This document shows positions 1 through 64,000 of a stretch of DNA of 64,000 nt, piece by piece. The stretch spans positions 124,001 to 188,000 of the forward strand of contig FP929140.1 of the NCBI GenBank assembly GCA_000198515.1, in the 5' to 3' direction. Made by a program: the position numbers and the translations under genes. Every line of letters begins with the position of its first letter. Within the stretch, counting starts at the first letter, position 1. The notes beneath the pieces were generated by a model. The model saw nothing but the letters and a program-made list of their open reading frames with translations. It made no database searches and was not told the DNA's origin. The stretch is from a gamma proteobacterium HdN1. GTDB taxonomy: Bacteria; Pseudomonadota; Gammaproteobacteria; Pseudomonadales; Ketobacteraceae.

Positions 1-34
1 GCGATGAGCTGCTAGACTGGCAGTAAGGCAAGCG

Positions 35-1999
35 ATGACAGCAAATACGGGCTATAAAATGTATACTCCCGACTATCGGCAGCGTCAGATGCGGCGTTTT
101 CGGCGCATTTTAAGGCGGTATTTCGGCAGGATCAGCACATCTATGCTGAATGAGGTGCTGAGCGCTTGCGAGTGGATGGAGCTGGAAGGCGGGGAGCTGC
201 TTTTCGGGCAGGGCGATCCCGGTGATGCGGCCTATTTTCTGATTGCAGGGCGCTTGCGTGCGATTCGTTTCCATCCTGACGGCAGTTTTCGCCCGCTCGG
301 AGAAATTCGCCCCGGCGAGATTGTGGGCGAGGAAGCTGTTCTGGCGGAAGATCGCCGTGGTGCCATGGTACGTGCTACGCGCGATAGCGTTGTAGTACGT
401 CTGCCGACGCGCGAGCTGCGTGCTTGGTTTTTGCAGTACCCGCAACTACTGCTTAAAACGGCGCAGTTGATTATCGCTCGAAGTCGCCAAAACACCGGCA
501 TGCGGTATGTGGAGCATGTTTGCAACCTCGCCCTGCTGCCGCTTTCCGTGGGGGTGGATGTGGCATCGTTCCGCGAGGCGTTCGCGCAGGCGCTTGAGCA
601 GCTTGGTCGGGTGTTGATCATTTCTGCCCGCGATGTCGATCAAGCCCTCGGTGAGCAGGGCATTGCACAGGTTGGGCGCGGGGATACTGCGCGCTACCGA
701 CAGCTAAGCGCATGGCTCGATTCGCTGGAGAACCGCTTCGATCATGTCGTCTATTTGGCCGATCCAGCAGATGATGCGTGGACGCAGCGCTGTTTGCGGC
801 AGGCAGACCGCATTGTGTTGCTTGGGGATGCGCAGCAAAGCCCGAGGGTTGCGGCGTTTGAGCCCAGCTTGATGGCGCAGGCTGCGGCGCGCGGGCAAAC
901 GGAAGTACTACTGGCGATTCAGCATCCGGCGAGCACAGTGATGCCGGAAAACACGCGAAGCTGGCTTGCAGATCGGCCTTGGGTGAGCGAAGTGGTGCAC
1001 GTTCGGCAAGCCTGCTCGCGCCATTTGCAGCGGCTGGCGCGTATTGCAACGGGCAAGGCGGTGGGCCTTGTGCTCGGCAGTGGCGGCGCCCGTGGTTTGG
1101 CGGCGGTGGGGATTTTGCAGGCTTTAGAAGAGGCGGGCGTTCCGGTGGACAGGGTGGGAGGCACCAGCATTGGTGCGATTATGGCGGCCACTGTTGCTTT
1201 GGATTTGCCGGCTGGCGATGCGGTTGAACTTGCGAGGCAGTCGTTCTCGCAAAACCCAACCCATATGAAGGATTTAAGCCCCTTGCCAATTCTGGCGATT
1301 TATCGCGGCAAGCGCCTTAATGGGCTGCTGCAGACAACCTTTCCTGAGCAGCTGCATATTGAAGATCTCTGGATCAATTTTTTCTGCATCACCAGCAATA
1401 TGGCCAGTAATGGGGAGGTGGTGCACACCCGTGGCCCCGTATGGAAGGCGTTGCGCGCCTCTGCCTCGCTGCCCGGGATTTTTCCCGTGGTGCGCTTGGA
1501 GGATGGCCTGCATGTGGATGGTGCTTTTCTGAATGCGCTGCCGGTAGATGTCATGGCCGCGCGCGGCGTGCATACGATTCTTGCGGCAGATTTTTCTTCA
1601 ATGCCCTCACCTGCTTTGCGGCAAGCGACGGGGGAGGTGGAGGTCGCCGAGGAGCCGTCGCGTTTGCGTGACTATCTGCGCGAACATTTGTTGGGTCAGC
1701 AGGGCCACACATACCCAGTTCCTAATCTGCTTTCCGGCTTGATCCAGAGTTCTTTGATGGCAAGCTCGCAACGTTCATTGCGCGCTCGGGCTGAGGCCGA
1801 TGTTCTCTTTGCGCCGGACTTGCAGCGCTTTGAGTTGCTTGGCTGGCATTGCTTCGATGATTTGGTTGCGATTGGATATAAGCACGCCCAGAAGGTGTTG
1901 GCGGATCAGTCACGCGGGGGTTCGGAGCCTTCTGTGATGCGTTCTTTGCGAGCACTTTCGTCCACGCGATCGCCCTCGCCCTTTCAAGAAGATCGCTGA
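35..1999 (+). CDS. Patatin-like phospholipase with cyclic-nucleotide-binding domain (NTE/RssA type)
   Basis: 654 residues. The N-terminal part (about 38-150) resembles a cyclic-nucleotide-binding/Crp-like sensor domain. The C-terminal half is a patatin serine hydrolase: oxyanion glycine loop GGARG near residue 350, nucleophile motif GTSIG near 376-380 and the catalytic-dyad DGA near 495. Family members of this architecture (neuropathy target esterase-like) hydrolyse lysophospholipids, and the sensor domain suggests nucleotide or ligand control. The ATG has an AAGG a few bases upstream; a second ATG lies 8 codons downstream. Residues about 623-648 are encoded by a 78-bp sequence repeated at the 3' end of xerC, so the native C-terminus may have been altered by that duplication. 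The substrate cannot be told from sequence. Confidence 0.88.
   Translation: MTANTGYKMYTPDYRQRQMRRFRRILRRYFGRISTSMLNEVLSACEWMELEGGELLFGQGDPGDAAYFLIAGRLRAIRFHPDGSFRPLGEIRPGEIVGEEAVLAEDRRGAMVRATRDSVVVRLPTRELRAWFLQYPQLLLKTAQLIIARSRQNTGMRYVEHVCNLALLPLSVGVDVASFREAFAQALEQLGRVLIISARDVDQALGEQGIAQVGRGDTARYRQLSAWLDSLENRFDHVVYLADPADDAWTQRCLRQADRIVLLGDAQQSPRVAAFEPSLMAQAAARGQTEVLLAIQHPASTVMPENTRSWLADRPWVSEVVHVRQACSRHLQRLARIATGKAVGLVLGSGGARGLAAVGILQALEEAGVPVDRVGGTSIGAIMAATVALDLPAGDAVELARQSFSQNPTHMKDLSPLPILAIYRGKRLNGLLQTTFPEQLHIEDLWINFFCITSNMASNGEVVHTRGPVWKALRASASLPGIFPVVRLEDGLHVDGAFLNALPVDVMAARGVHTILAADFSSMPSPALRQATGEVEVAEEPSRLRDYLREHLLGQQGHTYPVPNLLSGLIQSSLMASSQRSLRARAEADVLFAPDLQRFELLGWHCFDDLVAIGYKHAQKVLADQSRGGSEPSVMRSLRALSSTRSPSPFQEDR
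1902..1979. repeat. 78-bp direct repeat, copy A
   Basis: Matches 3161-3238 at about 74 of 78 positions in the same orientation. It lies inside the 3' end of the patatin-like gene. The two copies, 1259 bp apart, bracket the Fic gene. Both edges of the match are sharp. Confidence 0.92.
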
Positions 2000-2158
2000 A
2001 ACACCAGACGATTGAAGCTTGGCGTGCAAAAATTGGAAGGCAGGGTTTTGGCGTCAGACGGGCAATTGGGCCGTTCGTCCACTGGTTTCCTATGATAGGA
2101 TTTCCGCGAAAAGGAACTTTGCACTTCCTATATCTTGAGCCGAGGTGATAGAGGGATC

Positions 2159-3136
2159 ATGAATTTCAATAAGAGTTTCACCTTGGAACAGCTTGCTGCG
2201 TATTTGGCTAATCCAGATACGCAACGACCATTTGCAAGGTATCGAGAAGAACTGTTGGAGCCGGAACCGGCTTTCACGACAGAAGAAGCTGCGAGGCTGA
2301 TCGAGATTGTCAGGATGGATATTCCCCAATACTCAAAATTCAGTGTTGGCAAACTGCTTGTTGATCTTTCGTGGGCGTCATCGCATTTGGAAGGAAATAC
2401 CTATACGCAATTGGACACTCAAGTCTTAATTGAATATGGGAAAATAAATAAAGATAAGCCCGCCGAAGATGCGGCCATGATTCTCAATCATAAAAAGGCC
2501 ATTGAATATATGGTCTCCAATGTCGCGCTTTCTGAAAAGAATGTGCGAATGATTCACAAGGCGCTTTCAGATAACAGCATGGCACCGGAATCGCGACATT
2601 TTCTTGAGCAGGATAAGTGCGGGATGATCCGTTCGTATACGCCATCAGGCCTTTACATTGCGGGCTCATCGTACATGCCGCCGCAAGCGGAGGACAGGTC
2701 GTTTGGCTACATAGATAAAGAGTTTGGTAAGCTTATTGCTTCTGCCGGCGCACTCCCAGATGCAGTCAATAAATCATTCTTCGTCATGACAAGGATTCCT
2801 TATTTACAAGCGTTTTACGATGCAAACAAGAGAACGTCACGAATAAGCTGCAATATCCCTTTGATAGAGGATGGGTTGTCCCCATTGTCGTTTGTTGATT
2901 TTGAGAAGAGACGATATTTGGAGGGAATGATTGCGTTCTACGAATTGGGCGATGAAAGGCTTGCGAAGAATGCGTATCTGGACGCTTATCTTGCCTCTGC
3001 ATTTCGATACCTTCCGTTTGGGGAGGACGCAAAATTCGCGCTATCGGCGGAGCGAGATAAGCACTTGGCAGCCGCTAGGCGCTATGTGGTGGCTGGTGTG
3101 CGTGAGGCCGAGCCTGTCTGGCTGCGGATAAAATGA
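2159..3136 (+). CDS. Fic-domain protein with Gln in place of the motif histidine
   Basis: 325 residues from the ATG at 2159, which has GAGGG just upstream; a TTG at 2135 in the same frame is less likely. The Fic core motif HxFx(D/E)(A/G)N(G/K)R appears as QAFYDANKR at residues 217-225: the first position, normally the catalytic histidine for AMP transfer, is Gln (codon CAA at 2807). An inhibitory-helix motif of the (S/T)xxxE(G/N) type is present at residues 74-79 (SSHLEG), so it resembles class II Fic proteins with self-inhibition upstream of the core. I recall other Fic proteins with LQPF-type motifs, so Gln may be a subfamily trait. Canonical AMPylation is doubtful. The gene is visibly AT-richer than its neighbours and sits between two copies of a 78-bp repeat, which suggests acquisition. 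No antitoxin gene is visible beside it. Confidence 0.85.
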   Translation: MNFNKSFTLEQLAAYLANPDTQRPFARYREELLEPEPAFTTEEAARLIEIVRMDIPQYSKFSVGKLLVDLSWASSHLEGNTYTQLDTQVLIEYGKINKDKPAEDAAMILNHKKAIEYMVSNVALSEKNVRMIHKALSDNSMAPESRHFLEQDKCGMIRSYTPSGLYIAGSSYMPPQAEDRSFGYIDKEFGKLIASAGALPDAVNKSFFVMTRIPYLQAFYDANKRTSRISCNIPLIEDGLSPLSFVDFEKRRYLEGMIAFYELGDERLAKNAYLDAYLASAFRYLPFGEDAKFALSAERDKHLAAARRYVVAGVREAEPVWLRIK

Positions 3137-3160
3137 CTTGTGTTGAGGTTTTTCGGTCAT

Positions 3161-3238
3161 CGGATCAGTCACGCGGGGGTTCGGAGCCTTCCGTGAGGCG
3201 TTCTTTGCGAGCGCTTTCGTCCACACGATCGCCCTCGC
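3161..3238. repeat. 78-bp direct repeat, copy B
   Basis: Second copy of the sequence at 1902-1979, about four mismatches. Here it encodes, on the minus strand, the last 24 or so residues and the stop codon of xerC. Confidence 0.92.
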
Positions 3239-4193
3239 GGGGAACCGCCGCAGAGGAAGCAATGCGATGTGCGCGTGGATGAGCTTTGTCGTAGACGTCG
3301 GCAAGGTGCTGAAAATCAAGGTGAGTGTAGATTTGGGTGGTCGCAATGTCGGCATGACCGAGCAGCTCTTGCACCGCGCGTAGATCCCCGCTGGATTCCA
3401 ATAAATGGCTCGCAAAGGAATGACGCAACAAGTGAGGGTGCACGCGCCGATCGGTGCCCGCCTTGAGGCTCCACAGGCGTAGGCGTGTCTGAACGCTACG
3501 CGGGCTGATGCGATGGCCATCACGGCTGATAAAAAGAGCGTCCTGCGCCGGTGCGTGGATCGGAAACTGCGCGCGGATGGGCAGCCATGCGAGGATGGCT
3601 TCAAGCGCCTGTCGCCCGATCGGGACAATACGTTCTTTTCGCCCCTTGCCAAGCACCCGAACCGTCGCATCGCTACGATCAATGCTGGAGAGATTGAGAG
3701 TGGTGAGCTCGGAAAGCCGAAGCCCAGAAGAATAGAACAGCTCGAACATCGCCCGATCGCGCTGTTCGAAATGGGAGTCTGGCTCGCGCTCAAGCATTTG
3801 TGCCATCTGGTCTACGTCGAGAACTGCCGGAAGTTTGCGTGCCGCCTTGGGAGCGCGAACGCTACGCGCCGGATTTTGAGTTTGTCCACAGTACTTCATT
3901 TGCCAGCGAAAAAAGCTGCGTAGCGTAGATAGCTGGCGCGCTAAACTTTTGGGGGCGAGGCCCTTTGCATGTTGGGATGCAATAAAACGGCGAATTACCC
4001 CTTCATCGAACGCCGGTTGTGAGTGACGTAGATCCGTGTCGTGGGGCGCTGTGGGAAGATGCTTTTCCAAAAATGCGAGAAACGAATTCAGATCACGCCG
4101 GTAATTGCTGACTGTGTGCGGTGACATTTGGCGCGCGTGAGCGAGATAGTCCAGAAATTGTGTGAACGCATCTTCAAGCCCAGTCATAAGCAT
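3165..4193 (-). CDS. xerC: Tyrosine recombinase XerC
   Basis: 342 residues; XerC is usually about 300. Acts with XerD at the dif site to resolve chromosome dimers at division. N-terminal SAM-like core-binding domain (about 5-105), then the catalytic domain with the full set of residues: R159, K183, H254, R257, H280 and nucleophile Y289. It is the last gene of the lysA-dapF-DUF484-xerC run, 12 nt after the DUF484 stop, the conserved Pseudomonas-type arrangement. No clear Shine-Dalgarno is visible; ATG codons at residues 1 and 3 are both possible. The roughly 30-residue C-terminal extension after about residue 311 is largely encoded by repeat copy B and is not typical of XerC. Confidence 0.95.
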   Translation of the reverse strand: MLMTGLEDAFTQFLDYLAHARQMSPHTVSNYRRDLNSFLAFLEKHLPTAPHDTDLRHSQPAFDEGVIRRFIASQHAKGLAPKSLARQLSTLRSFFRWQMKYCGQTQNPARSVRAPKAARKLPAVLDVDQMAQMLEREPDSHFEQRDRAMFELFYSSGLRLSELTTLNLSSIDRSDATVRVLGKGRKERIVPIGRQALEAILAWLPIRAQFPIHAPAQDALFISRDGHRISPRSVQTRLRLWSLKAGTDRRVHPHLLRHSFASHLLESSGDLRAVQELLGHADIATTQIYTHLDFQHLADVYDKAHPRAHRIASSAAVPREGDRVDESARKERLTEGSEPPRD

Positions 4194-4205
4194 GCAGGAG
4201 TCGCG

Positions 4206-4919
4206 TTATAGGAAGGTGGCCAGCCGCCGAGCAATTGCATCTCCCATCCAGCTTACAAACAAGCGATCCATGCTGGGGCTGAAGTGGCTAGGATCGTTGC
4301 TGCCGATGGCGAGCACGCCAAGCGGGTGTTGATAGTGGAGTGGAATCAGCGCAGCCGAACCCTGCTGCATCTCTTGCTGGGGAAACAACAGTGCGAGTTC
4401 TGTGTTGCGGAATGCGCCACAGCTTACCTGATTGTCTTGCAGCCGCGAGCCAACGGTTTCTTGCGCTTGTGCCTGCGAAAGCGTCGTCACGAAGGCGTGA
4501 ACAAGCGGCGTTGAGCGGTTTTGAATCGCCGCATCATAAAGAAACAGGTGGGCGTGATCCATGTGAAAATCGCGGCACATGCTGTTTTGTATCGTGCTTA
4601 CCACCGCATCTAAAGAATCCGCTTCTAGCAGTGCCAGCCCTAGGCGGCGAATCTGTTCGAACAGGCGCTCGTTATCCCGCGCAACGGCTACTAGCTGGCT
4701 GAGGCGATTGCGAAGCTCTGTGTTGCGTTCACGCATGATCCGCACTTGCCGATCGCTGAGTGAAATCGCGGCAGTGCCGTGTGCGGGCGGAAGCTGCAAG
4801 TCTGCTAGCAACTGTTCTTGTTGGTCAAAAAACTCAGGATGTTTGCGTAAATAATCCGCTACCTGTGCCGCAGTGGGAGTGCTTTGAGCTTTCTTTTTGG
4901 CGGCAACGGCTTCGGTCAT
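4206..4919 (-). CDS. DUF484 family protein
   Basis: 237 residues. DUF484 proteins lie almost invariably between dapF and xerC in Pseudomonas-like genomes, as here. N-terminal helical part with the DYLRKHPEFF pattern typical of the family (about 22-31), a predicted coiled segment around 55-85, then a GAF-like domain (about 90-235). Its biochemical role is unknown. The start ATG overlaps the stop of the upstream dapF-like gene by 4 nt (ATGA), so translation is probably coupled. Confidence 0.9.
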   Translation of the reverse strand: MTEAVAAKKKAQSTPTAAQVADYLRKHPEFFDQQEQLLADLQLPPAHGTAAISLSDRQVRIMRERNTELRNRLSQLVAVARDNERLFEQIRRLGLALLEADSLDAVVSTIQNSMCRDFHMDHAHLFLYDAAIQNRSTPLVHAFVTTLSQAQAQETVGSRLQDNQVSCGAFRNTELALLFPQQEMQQGSAALIPLHYQHPLGVLAIGSNDPSHFSPSMDRLFVSWMGDAIARRLATFL

Positions 4920-5920
4920 AAGGCAATGCTTCCCTCAAAAACGGTGGTGGCGGTTCCGCCCAAGCGCATGACTTGATTATCCCCTTGCCAGTGAATACCA
5001 AGCGTATGAGCAGAAAATCCGGGTGTGGGTGCGTGTAAAAGCACTTGAACAGGATGATCAATGAGTTGTTGGCGTAGCCCAACGGCGGCTGCAATGAAAG
5101 CGTCTGTATCACGCCCGCCAACTTCTAATGCTCCCGCTGCCCCTGCATCCTCGGTTAAGAAGGTGCTCTCGGTGCGTGCTCTGAAGAAGCGTAAATGTAC
5201 CCGTTTACGGTTCTCCACCTGCATAAACATAATAGTAGCTTGCTTTGGAAAAAGTGTATGGTTTTCAAGCGCTGATGCGATGGCTTGCAGCGCTTTGCGA
5301 TCCATATTGTCTGCCATGAGCAGGGCGTGCGAGTGAGTGCCCGTCTCACCTGCGGGCGTGTGGATGAGCGTAACAGGAGTGCTGTGAGAGGGGGTTACAA
5401 GGTTGAAGCTTTGGCTTTTAGTAAAGGTGTTTGCCCATGCGGGCGGTAAAAAGTCGATGCACGCTTCTTCAAATTCCCCGATTTGCACGGTGAGTTCGCC
5501 GAGCGGTGTCTCGATGAGCAATTGGTGCTTGTTGGTGAGCTGCCTTTGGCGCACGAACTGCGCAACGCAGCGGGCAGCGCCTAGCATCTCAAGAAGGTGG
5601 GCTGGGTGAGTGGCCTCTTGCGCTCTGCCGATTTCTTCACCATTTGCCGTGAACAGTCGGAAGCGAAAATCCGCATCCGGCGTTGCCGGCGGCAATACCA
5701 TCAGCAGCGCGCCAAACACAATACCGAGTTGTGGGTGGGCGAGCCGCTGAATCTGTTGCGCCTCGATTCGGTAGTACTGGCTGACCAAATCAATGACTAG
5801 GAAATCCTCGCCAGACGCATACATTTTGGTAAATTGCAGCCTACCCGTAGTGTTGCGGGTATAGGTCGCGCGCGGCGCTCGTGTGCGTTTACGGCGCCTT
5901 GCGTTAGGTTTGCGTTTCAC
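4916..5920 (-). CDS. DapF-fold protein lacking both catalytic cysteines (degenerate diaminopimelate epimerase)
   Basis: 334 residues, in the standard dapF position. DapF interconverts LL- and meso-diaminopimelate with two cysteines (Cys73 and Cys217 in H. influenzae). The fold is recognisable: FTKM near 30-33, DF at 39-40, DFRFRLF at 84-90, GAARCVAQF at 114-122, and the C-terminal pattern ending EGSIAL. The key residues are not: the HGLGND signature reads YASGED, the QCGNG loop is replaced by a longer loop at about 96-113 without cysteine, GNPHCV is replaced by THSHAL, and the ACGTGACAA loop is replaced by TEDAGAAGA at about 257-264. There is also an N-terminal basic extension of about 28 residues. 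The GTG start overlaps the lysA stop by 4 nt, which supports the long form. The frame is open throughout, so this is not a simple frameshift. Epimerase activity is unlikely; a regulatory or binding role is inference. Confidence 0.85.
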   Translation of the reverse strand: MKRKPNARRRKRTRAPRATYTRNTTGRLQFTKMYASGEDFLVIDLVSQYYRIEAQQIQRLAHPQLGIVFGALLMVLPPATPDADFRFRLFTANGEEIGRAQEATHPAHLLEMLGAARCVAQFVRQRQLTNKHQLLIETPLGELTVQIGEFEEACIDFLPPAWANTFTKSQSFNLVTPSHSTPVTLIHTPAGETGTHSHALLMADNMDRKALQAIASALENHTLFPKQATIMFMQVENRKRVHLRFFRARTESTFLTEDAGAAGALEVGGRDTDAFIAAAVGLRQQLIDHPVQVLLHAPTPGFSAHTLGIHWQGDNQVMRLGGTATTVFEGSIAL

Positions 5921-7185
5921 GGAACAAGGGATTCCAGCTGAAGTTGGTAGTCGTAGCTTTCGCGGGCACGCACAATGTGGAATTGCTCTTTATCCACGAT
6001 CACTTCAGCGGCACGGTTGCGAGTATTGTAGTTGGAACTCATCACAAAGCCGTAGGCGCCTGCCGATTTTACCGCAAGGAGGTCCCCTTGCTGGATGCGG
6101 AGTGCGCGCTCTTTGCCTAAAAAGTCGCCGGTTTCGCAGACGGGGCCGACGATATCATAGGTGGCTTCGGGCGAGTCTTGGCGTTCCTTGACAGCGACAA
6201 TTTCTTGCCAGGCACCATAGAGTGCGGGCCGAATCAGATCGTTCATGGCGCCGTCGATGATGGCGAACTTGCGCGCAGGGGTTTCTTTGAGGCCCATGAT
6301 GCGGGTCAGAAGAACGCCGGCGTTTGCGACGATGGCGCGGCCCGGTTCAAGAATGATCTCTATGCCCTGCTTGCCAAATTCGGGGTGCTGGCCAAGGCGC
6401 GTAAGCAGCGCTTGTACATAGTCGCTAGGGCTGGGTGGTTGCTCGTTGCGGTAGCAGACGCCCAAGCCGCCGCCAAGGTCAAGATGACGAAGCGCAATGC
6501 CTTCCGCTTTCAGCGCATCTACGAGCACCAGCACCCGATCCAGAGCATCGAGGAACGGGGCGAGCTGGGTCAATTGGGAGCCAATATGGCAGTCAACCCC
6601 TACGATGTTGATGTGGGGGAGCTCGCTGGCGTCACGATAGACCTGCAGGGCGCGATCAATATCAATGCCGAATTTGTTTTCTTTCAGGCCCGTCGAAATG
6701 TAGGGGTGAGTTTGTGCGTCTACATCTGGGTTGACTCGGAGTGAGACAGGTGCCTTTACGCCCAGCGTCGCTGCAACTTGGTTGAGCGTATGTAGTTCGC
6801 TCTCCGATTCGACGTTAAAGCAGCGCACGCCAACGGTAAGTGCCCGCGCCATCTCTGCTGGCTGCTTGCCAACGCCTGAGAAAACCACTTTTTTGGGGTC
6901 GCCGCCCGCCCGCAGTACGCGCTCCAGCTCGCCTTCCGAGACGATATCAAAGCCGGCTCCTAAACGTGCGAGGAGGTTCAGTACCGCGATATTGGAGTTG
7001 GCTTTTACTGCAAAGCACACGAGGTGGGGATGCGCGCCAAAAGCGCGATCAAAAGCAAGCCATTGCTGCTCAATCGCCGAGCGCGAATAAACGTAGGCTG
7101 GTGTGCCGACCTGTTCGGCCAGCTGTGTGAGGTTCACTTGCTCGGCGTGAAGTTCGTGGTTTTGGTAATGGAAGGCTGAACTCAT
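5917..7185 (-). CDS. lysA: Diaminopimelate decarboxylase
   Basis: 422 residues. PLP enzyme (fold type III) that decarboxylates meso-diaminopimelate to L-lysine, the last step of lysine synthesis. PLP-lysine motif FAVKANSN near residues 59-66, glycine-rich segment LDLGGGLGVCY in the middle, EPGRAIVANAG, and the VCETGDFLGKER active-site segment near 345. Start ATG overlaps the lptM stop by 4 nt; the stop overlaps the following dapF-like GTG. The enzyme needs meso-DAP, which makes the degenerate epimerase next door notable. Confidence 0.97.
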   Translation of the reverse strand: MSSAFHYQNHELHAEQVNLTQLAEQVGTPAYVYSRSAIEQQWLAFDRAFGAHPHLVCFAVKANSNIAVLNLLARLGAGFDIVSEGELERVLRAGGDPKKVVFSGVGKQPAEMARALTVGVRCFNVESESELHTLNQVAATLGVKAPVSLRVNPDVDAQTHPYISTGLKENKFGIDIDRALQVYRDASELPHINIVGVDCHIGSQLTQLAPFLDALDRVLVLVDALKAEGIALRHLDLGGGLGVCYRNEQPPSPSDYVQALLTRLGQHPEFGKQGIEIILEPGRAIVANAGVLLTRIMGLKETPARKFAIIDGAMNDLIRPALYGAWQEIVAVKERQDSPEATYDIVGPVCETGDFLGKERALRIQQGDLLAVKSAGAYGFVMSSNYNTRNRAAEVIVDKEQFHIVRARESYDYQLQLESLVP

Positions 7186-7424
7186 TGTGGGGAGGTGTCC
7201 GTGCTAGAAGATGCGTGAGGTTCTTGTTGGCTGCTTTGGGTACGGCAAGCCGCGTTGGGCGCGTCGCAGGCCGAAAAGGTCTTGGCGGGGGGCGGTTGCG
7301 GCGGTGGTTGGTTGGCTTGTGAAGGAAGATAAAGCGCGCCCTTTTGCCCGCAGGCGATAAGCACTAGCGTGCTGCCGACCAGCAATGCGTGCCGAAGGTC
7401 AGAGGAGATGCGCGTAGGTTTCAC
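7182..7424 (-). CDS. lptM: Small lipoprotein LptM (YifL/LppL family)
   Basis: 80 residues from a GTG at 7424 preceded by GGAG at 6-nt spacing. Short lipoprotein signal with lipobox LIAC followed directly by GQKGALYLP, the hallmark of LptM, the small lipoprotein that assists maturation of the LPS translocon LptD in E. coli. The remainder is a low-complexity Pro/Gln/Ser tail with two more cysteines. Between cyaA and lysA, exactly as in Pseudomonas; overlaps lysA by 4 nt. Confidence 0.88.
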   Translation of the reverse strand: MKPTRISSDLRHALLVGSTLVLIACGQKGALYLPSQANQPPPQPPPAKTFSACDAPNAACRTQSSQQEPHASSSTDTSPQ

Positions 7425-7527
7425 AGAGAACTCCGCAGCTAAAAAGGAGATTATAACGGGTTTAGGCGCATTTCTGACAGGGTTTTGCGTGCTCGGTATC
7501 GTTTGGGCGGTATCGGGTACAGATAAA

Positions 7528-10425
7528 TTAGCGCGCTTGCGGCTCGTGTTGGGGCGGTTGTGGTTCGCTGGCGGGGCCTTGGGGGTACAGGGCGCGGTTA
7601 ATCGCCTGCTCCAGCAATTCCTTGTGGCGCAGGTAATCACAGGTGCTGGGCTGCAGGGGGGTGTTGTTGGCGAGTGGCATCAGATCAAGATCGGTAATGT
7701 AGCAGGGATAACGCGCTTGATTATGGCGTCTTTGGGTAATGAACTCTGCGACCCTCTCATAGAGGCGGGCGCCATGCTCCAGCTCGGAGAAGTCAGCACC
7801 ATCGCAGCGAATCGTAAAAGAGAGGCCCTCGTGGTTCCCATGCTCAGCAAAGGCTTGCACGTTGTGCCACGGTCGCAGCGGCGACGCGCTGGGGGTTGGG
7901 CGCGCCTCGCGGCGGGTGGTTTCGCCCGTGGTAATCAGCTCATAATAACGAGGCACCATCAGGGCGTCTGGCAAGCGCTGGCTAATGGCTTGGCGGCGTA
8001 AATAGACAGATTCAAAAAAATGCTGAAAGTGAGCCAATACGCTTCCTTCTTTGTTCCAAGGGCGGGTGGTGTGAAAAAGGCAGCCATTTTCGTCTAGCAC
8101 ATAAATCACAACCCAATCGTCGCGCCGTTGATAAAAAACTTGGATGCAATTCGGTGCGCTTGCTAGTAATACTTCACGTAACGGGTCGCGGTTCAGAGCG
8201 CGTCGGTCTGGAACGATCGGGCTATATCTGGGGTGCGGTTCGGCGAGCCTTTCCAGAAGCTCTTCTCGTGATTGGGCGCGTTTGAGTAGCGGCACACCGT
8301 CTTTCAGGCGTAGCAGAAAATATTGCTGCTCCATTTCGAGCAAATAACGAGTCGTGGCTGCACGTTCGGATTGGCAAAAGTGCAGCGAAAGATCAGCGAA
8401 TAATTCTTCAACGCGGGCAACAATCGCGGTGGGCCGCGTCGGGCATTCGCAGCGAATTTGCACCTCGGGTAACGGATTGCCGGGGAGCGAGCGGCGCAAA
8501 AATTCTTGCAGGCAATCTAAGAGCGCGGTTTCACCGTCGTATCGAGAGCAAAGCACCTCTCCCCAGCTATTGAATAAAACTTGGTCTACGGTTAGCACAA
8601 GATTATGGCGCATTGCGCTATAGCTAAGCGCATCGGTTTGATTGCTCAGACGATGAATGCCGCGCCGCGTAAGTTCGCGCAGGGGATCAAGGCCAACATT
8701 GATAAATAATAAGTAAGCAGATGGCCGAGCTGCTTCGCTAAATGCAGATTCTTGCGCAACCGGCGCGCCGGTTGGAAATTGCTGAAAGAAATGCTGTGTG
8801 AGGCGCTTTAATTCGGTTTCGGTAAGATCTGAACCCTCGCAGTCGGCACTGATGTGTGTCGATTCGTCTAGCAAACGATTGAAAATGCACCATGCGAGCA
8901 GTTCAATCAGAGAACGAGATTTTCGTAACGGCTCTTGCGTATTCTGAATGTCGCGCGCTTTTACATAGCCACGCTGCACCACCCAGTAATGGTCTAATGA
9001 TGGATTTTCGGCATCGTAAATGTAGTGCAGCGATAAGGCGTCTTCGCGTAGATCGTGAGCCATACCCGGATTTACTTGTTCCACTTTACCGCTGGTGCGT
9101 TCGAACGCTGCGTGTAGCCGTCGCCCGAGCACTTGCATATCTTGTTGGCGAATGGATGATTCAATTGCCCCCTGTCGCGCAAAACTGGACAGCAGGCGAT
9201 AGCTGTAGTTGAGTTCGTGCACTAGTTCTTGGCGCTCTTGCTGCACGCGAACCACGCGCCAACGTTTGCGGTTGTCTAGCGCCTTAATGTAGGCAGTATC
9301 CCAGTGCCACTGAGTGGCAAGGCGCTCCATCAGCTGAAAGCGCCAGCCAGTAGGTTTGCCGCTGGCGTCGCGCGAGAGCGATTCACCCACTTTGAAATAA
9401 AAGCAGTGGCGCACTAATTCTAAGCGCCGAAATTCTTGGCGGCTTTCTAAATAACGCTCGATTTTCCGGTACATCATCACATAGGGATCTACGTGGTCGA
9501 GCAGGGTTTCGCCGTGATATAACGCCTTCTTGAATCCAACGGACAGACATTCGACGTTGGGATGTTCCGAGGCATACACTTCCGTCAAGATGATTTTCAG
9601 AACAGACTTGTAGGGTGAATCAATTCCTTTATAAAGCTGCCAAAGGCCAGCACCCACAAATTCGCCGGCAGGAAAATCGGAAATTCCACCAAAGTCGATA
9701 AAATCGGTGGCTTCCAGAAAGCGCTTTTGCAGCATCTCACTGGCATAGGCGTCGTAGAACTTTTCTTCGTAGGCAGGCACCATCCACCAGAGCGGCGCGC
9801 AACCGGCGATTAAAAGGCTGGAGCGGTAGAATTCATCAAGTAACAGATAATGTTGCGTGCTCCCACAGTCTTCGCCGGAGAGATCGCCTCTCTCGCCACG
9901 CTTGAAGCGTTCAGCGTCCATCAAAAAAAAATGCGCTTCCAGGCCGATGCCACTTGCCCAGCGGCTGATTGCGGTGAGTTTATCCTGCAATTCCTGAAGG
10001 GCTTTCGGAGGCAGGTCGCTGCGATGGCAAATCCAAAAGTCGAGATCACTTTTTTCTGATTGAGCGATGGTGCCGGTGCTGCCCATCAGAAAAATTCCGA
10101 GCAAATCGGGTTCGTTCAGCTTGCTGCCGTTATAAGTAAAAGCGCGTGCAATGTTGCGTGCCGCTAGCAGGTGGTGTTTTTCTGGTACAAAATGACGTAC
10201 CCCCACAGGAGTTTTCGGCGTGATGTAACCGGGCAGTGAGGCATGGTTGACGTGCAGCAGCAAAGGAAGCGCGTGCAAGAACTGCTGGCGCTTGGGGCTG
10301 AGGCCTTCCAGCGTCCGCCGAAGACGCTCCGCATTGACGGCCAGAAACCGCCCCTTGAGGGTTTTCAACTGCTTACGGTCGATGCCTTCTTTGATTTGCG
10401 GGGCAATGATCTGGTGTTCTGACAT
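7528..10425 (-). CDS. cyaA: Class I adenylate cyclase
   Basis: 965 residues, close to the usual length. Makes cAMP from ATP. The N-terminal half carries the nucleotidyltransferase signature of class I cyclases: GSTGTIAQ near 114 followed by SDLDFW with metal-binding aspartates near 127-129. The C-terminal half is the large regulatory region of this class. Transcribed away from the EAL-HDOD gene and upstream of lptM-lysA, with a 103-nt gap before lptM. cAMP made here could in principle be read by the cyclic-nucleotide-binding domain of the patatin-like protein at 35-1999, but that is inference. Confidence 0.96.
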   Translation of the reverse strand: MSEHQIIAPQIKEGIDRKQLKTLKGRFLAVNAERLRRTLEGLSPKRQQFLHALPLLLHVNHASLPGYITPKTPVGVRHFVPEKHHLLAARNIARAFTYNGSKLNEPDLLGIFLMGSTGTIAQSEKSDLDFWICHRSDLPPKALQELQDKLTAISRWASGIGLEAHFFLMDAERFKRGERGDLSGEDCGSTQHYLLLDEFYRSSLLIAGCAPLWWMVPAYEEKFYDAYASEMLQKRFLEATDFIDFGGISDFPAGEFVGAGLWQLYKGIDSPYKSVLKIILTEVYASEHPNVECLSVGFKKALYHGETLLDHVDPYVMMYRKIERYLESRQEFRRLELVRHCFYFKVGESLSRDASGKPTGWRFQLMERLATQWHWDTAYIKALDNRKRWRVVRVQQERQELVHELNYSYRLLSSFARQGAIESSIRQQDMQVLGRRLHAAFERTSGKVEQVNPGMAHDLREDALSLHYIYDAENPSLDHYWVVQRGYVKARDIQNTQEPLRKSRSLIELLAWCIFNRLLDESTHISADCEGSDLTETELKRLTQHFFQQFPTGAPVAQESAFSEAARPSAYLLFINVGLDPLRELTRRGIHRLSNQTDALSYSAMRHNLVLTVDQVLFNSWGEVLCSRYDGETALLDCLQEFLRRSLPGNPLPEVQIRCECPTRPTAIVARVEELFADLSLHFCQSERAATTRYLLEMEQQYFLLRLKDGVPLLKRAQSREELLERLAEPHPRYSPIVPDRRALNRDPLREVLLASAPNCIQVFYQRRDDWVVIYVLDENGCLFHTTRPWNKEGSVLAHFQHFFESVYLRRQAISQRLPDALMVPRYYELITTGETTRREARPTPSASPLRPWHNVQAFAEHGNHEGLSFTIRCDGADFSELEHGARLYERVAEFITQRRHNQARYPCYITDLDLMPLANNTPLQPSTCDYLRHKELLEQAINRALYPQGPASEPQPPQHEPQAR

Positions 10426-10617
10426 GATGCCTAAAGTATAGCTGCCGACCTTTTCAGATGCACAGCTACGACGGTCAAAAATTCACCGCGAAACAATTGG
10501 TAGTAATACCAGCGGCCCGCCGTATCTGTCCTTTCAAATTCTCGATTTTGTGCCAGACTGATAGAAGGCTTAGGATTTTTTTGCGTGTTTCTGCTTCATA
10601 CAGGTAAGTGATAAAAA

Positions 10618-11844
10618 ATGAATATTTTTCTTGCCCGACAGCCAATCTTCGACCGCAATCTGTGTGCAGTGGGCTATGAGCTGCTGTACCGTGCGGGTGC
10701 AGAAAATTCTGCAGCGGGCATGCCAGAAGGCAGTGCTGCCACGATGCAGGTTCTGGTAAATGCGTTTTCCGAAATAGGGCTAGAAAACATCACCAGCGGT
10801 TTGCCCGCCTTGGTAAATATCACCCAAAGCATGTTGAGCCAAGGGCTTTTGCCAAAAGGGCTGCAAAAGCTTTTGATTCCCGAAGTGCTGGAAGATGTGC
10901 TGGTAAATTCGAATGTGACCCAAGAAGTAAAGAATCTGCTGGCGCTTGGGTATCGTGTCGCGCTTGATGATTTTGTTTATGCAACGCAATGGAATCCGTT
11001 GATTCCTCTCGCAAGTTTTATCAAGTTAGATGTACGCGCGCTCACTCCTGCGGGCGTAGAAGAACAGCTTGCCCTGCTAAACTCGGTGGCCGATGTTTCC
11101 GGCAAATTATTGGCCGAAAAGGTGGAAACCCACGAAGAATACGAACTGTATCGAAATATGGGTTTCGATTTTTTTCAGGGCTATTTTCTCTGCAAACCCC
11201 AAATTATGAGTGGGCGTTCCATCCCAGCCTCGTATTTGGTGATTCTCTCTCTGCTCGCTGAACTTGCGAACGACGATTACGATGTGCGCCGCGTGGAACA
11301 ACTGATCTGCCAGGACCCACGGCTCTCTTATAAACTTCTGCGAGTAGTAAATTCCGCGTCTTTCGGGTTTGCCAGAAGCATCAAGAACATCGGTGAAACC
11401 GTGATCGTGCTGGGTGCCTATGAGTTACGCCGCTGGGCAGGAATGTTGGCGCTCTCCAATGTAGACAGCAAGCCGAACGAACTGGTCGTGACCGCCATTG
11501 TGCGTGCCAAAATGTGTGAATTGCTGGCGGCGCGCTTGAACTACGGCGAACCCAGCACTTGTTTTACCGCTGGCTTGCTTTCCCTGCTAGATGCGCTGTT
11601 AGACCAGCCGATGCAGGCGCTTGTCGAAAAAATCCCTCTTTCATCTGACCTCGAATCTGCCTTGCTGGAGCGTAGCGGAAAAATCGGCCGATTGTTGAGT
11701 GTCGTCGAAGCCTATGAGGCTGGGCGCTGGCAAGATCCATCTTCCAACACCCTCTCTAATCCATTTACTGCAGACATATTGCTGGAATCGTATATGGGGG
11801 CGCTGCAGTGGTCAGAAACCCTCAAAGCAGCGCTATTCCATTAG
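10618..11844 (+). CDS. EAL-HDOD domain signalling protein
   Basis: 408 residues. N-terminal EAL-like domain (about 1-200): the EAL signature reads YELLYR, with LDDF, IKLD, AEKVE and [10 protein letters not shown] matching the YuxH-type EAL-HDOD family. C-terminal HDOD domain (about 205-390), a metal-less HD-like output module. Proteins of this pairing usually lack c-di-GMP phosphodiesterase activity and act as regulators. The AGGTAAGTGA sequence upstream of the ATG can serve as ribosome site. Its stop overlaps the argH stop by 4 nt in convergent orientation. Confidence 0.9.
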
Positions 11845-13241
11845 TCTAGGCGTTTCGCCAGCCGGTTCTGCGCACGCGCAATTGCGGCACGCACTTGAAC
11901 AGGTGCCGTGCCACCAATATGATTGCGTGCATTCACCGAGCCTTCCAGTGTAAGCACCTCAAATACATCGTTATTGATCTGATCGCTAAACTGGCGCAGC
12001 TCCTCAAGAGACATTTCGGCAAGGTCTTTGCGATTCTCTACGCCATAACGTACGGCCTTGCCAACGATTTCGTGAGAATCCCGAAACGCTACGCCACGCT
12101 TTACCAGATAATCGGCAAGATCGGTTGCGGTGGAAAATCCGCGCTTGGCGGCTTCTCGCATTACCTCACGCTTTACTTCGATCGCAGGAATCATATCCGC
12201 ATAGGCGCGCAGGCAGTTTCGCACGGTATCGACGGTATCAAACAGCGGCTCCTTGTCTTCCTGATTGTCCTTGTTGTAAGCAAGCGGTTGGGATTTCATC
12301 AGGGTAAGCAGCGCGATTAAATGGCCATTTACGCGCCCACTTTTGCCGCGCACAAGCTCCGGTACGTCGGGGTTTTTCTTTTGCGGCATTATGGACGAGC
12401 CGGTACAAAAACGATCCGGTAGATCAATAAAATTGAATTGTGCTGAAGTCCATAGCACCAATTCTTCCGAAAAACGCGATAGATGCGTCATCAGGATACT
12501 GCTGGCGGCGGTAAATTCAATTGCAAAATCCCGATCGCTAACAGCGTCTAGCGAGTTTTCGCAAAGTGCTTCAAAACCGAGCAGCTCACGGGTAATGTTA
12601 CGATCAATTGGGTAGGTCGTGCCTGCAAGGGCTGCGGCACCCAGCGGCATACGGTTGACGCGTTTGCGGGCGTCAATATAACGTTCGTAGTCACGCGAGA
12701 GATTTTCAAACCAAGCGAGCATGTGGTGGCCAAACGTGACCGGCTGTGCGGTTTGCAAATGGGTAAAGCCCGGCATAATGGTGTCGGCTTCGCGGCTGGC
12801 AAGCTCCAGCAAACCGTGTTGCAGGCGCGTGATTTCGGCGCAAATGGCGTCGATGGCGTCGCGCAGATAAAGGCGAATATCGGTGGCTACCTGATCGTTG
12901 CGAGAACGGCCTGTGTGCAGCTTTTTGCCGGCAATGCCGATACGTTCAGTAAGACGTGCTTCAATGTTCATATGCACATCTTCCAGCTTGATCGACCAGT
13001 CAAAGCTGCCAGACTGAATTTCATTCCGGATTTGTTCGAGCCCAAGCAGAATGTTTTCCCGCTCATCGTCCGTCAGAATGCCAGTGCGCGCCAGCATGGT
13101 GGCGTGGGCAATCGAGCCATTGATGTCCTGCATAGCCATCTTCTGGTCGAACTGCACGGAAGCGGTAAAGGCTTCAACGAAAGCGTCGGTGGCTTCCGAA
13201 AAGCGGCCACCCCAAGGTTTGTCTTTTTGCGATGTGGACAT
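11841..13241 (-). CDS. argH: Argininosuccinate lyase
   Basis: 466 residues, normal length. Splits argininosuccinate to arginine and fumarate. Contains the fumarase/aspartase superfamily signature [12 protein letters not shown] near residues 280-291, and the family TGRSRNDQ segment near 110. Divergent from algZ with about 35 nt between starts, so the two promoters must overlap the coding ends; the argH-algZ pairing is conserved in Pseudomonas. Confidence 0.97.
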
Positions 13242-13276
13242 GATTGCAAGTGCTGCCAGCTAAAAGGTTTAGGTCA

Positions 13277-14407
13277 ATGAAAGGCAAAAAAGTATACCAC
13301 AGAGGCGCACGCACCGAATTATCCCGAAGCGCCCACGCAGCAGAGATCGGCGATGCAGAGGGCTTTTTTTTGCCGAACCCGTGCCAGAACGAAGCGCTTT
13401 TGCTGATCGTGCTGGCGGCAGAGCTGTTTGCATTGCTGATCACTTTGATCAAAAGCGGCATGATCGGGTTTGATTGGGGCCAACTCGCCCTGATTTCGGT
13501 GCTTGTGCAGGCCATCAGCTTGTCCAGCGCCTTTGTGCTCTGCCGATTGCGGCCTTGGCTCTTGCGTTTGCCGAGCCGCCGCGCCGTCGCAATTGCGTTT
13601 GCTGTAGTGCCGACGCTTACTTGGCTGCTAGACGGTTTGGCGATGATGCTGTTGCACGCCCCCAACCGCGATTCTCTCGCGCTCTGGTGGTCGGATGAAG
13701 TGCTTCGAGACGTTGCCGTCTCCATTCTTCTGACCGGCATGGTGTTCCGCTATTTTTATCTGCAAGCTCAATTGGCAGCGAGGCAGCAGGCAGAGCTACG
13801 CCACCAATTACAGGCGTTACAGTCGCGGATTCAGCCGCATTTTCTGTTTAACAGCATGAACAGTATCGCCAGCCTGATCACCATTGACCCGGTTGCCGCA
13901 GAGCAGGCGGTGGAAGATTTATCTGCGTTGTTTCGGGCAAGTCTAAGCGAGGTAGGTAACCAAGTGCCGCTTTCTACGGAGCTGGATTTGTGCCGCCGCT
14001 ATCTGCGCATTGAACAACTGCGCTTCGGAAAGCGGTTGCGGGTACACTGGGCGCTCAATTTGGCGTCGGAAGATGTGCTAATTCCCCTGCTGACTCTGCA
14101 ACCGCTGCTCGAAAACGCAATCGTCCACGGCATCGCCCCGTTGCAAAATGGTGGCGAGATTCAGATCGAGTGCATTCAGCAGCGTGGTCTGCTGGAAATC
14201 AAAGTGGTCAACCCAAATCCGGCAGCGAACTCTGAAGCGGGCACCCCTGAAGAGGGGGCCAACGAAGGCGGCAATCAAATGGCGCTGGCCAATATTCGCT
14301 CCCGTTTGAGCGTCCTCTATGGAAGCCGCGCCAAGCTTGCCGCCTACGCCGAAAAAGGCAGGTATATCTGCCATTTATCCTACCCTGTTTCGGCTCGGCG
14401 GGGCTGA
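13277..14407 (+). CDS. algZ: LytS-type sensor histidine kinase AlgZ/FimS
   Basis: 376 residues from the ATG at 13277; a TTG at 13244 would add 11 residues. An N-terminal block of predicted membrane helices (about 35-155) is followed by a LytS-like kinase core with the phosphorylated histidine in QPHFLFNSMN near residue 187 and an ATPase domain to the end. Partner of AlgR in controlling twitching motility, alginate and virulence traits in Pseudomonas. Here algR does not follow directly: a minus-strand gene ends at the base after the algZ stop and separates the pair. Confidence 0.9.
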   Translation: MKGKKVYHRGARTELSRSAHAAEIGDAEGFFLPNPCQNEALLLIVLAAELFALLITLIKSGMIGFDWGQLALISVLVQAISLSSAFVLCRLRPWLLRLPSRRAVAIAFAVVPTLTWLLDGLAMMLLHAPNRDSLALWWSDEVLRDVAVSILLTGMVFRYFYLQAQLAARQQAELRHQLQALQSRIQPHFLFNSMNSIASLITIDPVAAEQAVEDLSALFRASLSEVGNQVPLSTELDLCRRYLRIEQLRFGKRLRVHWALNLASEDVLIPLLTLQPLLENAIVHGIAPLQNGGEIQIECIQQRGLLEIKVVNPNPAANSEAGTPEEGANEGGNQMALANIRSRLSVLYGSRAKLAAYAEKGRYICHLSYPVSARRG

Positions 14408-15274
14408 TCAGGCCGGTTTCAGGTGCAGGATTTTGCGCGCTTCGGCAGGTGTTGCTACTTTGCGGCCCGCACGTTCAGCGCACTTGGCGAGGGCTTCAAT
14501 CAGTTGGCCGTTGTCGCTCGCCTTGCTGCCATCTGGCATATAGAACGTGTCTTCCAAACCGGTTCGCAGGTGTCCGCCTAATTCTGCTGCTTTTTGGTGC
14601 AGTGGCCATACATCTTCGCGGCCAATTGCAGTCACTTGCCAGCCGTGTCCGGGGCGCATGTACTTGAGCAGCAAGGGGAGTAGTTCGGGGTCGGCGGGCA
14701 TGCCGGAGGCTACACCCATTACAAAATTGTACTCGGGGTTCTTTACGATGCCTACATCGACATACATATTCACCGAGCGCACAATTCCAACGTCGAAACA
14801 CTCAAATTCGGGCAGCGTGCCGGTTTCCTTCATTACTTCGACGAGTTCGGATACCTTGTCCACCGGATTGCTGAACAGCATCGGCGGCCATGCCCAAGTG
14901 CCGTCAGCCTTTGCCTTCAGGTAGTTCAGGCTGCCCGCGTTGCAGGCCGCCATTTCTGGTTTGATCGCACGCAAACAGGAAATCGGCCCGCTCTGATCGC
15001 GGAAGGGAACTCCTGTCGTCATATTGATGATCACGCCGGGGCATTTTTCGCGGATCGCATCCGAAACTAGGGCCGCAACTTCCGGTTCAAACGAGGGGAG
15101 GTGGCCTTTTCCCGGTACTTGGCAGCGAAAATGAACGTGCATGATGGATGCGCCCGCATCATAAGCTTGCCGTGCGGCGGTGGCCATTTCTTCGGCAGTG
15201 ACCGGTACTGGATGCTGCTGTGGGTTCGTCAGTACGCCGGTTAGCGCACAGGTAATGATCGCGGTGTCGCTCAT
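14408..15274 (-). CDS. BKACE family beta-keto acid cleavage enzyme (DUF849)
   Basis: 288 residues from the ATG at 15274, with AAGGAG 7 nt upstream; this matches where family members begin (ITCALTG). Zn-dependent enzymes that cleave 3-oxo acids with acetyl-CoA, as in 3-keto-5-aminohexanoate cleavage of lysine fermentation. The metal-binding HxH is seen in MHVHFR near residue 45, and INMTTG and the GLEDTFY segment near 238 are typical. The substrate cannot be assigned. It is inserted between algZ and algR on the opposite strand, with no spacer to the algZ stop, so it is probably a later arrival in this otherwise conserved block. Confidence 0.9.
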   Translation of the reverse strand: MSDTAIITCALTGVLTNPQQHPVPVTAEEMATAARQAYDAGASIMHVHFRCQVPGKGHLPSFEPEVAALVSDAIREKCPGVIINMTTGVPFRDQSGPISCLRAIKPEMAACNAGSLNYLKAKADGTWAWPPMLFSNPVDKVSELVEVMKETGTLPEFECFDVGIVRSVNMYVDVGIVKNPEYNFVMGVASGMPADPELLPLLLKYMRPGHGWQVTAIGREDVWPLHQKAAELGGHLRTGLEDTFYMPDGSKASDNGQLIEALAKCAERAGRKVATPAEARKILHLKPA

Positions 15275-15585
15275 TGGGTGACTCCTTTTCAGAATTGCTC
15301 TCGTTTGCGGATCAACAAAATACGGATGCACGCGCCTAGGCTCGGCCGCTTGCATTGCAGCCCTTTTTGGCGCTTAACTTAAAGGGCCAGTGCCACGCTA
15401 CAATCCTGCCTGCCTTGTTTCGGCTTTGTGCATACTTCATTTGGACGTTGCATCACACTGAAACGGTGACGCAGCAGTCACAGAGATTAGCACGATTGAT
15501 GGTAGTCTCGGCAAGTCGGTACATTTTCTAGATGTTTGTCTACTTTTTGCGGTATGAACCACGGATCACGAACCATCAAGGCACC

Positions 15586-16365
15586 ATGAGAATTTTGATC
15601 TGCGACGACGAACCCCTTGCGCGTGAACGGCTCAAGCGCCTGCTCGCTGAGATTCCCGAGGCAAATTATGTGGGTGAGGCCGAGAACGGCATTGATCTTC
15701 TGGAAAAAGCCGCGCGCCTACGGCCAGACGTGGTCATTAGTGACATCCGCATGCCGGTGATGGACGGCCTAGAAGCTGCCGAGCAGCTGGCAAAGCTTCC
15801 CGAAGCCCCCGCGCTGATTTTTTGCACCGCGTACGATGCCTATGCGATTCGCGCATTTCAGGTGAATGCCGTGGGATATCTGCTCAAACCTGTTCGCCAG
15901 CAAGACTTGGCGCAGGCCCTCGCGCAAGCGCAACGGCTGACGCGCGCCCAACTCCAGTCCTTGCGAGAGAGTGCTGCCGCTACAGTTACAGCTACAGCGT
16001 CAGGCGCAATGGCCGCTCCATCGGATACACGGTCTGCCCGTAAATACATCCACGCTCGCACGCACCGTGGCTTGGAGCTTATTCGGGTGGACGAAATTCG
16101 CTGTTTCGTGGCGGATCAAAAATACGTCACCCTTTTTCATGGGGAGGGTAGTGTGCTGATCGACGAAACCCTCAAAGACCTAGAATCGGAGTTTGCCGAG
16201 CGATTTCAGCGCATTCACCGCAACTGCCTGATTCAGATGGATTATCTAGAAAGCCTTGAGCAAGTGGGGGGCCAGATCTATGCGCAATTACGCGGCCTGA
16301 ATATGCCCCTGCTGGTGAGTCGCCGCCTTCTGCCCGTGCTGCGCAAAACCCTCAAAAATCATTGA
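15586..16365 (+). CDS. algR: LytTR response regulator AlgR
   Basis: 259 residues from the ATG at 15586 (AAGG upstream), which gives the usual MRILICDDEP beginning. Receiver domain (1-120) with the DD pair at 7-8, phospho-acceptor D53 and the FCTAYD switch region; LytTR DNA-binding domain about 155-257. Receives phosphate from AlgZ and regulates transcription. The roughly 230-bp non-coding stretch before it gives it its own promoter region, as the BKACE gene interrupts the usual algZ-algR operon. hemC follows in the same direction, as in Pseudomonas. Confidence 0.94.
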   Translation: MRILICDDEPLARERLKRLLAEIPEANYVGEAENGIDLLEKAARLRPDVVISDIRMPVMDGLEAAEQLAKLPEAPALIFCTAYDAYAIRAFQVNAVGYLLKPVRQQDLAQALAQAQRLTRAQLQSLRESAAATVTATASGAMAAPSDTRSARKYIHARTHRGLELIRVDEIRCFVADQKYVTLFHGEGSVLIDETLKDLESEFAERFQRIHRNCLIQMDYLESLEQVGGQIYAQLRGLNMPLLVSRRLLPVLRKTLKNH

Positions 16366-16469
16366 GCTGGCGCTAAGAAACCTCTGAATTACGGATTTCC
16401 AACAGGAACAGGATGCAAAAAATGGGCTGAAAGTGTTAGCTTATGGGCTTTTCAGACCACGAGAGCGCT

Positions 16470-17405
16470 ATGTCGAACCATCGAATCCGCATCGCCACCC
16501 GCGAAAGTGCATTGGCCCTGTGGCAAGCGGAGCATGTCAGGGCTTGCCTGTTGGCCGCTCACCCAGGTCTTGATGTAGAAATCATTGGGATGACCACCAA
16601 GGGCGATAAAATTCTCGATACGCCACTCGCAAAGATCGGCGGCAAGGGGCTGTTTGTCAAAGAGCTGGAAGTGGCCATGCTTGAAGGCATTGCCGATATC
16701 GCCGTACATTCCATGAAAGACGTGCCGGTCGATTTTCCGGAAGGCTTGGGCCTTTCCGTCATTCTGGAACGCGAAGACCCGCGCGACGCTTTTGTCTCCA
16801 ACCAATACGACACCCTCGATCAACTGCCCCTAGGCGCCCGCGTTGGCACCTGCAGCTTGCGCCGCCAAACCCAATTGCGCGCGCGCCGCCCCGACATCGA
16901 AATTCTGGAATTGCGCGGCAACGTAAACTCGCGCTTGGCCAAACTGGATGCCGGCCAATTTGACGCCATCCTGCTCGCTGCCGCTGGCCTGAAGCGCCTC
17001 GGGTTTCACGAACGCATCCGTGCCACCCTTGATCCGGCAGCGAGCCTGCCTGCCGTTGGCCAAGGCGCTATCGGCATCGAATGCCGCACCGATGACGCCC
17101 GCACCCTCGCACTTTTGGCACCGCTGAATCATCCCGATACCCATACCTGCGTGAGCGCCGAACGCGCCATGAACCATCGTTTGCAGGGGGGGTGCCAAGT
17201 GCCGATTGCTGGCTATGCCGAACTGCACGGTGATCAACTCTACATGCGTGGCTTGGTCGGTGAACCCGATGGCAGCCGTATCCTTCGCGCGGAAATCCGT
17301 GGAGCGAGAGCCGATGCCGCTGCTCTCGGCGCAGCGCTGGCCGACGATCTGCTCGCGCAAGGCGCAAAAGAAATTCTTGCGCGGCTCTACCAAAGTGGGC
17401 ATTAA
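16470..17405 (+). CDS. hemC: Hydroxymethylbilane synthase (porphobilinogen deaminase)
   Basis: 311 residues from the ATG at 16470 (GAGAG upstream); an upstream in-frame ATG at 16443 is less likely. Condenses four porphobilinogens to hydroxymethylbilane in heme synthesis. Sequence begins with the typical [13 protein letters not shown]; the dipyrromethane cofactor cysteine lies in [10 protein letters not shown] near residue 242. First gene of hemC-hemD-hemX-hemY. Its last codons and stop are the first unit of a 19-bp tandem duplication. Confidence 0.96.
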
Positions 17406-17429
17406 AGAAAAAAGTGGGCATTCAAGAAA
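17392..17429. repeat. 19-bp tandem duplication at the hemC 3' end
   Basis: Two adjacent copies (17392-17410 and 17411-17429) that differ at one base. The first copy contains the hemC stop codon. One of several short tandem duplications next to genes in this window. Confidence 0.88.
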
Positions 17430-17537
17430 AAGCATTACAAAATCAATCGGCCATTGGATAACTAATTTAGATAGCGATAGCTAAATGGACCTTAGATCAC
17501 ACGGTGGACATTGGACAAAAAGGACGGACGGCACCCC

Positions 17538-18365
17538 ATGAGCTCCGACCCGCTTAACGGATTGCAGGTACTGGTAACCCGCCCGCAGCCACACGGTGAG
17601 CGCCTTGCAGCACGGGTGCAGGCCGCGGGTGGGGAAGCGTTTGTTTACCCTGTGATCGACATTGTGCCGCGCGAACTTACGCCGACGGAACAAAACTGCA
17701 TTGCCGAACTGGATCGCTACAGCGGTGTAATCTCGGTATCGGTTGCCGCCTCGGAGCTTGGTGTTGAAGCCTGCGAAGCGCGCTGGCCGCAGTGGCCGCT
17801 TGATCAAACTTGGTACACCGTAGGCCCTGCGAGCGGCAAACCGCTGGAAGGCCGTGGGCTTAATCTGCATATTGCGGTGGCAGGAAGCAGCAGTGAAACC
17901 TTGCTTGCTTTGCCGGAATTTCAGGCCGATCACGTAGCGGGCCAGCGGTTTTTGATCCTGCGCGGCAAAGGCGGGCGCGAATTGCTTGCCAACACCTTGC
18001 GTGAACGCGGTGCGCAGGTGGATTTTGTCGAACTCTACACTCGCCCACCTGCAGCGAACGATCCGGCATGCCTGCAACGCTTTTTGACGAGCTCCGCGCC
18101 ACGAGTGGCATTGATCACCAATGGCGAGAGTCTGCAACAGCTGTTGCTGCAAGCAGGGGAAGGGCGCGAGCGCTTGCTGCAATGCCCAGTGATCGTTGTC
18201 AGTGGCCGCCTCGCAGACTACGCCATGCAGCAAGGCTTTACCGAAGTACATACCGCGAGCGGCGCGCATGATGATGCGCTGCTCGCCAGCTTATGCTCAT
18301 TCGCGGATGCCGCGCAGATTTCTCCGCAGCATCCTTCCCAACCGCATTTTTCTTCCAAGACCTAG
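17538..18365 (+). CDS. hemD: Uroporphyrinogen-III synthase
   Basis: 275 residues from the ATG at 17538 (GGACGG and AAGGA lie upstream; an in-frame TTG at 17511 is less likely). Cyclises hydroxymethylbilane to uroporphyrinogen III. The family is weakly conserved; recognisable are LVTRPQPHGERLA at the start, the YPVIDI segment, YTVGPASGK in the middle and ITNGESLQQLL near 200. Assignment is firm from the position between hemC and hemX. Confidence 0.92.
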   Translation: MSSDPLNGLQVLVTRPQPHGERLAARVQAAGGEAFVYPVIDIVPRELTPTEQNCIAELDRYSGVISVSVAASELGVEACEARWPQWPLDQTWYTVGPASGKPLEGRGLNLHIAVAGSSSETLLALPEFQADHVAGQRFLILRGKGGRELLANTLRERGAQVDFVELYTRPPAANDPACLQRFLTSSAPRVALITNGESLQQLLLQAGEGRERLLQCPVIVVSGRLADYAMQQGFTEVHTASGAHDDALLASLCSFADAAQISPQHPSQPHFSSKT

Positions 18366-18376
18366 ACAGAACTGCC

Positions 18377-19705
18377 ATGACAGACGACACGCCCAAAACT
18401 CCCGCACCCCCTGCCAGCCCCGTTGATAAGGGGGATAATGCACCGCTGAAAGCGGCTCCGGCAGCAAAACCCCTACCGACTCCGAAGCCCGCGCCGGCCG
18501 TAAAGCCAGCGCCAGCGCCCAAACCTGCACGCAGCGGTGGTGGCGGTTTTACCACAACCCTCGCAGCTCTATCCTTTCTGCTTGCAGGTGGCGCGATTGG
18601 TGGCGTCGGGTTTCTTTGGTGGCAGCAACAGCAAGAAAACCCCGTGGTTCATAACGCCATTGATGCACTGGAGGCCGGCGTTGCCGACGTGAACAACGGC
18701 TTGACGAGCGCACGCCAGCAGTTCACGCAGGCCACCGCCTCGCAGAAACAGTTGCAGGAACAGGTTGCCAAACTCGGTGGCGAACGCGACATGCTGCAAC
18801 AGCACCTCGACAATATTGAGCAGCGCATTGTTCGCGTGTTGGAAGGCAGTTCACGCGTGGACTGGATGCTTTCCGAAGCTGCGCAGCTCGTGAATGTAGC
18901 AGAACGCCGTCTAAGCCTTTTGGGTGACGTAAACGGCGGCCTTGCGCTGCTCGAATCCGCTGAGAAAATCGTTGCCGCAATGGATGAGCCCATGGCACGC
19001 CCCTTCCGCCAGGCGTTACTGAATGACATTCAGGCGCTGCGCGGTGCTCAAGGAGAAGTCATCGACACCGAAGGGCTGCTTCTGCGCATCAACAGCACAA
19101 AGCGCTTGGTGGAAGCCCTAGAGCCGCCCCGCCCGAATTTCAAGATTGATCGTGTCGAGACGCCCGAGAGTGTCGCGCCTGGAACCTCTGGCATCGAATT
19201 GGCTTGGCATAAGATCGGAACCTTTATGGGCAGTCTTGTGGACTTTCAGCGCCATAAGCAGCCCATTGTCGGTATCGCGGTGGATCCGCAAACCCGCTTT
19301 GTGATGCAGCAAGGGCTTCTGTTACTTTTGGATCAAGCCCAGCTTTCGGTGCTGCGCGGCGATAGCTCCACCTACGGTCTGGCGCTCAAAGAAGTTGCCG
19401 ATCGGGTAGAGCGTTACACTCAAAGCGATAGCAAAACCGGCAAACATCTACTCGCCGAACTGAAGCTGCTCGCCGAGCAACCAGTAAAGCAACGAGTGCC
19501 TGAAATCAGCGAATCCCTGCTCGCCATGCATGCCTTCCGCGATGCGTGGAACCAGCAGCGCCCCGCCCGCGAAGCCGCCGCACGCCGCGTAGAGGCAGCA
19601 GCCCCAAGCGATGCGCAACAGCCTAATGCGCAACAGCCTGAAGCCAGCACCGGCAATCAAACCGGCACGAGCGCGTTGGATGCTGCGCAAAGGAGGCTGC
19701 CGTGA
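18377..19705 (+). CDS. hemX: HemX-like membrane protein
   Basis: 442 residues from the ATG at 18377, 11 nt after hemD. Cytoplasmic Ala/Pro/Lys-rich tail (about 1-52) with PKPAPA-like repeats, a single predicted membrane helix (about 57-80), then a long periplasmic region with coiled-coil propensity (about 95-150) and a HemX domain. Annotated in E. coli as a putative uroporphyrin-III C-methyltransferase, but it has no methyltransferase motifs; the real role is unknown. Overlaps the hemY start by 4 nt. Confidence 0.9.
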   Translation: MTDDTPKTPAPPASPVDKGDNAPLKAAPAAKPLPTPKPAPAVKPAPAPKPARSGGGGFTTTLAALSFLLAGGAIGGVGFLWWQQQQENPVVHNAIDALEAGVADVNNGLTSARQQFTQATASQKQLQEQVAKLGGERDMLQQHLDNIEQRIVRVLEGSSRVDWMLSEAAQLVNVAERRLSLLGDVNGGLALLESAEKIVAAMDEPMARPFRQALLNDIQALRGAQGEVIDTEGLLLRINSTKRLVEALEPPRPNFKIDRVETPESVAPGTSGIELAWHKIGTFMGSLVDFQRHKQPIVGIAVDPQTRFVMQQGLLLLLDQAQLSVLRGDSSTYGLALKEVADRVERYTQSDSKTGKHLLAELKLLAEQPVKQRVPEISESLLAMHAFRDAWNQQRPAREAAARRVEAAAPSDAQQPNAQQPEASTGNQTGTSALDAAQRRLP

Positions 19706-20970
19706 TTCGTCTGTTGAGAATGCTCACCCTGCGTACTTCGACGCTGATCTTTTTTGCGGTCGCAGTGGTTTTAGTGTCGATGTTTTGCGCCAAGCTTGCG
19801 CGCAACCCCGGCTATGTCCTGCTTAGCTACCGTTACTACACGCTTGAAACCAGCATGCTGGTTGGCTTTTTAAGTATCGTCTTGCTGGTCGTGCTCTCCA
19901 TCGTTGGCTATCGCCTGACAGTGTGGCTGTTCGACTCCAACTGGCGGCGCCGAATGGCCAACCGCAAAACCATGCGCGGGCTGATCGCTTATGCAGAAGG
20001 CAATTGGCCGCAAGCCGAAAAACTCCTCTCGCGCTCGGCGGGGAATAACGATGCACCCCTCATCAATTTTCTCGCTGCCGCAGAAGCCGCGCACCAGCAA
20101 GGGAAAACTGAAAAGCGCGACGACTATTTGCTGCAGGCGCATGAAACCATTCCCGGTGTTGAGCAATCCGTAGGGCTTGCGAAAGCTCGCTTCCAGATTC
20201 TTTCTGAACAGTGGGAGAGTGCACTCGCCACCTTGCGAATGCTCAAACAAAATCCAAAATCGCCGGGTTATCCGTTTGTCCTCAAGTTGTTGGCGCAAAC
20301 GTATAACGAATTGGCTGACTGGCCTGCGTTGCGCGATTTGTTGCCAGAGCTTCAAAAACAGCAGGTTTTGGAGGCTGCCGAATTTGACGTCTTGACCCAG
20401 CGCTGCCTTGAGGGGCAGTTGGCTGCTGCTGTGCGTGGCACCACGGAAGAGGGTGCACGCTTAAATCTGCGCGGCGTATGGGATACGGTTCCCAAGAAAA
20501 TGCGCTATAACGCGGATCTAATCTTGGGCTATGCGCAGCGCCTCGCCGAAGCCGGCGCCAGCAAAGAAGCCGAAGAAGTAGTCGCCAGCTTTTTGCGGAA
20601 AAACTGGGATGAACGCTTGGTGCGCTTGTACGGCACCATTCAATCCCCCGACCCTGCCAAGCAGCTTCAGCACGCCGAAGGCTGGGCAAAAGAGCACCCC
20701 ATGGATGCTGCCCTGTTGTTGGCCTTAGGTCGCTTGAGCCTGTTGAATCAACAGTGGGAACAAGCCCATCGGTATTTTGAATCCAGCCTCAATGCGCGTA
20801 AAAGCGCTGAAGCCTGCGGCGAGTTGGGGCGTTTGCTTGCGAGCCTAGGCCAGCATGACCGATCCAATGAGTATTTTCAGCAGGGTTTGGCCATGTTGGC
20901 GCAGCGTTTGCCGGTATTGCCACAGCCCAAAGCGGCGGCCGCCACTGCGGAAGAAACGGTTTCGGGGTAA
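19702..20970 (+). CDS. hemY: HemY-type TPR membrane protein
   Basis: 422 residues. GTG start with AGGAGG at 5-nt spacing, overlapping the hemX stop (GTGA). Two predicted N-terminal membrane helices (about 13-32 and 50-73), then tetratricopeptide-like helical repeats. Despite the symbol it is the gammaproteobacterial HemY of unknown function, not protoporphyrinogen oxidase. Last gene of the hem operon, immediately before the palindromic repeat cluster. Confidence 0.93.
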   Translation: MIRLLRMLTLRTSTLIFFAVAVVLVSMFCAKLARNPGYVLLSYRYYTLETSMLVGFLSIVLLVVLSIVGYRLTVWLFDSNWRRRMANRKTMRGLIAYAEGNWPQAEKLLSRSAGNNDAPLINFLAAAEAAHQQGKTEKRDDYLLQAHETIPGVEQSVGLAKARFQILSEQWESALATLRMLKQNPKSPGYPFVLKLLAQTYNELADWPALRDLLPELQKQQVLEAAEFDVLTQRCLEGQLAAAVRGTTEEGARLNLRGVWDTVPKKMRYNADLILGYAQRLAEAGASKEAEEVVASFLRKNWDERLVRLYGTIQSPDPAKQLQHAEGWAKEHPMDAALLLALGRLSLLNQQWEQAHRYFESSLNARKSAEACGELGRLLASLGQHDRSNEYFQQGLAMLAQRLPVLPQPKAAAATAEETVSG

Positions 20971-20973
20971 ACT

Positions 20974-21107
20974 CGCACCCCTACGTGAACCGTAGGGGCG
21001 CAATTCATTGCGCCCCTGCTTTTGCGCGGTGTTTGGGCGGTGTTTGGGTGCGATAAATCGCACCCCTACGTGCGTGGTGTTTAGGCGCAATTCATTGCGC
21101 CCCTACT
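20974..21107. repeat. REP-like palindromic repeat cluster
   Basis: Four hairpins in about 130 bp: 20978-20985/20991-20998 (8 bp), 20995-21004/21007-21016 (10 bp, loop TC), 21046-21053/21058-21065 (8 bp, loop TAAA) and 21084-21091/21094-21101 (8 bp, loop TC). A 21-bp palindromic unit occurs at 20997-21017 and 21084-21104, and a 14-bp unit at 20974-20987 and 21059-21072, both direct. It lies between convergent hemY and rho and probably works as a bidirectional terminator or mRNA 3' stabiliser. Its right end contains the rho stop codon. Confidence 0.9.
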
Positions 21108-22362
21108 TGCGCTTCATCGAATCAAAGAATTCATCATTGGTTTTGGTGTCGCGCATTTTATCAATCAGGAACTCAATCGCGCTGATTTCATCCATAGGAT
21201 GCAGGATCTTGCGAAGAATCCACATCTTTTTGAGTTCGTCTTCCGAGGTCAATAAATCTTCGCGGCGTGTGCCGGATTTGTTGATGTTGATCGCTGGGAA
21301 CACCCGCTTCTCGGACACGCGGCGATCCAGATGGATTTCCATGTTGCCGGTGCCTTTGAATTCCTCGTAGATCACTTCGTCCATCTTGGAGCCGGTATCT
21401 ACCAGTGCGGTTGCGAGGATGGTTAGGCTGCCGCCTTCTTCAATGTTACGCGCCGCTCCGAAGAAGCGCTTGGGCCGCTCCAGCGCATTCGCGTCGACGC
21501 CGCCGGTGAGTACTTTGCCGGAGGAGGGGATGACCGTGTTGTAGGCGCGGGCAAGACGGGTGATCGAATCCAGCAGGATGACTACATCCTTTTTGTGCTC
21601 CACAAGGCGCTTGGCTTTTTCCAGCACCATCTCAGCCACCTGAACGTGACGTGTAGGTGGCTCATCGAAGGTTGATGCCACGACTTCAGCACGCACGGAG
21701 CGGCGCATATCGGTTACTTCTTCAGGGCGCTCGTCGATCAGCAGAACGATCAGAATGCACTCTGGGTTGTTGCGTGAGATCGAGTGTGCAATATTTTGCA
21801 GCATCATCGTCTTGCCCGCTTTGGGGGGGGCGATAATCAGACCGCGCTGGCCTTTCCCGAAAGGGGCAACAAGGTCAATGACGCGAGCGGTAATGTCTTC
21901 GGTGGAGCCGTTGCCTAGTTCTGCCTTCAAGCGTTGCTGCGGGAACAGTGGCGTTAAGTTCTCGAACAGCACTTTGTTTTTGGTGCTGGCGGGTACATCG
22001 TAGTTGATGTCGTTGACTTTCAGCAGGGCAAAATACCGTTCACCTTCTTTGGGTGGACGGATTTTCCCGGAAATCGTGTCACCAGTGCGTAGATTAAAAC
22101 GGCGCACTTGGCTGGGAGAAACGTAGATATCGTCTGGCCCTGCAAGGTATGAGCCCTCAGAGGAGCGCAAAAAGCCGAAGCCGTCTTGCAGGATTTCAAG
22201 CACGCCGTCGCCGTAGATATCCTCACCGCCTTTTGCGTGGCGTTTCAGGATGGCGAAGATGATGTCTTGTTTGCGGGTGCGGGCAATATTTTCTAAGCCC
22301 ATTTCCTCGGCCATGTGTACGAGGTCGGCGACGGGTTTTTGCTTAAGTTCGGTGAGATTCAT
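21103..22362 (-). CDS. rho: Transcription termination factor Rho
   Basis: 419 residues from the ATG at 22362, the same length as E. coli Rho; an upstream TTG would add five. N-terminal helical domain, cold-shock-like RNA-binding domain (about 50-120), then the hexameric ATPase with Walker A APPKAGKT near 178-185 and Walker B-type [16 protein letters not shown] near 260. Terminates untranslated transcripts. The stop codon lies inside the palindromic repeat cluster. The 375-nt gap to trxA fits a long leader, as for the autoregulated rho gene elsewhere. Confidence 0.98.
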
Positions 22363-22737
22363 CGTGTGTGGAGTCAATTGTGGAGGGAAAAGTGGGCGCG
22401 GGCAGAGAAGCCGATAAGATCACAAGCGCCGGGAGGGTTCTGGTTACTGTAGCAATCACCGCGCGAACCGTCCAGATCCGCAGGTGCACGCCTTTAAGGG
22501 CGTCTGGCCGTGATCATTGGGCGGGATACGGGCGGTTACGCAAGAGCGCTGCGGGCAAGGATCAACAAAGCGAGCAAGCTGTATTAGCGTAGGCGAACGT
22601 TTCTGTTTGGACAACTACCATTTAGGCGGCTGCCAACGCAATAGACAGGTACTAACGCAAACAAACTGCAGTACAGACAACCGGCACGAAAGGAACAGTA
22701 GACGCGCCAAGCACCGCTTAGCGTGTCTAGACGGGGA
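22363..22737 (-). other. Long non-coding stretch between trxA and rho
   Basis: No convincing gene on either strand. Probably the rho leader plus the trxA 3' region. An imperfect 11-bp inverted repeat (arms about 22698-22708 and 22714-22724) follows the trxA stop but has no clear U-tract, so I do not call it a terminator. Confidence 0.5.
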
Positions 22738-23064
22738 TTATATATTGCTATCGAGGAAGGCTGTCAATTGCGATTTAGAGAGAGCCCCAACTTTTGTGGC
22801 CTCTACGTTCCCGTTTTTGAACAGCATCAGCGTTGGAATCCCACGGATTCCGTAGCGTGGCGGCGTGCCTGGGTTCTGGTCAATGTTGAGTTTGGCAACT
22901 TTCACTTTACCGGCGTACTCCGTGGCCACTTCTTCCAAAATCGGCGCGATCATCTTGCACGGGCCGCACCATTCGGCCCAGTAATCCACCAGCACTGGGC
23001 TGTCGGAACTAAGCACCTCGGCTTCAAACGTGCTGTCAGTAATGTTCAGGATGTTGTTGCTCAT
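22738..23064 (-). CDS. trxA: Thioredoxin
   Basis: 108 residues. Disulfide reductant with active site WCGPC (Cys33 and Cys36) and the cis-proline segment RGIPT near 75. Full-length classic thioredoxin 1. Upstream of rho on the same strand and divergent from ppx, the conserved rho-trxA-ppx arrangement. Confidence 0.97.
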
Positions 23065-23426
23065 GAAGTTTCTCCATTGGGGCCTGCGCCGTTCGCGGGT
23101 GATTCCGGTCTGACTCCGCCTTCGCTTTTTAAGCGTAGGCGTTTCTAAAGGGAGGCGCTTGGCTAAAATATCGCGCCATTTCGCCTAGGTTGGGGTAAGG
23201 AGTTGAATTTTCAAGCTCAACCCACGCGGCTCAACCCTTTTTCGATTGTAACCCTACCTATGTTTGGCGTTCAATGCCTGTCGCAGCATGCTACTCTTTC
23301 AGAATAAGCTCTTCAGCATAAGCGCTTCGGAATAAGTGCGTGCTGAATGAATACGTTCGTGCGAGTGCTAAACCTTTGCGTGCGCGGCAGTAAGCAAACC
23401 CACTCATGGCAACCATTGGAGGATGC
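23065..23426. other. Divergent promoter region of trxA and ppx
   Basis: About 360 bp without a gene. Contains an 11-bp hairpin with one mismatch (arms about 23118-23128 and 23132-23142) on the trxA side and the three-unit tandem repeat at 23300-23341 on the ppx side. No promoter is clear enough to mark. Confidence 0.5.
23300..23341. repeat. 14-bp degenerate tandem repeat, three units
   Basis: Units at 23300-23313, 23314-23327 and 23328-23341 share the pattern CxGxATAAGxxCTT with a few changes. Lies about 85 bp before the ppx start. Confidence 0.65.
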
Positions 23427-24956
23427 GTGAATCCACAGGCGAGATCAGATCAGAATTCCGGCCAGTTGATGGCGGCGATCGACATGGGTTCCAACAGTTT
23501 CCATATGGTGCTGGCTCGCCTTGAGGGGGGAGAGGTTCGATTGGTGCGTAAGTTGGGTGAGAAGGTGACCCTTGCCAGCGGCTTGAATGACTGCGTGTCC
23601 TTGAGTGACGAGGCGATAGAGCGCGGGCTTGCCTGCTTGCGGCGCTTTGCCCAGTTGACCGCGAATGTGGACCCAGCGTGGGTGCGCTGTGTGGGCACAA
23701 GTACATTGCGACGCGCCAAAAATGCCGAGAGTTTTCTGGTTCAGGCGCGTGAGATTTTGAATTGCCCCGTCGAGGTCGTCGCGGGCCGTGAGGAGGCGCG
23801 CCTGATTTATCTTGGAGTTTCCCATTCTTTGCCGGATACGGACGGTCGGCGTTTGGTGTTCGATGTTGGCGGTGGCTCAACGGAGTTTATCATTGGCGAG
23901 CGCTTTAACCCTTTGCTGACTGAGAGTAGGCATATTGGCTGTGTCGAGTTCCGGGATTCGTTTTTCGCAGGCGGTAAGCTGAGTGCGCGTGCATTTCAGC
24001 GCGCGGTGACCGCTGCACGGCGCGAGGTTGCATCGGTTGAGGTGGCTGCGCGCGCGCTGGGATGGAGCCGCGTGTTCGGTGCATCGGGTAGTGTGCGTGC
24101 CGTAGAAAAAACGGCAATTGCCTGCGGTTACGTCAGTCAGGGCGTTACGCTTGAAGCAATGTATAAATTGCGTGAGCGGGTGCTGCTGGCGCGCACATTC
24201 GCAGAGATGGAGATTCCTGGATTAAAGGAGGATCGTCGCAGCGTGTTTCCAAGCGGCCTTGCAATTATCATTGCGGTATGCGAACAATTAAAAATAGAGA
24301 GCCTGCAAACAACGGATGGCGCGCTGCGCGAGGGGTTGCTTTACGACATGCTTGGACGTCTTGCAACAGAGGATGTGCGTGAACGCAGCATAAGAGCCAT
24401 GATGGGGCGTTATTCAGTCGATGTTGCGCAAGCGAATCGGGTGCAAGCGCTTGCGATGGTGTTGTTGGACCGCGTTGCAAAACCGTGGTGCCTAGAAAGT
24501 GACGAATGGCGAGAATGCCTTGGCTGGGCCGCGCTCACTCATGAAGTGGGTTTGATCGTGTCGCATTCCGGCTATCACAAGCATGGCGCTTATTTGCTTA
24601 CTCATACCGATCTCGCTGGGTTTACACGCCAAGAACAGTTGATTGTGGCGAGTCTTGTAATTAGCCATCGTCGCAAGATGCGCGTTAGTTATTTTGACGC
24701 TTTGCCCAGCGCAGATCGCCCCGCATGTGTACGCGTGGCGTTATTGTTACGGCTGGCGGTAGTCCTCAATCATTCGCGCTGTGATGCAAATCTTTCTGAG
24801 CTTCAAGTGATGGCAGATGCGGATGGTGTAAGTTTGTCCTTTCCTGAGGGATGGCTCAGTGAACGACCTCTAACGGAAGCGGATCTGCAGGAGGAGGTGC
24901 AGGTTTGGAAGCAGTTTGGTGGGGTGTTGAATATTTTTGAGCGAGTGCCTTCCTGA
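23427..24956 (+). CDS. ppx: Exopolyphosphatase (Ppx/GppA family)
   Basis: 509 residues from the GTG at 23427, which has GGAGG 4 nt upstream; an ATG at 23406 would add seven residues but has no ribosome site. Degrades polyphosphate from its ends. Two ASKHA phosphatase motifs: AAIDMGSNSFHM near the N-terminus and VFDVGGGSTEFIIG near 150. The C-terminal HD-like helical part includes THEVGLIVSHSGYHKHG near 375. Neighbour of trxA and rho as in Pseudomonas; ppk is not in the window. Confidence 0.94.
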   Translation: MNPQARSDQNSGQLMAAIDMGSNSFHMVLARLEGGEVRLVRKLGEKVTLASGLNDCVSLSDEAIERGLACLRRFAQLTANVDPAWVRCVGTSTLRRAKNAESFLVQAREILNCPVEVVAGREEARLIYLGVSHSLPDTDGRRLVFDVGGGSTEFIIGERFNPLLTESRHIGCVEFRDSFFAGGKLSARAFQRAVTAARREVASVEVAARALGWSRVFGASGSVRAVEKTAIACGYVSQGVTLEAMYKLRERVLLARTFAEMEIPGLKEDRRSVFPSGLAIIIAVCEQLKIESLQTTDGALREGLLYDMLGRLATEDVRERSIRAMMGRYSVDVAQANRVQALAMVLLDRVAKPWCLESDEWRECLGWAALTHEVGLIVSHSGYHKHGAYLLTHTDLAGFTRQEQLIVASLVISHRRKMRVSYFDALPSADRPACVRVALLLRLAVVLNHSRCDANLSELQVMADADGVSLSFPEGWLSERPLTEADLQEEVQVWKQFGGVLNIFERVPS

Positions 24957-25016
24957 TTCTGGCGCGAAAAACCTCGCATAGCGTACTATGCATGCTTTGC
25001 CTGTTTGAGGTGTTGC

Positions 25017-26990
25017 GTGCTACTTCCAGCCTTTCGATTCTTGCGTTTAGTATTCGTTGGTAGCACAGCGCATGCTGCTCAATTGATTCGATTCGTGTTG
25101 TGGTCGGTGTGTGCTGCTCTGGTTTTTGGTTTGGCTGGCTGTGGTGAGAGCAGTAATAGGAACGGACCACCAAGCACAGACGTTACGCCAGAGCATCCCA
25201 ATATATTGTTGGTGCTGGTGGATGATCTTGGGGTCAATGACATCGCTTCATGGGGGGATGGTAGCGCCCAGACGCCGAATCTTGATAAATTTTCTTCGGA
25301 ATCCGTGCGCCTTCGTCGAGACTACGGCGACAGCACTTGTTCGCCTAGTCGAGCTTCTTTACTTACGGGGCAATATCCTGCGCGCGTCGGCTTCTTGCCC
25401 ATCGCACTGGGGCTCTCGCCCGATCTCCCTACACTGCCAGGTTCGTTGAAGTCTTTAGGCTATAGCACATTTCATGTGGGCAAATGGCACTTAGGTGAGG
25501 CGTTGGAGTATCCGGAAATTCAGCCTTCCTATCATGGTTTTGATTATTGGATGGGTTTTCTGAATCACTTTGTTTTACAGGGGCCTGATGAGACAGGCAA
25601 GCTGGTGAGCAGAGTGCCTACACATATCAATCCGTGGCTGCAGGAAAATGGTGCGCCACCCGTGCAGCGTATGGGTTATCTGGATGATCTGTTGGTGGAT
25701 AAGGCGGTTGAGCTTATTGAGAATACAGGTGAAAAACCGTGGTTTATCAATCTTTGGCTTTACTCTCCGCACACACCTTATCAGCCTGCACCCCAGTACG
25801 CTAGACGCTTTCCGGATACGGAGGAAGGCAAGTACTTGGCGGTGTTGAATCAATTGGACGATAACGTTGCGCGCTTACTGGCCGCGTTGAAGCAAAAAGG
25901 TGTGGATGATGACACCATCGTAGTTTTTGCTAGTGATAACGGCGGCCCCAATCGGGCGCGCAATAATAACCTTCCGCTTCAGGGCTTGAAAGCAACCTAT
26001 ACCGAGGGTGGGGTTCGTACGCCGGTAATGGTGCGCTGGCCGGCGCGTTTTTCGAGTCGAGACGTTGTCCAGCCAACACAACTCGTAGATCTGTTTCCGA
26101 CACTGGTTGCGCTGGCCGGCGGTACCGCTCCGGCGGGATTGAGTGGGCGAAATCTGGTGTCGGTTCTTGCTGGGGAGGGGGATGAGGGAAGCATTGAACC
26201 GCTGGATCGGCTCTTTTGGGTTGCCGATACCGGTAGGGCGGGTAGCACGTGGGCGATCGACGATTTTGCGTCTGGTTGGGGTTATTACCATGGTGGGCTG
26301 GCTGATTTTTTGGTGGAGCCACTCGCTCCGGCCATCGGTAGTTCGGGAGTTTTTGCATCCGGTTCGAGCGTTGATAAGCGGGAGGCGCTTAGGCAACTTG
26401 CTGAATGGGAAAGTAGCGCTCGCAGAGTGCCGCTGAAATGGCATGAGGCGAATGCTCAGCAGCCTGCTTATTTGTCAGGGCGGGATTTTCAGCGTGCGCC
26501 AGCGTTCGGGCCTTATTCCATAGGCTTCGCGCTGCCTGCTCTTGCTGCGGGGCAGGAGCAAACGCTTGTCGATCAAGCAGGGGTTTGGCGGTTGTGGGTG
26601 GATCCAACGCGTCGCCTTGGAGTTCGCTATGATGGAGTGGAGCTGTTATCACAACCTTTGGCGATGGAGGAAGGCTGCAATAGTTTGGTGGTGAGCGTAG
26701 AAGTCCGTCCAGAGGTTAGGATGCCTATCCGTAATGAGGCGTATTCACGGGTTTCTGTGTATCTGAACGGTGCCCGAGTGCTTGACGATTCTACGCTGCT
26801 CAAGCGCCCTGCATCTGCCTCGGTATTCGCTCATCCTACGACAATTGGCGCAAATACCGATGGATCAAACCCGTTGGGTGTTCAAACTGGTGAGCCGATT
26901 GTTTTTAGCAAGTTCTTTACTGGAGAGAATCAAGACGGTTACTCCCTGCAGGCGTTTACGAAAGCTCTTTGCCCTGCACCTACTTTTTAG
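25017..26990 (+). CDS. Cys-type sulfatase, predicted lipoprotein
   Basis: 657 residues from the GTG at 25017 (GAGG at 6-nt spacing); an in-frame TTG at 25005 adds four. Long N-terminal signal ending in lipobox LAGC (Cys42). Sulfatase domain about 60-430: metal-binding VDDLG, formylglycine motif CSPSR with Cys108 and the GKWHLG block. The cysteine must be oxidised to formylglycine by a maturase not present in the window. The last 200 or so residues are not sulfatase and, judging by alternating strands, may form a lectin-like sandwich. It adjoins a cluster encoding two sulfotransferase domains, so it may trim sulfate from the same glycan, or scavenge sulfate from foreign polysaccharides. Substrate unknown. 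Confidence 0.88.
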   Translation: MLLPAFRFLRLVFVGSTAHAAQLIRFVLWSVCAALVFGLAGCGESSNRNGPPSTDVTPEHPNILLVLVDDLGVNDIASWGDGSAQTPNLDKFSSESVRLRRDYGDSTCSPSRASLLTGQYPARVGFLPIALGLSPDLPTLPGSLKSLGYSTFHVGKWHLGEALEYPEIQPSYHGFDYWMGFLNHFVLQGPDETGKLVSRVPTHINPWLQENGAPPVQRMGYLDDLLVDKAVELIENTGEKPWFINLWLYSPHTPYQPAPQYARRFPDTEEGKYLAVLNQLDDNVARLLAALKQKGVDDDTIVVFASDNGGPNRARNNNLPLQGLKATYTEGGVRTPVMVRWPARFSSRDVVQPTQLVDLFPTLVALAGGTAPAGLSGRNLVSVLAGEGDEGSIEPLDRLFWVADTGRAGSTWAIDDFASGWGYYHGGLADFLVEPLAPAIGSSGVFASGSSVDKREALRQLAEWESSARRVPLKWHEANAQQPAYLSGRDFQRAPAFGPYSIGFALPALAAGQEQTLVDQAGVWRLWVDPTRRLGVRYDGVELLSQPLAMEEGCNSLVVSVEVRPEVRMPIRNEAYSRVSVYLNGARVLDDSTLLKRPASASVFAHPTTIGANTDGSNPLGVQTGEPIVFSKFFTGENQDGYSLQAFTKALCPAPTF

Positions 26991-27055
26991 TGTAGGCGCG
27001 GCAGAGTGTTTTGTTCTGTAACGAAAAGGCTTGCCAAGAGGCGTTGTGCAGATAA

Positions 27056-30000
27056 TTAACTGACAACGCCACGGCCACAGTAAAAGTCATCGAGCGCGAG
27101 GGACTTAAATATCTGTCGTTCGGTGTCGCTGAGTGGATGAATGAAGCGCGCGTAGAGTTCCCTTGCAAGTGGATTCGGCACACGATGATGTGGAAAGAGT
27201 GTTCTCCTAACCTCAAGATGATCTTGCAAGAACGCAATTGCGCCTTTGCGAATCTGCCTGCGCGTGTTTTCGCTCTCGGTTTCTTGGTGAGAGAGTGTGC
27301 GGTGTTCGGCGATTGTTTTGCCTTCGGAATCTAGATAATAGCGAACGACCTGTGCTTCGTTAGAGCTGAGCAGCTTTTCTAGTTCGAAGCTCGCGGAGTA
27401 AAGTGCTGGTTCTAGGCTTTTTTCCGCAACAAAGTTGGCATGGCAAGCTTGAATGCTCACTTGGTTTTGGTCAGCAACCTGTTGTGCTCGCGTGTTTGTC
27501 GCAAAGTAGAGCCCGTGAATTTTTCGGCCAGTAAAGCGGCACAGTGCAGACTGGATGGAGCCAGCGTAGCCAACGTCTACAACGGCAGGTTTTCTGGCGC
27601 CATAGAGGCCGCATGCAGAGAGGTATAGGCGCAAGGCTTCCGATTCTTCCGCAGCCTGTTGCAGGATTCGCGGAGTAAGGTGCTGTAGCAGCGGGAGGAT
27701 GTGGGTGGGGTTTTGGTCGTTGATCTCCAGCGCTCGATTTTGCTTCCATAAGCCGTTGGTTTCTAGTGTGATAGATTCTTCATCGCTAAGCTGTACGCCA
27801 AATCGTTCAAGCAAGAAGTTTCTAAGCGAGTTGCGAAAATAATTTGGCTCGGCAATCGCCTTGATATCCTCAAAGGTTTGGATCGCTGGAACGGTGACGG
27901 CTCGGCGAGATACGCAAAGGTAGCTGGCGGGCGGGCCCAACCCGGTTTGTTCGTGCCAGAGATCGTAGACCTGCTTAAGGAATTCGCCTTCGCGTGCCAG
28001 GAAATAGAGTTGGTCGATGGCGTCTTGGCTGGCGATTTCCGCGACCCACTGTGCAAAACCAACGGCCAGCGGCCCCAGCAAGGAATAACCAATGTCTTCG
28101 GCGGTTGGTGAAAATAAGTCGCTAGGTGAAAAGCCACCGTGAGGCAGTTCGCTATAAAATATTCGCCCAAAATTGCGCTGCACGAGCATCCCCAGCAAGA
28201 TTTCTCGGTCAGGATCGAATTCCGATGCGTGGTGCTCCGCAAGAAGTTTTGCGAATCGTGAGGATGCGCGTGCAATTTCAGTGGGCCGCAGAATGTGCAG
28301 AAATTGCATTCCCATATCACAGGGGATTTGAAAGTCCGAGCGTTCATTGTCGCCCACCATCAACGTGCGGTCGGCGCTAACCGACTCTTGCTTCAGGATA
28401 TGGGAGTAGAGCGTCCCTTCGTCTTTTCGGAATCCTTCTGCGTTCGATAAGTAGAGTTTGGGCGGGTTGTGAATTCCGCACCGATGGAGCATTTCGAGAA
28501 TTGTTTCAGCAGGAAGGAACATATCGCTTGCCAGTGCAACGCGCTTGCCGCTTCGCATGGCTGTTTCCAAAAGCTGAATCGCGTCGTGACGCGGGCGCAC
28601 AGATGCAATTTCGGTCGAAATCTCTAAAGCCTTAATTTGTGCGACCTCTGCGGGATTTAGTCGACTGAGTTTTTCAAAAGCGGCGAAGATTTCGGTGATA
28701 CCAACATCAGAGCCTTTGCTGGTACGAGCTTGTTGTTCTGCAATCTGGCGGTACTCAGAATAAGCCTCTGCAATTTTAGGCGCAAGTTGGCTTGCGACGA
28801 GTTGTTTGATGGCGTCGGGGTCGGTCAGGGGGCGGGTCAGCAGGGTATCGAAAATGTCAAATAGGATTAGCTCTGCGTGATTTGCGAGGATCTGTTGTGT
28901 CACCACAGTTTGAGTGCGTGAAAAAAACTGCCCAAATCTCCATGGTGACCAATCCTGTGAACCTTGATCCGCAAGAATCGTATGTCGAAATCCTAGGCTT
29001 TCCGGCACTAACACAAGAAACCGCTCAAGTGTATGAGCTAGCGTGCCATCGGTCTGACCAGACTCATTCTCAAAATCATCTTCGTTGAGCTGTGCCTCAA
29101 AAAAAGGCGCGATCGCATCTGCTCTCGCCCAAAACATCGAGCCGGCTGGATAGTCAAAATAGCCACTTGGAAGTGAAGTTAAGCCAAAACGTGCTTGAAC
29201 CTGCTGTGCACGACTACGGTTTGCAAGCCAAGTGTAGGCCATATAGGGCAGGCCAGAAAAATTTTGTGGATAAACGATGCCTGTTTGGGATGCGTCGGAC
29301 AATCTTTCAAGGATGCGCGCAATATCCTCTGGGGATCGAAATAGTGAGTCGAGGATATATTCAAGCCATCCGGCGGTTGCGCCTTGGTTGTAGAGAGATT
29401 TCTTGCTGTGAAGGTGCGCGATTATATCGTATTTTCGCAGCGCCTCGCCAAAGATGCAGACGAATGGGTAAAGGTCGCGACCAAGATTCGGCGTTGCACG
29501 AATATCTAGGCCTCGTAAGCAGGGAATTTTACGAACTACAGCCTCAATTTCGACAGGATTGGCTCTGACTTGGATGGAAATGTAGAGATCGAATGGACGT
29601 TCCATCCTGCTGAGTGCCTGCACGAAAGTCGGTGCGAGGTCTGCGTAATACAGGTGAATATGTATGGCAATTGTTGCGTTGCTGGTGTGTTTGGGGAGCG
29701 TTAGCTCGTGCAATTGCTTGAGCTGCTCAGGGTAGGGGTGGTTCGTGGCTGTCTGCGCGAGCCTTCCTTGTACTGCGTTTGGTAGCAAGCGATGTGCAAG
29801 TGTTCTAAGAAAAGCCTGCAATCTATATCGCAGAGGCGTAGGGAGTTTTTCTAGGAACGTGCGTGTGATTGTGCGTAGACGTGGAAAAAGCATCGCCGCG
29901 GCTTCTTGTGAATTTCTATCCATCAGATAGCGTGTAAAGCGAAGTGGCGCAGTGATTTTCCATGACGTGGACGCAAACAGTGCAGCAAGGGCAGCGCGTG

Positions 30001-31003
30001 CTTCCCGATTGTGCTCCTCAAGGCTTGCGATACGGCTGCGCAGGCTCTCAAGGGTGCGTTGCTCACGAGCGCTTTCATCGCGGAGTGCCTGAAGGGAGCT
30101 TTTCAGTTCCTCAATATTGGCCCGGTCGTGAGTGTTCTCACCAATGAACTGCTGAAAGAAAGCTTCCAAATTTTTCTGAAAACGTTGTGAGCGTATCGGT
30201 AGGAGTGCTTTGCTCACGTCGGAATAGCAGGATTCGAGCATCTCAATGTGAAGCAAGGCTGCGGGTGCGTAGGCTTGGATTTCAAGTCCCTGTGGCGTGG
30301 GCGTCTGAAAGTGGTTTAAGTCGTTCGATAAAAACTCACGTTTGTAGTCTTGCAGGCGTAGATCGCTCGACTTTGGAACGGGCAGGGAGACAAGCTTGGC
30401 AATGCGCTTCAGGCTATATTCTGGGGCTTGCAGCAGAAATTCGTATTCGAGAAAAACATGCGGATCGTTGCTGGTTTGGGCCAGAATCGTGCGCGAGTAA
30501 CCAAGCCATAGCTGTAGGCCTTTTTCAATCGAAAATTGATCTCTGCGCGCAAGAGATTGCGCAACCGCGAGAGGGTGGCGTACGCAGATTACGTAAAAAA
30601 CATTGAGATTAAGCTGTTGGAAAATCGGTTTCCAGAAGGGTAGAAGAAGGCAGATTCGCGGATCTTTAATGCCAAAGTGACTGGAGTTCTTTATTTTTTG
30701 TTGTAGGGTTTGCGTGGCTTCTTCCCTAAAGCTCCGTAGTGCGTCAGATTCGACTTGTTCTTGCGAGGCAACCGGCAAGGAATCCCAGTCTAGGCCGAGT
30801 GCTGCGAGCATTCGGGTATTCAGATCTAAAATATCGAGGTCCTCCCAGAAACCTTTCTCATTGTTATTTGGCATTGGGGCAAGCAAGTTGTCGCCGAGTT
30901 CGACTCCAAGTGTTTGCAGGGCGCGTGTAATTGCACTGGTGCCTGAACGGTGCATGCCAAGTACTACGATCAAGCATCGTTTTGGGTGTTTTCTTTGGGT
31001 CAT
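27056..31003 (-). CDS. Sulfotransferase-RgpF-HAD multidomain protein
   Basis: 1315 residues in one open frame. Residues 1 to about 225 are a PAPS-dependent sulfotransferase: phosphate-binding LGMHRSGTS near 15-23 and the 3'-phosphate segment VRHPLAVAQSLARR near 140-153. A coiled coil (about 288-340) and an STSWKITAPLR linker typical of glycan-cluster proteins follow. About 443-690 is an RgpF-like (rhamnan synthesis F) domain with HLHSKKS and TPNLGRDLYPF. About 710-930 is a HAD domain with motif I FDIFDTLL near 713 and VGDNERSD near 884, then a C-terminal region with LYFLAREGEFL as in COG5610-type HAD proteins of polysaccharide loci. It follows the ABC exporter genes on the same strand. Probably transfers sulfate and sugar during surface-glycan assembly; exact substrates unknown. 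Confidence 0.85.
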   Translation of the reverse strand: MTQRKHPKRCLIVVLGMHRSGTSAITRALQTLGVELGDNLLAPMPNNNEKGFWEDLDILDLNTRMLAALGLDWDSLPVASQEQVESDALRSFREEATQTLQQKIKNSSHFGIKDPRICLLLPFWKPIFQQLNLNVFYVICVRHPLAVAQSLARRDQFSIEKGLQLWLGYSRTILAQTSNDPHVFLEYEFLLQAPEYSLKRIAKLVSLPVPKSSDLRLQDYKREFLSNDLNHFQTPTPQGLEIQAYAPAALLHIEMLESCYSDVSKALLPIRSQRFQKNLEAFFQQFIGENTHDRANIEELKSSLQALRDESAREQRTLESLRSRIASLEEHNREARAALAALFASTSWKITAPLRFTRYLMDRNSQEAAAMLFPRLRTITRTFLEKLPTPLRYRLQAFLRTLAHRLLPNAVQGRLAQTATNHPYPEQLKQLHELTLPKHTSNATIAIHIHLYYADLAPTFVQALSRMERPFDLYISIQVRANPVEIEAVVRKIPCLRGLDIRATPNLGRDLYPFVCIFGEALRKYDIIAHLHSKKSLYNQGATAGWLEYILDSLFRSPEDIARILERLSDASQTGIVYPQNFSGLPYMAYTWLANRSRAQQVQARFGLTSLPSGYFDYPAGSMFWARADAIAPFFEAQLNEDDFENESGQTDGTLAHTLERFLVLVPESLGFRHTILADQGSQDWSPWRFGQFFSRTQTVVTQQILANHAELILFDIFDTLLTRPLTDPDAIKQLVASQLAPKIAEAYSEYRQIAEQQARTSKGSDVGITEIFAAFEKLSRLNPAEVAQIKALEISTEIASVRPRHDAIQLLETAMRSGKRVALASDMFLPAETILEMLHRCGIHNPPKLYLSNAEGFRKDEGTLYSHILKQESVSADRTLMVGDNERSDFQIPCDMGMQFLHILRPTEIARASSRFAKLLAEHHASEFDPDREILLGMLVQRNFGRIFYSELPHGGFSPSDLFSPTAEDIGYSLLGPLAVGFAQWVAEIASQDAIDQLYFLAREGEFLKQVYDLWHEQTGLGPPASYLCVSRRAVTVPAIQTFEDIKAIAEPNYFRNSLRNFLLERFGVQLSDEESITLETNGLWKQNRALEINDQNPTHILPLLQHLTPRILQQAAEESEALRLYLSACGLYGARKPAVVDVGYAGSIQSALCRFTGRKIHGLYFATNTRAQQVADQNQVSIQACHANFVAEKSLEPALYSASFELEKLLSSNEAQVVRYYLDSEGKTIAEHRTLSHQETESENTRRQIRKGAIAFLQDHLEVRRTLFPHHRVPNPLARELYARFIHPLSDTERQIFKSLALDDFYCGRGVVS

Positions 31004-31015
31004 TAGATTGCTGTG

Positions 31016-31831
31016 TCAGGCGGGAGTGGTAAGAGAGCTGCTCTTATTTTGTTGTGCGATGCGGGCTTCGTGCATGGCTTGTTTAATGGCTTCTTTGTAG
31101 CCGTGCAATGCAGTTTGCGCGTCGCCGCAAAAAATTGTGGCACCTTTTTCGATCCAGAGTACGCGCGTGCAGAGTTCACTCACTGACTCTAGGCTGTGTG
31201 AGACGAGGATTACGGTTTTGTTTGAACGGATTTTGGCTTTCATGGCTTCGGTCGAGCGTTCTTTGAAGTCTTGATCGCCGACCCCGAGCACTTCGTCGAT
31301 AAGCAGAATGTCCGGATCTGCGTGCATTGCGACGGAAAAGCCAAGGCGCGCCTTCATTCCTGTCGAATACGTAATTACCGGTTCATCGAAAAATTCCCCT
31401 AGCCCGCTAAACTCCCGAATTTCAGGAAGCTTCCTCCGCGCTTCTTGGTAGCGTAAACCGAGGAGCATTGCGCCTAATATCGCATTTTTTTCGCCTGATA
31501 GCTCTGGTTTCAAGCCGACGTTTAGCGCTAATAAACTGGAAGTAGTTTTCGGGCGCCGGTAGATTGTGCCGCGATCCGGTGTCGTAATACCAGCGATCAA
31601 ACGTAGCAGCGTGCTTTTTCCAGCGCCATTGCCGCCAATGATGCCCAATGTTTCTCCGGCGCCTACGTTAAAACTGATGTCGCGTAGTGCCCAGAAGCGG
31701 TCGTGCTTTAACAGGCCAAGATGGCGGCGGTAAGAGACGCCAACGTGGTCTGCGCGAATTAGCACTCTGCGAGCGTTTGTGTTGTTGTGTTCAACAAAGA
31801 CTTCTCGGTTTGGCACAGTATCAGCAATCAT
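31016..31831 (-). CDS. wzt: Polysaccharide ABC exporter, ATP-binding subunit (Wzt/KpsT type)
   Basis: 271 residues. Walker A GGNGAGKST, signature YSTGMKARL, Walker B ILLIDE and the switch histidine in LVSHSLES are all present. It pairs with the permease encoded 15 nt upstream to export lipid-linked polysaccharide across the inner membrane. It is of the short type: the C-terminal carbohydrate-recognition domain found in long Wzt proteins (over 400 residues) is absent, so chain-terminus recognition is not expected here. Symbol given by family resemblance. Confidence 0.92.
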   Translation of the reverse strand: MIADTVPNREVFVEHNNTNARRVLIRADHVGVSYRRHLGLLKHDRFWALRDISFNVGAGETLGIIGGNGAGKSTLLRLIAGITTPDRGTIYRRPKTTSSLLALNVGLKPELSGEKNAILGAMLLGLRYQEARRKLPEIREFSGLGEFFDEPVITYSTGMKARLGFSVAMHADPDILLIDEVLGVGDQDFKERSTEAMKAKIRSNKTVILVSHSLESVSELCTRVLWIEKGATIFCGDAQTALHGYKEAIKQAMHEARIAQQNKSSSLTTPA

Positions 31832-31846
31832 GAGATCGGTATCCGC

Positions 31847-32602
31847 TTACGTGGTTAGCTTGGGGTAGTGGCGTTCAAATTTGTTTAGAACGACAAACCC
31901 GACGAGCAGTATCGGCGCGGAAAATGCGAGTGGATAGATTAGGTTGCTCCATTCTGGGACGCCGGCATAGAGCAATACGTCGCGGTAGGCTGAGATGATG
32001 CGAAATACCGGATTGTAATCAAACGCTGCGGCCACGAAGCCCTGTGTATCTTTCACCGTAAAAAAGATGCCTGACATGAACATCAGAAGCATAAAAAAGT
32101 TGTCGATGACCTGTTTAAGATCACTGATGAAGGGTACAAGCGACCCTAAAAATACGCTCAAGGCCACGATAAGAACCAGTTGCGTGAGCATCACGGGCAG
32201 AAGATAAGCTAGCTGCCAGCTCTCATGGTGGCCACGAATCCTCAAGAAAATCAGCAGGATTGCGAGAATAATAAAAAATTTGAAGGTGTTGGATAGGATA
32301 GGCATCAAAATAAGCAAGATTTTGGGGATGTCGATTTGCTGTATAAGGCCCATGTTGTTTGAGATTGCGGAACTGGCAAGGCGCACAGAGCCATCAAACC
32401 ACTTCCAGGCGACCATGCCTGTCAATAAAAAGGGCACGTAGTCGGGGGTTCGGTTGTTCATCGCCAAGCCGAACACCAAATAAAATGTACCCATGTAAAG
32501 TACAGGCTCAATGATCCACCAAAGAAACCCTAGCAACTTTCTAGAAATTTCAGTTTGCAGATCGCTATAAACGCCGTAAAGAAGGATTTCTAGGTTGCGC
32601 AT
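31847..32602 (-). CDS. wzm: Polysaccharide ABC exporter, permease subunit (Wzm/KpsM type)
   Basis: 251 residues with about six predicted membrane helices (ABC-2 family). Begins with the cytoplasmic segment typical of Wzm and TagG, including YRSL-like SDLQTEISRKLLGFLWWIIEP. Partner of the adjacent ATPase. Located between a glycosyltransferase gene and wzt in one minus-strand run. Confidence 0.92.
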   Translation of the reverse strand: MRNLEILLYGVYSDLQTEISRKLLGFLWWIIEPVLYMGTFYLVFGLAMNNRTPDYVPFLLTGMVAWKWFDGSVRLASSAISNNMGLIQQIDIPKILLILMPILSNTFKFFIILAILLIFLRIRGHHESWQLAYLLPVMLTQLVLIVALSVFLGSLVPFISDLKQVIDNFFMLLMFMSGIFFTVKDTQGFVAAAFDYNPVFRIISAYRDVLLYAGVPEWSNLIYPLAFSAPILLVGFVVLNKFERHYPKLTT

Positions 32603-32736
32603 ACAGGCAGCTTGCGTTTGCGAGTAAATGACGCGGCCAAGTGGGTGGCCGTAGAGAGAACGTGTGTTGTGGTGCGTAGCGCTCTATTTGCGGTGCTAAT
32701 CCTTAGTGATCACCGTAGGGATAATATCAGTAGCCG

Positions 32737-33774
32737 CTAACGCGCTCTGATTGTACCCAAGTTTGGCTTTGCTTGTTGCAGTTTGTTTTGGCTGTGCAAA
32801 GTGTGTGAACGGTCTGCGCCTTTCTCCATCACCGCCCAGATTTCCCTAACGGACGCTTTTCGTCGCGCCTGGATGCTTCGGCGTTTGCGCCACATGGAAG
32901 GTAATGCGCGAATTGCGTCGCGCTTGGCTTTAAAAATAATGCTGCCTTGCCCACGCAGACAAAAACGCGCCCATACTACGATCGCTGCCAAAAGATGTAA
33001 CGGCAGCAGTAATTCAAACAGGGGAGACGGCATGTTCTTTACGTAAGCCCACACCATATTGCGGTGGCCATAATAAAGTGATGTGTTGCTGTGGCGCCCT
33101 CCTGATGTTGCTGAGCCGACATGTTGCGCAGTTGCTTGTGGCACAAACAGTGCCTTGTGCCCAAGGAGGCGAAGCCGAAAACCCAAGTCTACATCTTCGC
33201 AGTAACAGAAAAAATCCTCATCAAAAATTCCGGCATCCGTGAGCGCGCTTCGCCGGTAAAGTGCGGCGGCGGCGCAGGCCGAAAAAATTTCATAAGCGGA
33301 GTCCGGCAATGTGCTCTTGGGTTGCCCGTAGCCCGCGCGCCAAGGCAAACCGCTTAGGTGGTAGGCGTCGCCTGCGCCGTCTAGCAGGTGTGGGTTTCGT
33401 GCCATTAAGGTAGGGCCTGCAAAGCTCGCCACGTCAGGATGATGTTTAGCAACTTGTAGAAGCGTTTCCAGCCATGTTGGTGAGGGAAATGCGTCTGGAT
33501 TTAGCAGAGCGACCCACTCACAGTTCTTGAGCTGTTCAATCGCAAGATTGTTGGCGTGCGCGAACCCAGTGTTTTCTGGCAGCAGAATATAGTCGGTTTC
33601 AAAGCGGGTGCTACGCGGCGTTTGCGCGGGTTGTGACGCGCTGTGGTTGTCCACAATGATCACGCGGCTGATGTCAACCGTCTGCCGATCAATATGCTGC
33701 AAGCAGAGATCTAAAAGCCCAAAGGAGTTCCAGTTGACAATGGCGACGCCGATTTTGGAGGCAGATGGGCTCAT
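32737..33774 (-). CDS. WbbL-like family-2 glycosyltransferase
   Basis: 345 residues from the ATG at 33774 (AAGG at 5-nt spacing); longer in-frame starts exist. GT-A fold with VAIVNWNS at the start, LPENTGFAHANN near 80 and the nucleotide-sugar/metal motif LLNPDA near 105, the pattern of rhamnosyltransferases such as WbbL. EDVDLGFRLRLLGHK near 210 is the usual acceptor-side motif. Probably adds a sugar to the glycan exported by the following Wzm/Wzt pair; donor not provable from sequence. Confidence 0.88.
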   Translation of the reverse strand: MSPSASKIGVAIVNWNSFGLLDLCLQHIDRQTVDISRVIIVDNHSASQPAQTPRSTRFETDYILLPENTGFAHANNLAIEQLKNCEWVALLNPDAFPSPTWLETLLQVAKHHPDVASFAGPTLMARNPHLLDGAGDAYHLSGLPWRAGYGQPKSTLPDSAYEIFSACAAAALYRRSALTDAGIFDEDFFCYCEDVDLGFRLRLLGHKALFVPQATAQHVGSATSGGRHSNTSLYYGHRNMVWAYVKNMPSPLFELLLPLHLLAAIVVWARFCLRGQGSIIFKAKRDAIRALPSMWRKRRSIQARRKASVREIWAVMEKGADRSHTLHSQNKLQQAKPNLGTIRAR

Positions 33775-33863
33775 GGTAGCCTTATTGTTGTTTTTTAGAT
33801 TCGCGTAAACAGCGTGTGGCATAAAGTTTGGAAAGATGTGAACGGTCGTTTCCATCCTAAAAT

Positions 33864-33894
33864 ATCATGCAGGACTGAAGCATCATGCAGGACT
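33864..33894. repeat. 18-bp tandem repeat, 1.7 copies
   Basis: A 13-bp identical core at 33864-33876 and 33882-33894, period 18 bp, in the region between the divergent glycosyltransferase and sulfotransferase genes. Confidence 0.75.
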
Positions 33895-33916
33895 ATTGGC
33901 CATCGCAAGCATAGTA

Positions 33917-33942
33917 GCCGGCCCTGCAAAAGCAAGGCCGGC
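33917..33942. repeat. Strong hairpin in a divergent intergenic region
   Basis: 11-bp arms (33917-33927 and 33932-33942) with one mismatch and an AAAA loop. No T-run follows on either strand, so it is more likely a regulatory or REP-like structure than an intrinsic terminator. Lies in the roughly 290-bp gap (33775-34065), which has no convincing gene. Confidence 0.7.
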
Positions 33943-34065
33943 AGTGCACTTTTGCGGGTGGGTGAAAAAAATGACAAACGCCGCGCAGATCGGATAAGCT
34001 TTGCCGTCCTTTTATTTGCCCGTACTTTGTACGGTCATAATCCAGTGCTTGCCTCCTTGAAACGC

Positions 34066-34866
34066 ATGAAAAATCTAATTCAAAAAATAAAAAGCGTGCG
34101 AAAACCCAAAACCACGATGGTTGAGGGAGTGGCGCCGAGACTACAAAATCACTCGCAAAGCCTACTACGCTCCGAAGTGATAACGCCTAGCGTAACTATG
34201 GTGCTCGGTATGCACCGTAGTGGCACCAGTTTTCTGACAGGGTCGCTACAAGAGGCCGGGCTTGAGCTTGGCAAGCATAGTGCGTGGAACCCGCACAATC
34301 TCAAAGGAAACCGAGAAAACGAGGACATCGTCGCGTTGCATGATGACATCCTTGCGCGGAATGGCAGTGCATGGGATCAGCCGCCATCCACGGAAATTTC
34401 GTGGCAAGAACATGAGTTGGCGCGCGCCCGAGCGATTGCTTTGTCTTATGACGGCGTGCCTCACTGGGGGTTCAAGGATCCGCGCGTTCTGCTTTTGGTG
34501 GAAGGCTGGCAAAGTGTTTTAGAAAACCTAGGCTTTGTGGGCATCTTTCGCCATCCGGTTGCCGTTGCACAATCCTTGAATGCGCGTGGTGGAATGCCGC
34601 AGTCGCAGGCTTTCGCGTTGTGGCTTGCATACAACCAGCGCCTGCTTGCGCTGTATCAGAAGCAGCCTTTTCCGGTGTTGTGTTTCGACGAAAATGAAGA
34701 CGTGTTGCTAAACAAGCTGGATCTTGTTTTGCGGAAAATTGGTTTAGAGGTGCCGAAACAAGAACGCTTTTTTAGCAGCGAGCTAAAGCATCATTCGGCA
34801 ACGGATATTACGCTGCCTGAACCACTAATGAGCACATATAACGCGCTTTGTGTGATCGCGATTTGA
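34066..34866 (+). CDS. Stand-alone sulfotransferase
   Basis: 266 residues from the ATG at 34066. The frame is open back to 33814, but the conserved domain starts after residue 40 and the upstream stretch looks non-coding; the ribosome site is weak, so the start is uncertain. PAPS-binding LGMHRSGTSFLTGSL near 47-61, GFKDPR near 145 and FRHPVAVAQSLNAR near 170. It is paralogous to the N-terminal domain of the 1315-residue fusion protein. First gene of a plus-strand run with a glycosyltransferase, methyltransferase and acyltransferase. Confidence 0.85.
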   Translation: MKNLIQKIKSVRKPKTTMVEGVAPRLQNHSQSLLRSEVITPSVTMVLGMHRSGTSFLTGSLQEAGLELGKHSAWNPHNLKGNRENEDIVALHDDILARNGSAWDQPPSTEISWQEHELARARAIALSYDGVPHWGFKDPRVLLLVEGWQSVLENLGFVGIFRHPVAVAQSLNARGGMPQSQAFALWLAYNQRLLALYQKQPFPVLCFDENEDVLLNKLDLVLRKIGLEVPKQERFFSSELKHHSATDITLPEPLMSTYNALCVIAI

Positions 34867-34874
34867 GGGTGAAT

Positions 34875-35795
34875 ATGCTTTCCTTTCGCAAGCCTCGACT
34901 TTCGATCGTGTTGATCGTTTACAAGATGCCAGATCAGGCAGAAAAAACCTTATATTCACTCAGCCCCCACTACCAGCAGGACGTGAGCGCCCACGACTAT
35001 GAGGTGATCGTGGTTGAAAACGCCTCTGACCGGCTCTTAGGCGCAGAGCGTGCTTGCCAATATGCGTCTAACGTGCGTTATATAGTGCGTAATGAAACCC
35101 AGCGAACGCCCGTACACGCAATCAATCACGGTGCATCGCTCGCGCGTGCAGGGCACCTTGTTATTATGATTGATGGCGCCCGTATGGTGACGCCTGGTAT
35201 TGTGCGGGCTGCATTGGATGTATTTCGCCTAGCACCTGAAGCAGCCATTTCTGCCCCGGGATTTCATATCGGTGAAAAGTTGCAGCAAGTTGCTGTGAAT
35301 GAAGGATATGATGAGGCAGCGGAAGCAAAAATGCTTCAACGCATTGATTGGCCGAAGGATGGCTATCGCCTTTACGAAATTGCGGTGCTAGCAGGTTCGT
35401 GCCAGGGCGGCTTTTTTCAAGCAAATTATGAGAGTAATTTTATAGGAATGTCAGTCAAGAAGTGGCGCGCTTTAGGCGGAGTAGATTCTAGGTATAATGA
35501 CTACGGTGGCGGAAATGCGAACCTTGATCTCTACAAGCGTTTGCTTGAATATCCCGAAACGCCATTCTACATGCTCTTTGCTGAAGGTACCTTTCATCAG
35601 TTTCACGGCGGTGTGACGACGGGCACGTTAAAGGAAGAGCGTGATCGAGTTTATCACCTTCTTGACGAACAAGATATTGCCATTCGTGGTGAGAACCGTA
35701 AACCACCTCACCGGCAGCCAATCCTTTTTGGAAAAGTGCATCCGAGTGTTTACCGTTTTTTGCGCCATTCCTTGAACATCGTGGACCCACAGTAG
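34875..35795 (+). CDS. Family-2 glycosyltransferase with altered DxD region (paralogue 1)
   Basis: 306 residues from the ATG at 34875 (GAGGG at 5-nt spacing), 8 nt after the sulfotransferase stop. GT-A-like start SIVLIVYKMPDQA and YEVIVVENAS. Where family-2 enzymes have DxD, it reads MIDGARMVTPG. The C-terminal half has GGGNANLDLYKR and HQFHGGVTT. It is clearly homologous to the gene at 38721-39716 over its full length. Probably adds a sugar in the local glycan pathway. Confidence 0.85.
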   Translation: MLSFRKPRLSIVLIVYKMPDQAEKTLYSLSPHYQQDVSAHDYEVIVVENASDRLLGAERACQYASNVRYIVRNETQRTPVHAINHGASLARAGHLVIMIDGARMVTPGIVRAALDVFRLAPEAAISAPGFHIGEKLQQVAVNEGYDEAAEAKMLQRIDWPKDGYRLYEIAVLAGSCQGGFFQANYESNFIGMSVKKWRALGGVDSRYNDYGGGNANLDLYKRLLEYPETPFYMLFAEGTFHQFHGGVTTGTLKEERDRVYHLLDEQDIAIRGENRKPPHRQPILFGKVHPSVYRFLRHSLNIVDPQ

Positions 35796-35885
35796 TTGAA
35801 ATCAAAGCACTGCACGCGTCGCAAATTGATTTCGAAGATCCATTTGTCCCACTAACGATTTTGCCTATAAAAAGGGTAAACCTAC

Positions 35886-36647
35886 ATGACGGCTATCTAC
35901 CTTCCACCTTCGATACGGCATTTTGAGCCGAAACACATGGTTTTTAGCACTTGGGTTGATCATCTCGCCTTTGGCTATGATTTAGTGGCATCTATTCGCC
36001 CGAAGCTGCTTGTGGAACTCGGAACGCATAAAGGCCTGTCCTATTTTACCTTTTGCCAGGCGATGAAAGAGAACGAAATTGATGGCGCCTGTTATGCAAT
36101 TGATACTTTTGAGGGTGATGCACACACGGATAAATATGATGAGTCGGTATTTACTGCGGTAAATGCCCACAACCGCGAGCATTATCATGGGTTTTCTTAC
36201 CTAATGCGCATGTTGTTTGATGATGCGTTACGCCACTTCGATGCCGAGAGTATTGATCTTTTGCATATCGACGGCTTTCATACTTACGACGCTGTTTCTG
36301 CTGATTTTCAGAATTGGTACCCCAAGGTAAAGCCTGGTGGAATCATTTTATTTCATGACGTCATGGCAAGGCTTGAAGATTTCGGTGTGTGGAGATTCTG
36401 GAATGAAGTTAAAGAACAACACGAATCCTTTACGTTTGTTCATGGATTCGGTCTGGGTGTGCTAAGAAAAGCCGGCGGAGACCGTAGCGTAGACCCAGAG
36501 CTACTCCGGCTGCTGTTCAATGACTCCTCGGAACAGGCGCAGGCAAAAATGCGCGCATTCTATGTGCATGCGAGTAAACATATGGAAAATACTCGCAAAC
36601 TAAAGCGACTGCTAAAGTCCAAAGATACCGAATCCAACAAATCCTGA
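35886..36647 (+). CDS. SAM-dependent methyltransferase (Methyltransf_24-like)
   Basis: 253 residues. Class I methyltransferase core with SAM-binding LLVELGTHKGLSYF near 38-51, the acidic YAIDTFEG after strand 2, LLHIDGFHTYDAV near 123-135 and GGIILFHDV near 152. Similar proteins (CmcI and class 24) sit in polysaccharide clusters and O-methylate sugars. Same direction as the preceding glycosyltransferase, 90 nt downstream. Confidence 0.85.
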   Translation: MTAIYLPPSIRHFEPKHMVFSTWVDHLAFGYDLVASIRPKLLVELGTHKGLSYFTFCQAMKENEIDGACYAIDTFEGDAHTDKYDESVFTAVNAHNREHYHGFSYLMRMLFDDALRHFDAESIDLLHIDGFHTYDAVSADFQNWYPKVKPGGIILFHDVMARLEDFGVWRFWNEVKEQHESFTFVHGFGLGVLRKAGGDRSVDPELLRLLFNDSSEQAQAKMRAFYVHASKHMENTRKLKRLLKSKDTESNKS

Positions 36648-36685
36648 CAGGCTCGCGGAACGTTCACCTAAAACGGTAAATTTAT

Positions 36686-37843
36686 ATGGCACCGCATCAG
36701 GTTCGCTTTATTCCGGAGCTGGAGTCTGCGCGTGGCTGGGCGATTTTGCTGGTCGTGCTTTTTCACTACCTCGGCATTCTGAATCTTCAGCAGATGCCAG
36801 CGGAAGGGGTTTGGCAGCGCCTGATCTCGGCAGGGAATACGGGCGTTACCCTGTTTTTTGTTCTAAGTGGCTTTTTGCTTTCGCGCCCTGTGGTAGCCGC
36901 GTTTCAGACAGACAATTCAGGAGCGTTTCGCTCTTTTGTGATTGCGCGAGTGTTGCGAATCTTTCCTCTTTACTATCTCGTTGTGTTGGCAGCATTTCTT
37001 TTTACGAGCAAGTTGGTTGCACTGAAGGGGTTGCTGTTTATCCCGATTGGATTTGCAGCGTTTCCGTATAGTGTGCCGTGGTGGTCGCTTTCGGTTGAAA
37101 TGCAGTTCTATGTATTTTTAGCGGTCATACTGTTGGGCATTCGTTATGGTGCAGGCCGTTGGTGGATTGCTGGATTGGTTGGGGTCTTTATCGTTTGGCA
37201 TATCCTTCTGCTCTCGGGACAAGTGTTTTCCCGCACTTACGCGTGGCACAATTCCTTCCCGGGCCGCTTTCCCGCATTTTTATTCGGAGCGCTGATCGCC
37301 TATGTGTATGATCGCGACCTTGATACCCCTTGGGGGAGGAGACGCGTCGCTTTTTATCGAATTTTAAGCGGAACAGCCTTGGCAGCATTGCTTGGATTGC
37401 TTTATTGGTACGGCGGGCATCGCCAAGAGATGGTGCTGCGTATTTTTCCTGCATTCCACGATCTTGAGGCCTTGCTTTGGGCGCTGGTGTTGCTCTGCCT
37501 CCTGCGTGTTCGCAGTAGGCTCAAAAGATTATTTGTTAATCGGGTGATGAATTATTTTGGCGAGATTTCTTATTCTGTTTATCTGCTGCATGTGCCTGCA
37601 ATTTTTTACATCACCTATCCCTTTGTGCTTGCAGTAAATTCTTCCACCGCCAATGCCGCAGTAGAAAGGGCGCTTGCGGAGCTTGTTTTTGCACTGGCGC
37701 TCAGTGTTGCGGCCACGCTAGGGCTCTCTACCTTATCGTGGCACTGGATTGAGAAGCCTTTTCTTTCTCTCAAGCGCATGTTTCGGACCGAAAAAGGCAA
37801 AAAGGCCGCCATTAAAAATGCAAAAAACGTCGAGCTTACCTAG
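36686..37843 (+). CDS. Acyltransferase-3 family membrane O-acyltransferase
   Basis: 385 residues with about ten predicted membrane helices. Motif pattern of the family: ESARGWAILLVVLFHY with the conserved arginine and histidine near the N-terminus, then FFVLSGFLLSRP. Members (OafA, YrhL) add acetyl or similar groups to surface polysaccharides. Follows the methyltransferase by 38 nt, and so probably belongs to the same decoration operon. Confidence 0.9.
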   Translation: MAPHQVRFIPELESARGWAILLVVLFHYLGILNLQQMPAEGVWQRLISAGNTGVTLFFVLSGFLLSRPVVAAFQTDNSGAFRSFVIARVLRIFPLYYLVVLAAFLFTSKLVALKGLLFIPIGFAAFPYSVPWWSLSVEMQFYVFLAVILLGIRYGAGRWWIAGLVGVFIVWHILLLSGQVFSRTYAWHNSFPGRFPAFLFGALIAYVYDRDLDTPWGRRRVAFYRILSGTALAALLGLLYWYGGHRQEMVLRIFPAFHDLEALLWALVLLCLLRVRSRLKRLFVNRVMNYFGEISYSVYLLHVPAIFYITYPFVLAVNSSTANAAVERALAELVFALALSVAATLGLSTLSWHWIEKPFLSLKRMFRTEKGKKAAIKNAKNVELT

Positions 37844-37853
37844 ATTTGATCCC

Positions 37854-38600
37854 TCAGTATGGAACATCTTTCCAGTCGGTTGAAAATACCGGCTCTGCTT
37901 CCCCTTCAGGTCGGCCGTTGGTGTAGTAATAGAGCGCCAGCGATTTGCGGAACACTTCGGGTGGCCCGCAAAGTGGGCGTGGGTGCCCGTGGTAAGAGGA
38001 TGCTGTCGTAGTGAAGATCACGCAGCGATTGGCAATAGGCATCACACACTTGGGTGGCCCTTTCATTTCGGGATCCCAGAGCTCCAGCTGGCCGCCCCAA
38101 TCGGGATTCCATTCGTCATTTAGATAGAGCAGAAAATTGGTGCGGCGATCTAGGCCAAAGTCGCGGTGGTAGGTAAAATCGACATGCACCTTCAGATAAC
38201 CGTCATGGCCTGTCTGATGTATCCCGGCGCCCCGAAGGTTGGGGTCAGGAATAAGGTTGTCAATTGAAATCAGGCGCGACAAGAACCCAAGAAAGGGTGC
38301 CGAGTTCAGCTCCCAGATGATCTGCCGATAGGCTGGTGGCATTTGGATAATATCGCGTATATTACGCTTGTTTTTCTGAACAAACTCACCGCTTACCTTG
38401 TCTTTGTAGCTCGCTTCATTCCAGGCAGGCAGTGATTGGTCGGTAGGATATTCTTTCTGGAGCCTCTGTAAAGAATATTCCGGAAGAAATTGATCAATGA
38501 CGATATGAGGAAACGGCGTGTTGGCCTGGTAGGTTGCGCGAAGCTCATCGCCAAGCCAAGACAGCTTCTCGTAATCCAGCAAAAAATTAGATTCGCTCAT
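37854..38600 (-). CDS. 2-oxoglutarate/Fe(II)-dependent oxygenase (prolyl-4-hydroxylase-like)
   Basis: 248 residues. Iron ligands HVD near residue 146-148 and the distal histidine in SYHGHPRPL near 205, followed by the arginine in FRKSLALYYY for 2-oxoglutarate. WNPDWGGQLELW lies between. Hydroxylates an unknown substrate, perhaps a sugar or protein side chain. Convergent with the acyltransferase gene, only 10 nt apart, and divergent from the second glycosyltransferase paralogue. Confidence 0.87.
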   Translation of the reverse strand: MSESNFLLDYEKLSWLGDELRATYQANTPFPHIVIDQFLPEYSLQRLQKEYPTDQSLPAWNEASYKDKVSGEFVQKNKRNIRDIIQMPPAYRQIIWELNSAPFLGFLSRLISIDNLIPDPNLRGAGIHQTGHDGYLKVHVDFTYHRDFGLDRRTNFLLYLNDEWNPDWGGQLELWDPEMKGPPKCVMPIANRCVIFTTTASSYHGHPRPLCGPPEVFRKSLALYYYTNGRPEGEAEPVFSTDWKDVPY

Positions 38601-38720
38601 GTTAGACCTGCTCGTATAGTAAAATTGTTTTTGTTGTGGCGGATTTTATAATCGTCTTGGGCTTTATAATCATAAAGATGATTAGGGCTAAGGTAACGCG
38701 ATCAATGCAGGTTAGAGTTG

Positions 38721-39716
38721 ATGAGTAACGATACAAACCCTCTCCTTTCCATAATCGTCATCGTATACGACATGCCGCGCCAAGCGATGAACACCCTGAT
38801 GAGCCTGAGCGCAGGTTATCAATTGGGGGTTGATGCAACTCAATATGAGGTGATCGTCGTAGAAAATAGCTCAGCCAACCTTATTCCGCCTACCGAAATC
38901 CGATCACTACCCTCTAATTTCCAGTATTATTGTCGCGATAATCTTGGTGTGTCGCCAGCGTCCGCCATTAATTTTGCAGCATTGAACGCTCGCGGTAAAT
39001 ACTTGGGCCTGATGATCGACGGTGCTCGAATGGTTTCGCCTGGCGTTATTCGCAACGTGCTGATGGCTTTTCGCGCGAATGAAAATGCCTTGGTTGTGGT
39101 GCCTGGCTATCATCTCGGCCACCAAGAGCAGCAGTATCATTTAACCCACGCATATACTGAGGCGAGCGAAATTGCCCTACTGGAGTCAATTGCTTGGCCA
39201 AAGCATCCTTACCGACTGTTCGAGATTGCAGTCTGGAGCGGAGCGAACAGCCACGGTTTTTTTCATCCATTTATGGAATCGAACTGTTTGTTTATGCCCT
39301 TTGGTGTGTTCGACGCGCTAGGGCGCGCCGACGAGCGTTTTCAGTGTCCGGGCGGGGGGATGCTGAATCTGGATATTTATCGGCGTGCAGCTCTGCATCT
39401 TGACACGGAGTTGTTTATGTTGGCTGGAGAAGGCTCTTTTCATCAGCTGCATGGCGGAGTTACAACCTCGGAGGTTGTGGATCGAAAGGCAATTCTACGT
39501 CGCCAGCTCGATGAGTATGCCACGATCCGCGATACACCGTTTCGCTCGCCCACCATTGAGCCTATTCTGTTGGGTAAGTTTTCGGCCCCTGCCTTGCAGT
39601 TCTTAAAACGCTCCGCAGAACGTGGTGAAGAGCGTTTCAAACGCTTTGCTGCGAGTGGTGAGCATCCTTTTGCCGACGAACTGCTAAAATTCGCGGATCA
39701 GCCGACTTCGGGTTGA
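38721..39716 (+). CDS. Family-2 glycosyltransferase with altered DxD region (paralogue 2)
   Basis: 331 residues from the ATG at 38721; a TTG immediately before it is in frame but less likely. SIIVIVYDMPRQA, YEVIVVENSS, MIDGARMVSPG in place of a normal DxD, GGGMLNLDIYRR and HQLHGGVTT all match the paralogue at 34875-35795. It ends 10 nt before the convergent rpiA stop and closes the glycan region. Confidence 0.85.
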   Translation: MSNDTNPLLSIIVIVYDMPRQAMNTLMSLSAGYQLGVDATQYEVIVVENSSANLIPPTEIRSLPSNFQYYCRDNLGVSPASAINFAALNARGKYLGLMIDGARMVSPGVIRNVLMAFRANENALVVVPGYHLGHQEQQYHLTHAYTEASEIALLESIAWPKHPYRLFEIAVWSGANSHGFFHPFMESNCLFMPFGVFDALGRADERFQCPGGGMLNLDIYRRAALHLDTELFMLAGEGSFHQLHGGVTTSEVVDRKAILRRQLDEYATIRDTPFRSPTIEPILLGKFSAPALQFLKRSAERGEERFKRFAASGEHPFADELLKFADQPTSG

Positions 39717-39726
39717 GCGTCCGCAT

Positions 39727-40386
39727 TCAAGGCCGTATCACCTCAATCCCTTCTTGGTGCCCCATCAAAACAATATCCGCGCCCCGTTTTGCAAACAGCC
39801 CCACCGTTACTACGCCGACGATATTATTGATGATGTTTTCCAGCTTGACCGGCTCCGCGATTTCCAGATTGTGGATGTCCAGAATAATGTTGCCGTTGTC
39901 AGTGACGAAACCTTCGCGATAAACAGGATCGCCGCCCAATTTAACCATCTCGCGAGCCACATAGCTGCGCGCCATCGGAATGACCTCAATGGGCAGGGGA
40001 AACTGGCCGAGTACCGCCACTTTCTTGCTGGCATCCGCGATGCAGACGAATTTTTTGGCTACCGCAGCAATGATTTTTTCACGGGTCATTGCTCCGCCGC
40101 CGCCTTTGACGAGGCATAAGTTGCGGTCGAATTCGTCTGCGCCGTCGATATACACAGGGATGTCGTGGCCTTCGTTGAGATCAAACACAGGAACCCCTTT
40201 TGCGACCAAGCGCCGGCGGGTTTCTTCCGAAGATGCAACCGCGCCGCGGATGCGCGTCTTGATTTCAGCAAGGCAGTCAATAAATTGATTGGCAGTAGAG
40301 CCGGTGCCGACACCGATGACGGCATCATCCACAACGTATTCAATCGCAGCCTTAGCAACCGCTTTTTTCATCTCGTCTTGAGTCAT
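39727..40386 (-). CDS. rpiA: Ribose-5-phosphate isomerase A
   Basis: 219 residues, normal length. Interconverts ribose-5-phosphate and ribulose-5-phosphate. [13 protein letters not shown] near 26-38, DGADEFD near 82 and [13 protein letters not shown] near 94-106 are the family signatures. Divergent from ilvA, as in Pseudomonas. Confidence 0.97.
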
Positions 40387-40689
40387 TACGCAATATCTCG
40401 TCTATCTTGAGCAAAAACAAGCAGAAGGTGGCCAGTATACGCCGCTCACGCAGACGCCCGTTGGAGAAATTTGCTGGTTGTGCATGCGTTCACTGAATTG
40501 TGGGGCGGATTTGCAGTGCGCTTTTTGCTTCGCCCGCGCTGTGATCGCTCGTCGGCATGTGAACCTCTCTTGGGCAGGTTGCTTTGTTGAATCACCTATA
40601 AAGTCCAAATTACCTACCCAAACGTGGCAGGCGGTCTTAGAATAACCCGAAACAAGCCCTCTGCTGAAGTCAGCCCGCCAGGAAGTTCC
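40387..40689. other. Divergent rpiA-ilvA intergenic region
   Basis: About 300 bp with no gene I can support. It must hold both promoters, but I see no hexamer pair clear enough to mark and no ilv-type leader peptide with a run of branched-chain codons. Confidence 0.45.
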
Positions 40690-42219
40690 ATGCCCGCCCA
40701 CTATATCAAACGCATCCTTTCGGCGCGTGTTTACGACGTTGCTGAAGAAACTCCGCTCGATCCCGCCCCCTTTTTATCGCAGCGCCTCAATAATCGCGTG
40801 CTCCTCAAGCGAGAAGACCTGCAGCCGGTGTTTTCGTTCAAGATTCGGGGTGCGTATAACAAGATCGTAAACTTGAGCGCAGAAGAGCGCGAGCATGGCG
40901 TAGTGGCGGCCTCGGCGGGAAACCATGCTCAAGGCGTCGCGCTGGCAGCGACCAAGCTTGGGATAAAATCTACCATCGTGATGCCAAAAACCACCCCCGA
41001 CATCAAGGTTGCAGCCGTCAAAGCGTTGGGTGGAAAAGTCGTTTTACACGGCGACACCTTCGACCAAGCCTACGCGCATGTGCAAGAGCTGATTGATAAG
41101 CACGGATATACCTTGGTTCACCCGTATGACGACCCTGACGTAATTGCTGGCCAAGGCACCATTGGAATGGAAATCGTGCGCCAGCATAGTGGCCCGCTGC
41201 ACGCGGTTTTTGTGCCTGTTGGCGGTGGCGGCCTGCTCGCCGGCGTTGGCGCCTACCTCAAATACCTGCGGCCTGAAACACGTCTGATTGGTGTTGAACC
41301 GGAAGATGCAGCAAGCCTCAAGGCCGCGCTAGAAGCCAACGCACGCGTGATTTTGCCCCAAGTAGGGTTGTTTGCAGACGGGGTTGCCGTAGCTCAGATC
41401 GGCGCGGAGACGTTCCGAGTGATTCGCCGTTTTGTAGATGAAGTCATCACCGTCACCAGCGATGAGATCTGCGCGGCCGTAAAGGATGTCTATGACGACA
41501 CCCGCTCGATTACAGAGCCTGCAGGCGCGCTTGCCCTCGCGGGGTTAAAAAAATACGTGCAGCGCGAAGGCATCACCGAGCAAACGCTGGTGGCCATCAA
41601 CAGTGGAGCCAACGTCAATTTTGACCGCCTGCGCCATATTGCAGAACGCACCGAATTGGGCGAACGTCGGGAAGCGCTGTTTGCCGTGACCATCCCGGAG
41701 CGCCCCGGCAGCTTTCGCAAATTCTGCCAAGCGGTGGGTCGGCGCAACATTACCGAGTTCAACTACCGCTTTGCGCAGCCCGAAAAAGCCCACGTGTTCG
41801 TAGGGCTACAGGCGCGTGATGCCTCGGAGATCCAGTCGTTGATGGAACACTTGGCCGACGAAGGCTATGTGCTGACGGATTTTAGCGACAACGAAATGGC
41901 CAAGCTGCATATCCGCCACCTAGTAGGTGGTCGAGGTTCCGACCTGAACGGGCAGAACAGCGTGCCGGATGAAGTGCTGTTTCGTTTTGAGTTTCCCGAG
42001 CGTCCCGGTGCCTTGCTGGAATTTCTCTCACGGATTGGTTCACGGTGGAACATCTCTTTGTTCCACTATCGCAACCACGGCGCGGCCTATGGTCGCGTGT
42101 TGGTCGGAATGCAGGTGCCTGAAACAGAGCGCTTGATGGTTAAAGCGTTCTTTGAAGAAACGGGTTATCAATTTTGGGATGAATCCGACAATATTGCTTA
42201 CCAATTGTTCTTAAAATAG
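40690..42219 (+). CDS. ilvA: Threonine ammonia-lyase, biosynthetic
   Basis: 509 residues from the ATG at 40690, with AGGAAG just upstream; the frame extends further up without need. Converts threonine to 2-oxobutanoate, the first step to isoleucine. PLP lysine K51 in FSFKIRGAYNK, phosphate-binding GGGGLLAG near 178. Two ACT-like regulatory domains in the C-terminal third (about 335-505), each starting ERPGS or ERPGA, give isoleucine feedback control as in E. coli IlvA. Confidence 0.96.
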   Translation: MPAHYIKRILSARVYDVAEETPLDPAPFLSQRLNNRVLLKREDLQPVFSFKIRGAYNKIVNLSAEEREHGVVAASAGNHAQGVALAATKLGIKSTIVMPKTTPDIKVAAVKALGGKVVLHGDTFDQAYAHVQELIDKHGYTLVHPYDDPDVIAGQGTIGMEIVRQHSGPLHAVFVPVGGGGLLAGVGAYLKYLRPETRLIGVEPEDAASLKAALEANARVILPQVGLFADGVAVAQIGAETFRVIRRFVDEVITVTSDEICAAVKDVYDDTRSITEPAGALALAGLKKYVQREGITEQTLVAINSGANVNFDRLRHIAERTELGERREALFAVTIPERPGSFRKFCQAVGRRNITEFNYRFAQPEKAHVFVGLQARDASEIQSLMEHLADEGYVLTDFSDNEMAKLHIRHLVGGRGSDLNGQNSVPDEVLFRFEFPERPGALLEFLSRIGSRWNISLFHYRNHGAAYGRVLVGMQVPETERLMVKAFFEETGYQFWDESDNIAYQLFLK

Positions 42220-42868
42220 GGCAAACGTGTAGAAGTTACGGCGATGGGAAAAATATTTTCAGAACCTACATAAAAACACTTTTGCACGTCATTGATTTGT
42301 CAGGCGTTTTTAGTCTCAAAAAATAATATCGCAAAAGGGTTGGTGTTTGCTCGCAAACGTGCTTGCCCTTGCCAAAACCACGACTACAATTTTAGTAAGC
42401 TTAACCGAGTTTGCTCATGAGCTTTGTTGGTGAGACCGGCTAAGTAGATGAAATCCAATAAGAAAATTTTTGCAAGAGGAAGGGTGACGACGAAGCTTTC
42501 CGTTTTGCAATTACCCGCTACCATTGCTATGTGGGCTGGACAAAAAAGCAGCATCTGCTAGGCAGAAGTTGAGGCGGAAGCGGTGTTTGGGGCGATTTTG
42601 GAGCAAAAGCAGTGGCTTGGCTTGACAATGCCGAGAAACAGACTAAAAAGCGCTCTTTGGAACAAAAGACTTGAAGCCCGCAAATGTTTTGCGCGTTTCT
42701 CAAGAAGCGAGTGCTTTAAGAGAGAGCCGAAGCTTCAAAAAGATTGAGTGCTTCAAAAAAGATTGAAAGCTTCAAAAAGATTGAAAACAAACACCGCCCG
42801 GGACGGCAACAGAACTCACAAGGAGCGTGGTTACGAGTTTATTGAATAGCGAAAGAGGCCCGGCGTTA
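42220..42868. other. Long AT-richer intergenic region
   Basis: About 650 bp without a recognisable gene. Contains a small GTTTGC/GCAAAC hairpin near 42346-42359 and the three-unit tandem repeat at 42731-42786. No RNA family was recognised. It could hold the promoter of the following small gene. Confidence 0.5.
42731..42786. repeat. 18-19-bp tandem repeat, three units
   Basis: Units at 42731-42748, 42749-42767 and 42768-42786 share GCTTCAAAAAGATTGA. About 80 bp upstream of the small membrane-peptide gene. Confidence 0.85.
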
Positions 42869-42994
42869 ATGAAGAGAAAACCCGACATACTCCTGATACT
42901 GGCGTTTATTGTCGGTTTGGGGATTATTGCCAGCGGATACACCGCTGATCAGCCGGATCCTGAAAAAGTGGCCTCGCAGTTTATTATTCGCTAA
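42869..42994 (+). CDS. 41-residue predicted membrane peptide
   Basis: ATG at 42869, TAA at 42992-42994. Basic N-terminus MKRKPD, one hydrophobic helix (about 7-23, ILLILAFIVGLGIIASG), then a short polar tail with DQPDPE. AGAGG lies 10 nt upstream, a rather long spacing. Topology and codon pattern look like a real small inner-membrane protein, and it ends 7 nt before the convergent 5-FCL stop. I do not recognise the family with certainty. Confidence 0.6.
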   Translation: MKRKPDILLILAFIVGLGIIASGYTADQPDPEKVASQFIIR

Positions 42995-43001
42995 TTTTTG
43001 T

Positions 43002-43682
43002 CTAGACAGGGCGAATGCGCTGATAAAACGCATCGCCAGTCAGGACGCCATCCAAAGGTATATCCCACGCCTCGATAGGCAAGTTTTCTACCTTCTGACA
43101 TTCATGTGCGACGCCAATCAGCAGCGGCCTTCGTGGTGTGTATCCCGTAAACGCTGGCGCTAAGGTGCGATCGTAATAACCGCCACCCATTCCCAAGCGG
43201 CTGCATTGGACATCAAAACCCACAAGTGGCGTGAGGATGACATCTAAAGTCCAGACTGGGCGCGGATTGCTGCGTGCGCTGTCTGGTTCAGGGATTCCAA
43301 AACGATTGCGTGCGAGAGGTGTCTCGGGGAGCCAAGGCAAGAATAGCAGCTCTCCAGTGCGGGTGGGGTGCAGAACGGGCAGTAGTGGTTGCTTATTCGT
43401 TTTCCAGCACCACTGCACGATCGCGCTCGGGTCAATTTCGCCGTCGTTAGCAAAATACACGCCGACGCGTGTGATCCTGCGATTTGCCGCAAAGCGCTTG
43501 AATTGGCGGCCAAGACCTAAAGCCGCAAGGTATTGTTCGCCGCGCGTGAGTGCAAGCCGACGGGCACGCAAAATTTTTCGCAGCGCTTTTTTGGTGTCGC
43601 TCGTGGGTGCTTGCGTATCGGGTGGAGCGTCTGCGTTGGGGGAGGGCAGCTTGTTGGCTGCTGGAAGGTCTTGAGATGACAT
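43002..43682 (-). CDS. fau: 5-formyltetrahydrofolate cyclo-ligase
   Basis: 226 residues. ATP-dependent conversion of 5-formyl- to 5,10-methenyl-tetrahydrofolate. After a Pro/Ala-rich N-terminal extension of about 28 residues, the family pattern follows: RKILRARRLAL, LPVLHP near 105, and the glycine-rich LGMGGGYYDR near 174-183. Directly downstream of 6S RNA, the conserved ssrS-ygfA arrangement, so it may be expressed by read-through from the 6S promoter as in E. coli. Confidence 0.94.
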   Translation of the reverse strand: MSSQDLPAANKLPSPNADAPPDTQAPTSDTKKALRKILRARRLALTRGEQYLAALGLGRQFKRFAANRRITRVGVYFANDGEIDPSAIVQWCWKTNKQPLLPVLHPTRTGELLFLPWLPETPLARNRFGIPEPDSARSNPRPVWTLDVILTPLVGFDVQCSRLGMGGGYYDRTLAPAFTGYTPRRPLLIGVAHECQKVENLPIEAWDIPLDGVLTGDAFYQRIRPV

Positions 43683-43696
43683 AAAGGCATCCAGAA

Positions 43697-43882
43697 ATAG
43701 ATGCTCCCCGCGATGCCGTTGCTGGCGTAAGCCCCTTGAACCCAGGGTTCAAGGGGGGAGGCTTCCTAGGCGCATCGGGCTTTCCGCAAAGCGGACATGC
43801 ACTCCCGCGCCTATAGGGAGCCCCCAATAGGTGAAACATCGGCTCAGGGACTTGGCCAGTGAGCGAACACCACAGGGAGCAT
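43697..43882 (-). ncRNA. ssrS: 6S RNA
   Basis: Regulatory RNA that binds sigma-70 RNA polymerase. On the minus strand it contains the conserved TGTTCGC and CCTGAGCCGAT near the 5' end and the CCTTGAACC/GGGTTCAAGGG hairpin near the 3' end. The termini pair as AGATGCTCCC (about 43884-43875) with GGGAGCATCT (about 43708-43699). Length about 186 nt, as usual. Position between zapA and 5-FCL is the canonical one. Ends are given to within a few bases. Confidence 0.93.
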
Positions 43883-43886
43883 CTTC

Positions 43887-43892
43887 ATTATA
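43887..43892 (-). promoter_or_regulatory. -10 element of the 6S RNA promoter
   Basis: Perfect TATAAT on the minus strand, 5 to 8 nt before the expected 6S RNA 5' end. A matching -35 hexamer at 16-18 bp spacing is not obvious. Confidence 0.75.
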
Positions 43893-43919
43893 CATAAATC
43901 ACGTCGGAGTGCAGCTTTT

Positions 43920-44237
43920 TCAAGTCTCGGTTTGACGTGCGTCAGCGATTGCTTCTTCCACTTTTGCGGTCAGTTTTTCAATATGGCGCTCAATGGCTTG
44001 GTTGTGCTTGGCAAGCTGCGCTTGAGCCTTAAAATATTCATACGCGATATTAATGCCGGCCATGACCAGCATTTTTTCCATGCCCATGACCTTGCCGCTC
44101 ATTCGAATTTCGCGCAGGCGCTCGTCCAGCATGCGTGCAGAAGCTTGCACGGCTTCCTCTTCGCCGGAATTGCAGGCCATGCCATATTCGCGCCCGAGAA
44201 TCGAGATTTGAACGGTTTTGGTTTCGTTGCTGCTCAT
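43920..44237 (-). CDS. zapA: Cell division protein ZapA
   Basis: 105 residues. Cross-links FtsZ filaments at the division site. Begins TVQISILGREYGMAC, the family pattern, with a C-terminal coiled coil. The ATG overlaps the stop of the ZapB-like gene by 4 nt. 6S RNA lies directly downstream. Confidence 0.94.
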   Translation of the reverse strand: MSSNETKTVQISILGREYGMACNSGEEEAVQASARMLDERLREIRMSGKVMGMEKMLVMAGINIAYEYFKAQAQLAKHNQAIERHIEKLTAKVEEAIADARQTET

Positions 44238-44488
44238 GTATCCTGCTCCATGGCCTTGAGTCGAGTGATCATGGCTTCTACCTTTACGCGCGCCAGATCA
44301 TTTTTCTTGAGTAATTGGGTGCGCTCTTCCAACAGCTGCGCTTCTCTCGCCTTGAGTGCGCGATTTTGGCGCTGATAATGTTCACAGGCATCAAGCAGGT
44401 CGGAGAGCCGAGTTTCCAGCTTTTGTAAGTGTTGCTCAATGCTTGCTGTTGTGGACTCGCTTAATAATTGGGGGGCGACGAGTGACAT
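44234..44488 (-). CDS. ZapB-like small coiled-coil protein (TIGR02449 type)
   Basis: 84 residues from the ATG at 44488; the longer open frame to 44617 lacks family similarity. Nearly all heptad coiled coil, with LETRLSDLLDACEHY and the terminal VEAMITRLKAME typical of this family found beside zapA in Pseudomonas-like genomes. Coupled to zapA by ATGA overlap. Probable division-related partner. Confidence 0.87.
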   Translation of the reverse strand: MSLVAPQLLSESTTASIEQHLQKLETRLSDLLDACEHYQRQNRALKAREAQLLEERTQLLKKNDLARVKVEAMITRLKAMEQDT

Positions 44489-44717
44489 GGCATTTTTCCG
44501 TGGCTGGAACGACGGGCAGGACATTCTACACGTGCGCGTTGTTCGTTGTTCTTCGATGATGGTTCTGTCGTTGATGTTTTTGTAGAATCCCTGCTTTTGG
44601 GCCGGTATACGGTACAATCCAACAAAGCTCAGTGTTTGAAAAGTTTTGCACCTAAAAAGCCCTGTAAGTGTAGCAGGGCATTACCATTTTGAAATTGTTA
44701 GCCGAGTAACGCTTACC

Positions 44718-45332
44718 ATGACTGTAGAACGTGACGAAATACTTGATTATTACGAGTTTGCGCAGGATCTGCAACGTATGGATGCGTTAGCATCGGCAGC
44801 CGAAGCGCATGGCATTCTTTGCGGCCAACTTTGTGCGGGAAGCCGTTTGACCGGAATCGGCTGGCTAAAGCAATTCCTGCCCATGATCGGTGTAAAGCGC
44901 GAACCTTGGGAGGCGCTCACCCAGCGGCTCTACCAGTTGCGCCATTTTTGTGAGGAAGACTTAAAGGGTGCGGAGCTCGATTTTTCGCCCCTTTTGCCAG
45001 ATGAAGAAGAGCCAATCACGGCGCGCCTCAACGCGCTTAGTGAGTGGTGTTCTGGCTTTTTGGCAGGATTTGGGTCGATTGGACTCTCGGCGGAAATCAT
45101 GCCGGATGAAATCAGCGCCGCCTTAAAGGACCTGCAAGCGATCAGCCAAGTGGACGTGGCTTCTGCCGAGGAGCAAGGCGAATCGGGTGAGAACGATTTT
45201 TATGAGGTCTTCGAGTACACGCGAGTCGTTGTTATCCATTTATACCAAGAGTGCGTGTTACGCACGGACGTTGCCCCCACGACTCCAATGGGGAATGCCC
45301 CAATAGGGAATGCGCCAGATACTCTGCACTGA
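44718..45332 (+). CDS. YgfB/YecA (UPF0149) family protein
   Basis: 204 residues from the ATG at 44718. Helical family with AHGILCGQLCAG near 34-45 and the WCSGFLAGFG block near 110-120. Function in most species is unknown; in Pseudomonas a YgfB member is linked to beta-lactamase regulation. Divergent from zapA and upstream of pepP, the conserved order. The C-terminus has a short peptide repeat, PMGNAPIGNAP. Confidence 0.9.
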   Translation: MTVERDEILDYYEFAQDLQRMDALASAAEAHGILCGQLCAGSRLTGIGWLKQFLPMIGVKREPWEALTQRLYQLRHFCEEDLKGAELDFSPLLPDEEEPITARLNALSEWCSGFLAGFGSIGLSAEIMPDEISAALKDLQAISQVDVASAEEQGESGENDFYEVFEYTRVVVIHLYQECVLRTDVAPTTPMGNAPIGNAPDTLH

Positions 45333-45395
45333 GCTATTCTTTTGGCGAAACGTTCAGTACGCTCGCCGCGCACAGAGCCAAGTAATGATTTTCAA

Positions 45396-46751
45396 ATGAG
45401 TTCAATTCGTATGATCAGTCGTAAGGAATTTTTGCGCCGTCGCCAAGCCTTGATGGAGCAGATGGAACCGGAAAGTATCGCTATTATTCCCTCGGCGCGG
45501 GATCGTTTGCGTAACCGCGATGTAGAGTACCCGTTTCGCCAAGACAGCGACTTTTTCTACTTGACGGGGTTTGATGAACCCGACGCGGTTGCCGTGCTGA
45601 TTCCTGGGCGGGAGCATGGTGAATACGTCTTGTTTTGCCGCGAACGTCACCGTGAACAAGAAATCTGGAACGGCTACCGTGCAGGGCAAGAAGGTGCGAT
45701 CAAACAGTTCGACGCCGATGATGCCTTTCCCATTGCCGATCTTGATGAGATTCTGCCGGGCCTAATTGAAGGGAAGTCGCGCGTATATTACGCCATGGGG
45801 CGCAATCCAGAATTTGATCGCCGCGTAATGGAATGGGTCAATACGATCCGCGCAAAGGTGCGCTCGGGAGCTGTGCCACCAGGAGAGTTTTTCGTGCTGG
45901 ATCATTTGCTGCATGAAATGCGCCTGTTCAAGAGCAAGGCAGAAATTGCCGTCATGGAACGGGCTGCCGAAATTTCTGCGGGCGCTCACGTTCGTGCGAT
46001 GCAAAGCTGTCGCCCTGGAATGTATGAATACCAGTTGGAAGCAGAGTATCTGCATGAATTTACGCGCGCAGGTTCACGTCTGCCGGCCTATTCCAGCATT
46101 GTGGGGGGCGGCGCGAATGCGTGCATCCTGCACTACCGTGAGAACAACGCCGAGCTTAAGGATGGCGATTTGGTGTTGGTGGACGCAGGCTGCGAGCTTG
46201 CCTACTACGCCTCGGACATCACCCGTACCTTTCCCGTAAACGGTAGGTTCTCTGCCGAGCAGCGCGCGATTTATGATTTGGTGCTCGAAGCGCAGTACGC
46301 AGCGATCAAGGCCGTAAAGCCGGGCAACCACTGGAATCATCCCCATGAAGCTGCAGTCAAGGTGATTGCGCGTGGTTTGGTGAAGTTGGGATTGTTGAAC
46401 GGTGACGTGGACACGCTTATAAAAGAAGAAAGTTATCGCCCCTTCTTTATGCACCGCACCGGCCATTGGCTAGGGATGGATGTGCATGATGTAGGAGATT
46501 ATAAAATAGGAGGCGAATGGCGCGTGCTTGAAGCCGGTATGGTGCTCACCGTTGAGCCGGGAATTTATATCGCGCTAGATAACGAGGATGTTGAAGCGCG
46601 TTGGCGCGGAATCGGCGTGCGAATTGAAGACGACGTGCTGGTAACGGGGCGTGGCCATAAGGTGCTGACCAGCGGCGTTCCCAAAGAGGCCAGTGAAATC
46701 GAAGCGCTGATGGCAAGCGCGAAGAATATCGCTCACAATCAGCGTTGCTAA
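45396..46751 (+). CDS. pepP: Xaa-Pro aminopeptidase
   Basis: 451 residues from the ATG at 45396; an ATG at 45411 is also possible and a TTG at 45342 less so. Releases N-terminal residues preceding proline. N-terminal creatinase-like domain (about 1-170), then the M24 pita-bread domain with metal ligands in [19 protein letters not shown], the histidine in [16 protein letters not shown] and RIEDD. In Pseudomonas ubiH follows; here gcvT does. Confidence 0.95.
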
Positions 46752-46791
46752 CGCAAGACAGAAAGATTCATCGCAAGACGGAAAGATTCAT
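46752..46791. repeat. 20-bp tandem duplication before gcvT
   Basis: Copies at 46752-46771 and 46772-46791 differ at one base (CGCAAGACAG against CGCAAGACGG). Fills the space between the pepP stop and the gcvT ribosome site. Confidence 0.92.
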
Positions 46792-46806
46792 CTACAGGAG
46801 CTCCCA

Positions 46807-47889
46807 ATGGGACACAAAACGCCACTCTATTCGGCACATCTCGCCTCTCATGCAAAAATTGTGGATTTTGGCGGGTGGGACATGCCCATTCACTACGGTT
46901 CACAGATTGAGGAGCATAACGCAGTGCGCACCTCCGTCGGGATGTTTGATGTTTCTCACATGACCATCGTTGATGTGACCGGTGCCGATGCAAAGCGCTG
47001 GCTGCAAAAGCTGCTTGCGAATGACGTTGAGCGACTTCTAGAGCCAGGAAAGGCTCTGTATACCGCAATGTGCAACGAGCAGGGCGGAATAATCGACGAT
47101 CTGATCGTTTATCGGATGGCCGTTGGCTACCGAATGGTGGTAAATTGCGCGACCCGCGAAAAGGATATGGCGTGGATGCAAAAACAGTTGGTCGGTTTTG
47201 ATGCGCAGATTCGCCATCAAGATCAACTTGCGATTATTGCGGTGCAAGGGCCGCGTGCGGTGCAAAAAACGGCGGACGTTCTCGGCAATGCTTACGCAAC
47301 CGCCATCGCACAATTAAAGACATTCCACGGAATTCCTGTCGGTGAGTGGTTTATTTCCCGCACCGGCTACACGGGCGAGGACGGCTTGGAGTTAATGTTG
47401 CCGGCTGCTGCGGCAGAAAGTATTTGGCGCTCACTGTTGGAGCATGGAGTTCGCCCCTGTGGATTGGGCGCGCGCGATACCTTACGCCTTGAGGCAGGCA
47501 TGAACCTTTATGGTTCCGACATGGATGAAACCATCAGCCCACTAGAAGCGGGTATGGGCTGGACTCTGGCTTGGCAGCCAGAAATGCGCCGCTTTATCGG
47601 CCGCGATGCGCTGGAAGCTCAAAAAGCAGCCGGCGTTGCACGCGCGTTTACCGGCTTAGTAATGGCGGGTAAAGGTGTGCTGCGCGGCCATCAGAAGGTA
47701 AGAACGAGTCTTGGCGAAGGCGAAACAACGAGTGGTACTTTTTCGCCTACGCTAGGCTATGCTATTGCACTGGCACGCCTGCCCGCTGGGGCGAGCGGTG
47801 AGGCCGAGGTAGAAATTCGCGGCAAGTGGCAGCCGGTAAAAATCGTGAAGCCGCCGTTTGTGCGCAATGGCAAGTGCGTTCACTCTTGA
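46807..47889 (+). CDS. gcvT: Glycine cleavage system T protein (aminomethyltransferase)
   Basis: 360 residues. ATG preceded by AGGAG. Transfers the methylene group from lipoyl-bound aminomethyl of H protein to tetrahydrofolate with release of ammonia. [12 protein letters not shown] near 20-31, [12 protein letters not shown] near 185 and [17 protein letters not shown] near 220-236 are the family signatures. Starts the gcvT-gcvH-gcvPA-gcvPB set. Confidence 0.97.
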
Positions 47890-47995
47890 TGGGTGACTGA
47901 GTGCGAGCAAAACGCGCGAACCAGTAAATGCTGGCGAAGTGTGAACCTATTCCATTAACCATTTGACTCTGTTTATTGTTTGAGGACTACCCACG

Positions 47996-48406
47996 ATGAG
48001 TGAAATACCCAGCGAACTGCGTTTCATGGCCAGCCATGAATGGATTCGTGTCGAAAACGATGGCACCGCATATGTCGGTATCAGTGACCATGCTCAAAGT
48101 GCCCTGGGCGATTTGGTGTATGTAGAATTGCCCGAAGTGGGTGATACAATTACCGCCGGCGACGAAGCAGGCGTAGTAGAGTCGGTGAAAGCCGCATCTG
48201 ACATTTATGCGCCGCTGACCGGCGAGGTCGTTGCGATCAATGAAGCGCTCAATGATAATCCTGAGCTTGTAAACAGCGATCCATACGGTGATGGCTGGAT
48301 TTACCGTATTCGAATGGCGGATCCGGAAGAGCTTGAAGATTTGTTGAGCGCAGAAGAGTACGCTGAACAAATCGAAGAAGAAGCAGACGATCAGGCCGAA
48401 GACTAA
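47996..48406 (+). CDS. gcvH: Glycine cleavage system H protein
   Basis: 136 residues. Lipoyl carrier; the modified lysine is K65 in [10 protein letters not shown]. Normal length plus an acidic C-terminal tail. Followed by a strong intrinsic terminator, so gcvPA probably has its own promoter. Confidence 0.97.
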
Positions 48407-48433
48407 GGCGGATCGGTGGCAGGCCACGCGGGA

Positions 48434-48459
48434 AACGGGCTCACCACGAGCCCGTTTTT
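48434..48459 (+). terminator. Rho-independent terminator after gcvH
   Basis: 9-bp GC-rich stem (48434-48442 with 48448-48456), 5-nt loop, then TTT continuing the T-run. Located 28 nt after the gcvH stop. Confidence 0.88.
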
Positions 48460-48533
48460 CGTTTGCGCGTGCCTCACCGTTATCATCCACTTTTAAAAAG
48501 CGGGCTTTTGGGCCCCGTTGATGAGGTTGTGTT

Positions 48534-49892
48534 ATGCCGTATGTCCCTCACACTGATGAGGATGTTCGTATCATGCTGGACACCATTGGGGTGGCAAGCA
48601 TTGATGCGCTCTTTGATGAAATCCCTGCCGAAATTCGCGCCAAACCTTTGCTGGAGATTCCTTCCGGCCGAACCGAAATGGACGTCACACGACTGGTAGG
48701 CGAGCGGGCGGCAGCGGATGGCAACGTCATTAACTTCCTCGGTGCGGGCGCTTACGAACATCATATTCCAGCGGCGGTGTGGGACATTATTTCGCGCGGC
48801 GAATTCATGACCGCCTACACCCCCTATCAGGCCGAGGCCAGCCAAGGCACTCTGCAGGTGATTTACGAATTTCAGTCCTTGATGGCGCATCTGACTGCGA
48901 TGGACGTGTCGAATGCCTCTCTGTACGACGGAGGCTCTGCGCTTGCGGAGGCGGCGCTGATGGCGGTGCGCGCCAATCGAAAGTCTCAGTCAGGCCGCGT
49001 GCTGGTGCTGGAGAACGTCAATCCGTTTTATTGTGATGCGGCGCGAAATATCGTCGGCAATCAACACATTGAAATCGTCAAAGTTCCTTTCGATGCGACC
49101 ACCGGCAATGTGGATCAGGCGGCGCTCGATGCCTATGCTGGGCAGGATTTTGCTGCGCTCGTTGTGGCCATGCCCAGCTTTTTCGGCACCTTGGAGGATG
49201 TTCACGCCCTGACCGATTGGGCGCACGCCAACCGTATGTTGATGGTTGCGGTCGTCAACCCGACGGCGCTTGCCGTGCTTACACCACCAGGCGAATGGGG
49301 GCAGAAAGGCGCGGATATCGTGGTTGGAGAAGGCCAGCCGCTCGGCGTGCCACTGTCTTCAGGTGGCCCTTATGTCGGGTTTATTTGCTGCCGAAACGAG
49401 ATTGTGCGCCAGTTACCGGGCCGGATTATCGGGCGCACGGTGGATCTGGAGGGCAAACGCGGTTTTACGCTTACCTTGCAGGCGCGTGAGCAACATATTC
49501 GCCGCTCGAAGGCGACATCGAATATCTGTACCAACCAAGGCTTGGCGATGGCCGCAGCAACGATCTATTTGAGCCTGCTGGGTGCGGAAGGTCTTGCCCG
49601 CGTTGCGCAAGCCTGTCATGCGAATACACGCAAGCTGATCGCAAGCTTGAGTGAGATTCCTGGCGTATCGGTTGCTCATCAAAGCGCGTTTTTTCACGAA
49701 GCTGTGTTGCGCTTGCCCAAAAATGCTGCAGAAGTCGTTGCGGCGCTTGCAGAACAACGGATTGCGGGTGGTTTGGCTTTAGGGGAGTTTTTTCCCGACC
49801 ACGAAAATGCGCTGCTGGTTTGCGCCACAGAAATGCGTAACGATGCAGACATCGCACGTTACCAAGCGGCCTTGCGCCAGATTTTGGCGTAA
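48534..49892 (+). CDS. gcvPA: Glycine dehydrogenase (decarboxylating) subunit 1
   Basis: 452 residues, the N-terminal half of glycine decarboxylase as a separate subunit. Begins [28 protein letters not shown] near 65 and [14 protein letters not shown] near 96 are typical. PLP is held by the other subunit. Most Pseudomonas relatives have one fused gcvP of about 950 residues, so the split form is notable. 14 nt before gcvPB. Confidence 0.95.
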
Positions 49893-49906
49893 CAGGAGAA
49901 TTTTTT

Positions 49907-51376
49907 ATGCTAATTTTTGAACGAGGCCAAGCAGGCCGTCGCGCTGTAGCACAAGCACCCTCTACAACCGACGATCTGCACGACATTCCCGCCGCGCTAC
50001 AGCGCAAGCAAAAGCCGCTTTTGCCGGAAGTGGGCGAAATGCAGGTGGTACGCCATTACACGAATCTATCCCGCAAAAACTTTTCGATCGACACCCATTT
50101 TTATCCCTTGGGTAGTTGTACGATGAAATACAACCCGCGTGGCGCCCACCGTGCGGCAATGCAGGCGGGGTTTTTGGGGCGTCACCCCTTGGCGCACGAA
50201 TCCATCAGCCAGGGCTTTTTGGCCTGCTTGTATGAATTGCAGGAAGTCCTGAAAGGCGTCACCGGCATGAAGGGCGTCTCGCTCACGCCAATGGCTGGCG
50301 CGCAGGGCGAATTTGCCGGCGTCGCGATGATTCGCGCTTATCACGAAGCGCGTAAAGATCATGAGCGCAAAGAAATCCTCATCCCCTCCGCAGCACACGG
50401 CACAAACCCCGCAACGGCAGTGATGTGCGGCTATAAGGTACGCGAAATTCCGGTAAACGACGAAGGCGATGTCGACGTAGACGCGTTGCGGGACGCGGTA
50501 GGCCCCCAAACGGCCGGCCTTATGATGACCAATCCGTCCACTTGCGGTGTTTTTGAGCGCAGCGTTCGGGAAATTGCCGAGATCGTCCACGCTGCCGGTG
50601 GGTTGCTGTATTACGATGGTGCGAACCTCAATGCGATTCTTGGCAAAGTAAGGCCGGGCGACATGGGCTTTGACGTGATGCACATGAACCTGCATAAAAC
50701 GTTTGCGACACCACATGGCGGCGGCGGCCCAGGTGCGGGCCCCGTGGGGGTTGGAGAGCGCTTGTTGCCCTATCTGCCGATTCCGATGGTCGGCAAGGAC
50801 GAGATTGAGGGCAAGCCGCGCTATCGCTGGCTTACCGAAGCAGACATTCCGCAAACCATCGGCCGCCTTTCGACGTTTATGGGCAATGCGGGCGTCTTGT
50901 TGCGCGCACATTACTATGCAAGCGTGCTGGGGCGTGAAGGTTTGCTGCGCGTGGGTGAGTTTTCGACCTTGAACGCTAACTACCTGATGAAAAAAGTGCA
51001 GGATGCCGGCTTCCAGCTCGCCTATCCAAAGCGCCGCGCCACCCACGAATTTATTATCACCCTGAATAAGCAGGCGAAAGAGCTGCACGTTTCTGCAATG
51101 GATTTTGCCAAGCGGATTCTCGACTATGGCTACCATGCCCCCACTACCTACTTCCCGCTGCTGATTCCGGAGTGCTGGTTGATTGAGCCTACTGAAACTG
51201 AGTCGCGGGATGAGCTGGATGGCTTTGTGAAAGCGATGGTGCAAATCCAGGCCGAGGCAGAAAACAATCCGGAGCTGGTTCGCGGTGCACCCTATTCGCA
51301 GCCGGTTCGGCGTCTAGACGATGTGCGTGCCGCACGAGAACTGGATTTGGTGTGGCGTCCAACGGCGGAACAGTAA
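49907..51376 (+). CDS. gcvPB: Glycine dehydrogenase (decarboxylating) subunit 2
   Basis: 489 residues. AGGAG lies upstream of the ATG. PLP-binding lysine near residue 264 in [15 protein letters not shown]. Early segment [16 protein letters not shown] near 62-77 matches the family. With GcvPA it decarboxylates glycine and loads aminomethyl on GcvH. Confidence 0.96.
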
Positions 51377-51382
51377 GCCTCT

Positions 51383-52666
51383 ATGTTGTACGCAAACCGC
51401 GCATCTTCGCACTTGAACCGCCAATGCCAGTGTGTGACCCTGGATCGGGAGCGTTTGGTTTCGGTGCTGGATGCGCAGGCGAATCGTCCGGGATTCGGTG
51501 TGCAGTTGTTACAAAGCCACCCACATCTGTTTTCCAGCACGTCGACCTTTGTCAGTGAAGACCATCTTTTCCAAGTGCAGGCTCTTGTTGATGCGGTGCG
51601 GCGGCTCGCAGCGCACCCAAGTTTTCAGGAATATGTATTTTCTCGTGCCGATCCTGCGGCGCGAGTTTCGGTGCCTTACGAGAGCGTATTTTTCGGCTAC
51701 GATTTTCATATTGATCCAGAAGGCCCGAAACTCATCGAGATCAACACCAATGCGGGGGGTGCCTTGCTGAATGCAGCTCTCCAGCACGCCCAACATCAGT
51801 GCGGCGAGCGTGTCGGCTTATGGCGCGATGGTACTGGGGCGGATGTAGAGAGCAAATTTCTTGCGATGTTTCGCCGCGAATGGCAGCTTGCGCGTGGCGA
51901 TCAACCGCTGAACACGGTTGCGATTGTTGATTCCAGCCCAGAGCAGCAGGGGCTTTATGCAGAGTTTTTGCTGTTCCAGCAGTTGTTTGAGCAAGACGGC
52001 ATTCAAGCGCTAATCTTATCGCCCGAGCAACTCTCATTTCTGGACGGCCGCTTGTGGGGTGCGTCTACGCCCATTGATTTGATTTACAATCGGCTCACCG
52101 ATTTCTATTTTACCGATCCTGCTCACGCAGCCTTGCGCGCCGCATGGATGGAGGATGCCTGCGTTATTACGCCTCACCCGCGTGCACATGCGTTATATGC
52201 AGACAAGCGTAATCTAATCGTTATGGGCGACCGCGACTTGCTGCGCATATGGGGTGTTAGCGAGCTGGATTGCGATATTTTTGCGCGCTGCGTTCCGCAG
52301 ACGATTGCGGTCGATCTAGTGGATGCCGATGTACTTTGGCAAGAACGTAAGCGTTATTTTTTCAAGCCTGCGCAAGGATTTGGGAGTAAGGCTGCGTATC
52401 GCGGCGACAAGCTCACCCGAAAAACCTTTGATGCGCTCTTGGCCGCGGGCGATTATGTTGCCCAGCATTTTAGCCCACCAGGAGAGCGCATGCTAAGCGT
52501 TGCTGGGGAAGCAAATGCGCTAAAATACGATTTAAGAGCGTATGTGTATGAGCGCGACATTCAGTTGTTGGCAGCGAGGCTTTATCAAGGGCAAACTACC
52601 AATATGCGCACCGAAGGTGGTGGTTTCTCGTCGGTAACGGTCGTCCCGGATGAGCCGCAGGGTTGA
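51383..52666 (+). CDS. ATP-grasp-like protein of unknown function
   Basis: 427 residues, 6 nt after gcvPB and so probably co-transcribed. FFGYDFHI and [15 protein letters not shown] (about 112-138) have the look of an ATP-grasp metal site; [17 protein letters not shown] near 327-343 resembles a nucleotide-binding loop, and YDLRAYVY and [16 protein letters not shown] close the domain. The order of motifs suggests a rearranged ATP-grasp fold. I recognise it as a conserved uncharacterised family, not as a named ligase. A carboxylate-amine ligase is the best guess. The start lacks a strong ribosome site. Confidence 0.65.
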
Positions 52667-52712
52667 GCTCTTCTCCAGGTGTTTATTTTCTACTATTTCC
52701 AGAGGCTTTGTT

Positions 52713-53507
52713 ATGGCTAGCTTGATGATTAAATGTTCAGAAAAAGCCTCTTCAAAAGGTGGCGTGTTGCAGGCGGAGTCTCGGCAGAAAAATTCAGGAA
52801 AAAAATCGGTGCAAGGCGCACTGCTAGCGCTGTCTCTCGTTGCGCTGGGTGGTTGCAAGCTCAACGTCTCAGTTTCTGGGGAAGGGTTAGTAACTTCGGA
52901 TAACGGAAAAATTGAGTGCCCAGGGAAATGTAAGGCCAGCCTGAAGCGGGGCAAAGAGATCACCCTAACGGCAGCCGCCGCAGAAGGAAGCTATTTTGCC
53001 GGTTGGCAGGGCTGCCATGAGGTCAATGAGACCCTGTGTACGGTGGTGGGGAGCACCAGTAACCGGCGCGTAACGGCGAGCTTTGCGAGCGATGCAGTGC
53101 TTGAGGAAGCCAAACTTTCCAACGATCTGAAAAACTGCTTGATTGATCAAAAATACGATTTACAGGAGAAAACATCGGCGGTAACAAGCCTGTCTTGTGA
53201 CGGCACTATTGTGGATTTCGGCGGAAATTTCGATCCTGCCGGAGTCAACCTGCTGGCTAGCCTTACTGAACTGGAGATTCGTAACACTACGCTGGATAGC
53301 CTGCGCTTAATTAGCTCGCTCAGTAATCTGAAAACCTTAAAGCTGGTCAACCTTGGGCTATCGGACGTTTCGGAACTGCTAAAGCTTCCGGTTGGCAATC
53401 TCAAAACGCTTGATCTGCAAGAGAACCCATCCTTGGACTGCATTACGGTAGGGGCCTTGCGCGAGCGATTTGGCTATAGCAATGTGTACGCGTCTCTATG
53501 TAACTGA
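52713..53507 (+). CDS. Leucine-rich-repeat lipoprotein
   Basis: 264 residues from the ATG at 52713 (AGAGG upstream; longer in-frame start at 52650 overlaps the ATP-grasp gene). Hydrophobic helix with lipobox LGGC (Cys48) after an unusually long n-region. Residues about 50-125 look like a divergent InlB B-type repeat (GEGLVTSDNG, CPGKC, FAGWQGC). Residues 160-250 have leucine-rich spacing (LTELEIRN, LKTLKLVN, LKTLDLQEN). Probably a surface or periplasmic binding protein; partner unknown. Confidence 0.72.
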   Translation: MASLMIKCSEKASSKGGVLQAESRQKNSGKKSVQGALLALSLVALGGCKLNVSVSGEGLVTSDNGKIECPGKCKASLKRGKEITLTAAAAEGSYFAGWQGCHEVNETLCTVVGSTSNRRVTASFASDAVLEEAKLSNDLKNCLIDQKYDLQEKTSAVTSLSCDGTIVDFGGNFDPAGVNLLASLTELEIRNTTLDSLRLISSLSNLKTLKLVNLGLSDVSELLKLPVGNLKTLDLQENPSLDCITVGALRERFGYSNVYASLCN

Positions 53508-53558
53508 AGACTGTAACTGAAGCCGCGAACCACTTTTGATGGTGCCGCCCAAGAAAAC

Positions 53559-53607
53559 AAAAGCTGCTGCGCTCCCGTAGTGTTTACTTGAGCGCAGCAG
53601 CTTTTTT
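53559..53607. terminator. Bidirectional intrinsic terminator
   Basis: 16-bp perfect stem (53559-53574 with 53590-53605), 15-nt loop, A-run on the left and T-run on the right. It lies between the convergent lipoprotein and tex genes and can serve both. Confidence 0.92.
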
Positions 53608-53629
53608 GTGAGCGAACGCCAGCTGGCAA

Positions 53630-55993
53630 TCAGCTCTTGATCTGTTTCGCTTTTGCGAACAAATCAGCAAACGATGTGCCTTTCATTGCCGGTTCGGGTT
53701 GACGTGCGGCGGCTGGGCGGCGGCCTTCGTTTTTGCCGGTGTTTTTGGGTTCGGACGATGGTCGGCCCGCGCCTTTGCCCCCGAATTTTTGTGGAGCGCC
53801 TTTATTTCCGGTAGTGACTTGGCCAACAGGTTCATCCATGCGCATGCTTAGGCCGATGCGTTTACGTGGAATGTCGATTTCCACCACCTTGACCTTGACG
53901 ATATCACCAGCCTTTACGACTTCATGCGGGTCTTTAACGAATTTATCGGAAAGCACCGAAATGTGTACAAGGCCGTCTTGGTGAACGCCGATGTCTACGA
54001 AGGCGCCGAAGTTGGTGACGTTGGTCACGCAACCTTCTAGGGTCATGCCGGGTTTCAGGTCTTCAAGAGATTCTACGCCGTCCTTGAATTGAGCCATGCG
54101 AAACTCTGGGCGTGGGTCGCGGCCCGGCTTTTCCAGTTCCTTGAGAATGTCGGTGATGGTGGGAATACCGAATTTTTCGGTGACGAAATCTGCGGCTTTG
54201 ACTTGACGTAAAAAGTTGCTGTCGCCAATGACGGTGCGTGGCTCGCGTTCGTATTTCTGGGCAATTCGCTCTACGAGCGGATACGCTTCCGGGTGAACGG
54301 CAGAACGATCCAAGGGATTGTCGCCGTTCATGACGCGTAAGAAACCGGCCGCCTGTTCAAACGTTTTTTCGCCCAATCGCGGCACTTGCTTGAGTGCATC
54401 ACGGGAAGTGAACGCACCGTTTTTGTTGCGGAATGCGACGATGTTGCCGGCAATGGTTTTATTCAGGCCAGAAATTCGCGCCAACAACGGTTCGGATGCG
54501 GTGTTCACATCTACGCCGACACCGTTTACGCAATCTTCTACCACTGCGTCCAGGGTGCGCGCCAGTTTGCTTTGCGAAACGTCATGCTGGTATTGGCCAA
54601 CGCCAATGGCTTTCGGGTCAATTTTTACCAGTTCGGCTAACGGGTCTTGTAGGCGGCGAGCGATCGAAACAGCGCCGCGATAGCTTACGTCTAGCTTTGG
54701 AAATTCGCGTGCGGCAAATTCGGACGCGGAATAGACGGAAGCACCGGCTTCGCTCACGACGATTTTTTGCGCCTTGATGTCGGGGTGTTGCTTGAGTAGG
54801 TCAGCAGCGAGGCGGTCGGTTTCACGGGAAGCAGTGCCGTTGCCGATGCTGATCAAATCTACGTTGTATTTTTTGCATAACGCGGCAAGTACGGCAAGGC
54901 TGCCGTCCCAGTCGTTGCGCGGCGCGTGGGGGAAAATTGCGCAGTGTTGCAGCAGTTGCCCAGTGGCATCCACAACCACTACCTTCACGCCAGTACGCAG
55001 GCCCGGATCGAGGCCCAGCGTTGCTTTTGGGCCCGCCGGTGCGGCCATAAGCAGGTCGTTTAGATTGCGCGAGAAAACGTGGATGGCTTCTTCCTCCGCT
55101 TTTTCGCGCAGATCGGCCAGCAGCTCTGCTTCGAGGTGGGAAAGCAGTTTCACTTTCCACGTCCAGCGCACAACGTCTTGCAGCCATGCGTCGGCGGCGC
55201 GGCCTTGATCCTGAATGCTAACGTGCTGGGCAATCATGGGTTCACACGGGTGGCGCTGCAGCTCGGCTTCGTTGTCGAGCGCGAGCGCAACTTGCAGGAT
55301 TCCTTCGTTGCGGCCCCGAAAAATCGCAAGAGCACGGTGGGAGGGTGTGTCGCGCAGGGTTTCTTTGTGGTCGAAGTAGTCGCGGAACTTGGCTCCGGCT
55401 TCTTCTTTGCCTTCTGCCACTTTTGCCGTGATCAGGGCGTGATCGTGCAGGAATTGGCGCAGTTTGCCGAGTAGTTCGGCATCTTCGCTGAAGCGTTCCA
55501 TCAGAATGTGGCGGGCGCCTTCGAGCACTGCTTTGGTGTCTGCGAAGCCTTTTTCGGGGTTCAAAAAGTTTGCGGCCAGCGCTTCAGGGGCTTGGCTTGG
55601 GTCTTGGTAGAGCGAGAGGGCGAGCGGCTCAAGCCCCGCCTCGCGGGCAATCATCGCCTTGGTGCGACGTTTGGGCTTGTAGGGGAGGTAGAGGTCTTCA
55701 AGCCGGTTCTTGGTATCGGCAGCTCGAATGGAGGCTTCGAGTTCTGGGGTTAGCTTGCCCTGTTCCTCAATGCTCTTGAGGATGACGCCACGACGCTCTT
55801 CCATCTCGCGGAGGTAGTACAGGCGCTCCTCCAGAGTACGGAGCTGGGTATCATCAAGACCGTCGGTCACCTCTTTGCGATAGCGGGCGATAAACGGTAC
55901 GGTGGCGCCTTCGTCCAGCAAGGTGACGGTGGCGGCCACTTGGGTTTCCTTGACTCCCAGCTCTTGGGCGATGGTTTGGGTAATTTGGCTCAT
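53630..55993 (-). CDS. tex: Transcription accessory protein Tex
   Basis: 787 residues. RNA-binding factor of the Tex/Spt6 family. Order: helical N-terminal Tex domain, YqgF-like domain ([17 protein letters not shown] near 328), helix-hairpin-helix region with VGVDVNTAS near 497, and S1 domain about 650-720 ([17 protein letters not shown]). The tail after 725 is basic and low-complexity. Divergent from ompR, as in Pseudomonas. Confidence 0.97.
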
Positions 55994-56304
55994 GTTGGGT
56001 TACTCATCTGTCTCAAGGCGTGCGTGGTGCGAAAAAAGGCTCATTATACTCATGATTTCAAAGCGTGGTATGCCGAAAGACACCTAGGTTTTGTTTGGGT
56101 GTCTGTTGCGTTTCGAACGCGTCTGCAAGGGCGTTGTCAATCCTTGTAACAAATCCATGCCTGACTTTTTTTTCACCACCCATTAGGGTGTAGACTTCGC
56201 AGTAGATCTGCGCATTTTCAGATTGACCGTAGGTGTGTTTCACTCGCTTGGCGTAAGCCTCGTGTAGACAGTTTTTCGTGTTGGGTCGATTTTTATTTCG
56301 ATCG

Positions 56305-56350
56305 CTTTTCATGGTTAGGTAGCTTTTCGTGGTTAGGTAGCTTTTCATGG
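56305..56350. repeat. 18-bp tandem repeat ending in the ompR start codon
   Basis: Copies at 56305-56322 and 56323-56340, then 10 bp of a third (56341-56350) that contains the ompR ATG. Each full copy carries ATG or GTG followed by GTT AGG TAG, so each is a three-codon reading frame with an AGGTAG that can pair with 16S RNA before the next start. The 353-bp tex-ompR gap has no other feature I can name. Confidence 0.9.
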
Positions 56351-57087
56351 TCGAACTATCCGTATCTACAGAATTACAGCCCCGCATTCTTGTGGTGGAT
56401 GATGATGCCCGCTTGCGCTCGCTGCTGCAGCGTTATCTGGAGGAACAAGGTTATGCCGTCAAGGCGGTTGCCGACGCGCCACAGATGGACAAAGCGCTTT
56501 CGCGCGAACTGTACAACCTGATGGTGCTGGATTTAATGCTGCCGGGTGAGGATGGTTTGTCGATCTGCCGCCGTCTGCGTGAGGCGACCAACCGTATCCC
56601 CATTATCATGTTAACCGCCAAGGGGGATGATAACGATCGCATTAACGGTCTCGATGCGGGTGCGGATGATTATCTGCCCAAACCTTTCAACCCTCGCGAG
56701 CTGATGGCACGCATTAAAGCGGTGCTGCGTCGTCAGGTAAAAGAACTGCCCGGTGCGCCGAGCCAGTCGGATGAGAGCGTAGAGTTCGGCCCTTATGCGC
56801 TGGATCTATCCACCCGCGCACTGACCAAGCATGGGGAGAGCGTGGCGTTAACGACGGGAGAATTTGCTGTTTTGAAAGCGCTGGTGCAACACCCGCGCGA
56901 ACCGCTCACCCGCGATAAGCTGATGAATCTTGCGCGTGGGCGTGAGTGGAGTGCCATGGAACGCAGTATTGACGTGCAGGTCTCGCGCCTGCGACGTTTG
57001 ATTGAGGATGATCCGTCGAACGCGCGCTATATCCAAACCGTGTGGGGAGTTGGATATGTATTTGTGCCCGATGGCCAAAGCAAATAA
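56347..57087 (+). CDS. ompR: Response regulator OmpR
   Basis: 246 residues. Receiver domain with the acidic triad D18-D20 and phospho-acceptor D62, switch MLTAKG, then a winged-helix DNA-binding domain (about 140-240). Partner of the EnvZ kinase 90 nt downstream; osmotic and envelope regulation in relatives. The start codon is in the last unit of a tandem repeat. Confidence 0.95.
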   Translation: MVELSVSTELQPRILVVDDDARLRSLLQRYLEEQGYAVKAVADAPQMDKALSRELYNLMVLDLMLPGEDGLSICRRLREATNRIPIIMLTAKGDDNDRINGLDAGADDYLPKPFNPRELMARIKAVLRRQVKELPGAPSQSDESVEFGPYALDLSTRALTKHGESVALTTGEFAVLKALVQHPREPLTRDKLMNLARGREWSAMERSIDVQVSRLRRLIEDDPSNARYIQTVWGVGYVFVPDGQSK

Positions 57088-57177
57088 ACTGGCTTTGTGG
57101 GTTGCTGGTCGTGATTTCAGGTATTGTTGATGACGTAAGGCGCACCTAATGGGCCGATTGGCTGGCGTCGAGAATGG

Positions 57178-58515
57178 ATGACTCCCCCCTTGAAACTGGT
57201 TCCTTCTTCGTATTTTTGGCGCATGGTATTGGCGACTTGGCTCATTATTTTGCTGAGTCAGATTTCTACCCTCTGGCTTAGTTATTATTATTTTTATCTT
57301 CCGGGCGTAAAAAACAGTACAGAGCTGGTAGCGGTGCAGCTTGAGACGCTGCAAAACGGCATCGCGCACGCGGGCAAACAGCCGTTTCTGGATGAGTTGC
57401 CGAGCAATACCGAGTTAATTATTACCGACGATCCTGCAGTGATCCCGCCCGCGCACAAGTACCGTTTCACCAGTTTTCTGACGCGGCCCTTTCGTGAGCG
57501 GCTTGGCCGTGATGTAGAAATTCGTTTGCAATTTGATCCAGCCCCCAGTATCTGGTTTACTCGGGCAGAGTTGGATGGCGCGTGGTTTTGCTTGCCGCTA
57601 CCTTATTTCGGGCGTTATCAGAGCGTCTGGCTGGCGGTCTGGCTTTTAGGAACACCCTTGCTGGCGTTTGTTGTGGCGGCGCTATATGTGCGCCAACTCA
57701 ATCGGCCTCTGCGTCAGTTAGAGCTTGCTGCGTTACGGATTGGGCGGGGTGAGTCCGTCGCGCAGCTCAAGCCTGCAGGAAATCCAGGCGAGTTTAAGGC
57801 CGTTACGGATGCGTTTAATCAAATGAATAGCAACTTGCAGCAAGTGGAGCGTGAACGCCAATTGTTGCTGGCGGGGATTTCCCACGATTTGCGAACACCG
57901 TTGACGCGGATGCGGCTTACTGCGGAGCTTTTGGAAGCATCTGACCCAGAGCTTACCGAAGGCATGGTGCGCGATATTGAAGATATGGATGCGATTCTCG
58001 ATCAATTTATTGCCTTTGTGCGGGATGGTCGGGATGAGCAGGTGGATGTAGGCGATTTGAACGAAGTCATTGAGGAAGTAATCGCCCAGTATGAGTCAGA
58101 GGACGTGATTCTTCGCTCTGATTTGCAAGCCTTACCGCCAATTTCATTGAAACGCCTGTCGTTAAAACGTCTGTTTGCCAATTTGATTGGTAATGCCTTG
58201 CGTCATGGTGGCGGCGAGGTGGATATTTCTTCCGGCGTTGAGCGCGGTGAAATTCGCCTTGTGGTCGCAGATCGTGGGCCGGGTTTGCCCGTGGGCGACC
58301 TGCAAGCCCTGCTGCAACCGTTTGCGCGTGGTGACTCTTCGCGTGGTACCAAGGGTTCTGGGCTTGGCCTTGCGATTGTGAAAAGAGTGGTAGATATGCA
58401 TCACGGTCGCATTGAGCTGCGCAATCGAATCGGTGGCGGGTTGGAAGCCGTGGTTTGGTTGCCCATTACGGGGTCTTTGGTGCCGCCGGGATCGTTGATG
58501 AAGAGCTCTCGTTGA
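57178..58515 (+). CDS. envZ: Sensor histidine kinase EnvZ
   Basis: 445 residues. Two predicted membrane helices (about 15-37 and 152-175) flank a periplasmic sensor of about 110 residues; HAMP (about 177-230), phospho-histidine H236 in GISHDLRTPL, and ATPase boxes (NLIGNALRHGG, DRGPGLP, GSGLGLAIVKR). Its stop codon lies in a 17-bp tandem duplication. Confidence 0.95.
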   Translation: MTPPLKLVPSSYFWRMVLATWLIILLSQISTLWLSYYYFYLPGVKNSTELVAVQLETLQNGIAHAGKQPFLDELPSNTELIITDDPAVIPPAHKYRFTSFLTRPFRERLGRDVEIRLQFDPAPSIWFTRAELDGAWFCLPLPYFGRYQSVWLAVWLLGTPLLAFVVAALYVRQLNRPLRQLELAALRIGRGESVAQLKPAGNPGEFKAVTDAFNQMNSNLQQVERERQLLLAGISHDLRTPLTRMRLTAELLEASDPELTEGMVRDIEDMDAILDQFIAFVRDGRDEQVDVGDLNEVIEEVIAQYESEDVILRSDLQALPPISLKRLSLKRLFANLIGNALRHGGGEVDISSGVERGEIRLVVADRGPGLPVGDLQALLQPFARGDSSRGTKGSGLGLAIVKRVVDMHHGRIELRNRIGGGLEAVVWLPITGSLVPPGSLMKSSR

Positions 58516-58528
58516 TGAAGAGCTCTCG
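58495..58528. repeat. 17-bp tandem duplication at the envZ 3' end
   Basis: Identical units at 58495-58511 and 58512-58528. The second contains the stop codon. Confidence 0.92.
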
Positions 58529-58560
58529 TTGATGCGTGAATCTGTAAGGGAGCTGGCAGA

Positions 58561-59601
58561 TCAATGTTTTCGGTGCACGAGCCACTGCCCCAAAGATTGG
58601 GTGAGTAACGTGGGATTTAAGGGGGTTTCTTTGTTCGGCCAGCCGTCAAGCTGATCCAGCTTTAGAAGCCTTGCAATGTCTTGGTCATCGTCAGAAGTAA
58701 ACAGTTTTACGAGTCGTGCCGTGACTTCATCAACATCTTCTGCTGGCAGGCTTGCTTCTACGCTGTGCCAGTTACGAATGCATGCGTAGACCAAAATGCT
58801 GCCGGCGGCTTGTGTCGTTGGGTAGGTAAAGGATTCCCAAGCCCCTTTCAGGCGAGTGAGGTCTGCCAGTAGTATTTCGAGCACGCGCTGCAGGTAAACG
58901 CGCCGTCGATTGCGAGGGGCGTACTCGGGCGGAAGCTTAGTAGGCGCATCTCTCAGGGCATTGTTTTCAATGAGCGGCCCGTCATCCGAGCTTAGGTAGT
59001 CTTGCGCGCTGCGGGGTGGGAGTTGTACTTGGTAGCGATGTTCACCCTCCAGCAAAAAAAGCAGCACCTCAAAGCCCAATACCACGTCGCCCTGATCGCC
59101 AAGGCCTTGTTCGGTAATCAATGACACGCGATCCAACGCTTGTGCAGGGTCATTGGGAATGCCAGCATGCGGATGATCCGCAGTGTAGTCCACATAGTGC
59201 GGGGTAATGGGGCGGCTATCAATGCGCCAGCGCAATGTGTTCAGGCGTGTTTCCAAAGCGCTATACCCCGCAGTAAGCGCCTGCACGGGCTGATAAATTC
59301 GGTGGCAGTGGAGTGCCATGGCGCGTAGTTCGTCGAGCGCTTGCGTGTCTGGCGCCAGCAGAAAGTCGTTGGTATCCAAGGTCAGATTTTGCAGGCAGGC
59401 AATGGATAGGTCAATTTCGCGCAGGCCGGCGGCGTGGTAGTGCTCCAGTGCAGTTCGCCAGCTCTCTTTTAGGGGAGGGCGAGAAGGATTGCTTTTTTGC
59501 TGCGCGTCCTTTTGCTTGGGTGACGGGAGCGGTTGATCACATCCGTTCACAAGAGGCAGGCAAAGGCAAAGGGCGGCGATCGCGAAGCTTCGCAGGCTCA
59601 T
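58561..59601 (-). CDS. Imelysin-like lipoprotein (tentative)
   Basis: 346 residues. Signal peptide with lipobox VNGC (Cys21), then an all-helical protein. The segment VVLGFEVLLFLLEGE near 170 aligns by eye with the imelysin GxHxxE region, with the histidine replaced by Glu and the glutamate by Leu. Imelysins are periplasmic and often tied to iron uptake, but no iron genes are nearby. ATG overlaps the upstream HAD gene stop by 4 nt, so it is coupled to that gene. Low certainty on family. Confidence 0.5.
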   Translation of the reverse strand: MSLRSFAIAALCLCLPLVNGCDQPLPSPKQKDAQQKSNPSRPPLKESWRTALEHYHAAGLREIDLSIACLQNLTLDTNDFLLAPDTQALDELRAMALHCHRIYQPVQALTAGYSALETRLNTLRWRIDSRPITPHYVDYTADHPHAGIPNDPAQALDRVSLITEQGLGDQGDVVLGFEVLLFLLEGEHRYQVQLPPRSAQDYLSSDDGPLIENNALRDAPTKLPPEYAPRNRRRVYLQRVLEILLADLTRLKGAWESFTYPTTQAAGSILVYACIRNWHSVEASLPAEDVDEVTARLVKLFTSDDDQDIARLLKLDQLDGWPNKETPLNPTLLTQSLGQWLVHRKH

Positions 59602-60269
59602 GCAGGCGTTTGGCGTAGGCTAATGATTGGCCACCCTTGGTTTTCTGCCTCTTGGCGTAGACGCTCGTCGGGGTCTACAGCAACAGGATGGCTGACCACC
59701 TGCAAAAGCGGGAGATCATTGATGGAATCACTGTAAAAATAGCTACCGCTGAGTGTGTGGCCGTTTGTGGCGAGCCATTCGTGGATGCGAGTAATTTTGC
59801 CTTCGCGGAAACAGGGCGTCCCGACGATTTTTCCGGTGTAGCCCTTGGCGTCGCGCTCGGGTTCCGTTGCAATCAGAATATCAATCCCGAGCGACTTTGC
59901 GATCGGTTCGGTAATAAAGCGATTCGTGGATGTGATGATGATCGGCAAATGTCCCTCGCGAATATGCTTCTGAATCAGCGCATCGGCTTTTGGAAGCCGC
60001 ATTTTGGCGATGGTAGAAACCATGAAATCTGCGTGCAGCGCATCGAGCTCTTCTTGCGAGCGATTCACCAGCGGAGCAAGAGCAAATTCCAAATAGGCGC
60101 GGATGTCTAGGCGGCCGAGCTGATAGTCTTCATAAAAGGCGTCGTTGTGGCGACGGTACTCGTCCGCGTCCACCACCTTGCGCTCCACCAGAAACTGCCC
60201 CCAAGCGTGATCTGAATCTCCGCATAGCAAGGTGTTGTCGAGATCAAACAGCGCAAGAATCATCGGCAC
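59598..60269 (-). CDS. HAD superfamily phosphatase, subfamily IB
   Basis: 223 residues. Motif I ALFDLDNTLL near 5-14, motif II TST near 113, motif III/IV SDSINDLPLL near 180. Resembles SerB-like IB phosphatases and the Pseudomonas homologue that sits beside rppH. Substrate unknown; phosphoserine or a phospholipid head group are family possibilities. Divergent from rppH. Confidence 0.88.
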   Translation of the reverse strand: MPMILALFDLDNTLLCGDSDHAWGQFLVERKVVDADEYRRHNDAFYEDYQLGRLDIRAYLEFALAPLVNRSQEELDALHADFMVSTIAKMRLPKADALIQKHIREGHLPIIITSTNRFITEPIAKSLGIDILIATEPERDAKGYTGKIVGTPCFREGKITRIHEWLATNGHTLSGSYFYSDSINDLPLLQVVSHPVAVDPDERLRQEAENQGWPIISLRQTPA

Positions 60270-60540
60270 TATCTCCGGTATTTGTGGTCAAACGGGCGGG
60301 ATTGTATGGTTGCGCAATTCTGTAAACAAGCAGGCGAGCAACAAGAAATCAATGGTCGGGTGGTAGTGTAGCGCTCATTGTTCTTGATATCACGATCTGT
60401 AAGTGTTTGATCGTCTTAAAAAGGTCGTGAGTGCGGAAACACAGCGTATGCGCATGCCGCCTGTACTTGTAGTTGTTTTCAAACCTTGTCTAAGGTATTT
60501 ATAGCGGTAAATGATTATAACTAATCCTGTGTGGTGACTC

Positions 60541-61074
60541 GTGATCGACGAAGAAGGCTTTCGCCCCAATGTAGGCATCATTTTGGCCAACCCACAAGGA
60601 CAGGTGCTTTGGGCCAAGCGCGTCGGGCAGCAGGACGCTTGGCAATTTCCGCAGGGTGGTATTAACGACAACGAAAACCCCGAAGATGCGCTGTTTCGCG
60701 AACTATGGGAAGAAGTCGGGCTCACCGAAGCCAGTGTTGACGTCATTGCCTGTACACGCGGCTGGTTGAAGTATCGCTTACCGCGAAAATTTTTGCGGCA
60801 TCGCAGCAAACCGCTTTGCATCGGCCAAAAGCAAAAGTGGTTCCTACTGCGAATGAACGGTGAAGACAGCGCAGTGACCTTCCAGCAGGGCAGCCCACCT
60901 GAATTCGATGACTGGCGTTGGGTTAGCTACTGGTATCCGCTTCAGGAAGTTGTGTCGTTCAAGCGTGATGTTTATCGCCGCGCCCTTACCGAACTCGCTC
61001 CGAGTTTGCATGGGTTTACGAGCCGTAATCGGCTGGCCATGCCCATACGGCTCGCTCCGCTGGCAAGCCCTTAG
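60541..61074 (+). CDS. rppH: RNA pyrophosphohydrolase
   Basis: 177 residues; GTG start gives the standard [11 protein letters not shown] beginning. Nudix box [17 protein letters not shown] followed by WEEVGL is complete. Removes pyrophosphate from the 5' end of mRNA and triggers decay. Upstream of ptsP as in Pseudomonas. Confidence 0.95.
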
Positions 61075-61080
61075 CTTCTG

Positions 61081-61108
61081 CGGTCTGTGCTGGTCTCTGC
61101 ACAGACCG
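61081..61108. terminator. Hairpin after rppH, possible terminator
   Basis: Perfect 10-bp stem (61081-61090 with 61099-61108), 8-nt loop, 7 nt after the rppH stop. No T-run follows, so termination would be weak. The sequence from about 61095 to 61150 is also made of three degenerate 21-bp units. Confidence 0.55.
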
Positions 61109-61321
61109 TGTAGACCTCTGTGCAAACCGAGTAGGCCGCTGCGCAAACCAAAAGTGAGCCGCATCCGAGCCAAGACAGTGCCCGTTTTGGAGAAAATCCG
61201 CTTGCTTCGCGAAAATCCTGCTGCGCGCATAGCAAATCCGCCATGTTCGTGTATTTTTAATAGATGCCTATCCAAATAAGCCCCCGCCGACTGCATCGGC
61301 GGCCAAGGAGCGCTGCCCGAG

Positions 61322-63718
61322 ATGCTGGAAACCCTGCGCCGTATCGTCCAAGATGTAAATGCTGCCGATGATCTTCGATCGGCGCTGGACGTTATGGTCT
61401 CCAGTATCCGCGAGGCGGTGGGTACCGAAGTCTGCTCAATCTACCTGCTGGATCGCCGCGTCAATCGCTATATTCTAATGGCCACCAAAGGCTTGAACGA
61501 AGATGCAGTAGGGCGCGTTTCGCTTGCCATCAACGAGGGCCTTGTCGGGCTTGTGGGTACCCGCGAGGAGCCAATCAACCTGGATGATGCGCCCTCTCAC
61601 CCGCGCTTTCACTTTATTGCCGAAGTGGGCGAGGAGCCGTTCCACTCGTTTTTAGGGGCCCCGATCATCCACCACCGGCGCTTGTTGGGCGTGCTGGTGG
61701 TTCAGCAGCGCGATCGTCGCTGCTATGATCCTAATGAGGAAGCGTTTTTCGTCACGATGTCGGCCCAGCTTGCCGCCGTAATCGCGCATGCGGAAGTGAC
61801 GGGCACGCTGAGTGGCCTGATGGGGGTGCGAGTCGGGCCTACCCGGATTGAAGGGATCAGTGGTTCCAACGGCATTGCGATGGGAACTGCCTATGTGATC
61901 TATCCCACCGCAGATTTGCGCTCTTTGCCGGATCGTCCGGCAAAAGATATTTCGAAAGAGATGTTACTGCTGGATGATGCGCTGGATGCAGTGCGTGCAG
62001 ATATCCGCACCTTGGCTGAGAAAGCCTTAAGCCACTTGCCGCCCGAAGAACAGGCGCTGTTTCAGGTGTATGAGAGGATGCTTGAGGAATCGGCGCTTGC
62101 GGGCGAGATCCGAGAGCGTGTGCGTGCAGGCAACTGGGTGCAAGGGGCGTTGCGCGAAGTGGTTTTGCGCCATGTTCGTGCCTTTGAGGCGATGGATGAT
62201 GAATATCTGCGCGCCCGCGCTTCTGACGTGCGCGATCTTGGCTTGCGGATATTGCGCTACTTGCAGATCGAAAAGGTGAGCAATGGCGAGGTTCCAGCGC
62301 GTGCGGTGGTGATTGGTGAGGAGCTTGCTCCCACCGTATTTGTTGATGTGCCGCGTGAGCGTATCGTGGGGATCGCCTCGCTGCAGGGCTCCAGCAATAG
62401 CCATATGTCGATTGTCGCGCGGTCGATGTCGATTCCTACCGTGGTTGGGATCGGGGATATTCCGCTCTCGCGGGTCGACGGTAAAGAAGTCATCGTTGAC
62501 GGTTATCGCGGTGAACTCATTGTGTCGCCAACCAGCGAAATGCGTCGCCACTATCTGGAGATCATGGAGGAGGAGCGCCAGGTCAATCGTGAGCTGGACG
62601 AAGTGCGTCACCTCCCCTGTGTAACTCCAGACGGGCGGGAAATTCGCCTGCTCGTCAATACCGGGCTTGCGGTGGATGTCACTATGGCGTTGGAGCGCGG
62701 CGCGCAGGGAGTCGGGCTATATCGTACCGAAATCCCCTTTATGGTGCGCGACCGTTTTCCCACGGAAACCGAGCAGATGGAAATTTATCGCCGTCAACTC
62801 GAAGCCTTCCACCCGCGCAGCGTCGTGATGCGTACTCTGGATGTGGGCAGCGACAAAGCCTTGCCCTACTTTCCGATCAAAGAAGAAAATCCTGCGCTCG
62901 GCTGGCGCGGCATTCGCATTACGCTCGATCAGCCGGAAATATTTCTGGTGCAAGTGCGCGCCATGTTGTGGGCCAGTGAGGGCTTGGATAACCTGCGGAT
63001 TTTGCTGCCGATGATTTCATCGGTCAGCGAGATTGAAGACGCGCTCCACTTGATTCACCGTGCTTATCTTGAGGTGCTAGAGGAGGGCGCTCATATCCGG
63101 ATGCCTGACGTTGGCGGGATGATCGAAGTGCCTGCAGCGGTCTATCAGGTGCGCGAATTTTGCCGCCACGTGGACTTTCTGTCGGTCGGCTCGAATGACC
63201 TGACCCAGTACATGCTGGCGGTCGATCGCAACAACCGCCGCGTGGCGCGCCTCTATCAGCCGTTTCATCCGGCGGTGTTGCGCGCGCTTCATCAGATCGT
63301 TCAGATCGCGGGTGAGGAAAACACTCCTGTTTCGCTTTGTGGCGAAATGGCGGGCGACCCTCGCGCTGCGGTGCTTCTGCTCGGCATGGGTTACAGCATG
63401 TTGAGCATGAGTGCGACCAGCCTGCTTCGCGTCAAATGGGTGCTGCGCCGGATCGGTTTTGCGCGCGCTCAAGAGATTTTCAATGATGTGATGCGCATGG
63501 AGAGCGCCCAAGCGGTTCGCAGCCATCTTGACTACATCCTCGAAAAGGAAGGCTTGGGAAGCTACATTCGCCCCATGCACTCCGCAACGGGCTATATCGA
63601 CAAAGAGGAGGTACCGGGCGTGAGTGTTCAGCCGCTTCCTGCGTCCACTTCCGCGCCTCTTGCGCCTGCTTCCGGCACGCTTACGGCCCCGTCTGGCGTG
63701 CAAGTCTCTCGCGCTTGA
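61322..63718 (+). CDS. ptsP: PTS enzyme I, nitrogen-related (EI-Ntr)
   Basis: 798 residues. GAF domain (about 15-160), then PEP-utilising enzyme I: phospho-histidine H361 in NSHMSIVARSMSIPTVVG, MIEVPAAV and SVGSNDLTQYMLAVDRNN near 622-640, active-site C673 in LCGEMAGDPRA. Phosphorylates NPr in the nitrogen PTS. About 250 nt after rppH; the spacer has only the hairpin and degenerate repeats. C-terminal tail of about 30 Ala/Ser/Pro residues. Confidence 0.96.
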   Translation: MLETLRRIVQDVNAADDLRSALDVMVSSIREAVGTEVCSIYLLDRRVNRYILMATKGLNEDAVGRVSLAINEGLVGLVGTREEPINLDDAPSHPRFHFIAEVGEEPFHSFLGAPIIHHRRLLGVLVVQQRDRRCYDPNEEAFFVTMSAQLAAVIAHAEVTGTLSGLMGVRVGPTRIEGISGSNGIAMGTAYVIYPTADLRSLPDRPAKDISKEMLLLDDALDAVRADIRTLAEKALSHLPPEEQALFQVYERMLEESALAGEIRERVRAGNWVQGALREVVLRHVRAFEAMDDEYLRARASDVRDLGLRILRYLQIEKVSNGEVPARAVVIGEELAPTVFVDVPRERIVGIASLQGSSNSHMSIVARSMSIPTVVGIGDIPLSRVDGKEVIVDGYRGELIVSPTSEMRRHYLEIMEEERQVNRELDEVRHLPCVTPDGREIRLLVNTGLAVDVTMALERGAQGVGLYRTEIPFMVRDRFPTETEQMEIYRRQLEAFHPRSVVMRTLDVGSDKALPYFPIKEENPALGWRGIRITLDQPEIFLVQVRAMLWASEGLDNLRILLPMISSVSEIEDALHLIHRAYLEVLEEGAHIRMPDVGGMIEVPAAVYQVREFCRHVDFLSVGSNDLTQYMLAVDRNNRRVARLYQPFHPAVLRALHQIVQIAGEENTPVSLCGEMAGDPRAAVLLLGMGYSMLSMSATSLLRVKWVLRRIGFARAQEIFNDVMRMESAQAVRSHLDYILEKEGLGSYIRPMHSATGYIDKEEVPGVSVQPLPASTSAPLAPASGTLTAPSGVQVSRA

Positions 63719-63856
63719 CTTCGTTCAGGCCCTTGATTCTTGGCTTTCGCGCCGCAGAGCCGCGTCTGCGGGGCAAGGACTTTGAGGAAATGATCGGGGT
63801 ATTCTCGGCATGATACGTCATATCTACCCTAGGTGATTTTTTGGAGTATTACGCCT

Positions 63857-64000
63857 ATGAACCGGATGCTGTTGCCGTTGCTTCCTCTTCAATTCACTCA
63901 AAGCGTGCGCGCCTTACCGAGCAAGCTTTCACCGCTGCGCGTGCTATTTCTTGCTGCATTGCTGTCCGGATTCGCCCTCTCGCAGCCGCAGCTGGCGTGG
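63857..64000 (+). CDS. Partial gene, predicted signal peptide
   Basis: 48 codons from ATG 63857 (GGAG about 10 nt upstream), running off the window edge. A polar N-terminus is followed by a hydrophobic stretch (LRVLFLAALLSGFAL) that looks like a signal peptide or anchor. Too little is present to name the protein. Confidence 0.6.
   Translation, partial: MNRMLLPLLPLQFTQSVRALPSKLSPLRVLFLAALLSGFALSQPQLAW

What the first reader, a model, noticed from the sequence alone, without database searches (positions are those of the whole stretch)
4916..5920. DapF in its canonical operon slot has lost both catalytic cysteines
The lysA-dapF-DUF484-xerC order is intact and the gene is coupled by GTGA and ATGA overlaps, yet both loops that carry the epimerase cysteines have been replaced, at about residues 96-113 and 255-264, and the HGLGND, GNPHCV and FDQ segments are also gone. 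The reading frame is open for 334 codons with the C-terminal fold pattern preserved, and a basic extension of about 28 residues has been gained. This looks like a pseudoenzyme under selection. LysA next door needs meso-DAP, as does peptidoglycan, so epimerase activity must come from elsewhere in the genome.
Basis: partly seen in the sequence, partly recalled or inferred. Interest (0 to 1): 0.78.

Follow-up and report, generated by a model that had tools for sequence, protein, structure and literature searches.

The report
Dead DapF kept after pathway rewiring
In this bacterium the gene that normally makes an essential cell-wall and lysine enzyme (DapF) still sits in its usual operon and still seems to encode the same protein shape, but its catalytic site has been erased; the genome has taken on replacement enzymes for the job, and the gutted protein was probably kept for a second, non-enzymatic task such as helping the RNA-decay enzyme RppH.

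Summary
Window 4916-5920 (-) encodes a 334-residue DapF-fold protein in the intact lysA-dapF-DUF484-xerC slot. Neither catalytic-Cys loop contains a cysteine in any alignment register. At most 1 of 12 substrate/catalytic positions is kept, against 51 of 93 other near-invariant positions (Fisher p=0.004). It is not a decaying relic: 61 of 70 hydrophobic-core columns stay hydrophobic. Open-frame-only evolution to the same divergence gives 45.5±3.7 (maximum 56 of 300 runs), and AlphaFold2 gives a confident DapF fold. DapF identity to relatives is about 24 points below what LysA predicts.

The DAP branch of this complete genome has been rebuilt. DapD (both types) and DapE, present in relatives, are missing. 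Gained are LL-DAP aminotransferase (dapL, behind gltBD), meso-DAP dehydrogenase (ddh) and a canonical DapF2 with both cysteines. DapF2 is not a within-family duplicate (AU p=0.027).

Best explanation: epimerase duty moved to DapF2/Ddh, and the old DapF was kept as a non-catalytic binding protein. The likeliest kept role is RppH activation, which in E. coli survives loss of both cysteines (PMC4227774); rppH is in this window at 60541-61074. The pseudoenzyme status is strong; the RppH step is inferred. The pseudo-DapF is a singleton, so dN/dS could not be run.

The parts
4916..5920 (-). pseudo-DapF: DapF-fold protein of 334 aa without catalytic cysteines, in the canonical dapF slot
5840..5920 (-). 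basic N-terminal extension, residues 1-27 (12 K/R, 0 D/E)
   Evidence: most relatives have about 2-5 residues between a Met start and the FTKM motif
5573..5629 (-). replaced first Cys loop (residues 98-116; QCGNG -> AQEATHPAHLLEMLG, 12-residue insert)
5099..5182 (-). replaced second Cys loop (residues 247-274, 11- and 3-residue inserts; model pLDDT <50 for 249-267)
5917..7185 (-). lysA, diaminopimelate decarboxylase, intact and normally conserved
   Evidence: TIGR01048 546 bits; 64% mean identity to relatives
4206..4919 (-). DUF484 protein, ATGA overlap with pseudo-dapF
   Evidence: PF04340 163 bits
3165..4193 (-). xerC
   Evidence: TIGR02224 366 bits
60541..61074 (+). rppH, RNA pyrophosphohydrolase, proposed partner of the pseudo-DapF; followed by ptsP 61322-63718
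   Evidence: NF001937 261.5 bits and NF008283 828 bits

Best explanation
The native dapF has become a pseudoenzyme. The lineage lost the succinylase branch (dapD, dapE) and acquired DapL, Ddh and a second DapF of outside origin, so meso-DAP is made as THDP -> LL-DAP (DapL) -> meso-DAP (DapF2) and/or THDP -> meso-DAP (Ddh). Freed from catalysis, the old DapF lost its cysteines, its substrate-binding residues and the shape of both active-site loops, but kept its two-lobe fold, its place in the operon and translational coupling, and gained a basic tail. It is most likely kept as a non-catalytic binding protein. The best candidate role is the known second job of DapF, binding RppH and stimulating RNA 5'-pyrophosphate removal, which in E. 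coli does not need the cysteines. Shown here: loss of catalytic residues, retained core, presence of the replacement enzymes and of rppH, absence of dapD and dapE. Inferred: the order of events, the fluxes, that the protein is made, and the RppH role.
For: Active-site loss set against scaffold retention: at most 1/12 versus 51/93, p=0.004; canonical controls keep 100% and 97.7%. Core hydrophobicity 61/70 versus 23.5 by shuffling and 45.5±3.7 under open-frame-only evolution. Neutral decay from a native-like DapF to 40% identity gives 6.3 stops on average and 0 of 100 runs without a stop. Codon use is close to the neighbours (CAI-like 0.663; random codons 0.542; neighbours 0.69-0.76) and coding bias is in frame. 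AF2 pLDDT 81.8, pTM 0.80; VIA Z 27.4 to P. aeruginosa DapF and 26.9 to the DapF chain of the E. coli RppH-DapF complex. DapF2, DapL and Ddh over cut-off. DapD and DapE missing here but present in relatives; DapL in none of the 23 relatives over cut-off; Ddh in 1 of 57 relatives. DapF2 is not from the family's own dapF (AU p=0.0265). E. coli DapF(C73A/C217A) still binds and stimulates RppH, and overexpressing it shortens the half-lives of some RppH-target transcripts, more so together with RppH (PMC4227774); DapF R36A/Y268A also still works on RppH (PMC7144940). rppH is present.
Against: No second genome carries the variant, so constraint over time cannot be measured. The RppH-contact surface could not be checked: the two NAR 2018 structure papers are not held. 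DapF2 could itself serve RppH. The AF2 model was guided by canonical homologues and is not independent evidence of folding. No expression data.
Confidence: 0.47

Rival explanations
1. The pseudo-DapF is a regulatory or stabilising subunit: it pairs with DapF2 (DapF is a dimer) or binds another partner, without acting on RppH.
For: Fold retained. The aromatic residue at the dimer-interface position of E. coli Y268 is kept (TTVFEGS against HVYDGF; sequence). DapF2 has Tyr there.
Against: The two proteins are only about 32% identical and of different origin, so a shared interface would have to arise anew. No direct evidence.
Confidence: 0.16
2. Neofunctionalised enzyme: a new non-cysteine chemistry on another substrate in the remodelled cleft, as PhzF-family isomerases of this fold work without cysteines.
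For: Both active-site loops were enlarged, not only mutated. Weak PhzF-family HMM match (13.9 bits). PhzF structures are in the fold-search list.
Against: The PhzF match is far below its cut-off (76.2 bits). The second loop is predicted disordered (residues 249-267, pLDDT <50). No clear new acid/base pair was identified.
Confidence: 0.14
3. Relic in slow decay, or a frame held open only because translation of DUF484 and xerC is coupled to it through the ATGA overlap.
For: Catalytic redundancy exists. The gene sits between two overlapping genes. The middle segment, residues 150-190, has little family similarity.
Against: Hydrophobic core 61/70 versus 45.5±3.7 (maximum 56 of 300 runs) when only the open frame is selected. 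Active-site positions lost in excess. AF2 fold confident.
Confidence: 0.13
4. It is still an active DAP epimerase with cysteines moved into register by loop rearrangement.
For: Two cysteines remain (C118, C154).
Against: C118 aligns with the non-catalytic Cys of GARC and C154 lies on a strand; no Cys in either loop in any register; N11, Q44, N64, N157, N190, E208 and R209 are also lost.
Confidence: 0.02

Closest known systems
Diaminopimelate epimerase DapF (TIGR00652, PF01678)
   Same: Fold, operon slot and order (lysA-dapF-DUF484-xerC in nearly all relatives examined), scaffold residues
   Different: Lacks both catalytic Cys and nearly all substrate residues; enlarged loops; basic tail; below the TIGR00652 cut-off
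E. coli DapF(C73A/C217A) as RppH activator (PMC4227774)
   Same: A catalytically dead DapF that, in the E. coli case, still binds and stimulates RppH; rppH present here
   Different: A laboratory mutant with two substitutions; here a natural, deeply diverged protein with untested RppH binding
DapL and Ddh variant DAP pathways (PMC4176475)
   Same: The genome carries bona fide DapL and Ddh; PMC4176475 names Bacteroides fragilis and Clostridium thermocellum as the confirmed cases with both
   Different: Here they replace the DapD/DapE branch in a lineage whose relatives use that branch, and the old dapF stays in place as a pseudoenzyme

Membership tests
DapF (diaminopimelate epimerase) | Two catalytic cysteines, C73 and C217 (E. 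coli/H. influenzae numbering) | tested here: not met
DapF (diaminopimelate epimerase) | Substrate-contact residues N11, Q44, N64, G74, N75, N157, N190, E208, R209, G218 (list from own knowledge of DapF structures) | tested here: not met
   with the cysteines, at most 1 of 12 kept
DapF (diaminopimelate epimerase) | TIGR00652 equivalog score of at least 114.65 bits | tested here: not met
   77.5 bits
DapF (diaminopimelate epimerase) | Two-lobe DapF fold | tested here: met
   AF2 pLDDT 81.8; VIA Z 27.4, 261 residues aligned, rmsd 3.4 to 8qzy; the model is alignment-guided
DapF (diaminopimelate epimerase) | Operon context lysA-dapF-DUF484-xerC | tested here: met
Pseudoenzyme (homologue lacking catalytic residues, kept by selection) | Catalytic residues lost while fold positions are constrained | tested here: met
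   (indirect; no dN/dS possible)
RppH-activating DapF | Direct binding to and stimulation of RppH | not testable with these tools
   no complex prediction offered; interface papers not held
RppH-activating DapF | A cognate RppH in the same genome | tested here: met
   window 60541-61074, NF001937 261.5 bits
PhzF family isomerase | PhzF HMM score over cut-off (76.2 bits) | tested here: not met
   13.9 bits

The most novel reading that the evidence does not exclude
A natural separation of function: after horizontal replacement of the DAP pathway, the ancestral DapF survives only as the non-enzymatic activator of mRNA 5'-end decay (RppH), which would show that the moonlighting role alone is enough to keep the gene in its operon.
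Probability: 0.38. Interest if true: 0.82.

Novelty: new variant of a known kind. Interest (0 to 1): 0.62.

Why it matters
If right, it is a natural test of which job of a moonlighting metabolic enzyme selection really holds on to. E. coli work says DapF's effect on RppH is independent of epimerase activity; this genome would be the evolutionary counterpart. It also documents a wholesale swap of an essential pathway (succinylase branch for DapL, Ddh and an outside DapF) with the displaced enzyme kept as a scaffold, and it warns that automated annotation will call this gene an epimerase, or miss it, when it is almost certainly not an active epimerase and probably not debris either.

Tried and rejected
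Frameshift-and-restore artefact: rejected, because homology runs along the whole frame on both sides of each loop, all inserts are multiples of three at the two Cys loops or leave the frame intact, and the coding signature is in frame. Relic or neutral decay: rejected as the main account. Cysteine shifted in register: rejected. Looking for close relatives of the variant: none in its genus (only the own genome is held), in 390 other genomes of the order, or in genome contigs. Tree placement of the pseudo-DapF: unusable, end branch 10. Literature on a DapF pseudoenzyme: the one hit appears, by its title and abstract, to hold both terms only in passing; it was not read. Papers on the RppH-DapF interface are not held.

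Full report
The gene. Window 4916-5920 on the minus strand is a single open frame of 334 codons with a GTG start, overlapping lysA by GTGA and DUF484 by ATGA, and followed by xerC. LysA scores 546 bits, XerC 366 bits and DUF484 163 bits on their family models. The frame itself is a DapF by PF01678 (47.4 bits, cut-off 34.7), but at 77.5 bits it fails the DapF equivalog model TIGR00652, cut-off 114.65. In relatives of the same order the slot holds a normal dapF between lysA and DUF484, and both catalytic Cys motifs are present in them.

The loss. Against 50 canonical DapFs the protein has YASGED for HGLGND, FGA for FDQ, T for N64, THSH for GNPH, T for N190, and new loops with 12-, 11- and 3-residue inserts where QCGNG and ERGAGETLACGTG should be. 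The two cysteines left are C118, aligned with the non-catalytic Cys of GARC, and C154. The statement that no cysteine lies in either loop does not depend on the alignment register; read from the following helices, C73 falls on M112 and C217 on R271, and then G218 is lost too. Of 12 catalytic or substrate-contact positions (list from own knowledge of H. influenzae DapF structures) at most 1 is kept, against 51 of 93 other positions that are at least 90% invariant; Fisher p=0.004. Canonical controls keep 100% and 97.7%.

The retention. Of 70 columns that are hydrophobic in the family, 61 are hydrophobic here; shuffling gives 23.5. Evolving a consensus DapF under a rule that forbids only stop codons, to the same 38% identity, gives 45.5±3.7 and never more than 56 in 300 runs, so selection held the fold and not only the frame. 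Unconstrained decay of a native-like DapF gives a mean of 6.3 stops by 40% identity. Codon usage is nearer the neighbours than random and the coding bias is in frame. AlphaFold2, guided by canonical homologues, gives pLDDT 81.8 and pTM 0.80, with the second loop the one long stretch of low confidence. The model matches P. aeruginosa DapF at Z 27.4 and the DapF chain of the E. coli RppH-DapF complex at Z 26.9.

How unusual. LysA of this genome is ordinary: 64% mean identity to 52 relatives, which average 66% among themselves. Its DapF is at 35% where relatives average 60%; the mean residual from the DapF-on-LysA regression is -0.24, against a per-genome standard deviation of 0.019. No relative of the variant was found in its genus (only the own genome is held), in 390 other genomes of the order, or in genome contigs. 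It is therefore a singleton and dN/dS is out of reach.

Where the chemistry went. The genome is one 4.59 Mb contig at 100% completeness. It carries a second DapF at 988398-989204 with both cysteines (ECGNGARC-type QCGNGARC and ACGTGACA motifs; TIGR00652 310 bits), DapL at 3767682-3768890 (TIGR03542 576 bits) directly behind gltB-gltD, whose product glutamate is DapL's amino donor, and Ddh with its C-terminal domain at 3551760-3552221 (TIGR01921 447 bits). It has neither type of DapD and no DapE over cut-off (31.7 bits). In the same searches the relatives have DapE and one or other DapD, with a few gaps in incomplete genomes; none of 23 relatives has DapL over cut-off, and 1 of 57 has Ddh. DapF2 does not group with the family's own dapF (AU p=0.0265), sits with Comamonas denitrificans DapF (99/95 support), and a betaproteobacterial grouping is not rejected (p=0.31). 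The DAP branch was thus rebuilt, which would explain why the old dapF could lose its chemistry.

What the old protein may do. In E. coli, DapF binds RppH at nanomolar affinity and stimulates RNA pyrophosphohydrolysis; the C73A/C217A double mutant, dead as an epimerase, still binds and stimulates RppH, its overexpression shortens the half-lives of some RppH-target transcripts, more so together with RppH, and it confers the same RppH-dependent salt sensitivity as overproduced wild-type DapF (PMC4227774). DapF R36A/Y268A also still works on RppH (PMC7144940); R36 is lost here (P63). The genome has rppH, in this very window at 60541-61074 ahead of ptsP. The simplest account is that the second job of DapF kept the scaffold after the first was taken over; the new basic tail of 12 K/R and no acidic residue would suit a protein working near RNA, but this is inference. 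The interface residues could not be compared because the structure papers are not held.

Verdict. Observation confirmed; pseudoenzyme reading supported, about 0.93; RppH as the kept role about 0.4-0.45, with a hetero-oligomer or other partner, new chemistry, and a decaying relic as rivals in that order. New variant of a known kind.

Noticed in passing
own genome C1:3767673-3775284 (L078:7674-15285): dapL lies directly downstream of gltB-gltD on the same strand, so the replacement aminotransferase sits beside glutamate synthase, whose product is its amino donor.
   Followed up: partly
own genome C1:3551196-3552377 (L079:7197-8378): A meso-DAP dehydrogenase (ddh), rare among the relatives searched (1 of 57); donor not traced.
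   Followed up: partly
own genome C1:988398-989204 (L001): DapF2 lies near nadE and a PatB-type C-S lyase gene; nearest DapFs are betaproteobacterial (Comamonas denitrificans, Azovibrio).
   Followed up: partly
window 2135-3136 +: A 333-aa ORF with a Fic-like segment (YLQAFYDANKRTSR) but no Pfam hit at 1e-5 and no NCBIfam hit at 0.001; possibly a divergent Fic-domain protein beside xerC.
   Followed up: no
window 35-1999 +: 654-aa protein with a cyclic-nucleotide-binding-like N-terminal part and a patatin-like phospholipase part.
   Followed up: no
window 43701-43881 -: 6S RNA, the only Rfam match over threshold in the window.
   Followed up: no
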